A stretch of 17,399 nucleotides of DNA from Treponema sp. (GTDB lineage: Bacteria > Spirochaetota > Spirochaetia > Treponematales > Treponemataceae): the NCBI GenBank assembly GCA_012513125.1, contig JAAZCS010000147.1, positions 1 to 17,399 of the forward strand. Reading direction: 5' to 3'. How positions within the stretch are numbered: position 1 is the stretch's first letter; each line of letters starts with the position of its first letter. The notes under the pieces are model-generated. The model made no database searches and was not told the DNA's origin. It was given only the letters and a program-made list of their open reading frames with translations. Positions 1 to 17,399 of the stretch are shown here, piece by piece. A program made the position numbers and the translations under genes.

Positions 1-2
1 AC

Positions 3-650
3 GGAGATGTCCTTAATATAATTCAGTCTGATGAATCTAATCGTATTGTTGAACGCAAAGAGGTTTCTCTTTTTGAAAACGATGCTTTCCGCGAAGCCAT
101 TGTAAATGCATTTGTTCATAATAAGTGGGCATCTGGCAATGAGCCTATGATTTCAGTTTTTTCTGATAGAATAGAAATTCTTTCGCGCGGAGAACTCGCA
201 TCTGAACAGACGATTGCTGGCTTTTTTGCTGGGATTTCAGTTCCTGTGAATCGTAAGCTTTCTGAGATTTTTCTTCAACTTCATATAAGTGAAAAGACAG
301 GTCGAGGTGTGCCAAAAATTACAGGGAGATACGGAAAAAAGGCGTTTACATTTAATGAAAATTCTATAGTCGTAAAAATACCTTTCAATTGGATAAATGT
401 TATGGCTGATAAAAACAAAAAGATGCCAATTGAAGATAAAAAGAAATATAACAAAATATCAACTACAATGAATCAAACACAACAAAAAGTTTTAAACGAA
501 ATTCAAAAGAATCCTAGAATTACAAAACCTGAATTATGTAAAAAATTAAATTTCGGAAAAACAACTATTGATAAAGCAATTTCCTTTTTAAGAGAAAATG
601 GTTTGATTATACGTGAAGGCTCAAACAAAAGCGGTTGGTGGAAAGTGTAG
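3..650 (+). CDS. AlbA_2/HATPase_c_4 (RecG-like) ATP-binding transcriptional regulator, 5' end outside window
   Basis: The frame is open from the window edge, so the gene is 5'-truncated and about 215 C-terminal residues are visible. The stretch 'FREAIVNAFVHNKW' followed by 'ISVFSDRIEILSRG' is typical of the GHKL-like HATPase_c_4 domain found after AlbA_2 (AAA_4, Schlafen-like) domains in proteins often named 'RecG-like helicase' or 'ATP-binding protein'. 'TGRGVPKI' ends that domain. A lysine-rich linker of about 25 residues leads to a C-terminal winged helix-turn-helix ('NPRITKPELCKKLNFGKTTI', then 'LRENGLIIREG'). The family is usually taken to be DNA-binding regulators, but its molecular role is poorly known. 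The first ATG inside the window falls within the HATPase domain and is not the start. The gene ends in TAG, with no clear terminator after it. Confidence 0.8.
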   Translation, partial: GDVLNIIQSDESNRIVERKEVSLFENDAFREAIVNAFVHNKWASGNEPMISVFSDRIEILSRGELASEQTIAGFFAGISVPVNRKLSEIFLQLHISEKTGRGVPKITGRYGKKAFTFNENSIVVKIPFNWINVMADKNKKMPIEDKKKYNKISTTMNQTQQKVLNEIQKNPRITKPELCKKLNFGKTTIDKAISFLRENGLIIREGSNKSGWWKV

Positions 651-731
651 AAGCTATCACTTTTTTTTTATCAGCTGACTATACCTTATTCTCCTGGTCG
701 TTATTATATTATTTTACGGGTTGTGTATGAT

Positions 732-788
732 ATTTTGACGAATATACTCGACAAAATTAAAGAATTATAATGGTTTGTACTCGATAAA
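732..788 (+). promoter_or_regulatory. Inverted repeat, TATAAT box and extra half-site ahead of the AAA_14 remnant
   Basis: The arms ATTTTGACGA (732-741) and TCGACAAAAT (748-757) form a 10-bp inverted repeat with one mismatch. A perfect TATAAT lies at 766-771. The right half is repeated past it: TACTCGACAAA (745-755) against TACTCGATAAA (778-788). The palindrome, then TATAAT, then single half-site order is the same as ahead of the intact AAA_14 gene at 8.4 kb, so this looks like the original promoter and operator of the now-broken ATPase. No good -35 at 16-18 bp is seen. The operator role is inferred. Confidence 0.45.
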
Positions 789-1375
789 TATCAGATTCAA
801 AAGAATTAACTTACATTACTGGCAGCAATGCAAATATGCTTAGCAGTGAAATTGAAACTACATTAGGTGGACGGTATCTAACAAAATTTATTTATCCCTA
901 CAATGTACGTGAATTTCTTTTGGCAAATGAAATGATTATAGATGAAAAATCTATGTTGCAAACAAAGACAATTGGAAAAATAAAGCGACTTTTTGACGAT
1001 TATTATACATTTGGAGGTTTTCCTGAAACTGTATTGTATAAAAACAAGCGAGAATATATATCAAGAGTTTACCAAAAAATTCTTTTAGGTGACATTGCAA
1101 CTAGAAATAATATTCACAATTCGGCAGGATTAAAAATTTTGATAAAGAAAATTGCCGAGACTGTAAAAGATACAATTTCTTATTCAAAACTTCATATTGC
1201 GTATTCAATAAGCAATATTTCAAATAATCGTGAAATAAAAAGTCTTGTAATATTAGCATCAGAAATGGACGAAGTTAAAAATTTTATAATAATTCCCAAA
1301 GAAGAAGAACAGATACTAGAGGCATCGGGTATCACTATAAAAGTAGTTCCTGCTTTGAAATGGCTGTTACAGTAA
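788..1375 (+). pseudogene. Remnant of AAA_14/DUF4143 ATPase (N-terminal and internal deletions)
   Basis: Reading back from the ATG at 836, the frame stays open to 788 and gives 'ELTYITGSNANMLSSEIETT'. This matches the segment after Walker B in the intact AAA_14 ATPase of this window ('DVYVTGSNSKMLSSDILTEF'). Everything before it, including Walker A and the acidic Walker B motif (about 120 residues), is missing, so ATP hydrolysis is not possible. Roughly 100 residues also appear lost between 'DTISYSKLH' and 'REIKSLVILASEM', removing much of the winged helix and the DUF4143 core. The tail 'GITIKVVPALKWLLQ' is a typical family C-terminus. Its own palindromic promoter region is kept just upstream. 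Translation from the ATG at 836 would give 179 residues, which I do not expect to be functional. Family assignment is confident; the exact deletion ends are inferred. Confidence 0.8.
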
Positions 1376-1404
1376 TAATTGACACTAATCGCTTGTTGTA
1401 ATAT

Positions 1405-1420
1405 AGTTTGTATACAAACT
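1405..1420. promoter_or_regulatory. Perfect 16-bp palindrome, candidate MarR operator
   Basis: AGTTTGTATACAAACT is a perfect palindrome ending 29 bp before the first gene of an operon whose second gene encodes a MarR repressor. MarR proteins bind palindromes of about this size. AT-rich -10 candidates lie just downstream (TATATT 1426-1431, TATAAA 1433-1438), so a bound repressor would block the promoter. The protein-site pairing is inferred from position. Confidence 0.6.
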
Positions 1421-1449
1421 AAAAGTATATTATATAAATCGAGGTTATT

Positions 1450-1935
1450 ATGCAAATAAAAGATATTACTTCACTTATGGAAAAATCAAAAGCCGCTTAT
1501 CTTTCTACAATCAATTCTGAAGGATTTCCTGAAATTCGGGCGTTGCTTAATCTTGCAAATCCAAAGAGCTATCCAAAGTTGGTTGGAAAAGGATATTTAG
1601 TTGAAGGTGAGACGATTACGTTTTATTTTTCTACAAACACTTCTTCTAGAAAAGTTGCCCAAATAAGAGCAAATAATAAGGTGTCAATCTATTTCTGTGA
1701 ACCTGAAAAATTCTTTGGAGCTTGCTTGACTGGTACAATTGAAGAAATTACTGATTTAGAAATAAAAAAATCTTTTTGGCAAACTGGATGGCGAATGTAT
1801 TACCACAAAGGTGCAACTGATAAAGACTATACTTTGTGTAAGTTTACTTCAAAATCAATTCACTGCTGGGGAAATCTTGGTGCTCACAATTTTGGCCAAG
1901 AATTAGCTACAGAAAAAACAGAAGTTATAGAATAA
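1450..1935 (+). CDS. Pyridoxamine 5'-phosphate oxidase-like flavin-binding protein
   Basis: The product of 161 residues fits the small split-barrel PNPOx-like family ('general stress protein 26' group). The opening 'KSKAAYLSTINSEGFPEIRAL' is the first strand pair of the barrel. 'TITFYFSTNTSSRKVAQIRANNKVSIYF' is the classic segment lining the flavin-phosphate site, followed by 'GACLTGTIEEI'. Members bind FMN or F420 and act as cytoplasmic oxidoreductases on mostly unknown substrates. It is too short and too divergent to be called PdxH. GAGG at 1441-1444, 5 nt before the ATG, supports the start. It is followed after 13 nt by a MarR gene and is probably controlled by it through the upstream palindrome, a usual arrangement for redox or xenobiotic-responsive enzymes. 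Confidence 0.8.
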   Translation: MQIKDITSLMEKSKAAYLSTINSEGFPEIRALLNLANPKSYPKLVGKGYLVEGETITFYFSTNTSSRKVAQIRANNKVSIYFCEPEKFFGACLTGTIEEITDLEIKKSFWQTGWRMYYHKGATDKDYTLCKFTSKSIHCWGNLGAHNFGQELATEKTEVIE

Positions 1936-1948
1936 TACGGAAAGAAAG

Positions 1949-2383
1949 ATGAGTAATTACAGAAAAGGTGGCACTTTAATCTCGCAGATTCATCAAGTAT
2001 GTAGTCGCGTATGGAATGCACTTTTACGGGAAGAAGACTTACCAGATTTAGAAGGTGCTCGAGGGAGAATAATCTTTTCTCTTTGGTCAGAAGATAAAGT
2101 TCCGATTAAAGTTTTATGCGAAAAAACGAGCCTTGATAAATCTACAATGACTGGAATTCTTTTTCGCCTTGAAAGAGATGGTTTTATTACACGTGAAGAA
2201 GATCCAAACGACAAACGCTCGTGTTTGATCTGCAGAACAACAAAGAGTGATTTTTTTAAGACAAAGGTACCGTCTGTTTCTGAAAAGATGAATTCAATTT
2301 TCTATAAAGGATTTTCTGAAACGGAAATTGACGAATTTGAAAAGCAATTGGAGCGGATTTTAGAAAATTGCAAAAATGGGTGA
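1949..2383 (+). CDS. MarR-family transcriptional regulator
   Basis: The product of 144 residues is the usual MarR length. A winged helix-turn-helix spans about residues 45-95: 'VPIKVLCEKTSLDKSTMTGI' holds the recognition helix and 'GFITREEDPNDKRS' is the characteristic D-x-x-D-x-R wing. The amphipathic first and last helices would form the dimer interface. Such proteins are usually repressors released by phenolic or oxidant ligands. The start has a purine-rich GGAAAG site about 8 nt upstream. It is the second gene of the operon behind the PNPOx-like gene. A perfect palindrome at the operon promoter makes autoregulation likely, and a strong terminator follows the stop directly. The ligand cannot be read from sequence. 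Confidence 0.87.
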   Translation: MSNYRKGGTLISQIHQVCSRVWNALLREEDLPDLEGARGRIIFSLWSEDKVPIKVLCEKTSLDKSTMTGILFRLERDGFITREEDPNDKRSCLICRTTKSDFFKTKVPSVSEKMNSIFYKGFSETEIDEFEKQLERILENCKNG

Positions 2384-2384
2384 T

Positions 2385-2422
2385 TGTGGAATCATTTTTG
2401 TAAAAAAGATTCCACATTTTTT
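2385..2422 (+). terminator. Rho-independent terminator of the PNPOx-marR operon
   Basis: TGTGGAATC (2385-2393) pairs perfectly with GATTCCACA (2408-2416). The inner T5 (2395-2399) and A5 (2402-2406) can extend the stem. A T6 tract follows (2417-2422). It starts 2 nt after the marR stop and works in the plus direction only, because the opposite strand lacks a U tract after the stem. Confidence 0.85.
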
Positions 2423-2433
2423 GCTTTAGTTTT

Positions 2434-2803
2434 TTATCTACTCTGATTCACCCAGACTAAATCATCAATGTTATAACCAATTGATTTTGCAAGATTCAAA
2501 TATTTTTCTTTTATATCGTCAGGAATTGTTGTAATCCTAGATAAAATCCATAAGTACTTTGTGCTGCTTCCTGCAATAAGTGCATATTGATAATTTTCAT
2601 CAAGTGCAATTACATTGTAGCCTGCATAGAAAGGTCTAAAGAAAGAGACTTTCAATTCTGCTTTTGAAGTACCATTTCCCCAGATACTTCTGTAAATCAA
2701 AATTACTTACAGATTCGGCACCAGTTGGAATACTTTTGCAAGAAATAAAAAAACAGCTAAAAATAAAAGTGCTTCCCAAAACTAATAAAATAGATTCTTT
2801 CAT
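2434..2803 (-). pseudogene. blc: Blc-type lipocalin lipoprotein, disrupted by internal deletion and frameshift
   Basis: Two parts in different frames make up a bacterial lipocalin. From the ATG at 2803, with GGAG and AAAGG upstream, the frame encodes a lipoprotein signal ('ILLVLGSTFIFSCFFISC', lipobox FISC at residues 19-22). The hallmark lipocalin start 'NFDLQKYLGKWY' follows, after which the frame diverges and stops at residue 55 (TAG at 2636-2638). In the next frame, 'KAELKVSFFRPFYAGYNVIA', 'YLWILSRITTIP' and 'IDDLVWVNQSR' give the C-terminal half of Blc down to 2434. Compared from memory with E. coli Blc (177 residues), about 55 residues between GKWY and the SFF strand are absent. The cause is a deletion near 2655-2670 that is not a multiple of three. 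The outer-membrane lipocalin should not be made. A TTG-initiated 88-residue fragment is possible but unlikely. Confidence 0.85.
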
Positions 2804-2841
2804 AAGCCTTTACTCCATCTAATTGATAGTAAGGTCGGTTA

Positions 2842-3186
2842 TTACAAAACGTCAATTTCTTTACATAATTCTACAATCTGCATTATTTTTTTTTGCTTTT
2901 CCAAAGACATTGCTTCAAGCATATTAAAAATATTCTGGTATTTCTGATACAGAAGATAGAATTTACTCACATTTAAGTTTTCATTTATTTCTGTACCTGT
3001 AACTAAGAACTCAACGGAAACACCTAGAATATTTGCAATTTTCAAAGCTGTATCTGCAGCCGGAATATTTCCGTTTTTTATTCCTTTAGAAATATTTGAT
3101 GGATCAAATCCAGCTTCTTTTGCAAGTGCCTTTTTATTTTTGTCTTTTCTCTCTAATAAATCGTCAACTCGTTCCCAAAAATTCAT
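2842..3186 (-). CDS. XRE/CI-like HTH regulator divergent from the type III R-M genes
   Basis: The product is 114 residues. A Cro/CI-type helix-turn-helix fills residues 6-62: 'KKALAKEAGFDPSNISKGIK' contains both HTH helices and 'AADTALKIANILGVSVEFLV' is the conserved helix 4-5 region. The remaining 50 residues are charged and helical ('SLEKQKKIMQIVELCKEI') and probably dimerise. There is no peptidase domain, so it is not a LexA-type repressor. It faces the mod gene across 114 bp that hold three copies of a GGAATATTCC-like palindrome, so it most likely represses itself and controls mod/res, like a C protein of an R-M system. No Shine-Dalgarno site is visible. TGATTATAA (3191-3199 on this strand) is an extended -10 placed so that the mRNA would start at or next to the ATG. 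Confidence 0.85.
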   Translation of the reverse strand: MNFWERVDDLLERKDKNKKALAKEAGFDPSNISKGIKNGNIPAADTALKIANILGVSVEFLVTGTEINENLNVSKFYLLYQKYQNIFNMLEAMSLEKQKKIMQIVELCKEIDVL

Positions 3187-3198
3187 GTTTTTATAATC

Positions 3199-3273
3199 AT
3201 GGAAATATCCAATTATTTGTTAGATACTAGGAATATTCCATTTTATATTGTATCATTATTGGATATTTCCAAT
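3199..3273. promoter_or_regulatory. Triple operator array between the XRE regulator and mod
   Basis: Three related palindromes are seen: TGGAAATATCCA at 3200-3211, AGGAATATTCCA at 3229-3240 and ATTGGATATTTCCAAT at 3258-3273 (the last with the outermost match). The ten-base cores GGAAATATCC, GGAATATTCC and GGATATTTCC share the pattern GGAWATWTCC. Their centres are 29 and 31 bp apart, about three helix turns, so the sites lie on one face of the DNA. The layout resembles phage repressor operators and C-protein boxes. The left site overlaps the regulator's probable promoter and the right one lies just upstream of mod. Confidence 0.75.
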
Positions 3274-3300
3274 AAGAAGAATAAAAAAGGGTAAATTTCC

Positions 3301-5043
3301 ATGTCCACCAACATTTCAAAACAAAAACGCGATGACTTGCTCGCTAAAATAGAACAGATAAAAACTTATATACAAAAATCCGAGTATGACCAGAACATAA
3401 CGACCTTACTTCAATATTTGAATGAGCTTACAAAAGAAGTAAACGGAAAAAAATATGGGCTTGTCTTTGAAGAACATCGTGAAAAAATTGATGAACAGTT
3501 GGAAAATAGCCTTCCTGTTTTTACAGAAGAAAAAGATTTATTCATCGACAACGGCGGACAAATGAATTTCCTTATCGAGGGAGACAATCTTGCAAGCCTT
3601 AAACTGTTGGAAAAAACGCACAAAGGCAAGATAGATGTAATTTACATCGACCCGCCGTATAACACGGGAAACAAGGATTTTGTATATGATGATAGTTTTG
3701 TTGATGGAGAAGATAGTTTTAGACATAGTAAATGGTGTAGTTTTATAACAAAGCGACTTGAAATAGCTCAGAAATTACTAAAAGAAACAGGGATAATTTT
3801 TATTTCTATTGATGATAATGAATATGCACCGTTAAAAATAATTTGTGATGATATATTCGGTGAGACAAATAGAATTTCAACACACCATATTCAAGTTAGA
3901 TATGATAATAAAAGTCTAAATGAGAAAAAAGCTTTTCAAGAATGCCTTGAATATGTTCTTATTTATGCAAAAAAAGGTCAGTGTTTTATACCAAATCAAC
4001 CAACGGAAGATTACTCAATAGAACCATTTGTTTATGAGATAAAAGAGACTGGTGATAAAGAAGAAATAACGCTTGGAAAAAAGAAAGTAACAATTTTTAA
4101 GAAAGGTAATTATGAAATTACAAAACATGACAAGCCTTCCACTAGTTTTTTAAAGGGGACTTGGGCCTCTGGTAGTGTTGTTAAGGGTAACACATCAGGA
4201 AAATTTTTTGAAACCTATCTAAAACCAAGAAAAGAAATAGATGGATTGGAAACATTATACAAAGTCGAAGGAATTGGAGAAGATGGATTAGGTTTCAGAT
4301 ATTTTACTGGTCCTTTGAAAGCAACTGCAACTCAAGGAATTTTTTATTCAGGTATTCCTTTATCTAGATTAGAAGAACTGAAAACAGGTAGCTCTAAAAA
4401 ATATAAAACAATTTCAAATTATTATGATTTTTCAGCAGATTTTGGAAATATACGACAAGAAGGTGGAGTTCCATTTAATAGCGGTAAAAAACCAATCAAA
4501 ATGATTAGACAATTTCTGAACTATCATAAAAGCAAAAATATAACTGTACTTGATTTTTTTGCCGGCTCAGGTTCAACCGGTCATGCTGTATTATCTCTTA
4601 ACAATGAAGACAATGGAAAGAGGAAATTCATACTTTGTACGAATAATGAGAATAATATTTGTAGAGACATTACATACGCCCGAATGGTAAATATTCTTAC
4701 AAAAAACAATCTTTCCGGTTCCTTAAAATACTTCCGTGTGGATTTTATCCCAATCACTGAAAAAGAATATTACGAATACGCCGACAAACTTCTTCTGAAT
4801 ATCCGCGAACTTGTCGAATTGGAAAACGCTCTAAACTTCACAGGTAATAAAAAGATTGCAATCGTTCTGACAGACACGGAACTGGAAGAATTCTGTTCAT
4901 CAATTAATGAAAAATCTGAATGTCATACAGCATATATCGGTCATAATGTTCTTCTTACAAAAGAACAAAAATCACTGTTCAAAGTGAACAATATAAAAAT
5001 CAAAATTATTCCTGAATATTATTATCCTGAACTTAATGGCTAA
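3301..5043 (+). CDS. mod: Type III restriction-modification system methyltransferase subunit (Mod)
   Basis: The product of 580 residues is an N6-adenine methyltransferase. The catalytic motif IV DPPY is at residues 117-120 ('[11 protein letters not shown]') and the AdoMet motif I at 418-427 ('[10 protein letters not shown]'), the beta-class order seen in Mod subunits. Residues 1-80 are charged and helical. The target recognition region lies between about residues 180 and 400. A C-terminal extension ('[20 protein letters not shown]' onward, about 95 residues) probably contacts the restriction subunit. AAGGG ends about 9 nt before the ATG. The res gene follows after 14 nt, so the pair is one operon, divergent from a repressor gene. 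The ends of the gene are visibly less AT-rich than its centre (about 3670-4680), suggesting an exchanged recognition domain. No tandem repeat typical of phase-variable mod genes is present. Confidence 0.93.
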
Positions 5044-5057
5044 ATGGAGAAGAGAAC

Positions 5058-7250
5058 ATGGAACTAAAGCATTTTCAACTTAACACCATAAAAGAACTTT
5101 TACTTTCAATGGAAGAACAGAATCGGGATATCATCTTAAAAAGTCCTACTGGCAGCGGTAAGACAATTATCTTAACAACTTTTATGAGCGAATATGTAAA
5201 AGGCCATGATAAAACTATTTTCGTTTGGCTTACTCCTGGAAAAGCGAATCTTGAGGAACAAAGCAAACAGAAAATGGATTTGTATATTCATAATTCAAGC
5301 ACAAAACTTTTAAGTGATGTTATGACTTCCGGGTTTGAGGAAAATGACTGCTGTTTTATCAACTGGGAAAAACTTACAAAAAAAGGCAACAATGCGCTGA
5401 AAGACAGTGAGCGTACTAATTTTTATGAATGGATTTCAAAAGCAATTCATGACGGGCTGCAATTCAAAATCATAATTGATGAAAGCCATCAAAACTTTAC
5501 AGAAAAGGCTGATTCAATCATTCAGCTATTCAAGACAGATAAAATAATCCGATGTTCTGCAACTCCTCTTATCGATAAAAATGCAAAACTGATTGAAGTA
5601 AACGAAACTGATGTTATTGCGGAAGGTCTTATTAAAAAGATGCTCGTAATAAACGAAAACTTTCCGCAGACAATTGAAGTTGAAAATGAAACGGAATATC
5701 TTTTGGAATGTGGATTAAAAAAGCAGATGGCGTTAAGCGGTGAGTTTGCAAAACAAAACATAAATGTAAATCCACTTATTATTGTTCAGCTTCCGAATAA
5801 TTCTGATTCACTTTTAGAAAGTGTTGAAAACTATTTTGAAAAGAATTCAATTTCCGTAGATAACGGACTCCTTTCTGTCTGGCTTTCAAAACAGCATGAT
5901 AATCTTGAAAATATTGAGCAAAATAATTCAAAGCAAATTGCGGTAATCATTAAGCAGGCTGTTGCCACGGGTTGGGACTGCCCTAGAGCGCATATTCTTG
6001 TAAAACTCCGCGAAGGTATGGATGAAACTTTTGAAATTCAGACGGTCGGAAGAATACGAAGAATGCCGGAGGCCCATCATTATGAGAACGAGCTTTTGGA
6101 CTGCTGCTATTTGTACACGTTCGATCCTAAATTTACTTTAGGCGTACAAAACGCTCTTGGTAAAAATGCATTGCAAGCAAAAACACTGTTTCTTAAAAAT
6201 GAACACAAAAACATCTCGCTTGTAAAAGAACAGCGTACTCAGGTTTTAGACACTCAAGATGATGCGTTGGCTCTAAAATCAATCACTGATTACTTAATTA
6301 AAACATTTAATCTTGGTCAAAATAGTGAGGAAAACAAAAAACGACTTGCAGTTCATGGTTTTGTGTTTGATTCAAAAATAGTTCGCAATACTTTTTCCGG
6401 AAATGCAATGTTTTTGTCCGAGGCGACACCAGAACACTTAAATGTCATAAATGTAAAAGAAAAGATGAATACTCATACTCACGGACGGGAGTTTCATAAC
6501 AGAGTTGGTCGTATAGGTCTGGAAATCGGTTTGGAGTATTCAACTTCTGTTACAATATTGGGAAAACTTTTTGCCAATGAAAACAAGTTTTTATACAAGA
6601 ACAAACTTCTGGAATTGAAAATAAAAGAGTGGTATTCGTTTGTTATAAACAATTTTGATGAACTGCGTCACGTATTTCGTTTTGCAATGTCATCACAAAC
6701 TAAACAGGCGTCTTTGGAGTTAGACACAATTTCTGAAAAAATGTTTTCAATTCCTCATACCACAATGTTTACTTATGATTCAAACTCAAAAGTTCAGACT
6801 GAGTATAAAAAAAATGTTTATCAAGGATATTTGAGTAGCGCAGAATTCCGTTCATCACCCGAAAAAAAATTTGAAAAATTCTGTGAGAATTCAACTTCCA
6901 TAGATTGGTGGTACAAAAACGGCGACAAAGGAGAAGAATACTTTTCCATTGTATATACGGATAATTCCAACCGACAGAAACTTTTCTATCCGGACTACAT
7001 TCTAAGTGTGAATGATGAAATTTGGATTTGTGAAACGAAAGGTGGTTTTGACAGAAACGGAAACAGCGAAGACATTGATATTTTCTCTCCAAAGAAATAT
7101 GAAGTTCTAAAAAAATATCTTACCAAGCATAATCTAAAAGGAGGCTTTATTCGTGAAGACAAGCAAAGCCAGGAGTTATGCATCTGCACAGAAAAGTATG
7201 ACGAAGATATAAAATCTTCAAACTGGAAATTGCTTACAGAAGTGTTTTAA
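5058..7250 (+). CDS. res: Type III restriction enzyme helicase-nuclease subunit (Res)
   Basis: The product of 730 residues is an SF2 helicase followed by a nuclease. Walker A is 'SPTGSGKT' (29-36), motif II is DESH (141-144), motif III is SATP (167-170), and 'ATGWDCPRAHILVKLREG' plus 'QTVGRIRRMPE' are motifs V and VI. The C-terminus has a PD-(D/E)xK site: P645-D646 in 'FYPDYIL' and E659-T-K661 in 'WICETKGG'. Partnered with Mod it would translocate or slide on DNA and cut when unmethylated target sites meet. It is shorter than EcoP1/EcoP15-type Res (about 970 residues), so it belongs to a compact branch, but all core motifs are intact. It starts 14 nt after mod, with GGAGAAGAG before the ATG. 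No convincing terminator follows; the weak ACCGAT/ATCGGT pair downstream is followed by A rather than T on this strand. Confidence 0.92.
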   Translation: MELKHFQLNTIKELLLSMEEQNRDIILKSPTGSGKTIILTTFMSEYVKGHDKTIFVWLTPGKANLEEQSKQKMDLYIHNSSTKLLSDVMTSGFEENDCCFINWEKLTKKGNNALKDSERTNFYEWISKAIHDGLQFKIIIDESHQNFTEKADSIIQLFKTDKIIRCSATPLIDKNAKLIEVNETDVIAEGLIKKMLVINENFPQTIEVENETEYLLECGLKKQMALSGEFAKQNINVNPLIIVQLPNNSDSLLESVENYFEKNSISVDNGLLSVWLSKQHDNLENIEQNNSKQIAVIIKQAVATGWDCPRAHILVKLREGMDETFEIQTVGRIRRMPEAHHYENELLDCCYLYTFDPKFTLGVQNALGKNALQAKTLFLKNEHKNISLVKEQRTQVLDTQDDALALKSITDYLIKTFNLGQNSEENKKRLAVHGFVFDSKIVRNTFSGNAMFLSEATPEHLNVINVKEKMNTHTHGREFHNRVGRIGLEIGLEYSTSVTILGKLFANENKFLYKNKLLELKIKEWYSFVINNFDELRHVFRFAMSSQTKQASLELDTISEKMFSIPHTTMFTYDSNSKVQTEYKKNVYQGYLSSAEFRSSPEKKFEKFCENSTSIDWWYKNGDKGEEYFSIVYTDNSNRQKLFYPDYILSVNDEIWICETKGGFDRNGNSEDIDIFSPKKYEVLKKYLTKHNLKGGFIREDKQSQELCICTEKYDEDIKSSNWKLLTEVF

Positions 7251-7303
7251 GCAGACCATACCGATTCTAGAAAATAAAATAACGATATCGGTAAAAAAAA
7301 CAA

Positions 7304-7392
7304 AAACGGCAAAAAAAACTTTCAAACGGCAATATATAAGTTAATTCTATCATTGTAATTAGCTTTATAATTTGCCGTTTATACATTATAAT
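7304..7392 (+). promoter_or_regulatory. AAACGGCAA boxes and TATAAT promoter of the fic gene
   Basis: Three copies of one box are present: AAACGGCAAA (7304-7313), AAACGGCAAT (7324-7333) and the inverted copy TTTGCCGTTT (7371-7380). The first two are 20 bp apart. A perfect TATAAT at 7387-7392 lies 6 bp before the ATG of fic. The inverted box sits between the -10 and the -35 zone, so a bound protein would block initiation. The HTH at the N-terminus of the Fic protein is the obvious candidate binder (inference). Confidence 0.6.
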
Positions 7393-7398
7393 ATTGCC

Positions 7399-8310
7399 AT
7401 GGGACAAATCGAATACATTACAGTTGAAAAAGCCTCAGAAATCTGGAATTTAAGTGAACGCAGCGTAAGGAATTACTGTGTACAGGGAAGAGTACCAGGT
7501 GCAATTCAAGAAGGTGGTGTATGGAAAATTCCTTCATCATCTGAAAAACCTGGCCGCAAGACTCGCCATGTAAATAAAGAATATACACTTCTTGATTTTC
7601 TTAAACGTGAAAAAGATGCTAATTTAAAAGGTGGTATCTACCACAAAGTTCAAATTGATCTTACATACAATTCAAATCACATTGAAGGATCCAAGCTTAC
7701 ACATGATCAGACCCGATCTATCTTTGAAACCAAAACTCTTGGTGTTACAGAAGGCAATGTGAAGGTTGATGATATTTTAGAAACCGTTAATCATTTTCGC
7801 TGTATTGATTTGATTATTGAAGGTGCAAAAACAAAGCTTTCAGAAAATTTTATTAAACAGCTTTATTTTATTTTGAAAACAGGAACTACAGATGCACAGA
7901 AATCCTGGTTCAAGGTTGGTGATTATAAAATGCTGGAAAATGAAGTTGGTGGAAGTGAAACTACAAAACCTGCTAAAGTCGTTTCTGAAATGAAAACCTT
8001 ACTTATGGAATACAACTCCAAAACAAAAATCTCTTTTGACGATATTCTTGATTTTCATGTCCGTTTTGAAACAATTCATCCATTTCAGGATGGAAATGGT
8101 CGTATTGGACGTTTGATTATGTTCAAGGAATGTCTTAAGCACAATATTGCTCCATTTATTATTACAGAAGAATTGAAAATGTTTTATTACCGTGGAATTA
8201 AAAACTGGAAAGATGAACGTGGGTATTTAAGAGACACTTGTCTAACAGCTCAAGATTCAATGAAAAACAGTCTTGATTATTTTGGAATAAAGTATTTAGG
8301 GAAACACTGA
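7399..8310 (+). CDS. HTH-Fic domain protein (AMP transferase with built-in inhibitory motif)
   Basis: The product has 303 residues from the ATG at 7399. Residues 1-50 are a MerR/excisionase-like HTH ('VEKASEIWNLSERSVRNYCV', then 'GRVPGAIQEGGVWKIP'). The Fic core carries the complete catalytic motif HPFQDGNGRIGR (227-238), so transfer of AMP, or another phosphate-bearing group, to target proteins is expected. The inhibitory-helix motif S-x-x-x-E-G is present before the core (S92-N-H-I-E96-G97), making this a class II, self-inhibited Fic protein that needs no separate antitoxin. An upstream TTG at 7372 is in frame but lies 5' of the TATAAT box, so the ATG is preferred. No Shine-Dalgarno site is present, and the ATG falls where transcription should begin, suggesting a leaderless mRNA. 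Targets cannot be predicted. Confidence 0.9.
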   Translation: MGQIEYITVEKASEIWNLSERSVRNYCVQGRVPGAIQEGGVWKIPSSSEKPGRKTRHVNKEYTLLDFLKREKDANLKGGIYHKVQIDLTYNSNHIEGSKLTHDQTRSIFETKTLGVTEGNVKVDDILETVNHFRCIDLIIEGAKTKLSENFIKQLYFILKTGTTDAQKSWFKVGDYKMLENEVGGSETTKPAKVVSEMKTLLMEYNSKTKISFDDILDFHVRFETIHPFQDGNGRIGRLIMFKECLKHNIAPFIITEELKMFYYRGIKNWKDERGYLRDTCLTAQDSMKNSLDYFGIKYLGKH

Positions 8311-8338
8311 TTAAAGCCTTAAACTGATGGGAAACACA

Positions 8339-8390
8339 CTTTTTCATTGAAAACTTTGTGTCAAAAAGGCAAAAGTTTTCAATGAAAAAG
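8339..8390. repeat. 19-bp perfect inverted repeat between fic and the AAA_14 gene
   Basis: CTTTTTCATTGAAAACTTT (8339-8357) and its exact complement (8372-8390) are separated by a 14-nt loop. The right arm with flank, AAGGCAAAAGTTTTCAATG (8366-8384), recurs with one change at 8442-8460, directly over the ribosome binding site of the next gene. No T tract follows on the plus strand, so it is not a standard fic terminator. It lies just upstream of the -35 region of the ATPase gene, as an operator would. Confidence 0.75.
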
Positions 8391-8460
8391 TTGCATTATT
8401 TTGAGTATCGGTATAATATGAATTGAAAAGTATAGACTAATAAGGCGAAAGTTTTCAATG
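8391..8460 (+). promoter_or_regulatory. AAA_14 promoter and repeated half-site over its leader
   Basis: A perfect TATAAT is at 8412-8417, with TTGCAT (8391-8396) as a possible -35 at a short 15-bp spacing. In the leader, ATTGAAAA (8422-8429) can pair with TTTTCAAT (8452-8459), which abuts the GGAG ribosome binding site at 8460-8463. The element 8442-8460 is a near-exact copy of the right arm of the upstream inverted repeat. Both DNA-level repression and RNA-level occlusion of the ribosome site are possible. Confidence 0.5.
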
Positions 8461-8468
8461 GAGTGTTT

Positions 8469-9761
8469 GTGAAAGAAATTAAACGGGAACAATATCTACA
8501 ACAATTGCTGTCTTATCAATGGGATGGTCAGATAAAAGTAATAACTGGCATTCGAAGATGTGGCAAGTCTTATTTGTTAGGAAAAATATACAAAAATCAC
8601 CTTTTGGAAAATGGAGTGAAGGAAAGTAATATTATTTCCATTCAATTGGATTTAGTAAGAGATATCCGTTTTAGAAATCCATTGGAATTATCTTCTTATA
8701 TTTCGAAAAAAATCGAAAATAAGGATGAGAAATTCTATTTATTTGTTGATGAAATACAAATGTCAGATGAAGTGCCTAATCCATATTCACCAGATGGAAA
8801 AAAAATCACATTCTATGATGTGTTGAATGAATTAAGGGAAGCAGAGAACCTTGATGTTTACGTAACTGGCAGCAATTCCAAAATGCTTTCCAGCGACATT
8901 CTTACGGAATTTCGTGGTAGAAGTGATGAGATACGTGTTCATCCATTGTCATTTAGCGAATATTATTCTGCGGTTGAGGGCGATAAAGAGGATGCGTTTG
9001 CTCAATATGCGTTTTATGGTGGAATGCCATTTGTCCTAACTCGGCCCGACGATTCATCAAAAATGAAATATCTTGAATCACTTTTTAGTGAGACTTATCT
9101 GAAAGATATTATTGAACGAAATAAACTAATGAAAGAAGATGCCTTGGAAAATATTCTTGATTTGCTTTCTTCATCGATTGGCTCATTAACAAATCCTAAA
9201 AAAATAGCAGATACAATCATTTCCAAGAAGAATATGAAAATATCAGTGAATACTGTAACTTCGTATATTAATTTTTTAGAAGACGCATTCCTATTTTCAA
9301 AATCAAAAAGATATGACGTAAGGGGAAAATCATACTTTGATTATCCGTATAAATATTACTGCGAAGATATAGGGCTTAGAAATGCACGAATAGGATTTAG
9401 GCAGCAGGAAATGACTCATATAATGGAAAACATAATTTATAACGAATTGATTATAAGGGGATTTTCAGTAGATGTAGGTGTAGTGTATTCCAGAGAATAT
9501 AATGAAAATAACAATTCGGTGCGAGTACCAAGGGAAATAGATTTTGTGGTAAACTCAGGCGGTAAGAAAACATATATACAATCAGCATTTGCTCTTGGAA
9601 CTGATGAAAAAGCTGAACAGGAGCTTCGCCCATTTTCATTAACCGGAGACAGTTTTCCAAAAATCATCGTAAGAAAAGATATTCAAAAAAGATGGTATGA
9701 TGATAATGGTATATTGAATATCGGGCTCATTGAGTTCTTATTGGATTCTACAGTAGTATAG
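8469..9761 (+). CDS. AAA_14/DUF4143 ATPase (intact)
   Basis: Using the GTG at 8469, which has GGAG 5 nt upstream, the product is 430 residues and begins 'MKEIKREQYLQQLLSY', the usual start of this family. An in-frame GTG two codons earlier lacks that spacing. Walker A is GIRRCGKS (27-34), Walker B is 'LFVDEIQ' (D94, E95), and the sensor segment 'YVTGSNSKMLSS' is at 131-142. A winged helix follows in the middle ('NPKKIADTIISKKNMKISVN'), then the DUF4143 region with a nuclease-like 'VPREIDFVV' strand pair near the C-terminus; the lysine expected after it is replaced by 'YIQSAF', so nuclease activity is doubtful. Biological role is unknown; related genes occur in many copies in anaerobe genomes. 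The remnant at 0.8-1.4 kb belongs to the same family but a different branch. Confidence 0.9.
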   Translation: MKEIKREQYLQQLLSYQWDGQIKVITGIRRCGKSYLLGKIYKNHLLENGVKESNIISIQLDLVRDIRFRNPLELSSYISKKIENKDEKFYLFVDEIQMSDEVPNPYSPDGKKITFYDVLNELREAENLDVYVTGSNSKMLSSDILTEFRGRSDEIRVHPLSFSEYYSAVEGDKEDAFAQYAFYGGMPFVLTRPDDSSKMKYLESLFSETYLKDIIERNKLMKEDALENILDLLSSSIGSLTNPKKIADTIISKKNMKISVNTVTSYINFLEDAFLFSKSKRYDVRGKSYFDYPYKYYCEDIGLRNARIGFRQQEMTHIMENIIYNELIIRGFSVDVGVVYSREYNENNNSVRVPREIDFVVNSGGKKTYIQSAFALGTDEKAEQELRPFSLTGDSFPKIIVRKDIQKRWYDDNGILNIGLIEFLLDSTVV

Positions 9762-9789
9762 GAAAGAATATTTTTCACAAGGATAATAT

Positions 9790-10281
9790 ATGAATTCTAA
9801 AGAAATTAGTTTTAGATTTGCCACAAAAGATGACTGCACTCTCATTTTACAGTTTATTAAGGAACTTGCGATTTATGAAAAAATGGAAGATGAAGTTGTT
9901 GCAACAAAAGAACTTCTTGATGAATGGATTTTTGAAAAAAACAAGGCAGAAGTTTTGTTTGCAATGAAAGACGGAAAAGAAGTTGGATTTGCTTTATTTT
10001 TCCATAACTTTTCTACATTTTTAGGAAGGTCTGGAATCTATCTTGAAGATTTATTTGTAAAGCCTGAATTTAGAGGTTACGGAATTGGCAAGGGAATTTT
10101 AACAAAGCTTGCTCAAATTACAGTTGAAAGAGGCTGCGGTCGCTTGGAATGGTGTTGTCTTGACTGGAACAAGCCTAGCATTGACTTTTATCTTTCATTG
10201 GGTTCAAAGCAGATGGAAGACTGGACAGTTTATCGGGTTACAGGCGACACACTAAAACAACTTGCAGAAAAAAGTAATTAA
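9790..10281 (+). CDS. GNAT acetyltransferase, spermidine/spermine (diamine) N-acetyltransferase type
   Basis: The product has 163 residues. The acetyl-CoA loop is RGYGIGK (R95 to K101) preceded by the strand 'GIYLEDLFVKPEF'. 'LDWNKPSIDFYLSLGSKQME' is the conserved motif B region. The sequence 'YLEDLFV...RGYGIG...WNKPSIDFY' closely follows the pattern of eukaryotic SSAT1 and its bacterial relatives, which acetylate polyamines, diamines or thialysine. Substrate is inferred from that likeness only. AAGGA at 9779-9783, 6 nt before the ATG, supports the start. It lies 28 nt after the AAA_14 gene on the same strand and could share its transcript, though the functions do not obviously connect. Confidence 0.8.
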   Translation: MNSKEISFRFATKDDCTLILQFIKELAIYEKMEDEVVATKELLDEWIFEKNKAEVLFAMKDGKEVGFALFFHNFSTFLGRSGIYLEDLFVKPEFRGYGIGKGILTKLAQITVERGCGRLEWCCLDWNKPSIDFYLSLGSKQMEDWTVYRVTGDTLKQLAEKSN

Positions 10282-10325
10282 ATTACAGTACGAGTTTTTG
10301 CCAAAAAAAGTCGAGATTTATCTTC

Positions 10326-10368
10326 TTGAACAGTGATATATTTTCTTTATAAATAATATCGACAGAGG
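10326..10368 (+). promoter_or_regulatory. Sigma-70 promoter and ribosome site of the araC-type gene
   Basis: TTGAAC (10326-10331), a 16-bp spacer and TATAAA (10348-10353) form a good promoter. The leader holds AGAGG at 10364-10368, 4 nt before the ATG at 10373. Confidence 0.6.
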
Positions 10369-10372
10369 AAAA

Positions 10373-11293
10373 ATGAAAGAACAAGTTCAGGCTGTAAAAA
10401 GAATGCAGGATTACATAAAGGCTCATCTATTTGAAGAAATAACTTCTTCTGATTTAGCAAACGTGGCTTTTTATTCTCCGTGGCATTCATACCGCCTGTT
10501 CCGTGAAATTATGAACATGTCACCTTCTGACTACATCCGCAGATTAAGACTTTCAACTTCAGCGATTCGTCTTCGTGATGAGAAAGTAAAAATTATTGAC
10601 GTAGCTTACGATTGCGGTTTTGATAGTGTTGACGGATTTCAGCGTGCGTTTCTAAAAGAATTCGGTACCAATCCAAAAGAATATGCACAAAATCCAGTTC
10701 CAATTTCGCTTTTCATTCCTTTTGATATTGTGTCGGTAGTTGAATTTAACGAAAAATATTCAGCTAGTGAAGAATCAGATTTCAAGGAGAAAAAAATGAG
10801 TAACGAAAAAACTAATGTTAAAAGTGTATTTTTACAAATAATTGATAAGCCAGAACATAAAGTTTTAATTAAACGCGGTGTAAAAGCAGAAGAATATTTT
10901 GACTACTGTAAAGAAGTCGGTTGCGATGTTTGGGGTATTTTAAAGAGTATGAAATCTCTTTGCGGAGAACCTGTTTGTTTGTGGTTACCAGAAAAATACA
11001 TCAAACCAAACACTTCAAAATATGTTCAGGGAGTTGAAGTTCCTGTTGATTACGATGGTGTAATTCCAGAAGGGTTTGATGTTATCACTTTATCTGCAGC
11101 GAAATATCTTATGTTCCAAAGCGAACCATTTGCTGAAGAAGATTACGAAAGTGCAATCGAAAATATTTGGGAAGCAGAAAAGAAATATAATCCTTCAGCC
11201 ATCGGTTACAAGTGGGATTCCGAAAATCCACGTATTCAGCTAGAACCAATTGGTGAACGTGGCTACATTGAACTAGTTCCAATTTGCAAATAA
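10373..11293 (+). CDS. AraC-family regulator fused to GyrI-like effector-binding domain
   Basis: The product has 306 residues. Residues 5-105 are the AraC double helix-turn-helix: the first HTH contains 'SSDLANVAFYSPWHSYRLFR', and the second 'IIDVAYDCGFDSVDGFQRAF' is followed by the signature 'FGTNPKEY'. Residues about 150-306 are a GyrI-like/AraC_E_bind domain (from 'VFLQIIDKPEHKVLIKRG' to 'RGYIELVPICK'), a fold that binds small hydrophobic drugs or hydrolyses them. The order matches the Rob/SAV-type regulators that control multidrug responses. A strong ribosome site (AAGGAG, 10784-10789) and an in-frame ATG at 10796 lie exactly at the domain junction (codon 142). The GyrI domain may therefore also be made alone, or the gene is a recent fusion of two neighbours. 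Confidence 0.9.
   Translation: MKEQVQAVKRMQDYIKAHLFEEITSSDLANVAFYSPWHSYRLFREIMNMSPSDYIRRLRLSTSAIRLRDEKVKIIDVAYDCGFDSVDGFQRAFLKEFGTNPKEYAQNPVPISLFIPFDIVSVVEFNEKYSASEESDFKEKKMSNEKTNVKSVFLQIIDKPEHKVLIKRGVKAEEYFDYCKEVGCDVWGILKSMKSLCGEPVCLWLPEKYIKPNTSKYVQGVEVPVDYDGVIPEGFDVITLSAAKYLMFQSEPFAEEDYESAIENIWEAEKKYNPSAIGYKWDSENPRIQLEPIGERGYIELVPICK
10784..10798 (+). promoter_or_regulatory. Internal ribosome binding site and start within the AraC-GyrI gene
   Basis: AAGGAG (10784-10789) is followed 6 nt later by ATG (10796-10798), in frame with the enclosing gene. Initiation here would give a 165-residue stand-alone GyrI-like protein beginning MSNEKTNVKSVF. The site encodes only a linker ('DFKEKK') in the long protein, so it is not forced by a conserved protein motif. 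Confidence 0.55.
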
Positions 11294-11322
11294 AAATTGT
11301 TTTCATGTAAAAACCACTAAAC

Positions 11323-11371
11323 GCTAAAAAACCACACTAAGAATATTTTATTCTCAGTGTGGTTTTTTAGC
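11323..11371. terminator. Bidirectional rho-independent terminator
   Basis: GCTAAAAAACCACACT (11323-11338) pairs perfectly with AGTGTGGTTTTTTAGC (11356-11371). One A/C mismatch is then followed by six more pairs and a small loop. The GC-rich part plus the A6/T6 tracts work on both strands. It ends the araC-type gene and shields the following cassette. Confidence 0.9.
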
Positions 11372-11430
11372 TATTAAATGGAAAATTTTTATGATAAACT
11401 AAACTTGATTTTTAAGAAGGATTTATCAAT

Positions 11431-11652
11431 ATGGCTGATTCTTTATTTGAAAAAAAAGCGGAATTTATCTCATGGTGCATAGAAGAATATTCAGCACTAA
11501 ATTCAACTTCTGGTCGTGAAACAGCAAATATGTTTGCACAAAAAAAAGTTCTTGATTTTCTTTCAAATCATTATGATGTACTTCACACACAAAGTAAAAA
11601 TTATATTCTTGGTAGTATTGAAGATTTTCTTTTTACGGAGGAATCAAAATGA
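11431..11652 (+). CDS. DUF3791-family small protein, first gene of DUF3990 cassette
   Basis: The product of 73 residues is acidic and helical. 'KAEFISWCIEEYSA' and 'LDFLSNHYDVLHTQSKNYIL' match the DUF3791 pattern as I know it (EFI..CIE.Y, then L..YD.LHT....YI.). Members are small proteins commonly encoded beside DUF3990 genes; their role is not established. AGAAGG about 10 nt upstream supports the ATG. The last four bases overlap the start of the DUF3990 gene (ATGA), so the two are translationally coupled. By size, position and coupling it is a candidate antitoxin or adaptor for the downstream protein (inference). Confidence 0.75.
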   Translation: MADSLFEKKAEFISWCIEEYSALNSTSGRETANMFAQKKVLDFLSNHYDVLHTQSKNYILGSIEDFLFTEESK

Positions 11653-12152
11653 TACTGTATCATGGTGGATTTTCTAAAATATCAAAACCAAAAATTCTAG
11701 AACCACAACGTGCAATGGATTTTGGTGGCGGATTTTATACAACAACAAGTTTTGAGCAAGCAAAAAAATGGGCGTTAACAAAAAAAGATAGATTTCATTA
11801 TGAAGATGCCATTGTTTCTTCGTTCACTTTTGATATGAATCTTTTAGACTCAACAAATTTAAAATGCAAAGTATTTAAAACCGCAAATGAAGAATGGTTA
11901 GATTTTATAATGAATAACAGGCATACTCTAAGTTTTGAATTTGATTTCGATATTGTATATGGAGCAGTTGCTAATGACAATGTATATGCTAGCATAAATT
12001 TATATGAAGATGGAATTCTTAGCAAAACACAATTGATGGAAGAACTAAGAACATGGAAATATGTTGATCAATTGTGTTTTCATACAACAAAAGCACTATG
12101 TTATTTAACATTTGAAAAATTCGAAAAAGTTTTTTCAGAGGAGATTAAGTGA
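11649..12152 (+). CDS. DUF3990 protein, ADP-ribosyltransferase-like candidate toxin
   Basis: The product has 167 residues. 'ILYHGG' at the N-terminus, 'DFGGGFYTTTSFEQAKKWAL' at about residues 25-44 and 'LCFHT' near residue 146 follow the DUF3990 pattern. That pattern recalls the H-Y-(E/Q) core of diphtheria-type ADP-ribosyltransferases: the H of YHG, the Y of FYTT and a late Q at 'DQLCF'. I understand the Pfam family to be grouped with ADP-ribosyl transferases, but activity of this member is unproven. It overlaps both neighbours by 4 bp and so sits at the centre of a tightly coupled three-gene unit, the arrangement expected of a toxin held in check by co-translated partners. No signal peptide or membrane segment is present. 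Confidence 0.75.
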   Translation: MILYHGGFSKISKPKILEPQRAMDFGGGFYTTTSFEQAKKWALTKKDRFHYEDAIVSSFTFDMNLLDSTNLKCKVFKTANEEWLDFIMNNRHTLSFEFDFDIVYGAVANDNVYASINLYEDGILSKTQLMEELRTWKYVDQLCFHTTKALCYLTFEKFEKVFSEEIK

Positions 12153-12361
12153 TAAAACCAAAAATTACACAAAAAAATGTTCATTTATTTATTCCAAATA
12201 AAGTTGCAAAAATTTGTTGTGAACTTAATTCATCAAAGAAATTATCACTTAATGATTCCATCTTGAAAATTTACAACTCGCCTGTATATGAAGATTTAAG
12301 CCGTGAATCATCAAAACTATGGCAAGAAGGCTGGGTTTATATTTATCAAATGTTAATCTAG
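12149..12361 (+). CDS. Small unassigned protein, third gene of the DUF3990 cassette
   Basis: The product has 70 residues and starts with GTG overlapping the previous stop (GTGA). I do not recognise a family with confidence. 'NVHLFIPNKVAKICCELN' followed by 'LNDSILKIYNSPVYEDLSRE' and 'LWQEGWVYIYQMLI' resembles small helical proteins encoded next to DUF3990/DUF3791 genes, so it is probably a genuine third cassette member. Coupling to the DUF3990 gene suggests a stoichiometric partner or antitoxin. The stop codon lies only 1 nt from the stop codon of the large convergent gene on the other strand, with no terminator between, so the two transcripts must overlap. Confidence 0.65.
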   Translation: MIKPKITQKNVHLFIPNKVAKICCELNSSKKLSLNDSILKIYNSPVYEDLSRESSKLWQEGWVYIYQMLI

Positions 12362-12362
12362 T

Positions 12363-15308
12363 CTATTCAGTATCAATTTTAAATATTTTATGAATTTTTG
12401 CCTCATCATTACGAATAAACTTAAAATTGTTTGAGCGTAACCAAACACCGCACGTAATCATATCAAGATTTACACTTGGTTCTATTTCGTCACCGACTTT
12501 TATTGGAAGTTCTTCTGTAAAATAAGTTTTCATACGTCTTATTGGCTCAATTCCGTATATTTTCTTTATTCTTCCACTCCAAATGAAAGGTAAGTTTGCA
12601 AGTCCCAAATATTCATACAAAATAGGTTTGTCAGGGATATTTGATTTTCCAGTTTTAAATACATTAAGCGTTTCGAGTGGTGAATCTATTTTTGTGCCAT
12701 ATTGGGTGTAAGTCTCATTTGCACTTCCCATCAATCTTGCGCCGATTTCTATTGCAATAGGACCTCGTGAAGAAAGTTTGATTTCCGCATGTCCGGGACC
12801 GATTTTTATTCCGACAGCTTTATATAGTTTAACTGCATATTCTTTTAAAGCTTTGAATTTTGGATCATTAATATCCATTAACAAGTCGTTGTAATATAGG
12901 TTATTGGCGAATTCATTGTTTATCTTTTCATATTTCCATATTGAAGTTACGATAATCTTTTTGTCATCTCCAAAGATATTTACCGCATATTCATCGCCAT
13001 CGATATATTCTTCAACAACAGCTGAGTCTGTACTATGTTTATAATCATCAAGGGTAGAAATTACAATATTAAATTTTTCAATAAAATCTTCTCTATTCTT
13101 AATCTTGAAAACATTGTGGCTTGCGGCTCCTTCTGGCGGTTTAATAAATAGAGGATATGTAAGATTTTTATCTACAAATTCCAAAGCTTCGTTTAAATCT
13201 TTAAAAATACCGCCTTTTGCGTGGTCAAGACCTGCATCAGCTATGGCTTTTTTCATGTCATATTTGTTTCGTCGTTGTTTGCTTGTTGCAGGATCATTGC
13301 CACGTAGTCCAAAATCATGTGCAAGATTTTCTGCACTTTCTACAGACAATTCAGAACCGGCAATTACAGCAACAATATTTTTTTCAGTTGAACGTAATTC
13401 TTTTGCAACTTCCTGCCAAGTATCTTTTACAATAACTCTGTCGCAAAGTCCATCTTGTTCGCATTCGCCGACTATCAACATATCTTTCATTAATGCGTAT
13501 TGTTCTGAAGGGATAGCAACCGCCAATATAACTCTGTTTCCAGCCTCATGTGCACATTGAACAAGGCGTTTTCCCGAAAAACATTCAGGTGCCATAATTA
13601 CGACACATTCATCTTTTGCATTTTTTTCAACAGAATTCATTTTTACAAGACGACGGTGCATTAAACATTGCTCATCAACTGTAAATCCGCTTTTTAGTTC
13701 AGGATATAATAAATCACTTTTGCCGTTGAATCGCAAAATCAAATCACGACTGTTATCATCATTTTGAAGAATAGAAATTGAAAGCGTTATATTTGTTTGT
13801 TTATTATTTTTAATCGTGTTTTCCAGAGGAATAAAAACTGCATCGTTGACAAGATAATGATATCTTTTTTCAATTAATGGCAGAATCTCAGATTTCCATT
13901 GTTCAAGATTTTCACTAGTAAGTTTTCCACCAGTAAGTATTTCTGTGTTTTCTGGGTAACGTCTGATAAAACCTTTATACTGTTTTTTAATAACCAAAAG
14001 ATAAAACAAAGTTAAGAATTCTGAAATTACAATTGAAATCCAAGGAGCATTAGTAGGAATAAATTGATTTAGAATTAGTGCTATTGGAACTTGGAATCCG
14101 GCAGTTTTTAAAATTGTTGCAAATAAAGCAGTTTTTCCATCATTTGCAGAAACACAAATGTTAATTATAACAAGATTTAAACAAGACAGAAAGAAAGATA
14201 TTGCCGTAATGCGTAATCCTGTTGGTGCAACTTGTAAAACAGCAGGATCTGTAATTTGAAAGAAATTTATAAACCAGTTTGGATAAATAATTAACGAGAG
14301 TGAAAATGGAACTGTAAGGATGAATGCATAAAATAAAGAAATACGTTTTACTGAATAAACATTGTGCCTGTTTTTTTCACCATATGCACAAGATACAAAA
14401 GGAATTACGCTTTCTGAAACACATTCAACTAAAATGGCTGCCACAAGTAAAAGGTTTGCCATGATAGTAGAATTAGTAAGACCAGCAATTCCTGAATTGT
14501 TTTTCATAAGTATGTTTGTTACAAATAGTTGAACAAAAAATAGCAAATATTTTGTTGCTTCAGGAATACCACCCTTGATAATTCGTTTTGTGCTGTAATC
14601 TTTTGCTACATCTTTATTCTGTAAAGGTATAAAACGGCACATTCTGTCTTTTTTAATAAAGTGAAAGGAATATGTTAGGCAGCCGGCAACTTGACCAAGT
14701 GCTGTTCCTAATGCTGCAGCTGCGATTCCTTTTTTCAATATTACAACAAATACTAAATCAATTATAATATTAACAATATTTGAAACTATCATTCCAACCA
14801 TTGCAAGGCTTGGATTATTATCTACAGCTAACAAATAAGTGCCAGCAAAACAGAAAACGTAGAAAGGGGCACCCAAAAGCAAAATACGGTGATATGTGAG
14901 TGCGTATTCCATATTTTCTGGCATTCCACCTAAGAAAAGAGTTATTGGTTTTACAAAAATTAATCCAATAACCATTATTACAAGCCCACTAAGTAGCATT
15001 AAATTCATTGCTTTTACAAATACATAAGGTGATTTAAATTTTTGCCCCGAACCAGCGAGTTCAGACATTAAAATAGCAGCACCAATGCCCAGAAGAACTG
15101 CAGGAATATTAAAAATATAAAATATTGGAGAAATAATGCCAATTGCAGAAAGGGCTGCATCTCCATTTGCCCATGAAATGCACAGTGAATCTATAAAAGG
15201 TGCAATTTGACAAAATAGTAGTGAGATTAAGCTTGGTAATAAATAGCGGGAAAAACTACTAAAAATAAGTTTTTCTTCTACGTCAGAATTGATATGTAAA
15301 TGTTTCAT
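12363..15308 (-). CDS. MATE exporter - ATP-grasp ligase fusion protein
   Basis: The product has 981 residues from the ATG at 15308, chosen because GGAG (15315-15318 on this strand) lies 6 nt upstream; longer in-frame starts, including TTG at 15359, lack a ribosome site. Residues about 10-450 are a MATE/MatE flippase with about 12 membrane segments ('IAPFIDSLCISWANGDAALS', 'ALGTALGQVAGCL'). About 460-580 is a soluble middle part that may be a degenerate GHKL/anti-sigma-like fold ('YLVNDAVFIPLENTIKNN', 'DLILRFNGK'). About 590-960 is an ATP-grasp ligase: K723 in 'LFIKPPEGAASHNV', E766-E767 in 'VVEEYIDGDEYAVN', and 'AIEIGARLMG' with E854. The last region resembles amino-acid ligases of the BacD type. 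Synthesis and export of a dipeptide-like product is inferred. It follows a Nudix gene by 79 bp and is likely co-transcribed with it. Confidence 0.88.
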   Translation of the reverse strand: MKHLHINSDVEEKLIFSSFSRYLLPSLISLLFCQIAPFIDSLCISWANGDAALSAIGIISPIFYIFNIPAVLLGIGAAILMSELAGSGQKFKSPYVFVKAMNLMLLSGLVIMVIGLIFVKPITLFLGGMPENMEYALTYHRILLLGAPFYVFCFAGTYLLAVDNNPSLAMVGMIVSNIVNIIIDLVFVVILKKGIAAAALGTALGQVAGCLTYSFHFIKKDRMCRFIPLQNKDVAKDYSTKRIIKGGIPEATKYLLFFVQLFVTNILMKNNSGIAGLTNSTIMANLLLVAAILVECVSESVIPFVSCAYGEKNRHNVYSVKRISLFYAFILTVPFSLSLIIYPNWFINFFQITDPAVLQVAPTGLRITAISFFLSCLNLVIINICVSANDGKTALFATILKTAGFQVPIALILNQFIPTNAPWISIVISEFLTLFYLLVIKKQYKGFIRRYPENTEILTGGKLTSENLEQWKSEILPLIEKRYHYLVNDAVFIPLENTIKNNKQTNITLSISILQNDDNSRDLILRFNGKSDLLYPELKSGFTVDEQCLMHRRLVKMNSVEKNAKDECVVIMAPECFSGKRLVQCAHEAGNRVILAVAIPSEQYALMKDMLIVGECEQDGLCDRVIVKDTWQEVAKELRSTEKNIVAVIAGSELSVESAENLAHDFGLRGNDPATSKQRRNKYDMKKAIADAGLDHAKGGIFKDLNEALEFVDKNLTYPLFIKPPEGAASHNVFKIKNREDFIEKFNIVISTLDDYKHSTDSAVVEEYIDGDEYAVNIFGDDKKIIVTSIWKYEKINNEFANNLYYNDLLMDINDPKFKALKEYAVKLYKAVGIKIGPGHAEIKLSSRGPIAIEIGARLMGSANETYTQYGTKIDSPLETLNVFKTGKSNIPDKPILYEYLGLANLPFIWSGRIKKIYGIEPIRRMKTYFTEELPIKVGDEIEPSVNLDMITCGVWLRSNNFKFIRNDEAKIHKIFKIDTE

Positions 15309-15387
15309 TTTGTACTCCATTGAATTTAGCATTTTAAAGTTAAAATCCGTACAACACAATAAAAATTTTTAATAAATGTAAATTAGC

Positions 15388-15903
15388 TTATTTATTGCTA
15401 TCGGAAATGATATACGACAGAACAAGTGTTTCTCTTTTTATCCACGGGATGTTATCAAAGTTCGAAATGCTTTTGTTTTTTGCAACTGCCTCTTTTGGGG
15501 TAATCCAGATTGTTTTATATTGATAATCTTTTTCGTATTGGTCTAAATTTTGGTCACCTTGAAGTCCTGTTGTTTCACATTGATAATAAAAATTTTCCAT
15601 TTCCATAATATCATCAGGATTACCTTTTCTTCGTTCAAGAACATAGCAAAATTCTTTTTCGGAATTTTTTTTGACTGAAAAACCGGTTTCTTCTTTTACT
15701 TCTCGGCAAAGAGTGTCAATGTTTGTTTCATTTTGTTCTTGTCCACCGCCTGGAAATTTGTAATCGCCATATTTTCCGTGAATCATCAGAAGTTCAATCT
15801 GACCAGAAGTGTTTTTACGGCTTATAACCCCACGAACAGCTGTTCGATGAAAAATCGAGCCATCTTTTTTGTAATTTTGTAAATCAATTGTCATTTCTTT
15901 CAT
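15388..15903 (-). CDS. Nudix hydrolase
   Basis: The product has 171 residues from the ATG at 15903. The Nudix box is complete, G-x5-E-x7-R-E-V-x-E-E-x-G-F: it begins in 'GGGQEQNETNIDTLCRE' and ends 'VKEETGF', with all metal-binding glutamates present. Nudix enzymes cleave nucleoside diphosphates linked to another group; the substrate is not evident. An in-frame TTG at 15942 would add 13 residues but lies within the promoter, and an ATG at 15894 with AAAGAA before it is an alternative start. Its predicted promoter puts the mRNA start only a few bases before the ATG. It leads the MATE-ATP-grasp gene, so it may help make or hydrolyse an activated intermediate or by-product of that pathway (inference). 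Confidence 0.88.
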   Translation of the reverse strand: MKEMTIDLQNYKKDGSIFHRTAVRGVISRKNTSGQIELLMIHGKYGDYKFPGGGQEQNETNIDTLCREVKEETGFSVKKNSEKEFCYVLERRKGNPDDIMEMENFYYQCETTGLQGDQNLDQYEKDYQYKTIWITPKEAVAKNKSISNFDNIPWIKRETLVLSYIISDSNK

Positions 15904-15913
15904 AAATAAACTA

Positions 15914-15942
15914 ATTTTATTGTGTTGATAAAAAAAATCCAA
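15914..15942 (-). promoter_or_regulatory. Promoter of the Nudix / MATE-ATP-grasp operon
   Basis: On the minus strand, TTGGAT (15942-15937), a 17-bp spacer and TAAAAT (15919-15914) form a promoter. It overlaps the T tract of the terminator of the preceding gene. Transcription would start near 15907, only about 4 nt ahead of the ATG at 15903. Confidence 0.5.
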
Positions 15943-15988
15943 CAGTGTTATTACTTAAAAAAAGTTTATGTAATATCACTATTGGATT
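15931..15988 (-). terminator. Rho-independent terminator after the lipoprotein gene
   Basis: On the minus strand AATCCAATAGTG (15988-15977) pairs with CACTGTTGGATT (15948-15937), 12 bp with one G-U pair. The inner TATTAC/GTAATA adds six more pairs, and the stem is followed by a T run (15936-15931). It separates the lipoprotein gene from the Nudix operon. Confidence 0.8.
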
Positions 15989-16010
15989 TATTGATAAAAG
16001 AATTTTTGAT

Positions 16011-16727
16011 TTAGAATTTTTTTATTGCAATAACATCGCCATATAAATATTTATAATAATTTCCAACATAGCCATCATCAAAACCTACGTACCAAGCACA
16101 GTATTTGTTTTGTTCATATTGCGAAGAAGACCAGTATTCATTATTCCATTTCCAGTCAGTTCTTGTTGCTTTTGATAAAGATGGTGTAAGTATGTTCTTG
16201 TTTTTGTAAACTTCATATAATTCATATATTGAAGGTAAGAACCAACCAGTTTCGTTCCCATTATCTAGCTTTTCTTTTTTTGCATAATTGAGTACCCAAT
16301 CAAAAGAAGGGTAATTCAACTTAGGATTACTACTGTCTTCTTTTTCAGTTTTTATGATTTCATTCCAGCTTTTATACCCTTCTGTGGCACCAGTTATATT
16401 ATATCCGGTGTCTGTTTCTACACATTTGCATGTTAGTGTTGAGAAATTTTCAGATTATCCTTTATGCAATGCCCATTGAATATGTTTTTCAGTTTGTTTC
16501 AGACTAATTCCATAAGGATTTCCCGCTTTATCAATAAAAGCAACAACTGCTACCGGTTTGTTGTTCTCTGCAACTTTAAAGTTTGGAACCTTATTAACAT
16601 TTATTTTTCTTCCGTCAGTTAAAATTATATCACCGACAGAATAAACTACTTTTTTCTTGCAAGAGATAAGTGGAATAACAGCGATTAGTCCGCAAATAAC
16701 AAGTAAAACTTTAATGAATTTTCTCAT
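16011..16727 (-). pseudogene. Treponema-type DUF1566 (Lcl-like) lipoprotein split by an in-frame TAA
   Basis: The ATG at 16727 (GAGG 5 nt upstream) opens a lipoprotein signal, 'FIKVLLVICGLIAVIPLISC', with cysteine at residue 23. Then come 'VYSVGDIILTDGRKI' and 'NKPVAVVAFIDKAGNPYGIS', and a TAA at 16457-16455 after residue 90. The same frame continues without a break through 'TGYNITGATEGYKSWNEI', 'NYPSFDWVLNYAKK', 'GWFLPSIYELYEVYKNK' and 'YWSSSQYEQNKY', ending 'VIAIKKF' at 16011. Both halves belong to one known protein style, so this is one gene of about 238 residues with a single nonsense codon. Without readthrough only a 90-residue lipoprotein is made. The C-terminal module resembles the carbohydrate- or surface-binding DUF1566/FGE fold. 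A TTG at 16319 could start the second half alone but has no ribosome site. Confidence 0.85.
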
Positions 16728-16754
16728 ATATACCTCATTTTCGTATTACTTGTA

Positions 16755-16783
16755 ATTATAAATTTAGAATTCTGAATAAGCAA
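16755..16783 (-). promoter_or_regulatory. Promoter of the lipoprotein gene
   Basis: On the minus strand, TTGCTT (16783-16778), a 17-bp spacer and a perfect TATAAT (16760-16755) precede the ATG at 16727. The leader of about 20 nt contains the GAGG ribosome site. Confidence 0.6.
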
Positions 16784-16810
16784 TGTAAAAATAATATATT
16801 CAAAATTAAT

Positions 16811-17398
16811 TTACCACTTAGAATGTTTTATACTGTTCTTTTTTAAATTTCTTGTGAACATTCTGATTTCTTTCATTTTTTCTTTTCCCCAATCACTTTC
16901 GCATTGGAGATTTCTGTATAAATTCCAACGTTCTTCATCTAATGTTCCATTTGCAATTGCCGTTTGAATTGCACAACCTGGTTCTGTTGTGTGCGTGCAA
17001 TTTCTAAATTTACATTCGCTGAATAAATCTGTGATGTCAGAAAAAGTGTCGTTAATTCCATCTTCAACATCGCTCATACCAAGTTCACGTAAACCGGGGG
17101 TGTCAATTATAGTTGTTCCACAAGGAAGCAAAAAAAGTTCTCTGTGAGTAGTTGTATGACGACCTTTTCCATCTGAATCTCGTATTGTATTTACTTTCAT
17201 AAGATTTTGATTTGCAATCGTGTTTAATAGTGTAGATTTTCCGACACCAGAAGAACCAAGAAATACAATTGTTTTGTCATTCAAAAGATATTGTGAAAGA
17301 TTTTCAATTCCATATCCTGTAAATGAACTGATTGCGTTAACATCAACTTTTTCTGAAATTTCTTTTACGATTTGTACATATGATTCTGAATCACTACA
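16811..17398 (-). CDS. rsgA: RsgA, small ribosomal subunit-dependent GTPase (5' end outside window)
   Basis: The frame is open to the window edge, so about 195 C-terminal residues of a roughly 300-residue protein are visible. After 'VDVNAISSFTGYGIENLSQYL' (G5 region of the circularly permuted GTPase) come the P-loop 'LGSSGVGKSTLLN', the switch 'GKGRHTTTHRELFLLPCGT' and the G3 motif 'IIDTPGLRELG'. The C-terminal zinc site is C-x4-C-x-H-x5-C in 'ECKFRNCTHTTEPGCAIQ'. RsgA checks late 30S maturation and releases assembly factors such as RbfA. The N-terminal OB fold lies beyond the window. The internal TTG at 17284 is not the start. A separate promoter for the lipoprotein gene lies in the 83 bp downstream, and no terminator is evident. 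Confidence 0.95.
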   Translation of the reverse strand, partial: CSDSESYVQIVKEISEKVDVNAISSFTGYGIENLSQYLLNDKTIVFLGSSGVGKSTLLNTIANQNLMKVNTIRDSDGKGRHTTTHRELFLLPCGTTIIDTPGLRELGMSDVEDGINDTFSDITDLFSECKFRNCTHTTEPGCAIQTAIANGTLDEERWNLYRNLQCESDWGKEKMKEIRMFTRNLKKNSIKHSKW

Positions 17399-17399
17399 T

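Follow-up and report, generated by a model that had tools for sequence, protein, structure and literature searches.

A MATE transporter fused to an ATP-grasp ligase: a rare, conserved protein that plausibly makes and exports a small product

A minus-strand gene on a Treponema sp. contig (JAAZCS010000147.1) encodes a MATE transporter, a middle domain and an ATP-grasp ligase in a single chain (Table 1; the whole stretch of DNA analyzed, 17,399 nucleotides long, is referred to as the window). Does one molecule both make a small product and export it, or does the fusion serve some other purpose?

Table 1. Coordinates of the fusion gene, its parts and other features of the window.
Feature	Position	Strand	Remark
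MATE / middle domain / ATP-grasp fusion gene	12363..15308	-	981 aa, counted from the ATG at 15308, + stop
MATE transporter, residues 1-440	13989..15308	-	Pfam MatE; PfMATE-type residues aligned
Middle domain, residues 441-563	13620..13988	-	conserved among fused proteins; without accepted Pfam match
ATP-grasp ligase, L-amino acid ligase type, residues 564-981	12366..13619	-	
K723 codon (ATP-binding lysine)	13140..13142	-	invariant in 22/22 aligned sequences
E842 codon	12783..12785	-	invariant in 22/22 aligned sequences
E854 codon (metal-binding glutamate)	12747..12749	-	invariant in 22/22 aligned sequences
GGAG, possible ribosome-binding site, 6 nt before ATG	15315..15318	-	read from sequence
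NUDIX gene	15388..15942	-	
N6_N4_Mtase DNA methylase gene, then ResIII/DEAD protein	3301..7250	+	read as type III restriction-modification pair
AAA_14/DUF4143 ATPase gene	8463..9761	+	
ORF	836..1375	+	by eye resembles part of an AAA_14/DUF4143-type protein; without Pfam match

Domain organization of the fused protein

The initial annotation had described an unbroken frame running from a 12-helix MATE transporter into an ATP-grasp ligase. Pfam searches of the full protein and the existence of other full-length fused proteins confirmed this frame, and the opposite (+) strand of the same interval contains stops throughout. The mechanical ORF extends further upstream, to a TTG at 15359; we assigned the start to the ATG because of the GGAG that precedes it and the start of the homologue P0001.

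The N-terminal part matched MatE with an E-value of 1.7e-30 (106.3 bits, cut-off 24.9) in two stretches that cover both halves of the transporter. It has a twelve-helix fold, in line with the initial description, and its D40, N180, D184 and T202 each line up with a residue of the same type in the cation site of PfMATE (D41, N180, D184 and T202). All seven fused proteins keep these four residues. Transporters of the DinF/PfMATE group (3vvn, 6fhz, 5c6n) share both the fold and the aligned cation-site residues; however, those proteins stop after twelve helices, while the fusion continues with the middle domain and the ATP-grasp enzyme. All NCBIfam MATE models scored below their cut-offs against the N-terminal part, the nearest being the drug pumps FepA (120 bits) and MepA (84 bits).

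The C-terminal part contains an ATP-grasp_4 domain at residues 717-861 (E 2.4e-19, 69.9 bits, cut-off 27), and its top structural matches were the L-amino acid ligases BL00235, YwfE/BacD and RizA. A profile of the ligase family matched the L-amino acid ligase 30vh over positions 3-412 of 419 with an E-value of 1.2e-72. By fold and by sequence family, the domain thus belongs with the L-amino acid ligases of solved structure. With BL00235, RizA, YwfE/BacD and 30vh the fusion shares the fold over residues ~562-981 as well as the active-site lysines, glutamates and arginine. By their chain lengths these four enzymes are soluble, single-domain proteins, whereas the ligase domain here is joined to a transporter. 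K682, K723, E773, H840, E842, E854 and R858 are invariant in all 22 aligned sequences; the ATP-binding lysine (K723) and metal-binding glutamate (E854) previously recognized in the sequence are thus in place, and are conserved in the homologues. A literature search on the active-site arginine returned nothing. The residue equivalent to Trp332 of YwfE is Ser862, and the pocket therefore differs from that of BacD.

More specific family models did not reach their thresholds. The LAL_C2 domain gave no row at E 1 for the window protein in Pfam, and 16.2-19.3 bits against a cut-off of 29.4 for four other fused proteins. The best C-terminal match in NCBIfam, PRK07206 (NF005543), scored 203 bits against a curated cut-off of 302, and the dapdiamide A synthase DdaF model scored 109.7 bits against 840.

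Between the two lies the least conserved part of the fusion. The middle domain is 28-46% identical to that of five other fused proteins, the near-identical P0001 being left out. It is without an accepted Pfam family, and a search at E <=10 gave A2M_recep alone (E 0.017, 16.2 bits against a cut-off of 21.7). Its predicted structure consists of strands and two helices, a pattern that might also suit a decayed GHKL ATPase. Folded by itself the domain reached a pLDDT of 54.5, and with this weak stand-alone model Foldseek returned no match under E 0.6.

A rare fused family in two phyla

A protein search identified five further full-length fused proteins, P0001-P0005, with 98, 60, 52, 53 and 42% identity over 99-100% of the query; the remaining three matches covered 31-38% of it. 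An alignment-based scan of genome contigs added a seventh member (L008, 55% identity) in a MAG named Anaerovibrio sp., a genus of the Selenomonadaceae. All seven proteins, 42-98% identical to the window protein, have the same domain order. A separate alignment search for further members returned only four proteins, all already known; this and the protein search each scored ~8000 candidates, and some members may have escaped them. Of two scans of genomes, one found no fused gene and the other found L008. At E 1e-60 the fusion turned up once among 274 genomes of the window's family, once among 392 drawn from its phylum, once among 189 of the family of the Anaerovibrio MAG and once among 398 drawn from the phylum of that MAG, in each case in the genome already known. 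The fusion is very rare, and its presence in two phyla was likely caused by transfer between them. A plasmid or phage origin was considered and rejected: none of the 273 plasmid and 20 phage records with a match reached 80% query coverage, and L008 adjoins four scanned genes of chromosomal type.

The host of the window protein is a 2.27 Mb MAG of 406 contigs with 80.6% completeness. Three matches to FlaA (PF04620), which we take to mark spirochaetes, were found in this genome and none in 14 control genomes. Relatives of the AraC gene that shares a contig with the fusion occur in 5 of 97 searched genomes of the genus other than its own; four are 59-63% identical, and the fifth is 71% identical across only part of its length. 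The GC content of the fusion gene equals that of the contig. These last two observations make correct binning of the contig likely.

The other window genes scanned encode NUDIX, DUF3990, AraC, GNAT, AAA/DUF4143 and Fic proteins, small regulators, and a DNA methylase accompanied by a res-like protein of type III. Among these scanned ORFs we recognized no biosynthetic genes beside the fusion and no genes for a non-standard amino acid. The NUDIX gene lies 79 bp upstream on the same strand and is possibly co-transcribed. It has a relative (E 1e-20) in 18 of 196 same-genus genomes, its own included, the best other being 44% identical. We rejected it as a partner of the system, as L008 has a GNAT gene upstream of the fusion instead. 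Endonuclease III, a GNAT acetyltransferase and DAHP synthase are encoded in the L008 neighbourhood, and none of the four genes scanned there is biosynthetic.

Exporters fused to or beside unfused relatives

A search with the ligase part returned 34 proteins. The closest stand-alone ligases are four proteins of 420 aa with 44-45% identity to it, and in a tree of the ligase part they form one group with the seven MATE fusions (100/100), within which the tree gives the fusions no clear branch of their own. Another of the 34, P0016 (707 aa), joins an EamA transporter to an ATP-grasp domain; its match, at 34% identity, spans 85% of the ligase part. Like the MATE fusion, it has an exporter domain followed by an ATP-grasp domain of the same wider family, but its transporter is from another family. 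Because P0016 falls outside the branch with the MATE fusions, a placement that carries a long-branch warning, it probably represents a separate fusion event.

More distant relatives of the ligase (~23-30% identity) are encoded on plasmids. From 40 of the 289 records with a relative, 15 loci were opened, chosen down the list for annotated records with few near-duplicates and not blind. An MFS or DMT gene directly adjoins the ATP-grasp gene in seven of them (L017, L018, L019, L020, L021, L023 and L028), with L018 and L023 carrying the same cassette. The other eight lack an exporter as immediate neighbour of the ATP-grasp gene: L024 has one at a distance of one gene, and for the remaining seven no exporter was seen in the stretch shown. 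As a control we took three 49-kb stretches from records of this kind; their 124 annotated features include one MFS gene, giving 2 of 124 genes such a neighbour. The difference has a Fisher p of 1.2e-6, or 4.6e-5 when two control MMPL genes are counted and 8.8e-6 when one paired cassette is dropped; these values are rough, coming from a small hand-picked sample and an incomplete plasmid gene table. No ATP-grasp gene adjoins the MATE gene of a Streptomyces plasmid (H12).

Three of the opened plasmid stretches, from Gloeothece (L016, 1153-5302), Pantoea dispersa (L017, 1-4056) and Methylobacterium (L022, 2-4059), are cassettes in which an ATP-grasp ligase occurs together with a Rieske protein and an iron-containing redox enzyme. 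The L017 cassette has an additional MFS gene that overlaps the ligase gene.

A proposed function and its alternatives

Ligases of this type are known to work with exporters. According to PMC3684760, BacD couples alanine to anticapsin and BacE exports the product, and the same scheme is proposed for HilD (PF13535) and the MFS protein HilE of Pantoea. Phosphonopeptides are described as products of two ATP-grasp ligases in a cluster that also has transporters (PMC11867202), and passages of PMC8939145 and PMC2922099 report exporters and transporters in ATP-grasp gene clusters, but no MATE fusion. The fusion likewise pairs an ATP-grasp ligase with a presumably dedicated exporter, encoding both together as in a BacD/BacE-type system. 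BacD/BacE and HilD/HilE, however, are two genes each with adjoining biosynthetic genes, whereas the fusion is one chain without such genes, and its exporter is a MATE protein rather than an MFS protein as in the Hil system. Searches of the open-access literature found no paper on a MATE-ATP-grasp fusion, in agreement with the earlier remark that no characterized protein of this architecture was known.

We consider it probable that the protein is a one-chain equivalent of BacD/BacE, a working enzyme of the L-amino acid ligase type joined to an ion-coupled MATE that exports its product. The ATP-grasp part would sit on the cytoplasmic end of the exporter and use ATP to convert a carboxylate, most likely that of an amino acid, to an acyl phosphate. 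Joining of the latter to an amine would give a dipeptide-like amide, which the MATE would then export, driven by an ion gradient. The initial annotation had proposed such a make-and-export protein; domain scans, the predicted structure, the seven fusions, P0016 and the neighbourhoods of unfused relatives bear out the ligase-plus-exporter architecture, while enzymatic activity, amino-acid substrates, and export and hand-over of a product are what we infer. As no biosynthesis genes adjoin the fusion, the ligase more likely acts on ordinary metabolites of the cell or on an amino-acid-like compound that enters it. A stronger version, in which the amide is handed from the ligase to its own MATE through the middle domain so that a toxic compound is never free in the cytoplasm, is tentative and rather doubtful; if true, this would be the first MATE shown with a built-in biosynthetic enzyme.

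The absence of recognized biosynthetic genes from the window leaves detoxification as the main rival. Here the ligase would tag a toxic amino-acid-like compound, incoming or home-made, with an amino acid and the MATE would expel the conjugate, making the fusion a self-protection or drug-handling device and not the producer of a signal or antibiotic. That the gene stands alone in the window, outside any recognized biosynthetic cluster, is consistent with this, as is the rare, patchy distribution, which suits an accessory function. Bacilysin itself is portrayed as dipeptide autodetoxification in PMC3684760. The nearest MATE families are drug pumps, although below cut-off, but these names are mere family labels, and sequence cannot tell tagging from production. 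We regard detoxification as unlikely. Two independent activities on one chain, for example a MATE and a membrane-tethered ATP-grasp enzyme with another metabolic role, would fit the weak conservation of the middle domain; however, the fusion has been retained in seven proteins from two phyla and relatives of the ligase also have exporters adjoining or fused, making this quite improbable. Finally, the draft state of the host MAG could point to two adjacent genes joined by an assembly or frame artefact, but six other full-length fused homologues, one of which comes from a different phylum and has flanking genes of its own, rule out such an artefact or a chance read-through for practical purposes.

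The fusion is real, conserved and rare, and the one-chain form of a known ligase-exporter partnership is new. Such pairs had been known as two genes; here ligase and exporter form a single chain, present in two phyla, and one molecule could plausibly produce a small compound and also export it. To our knowledge, it is not established what most MATE pumps really carry; an enzyme covalently attached to a pump hints at the cargo of that pump, which makes the substrate question testable.
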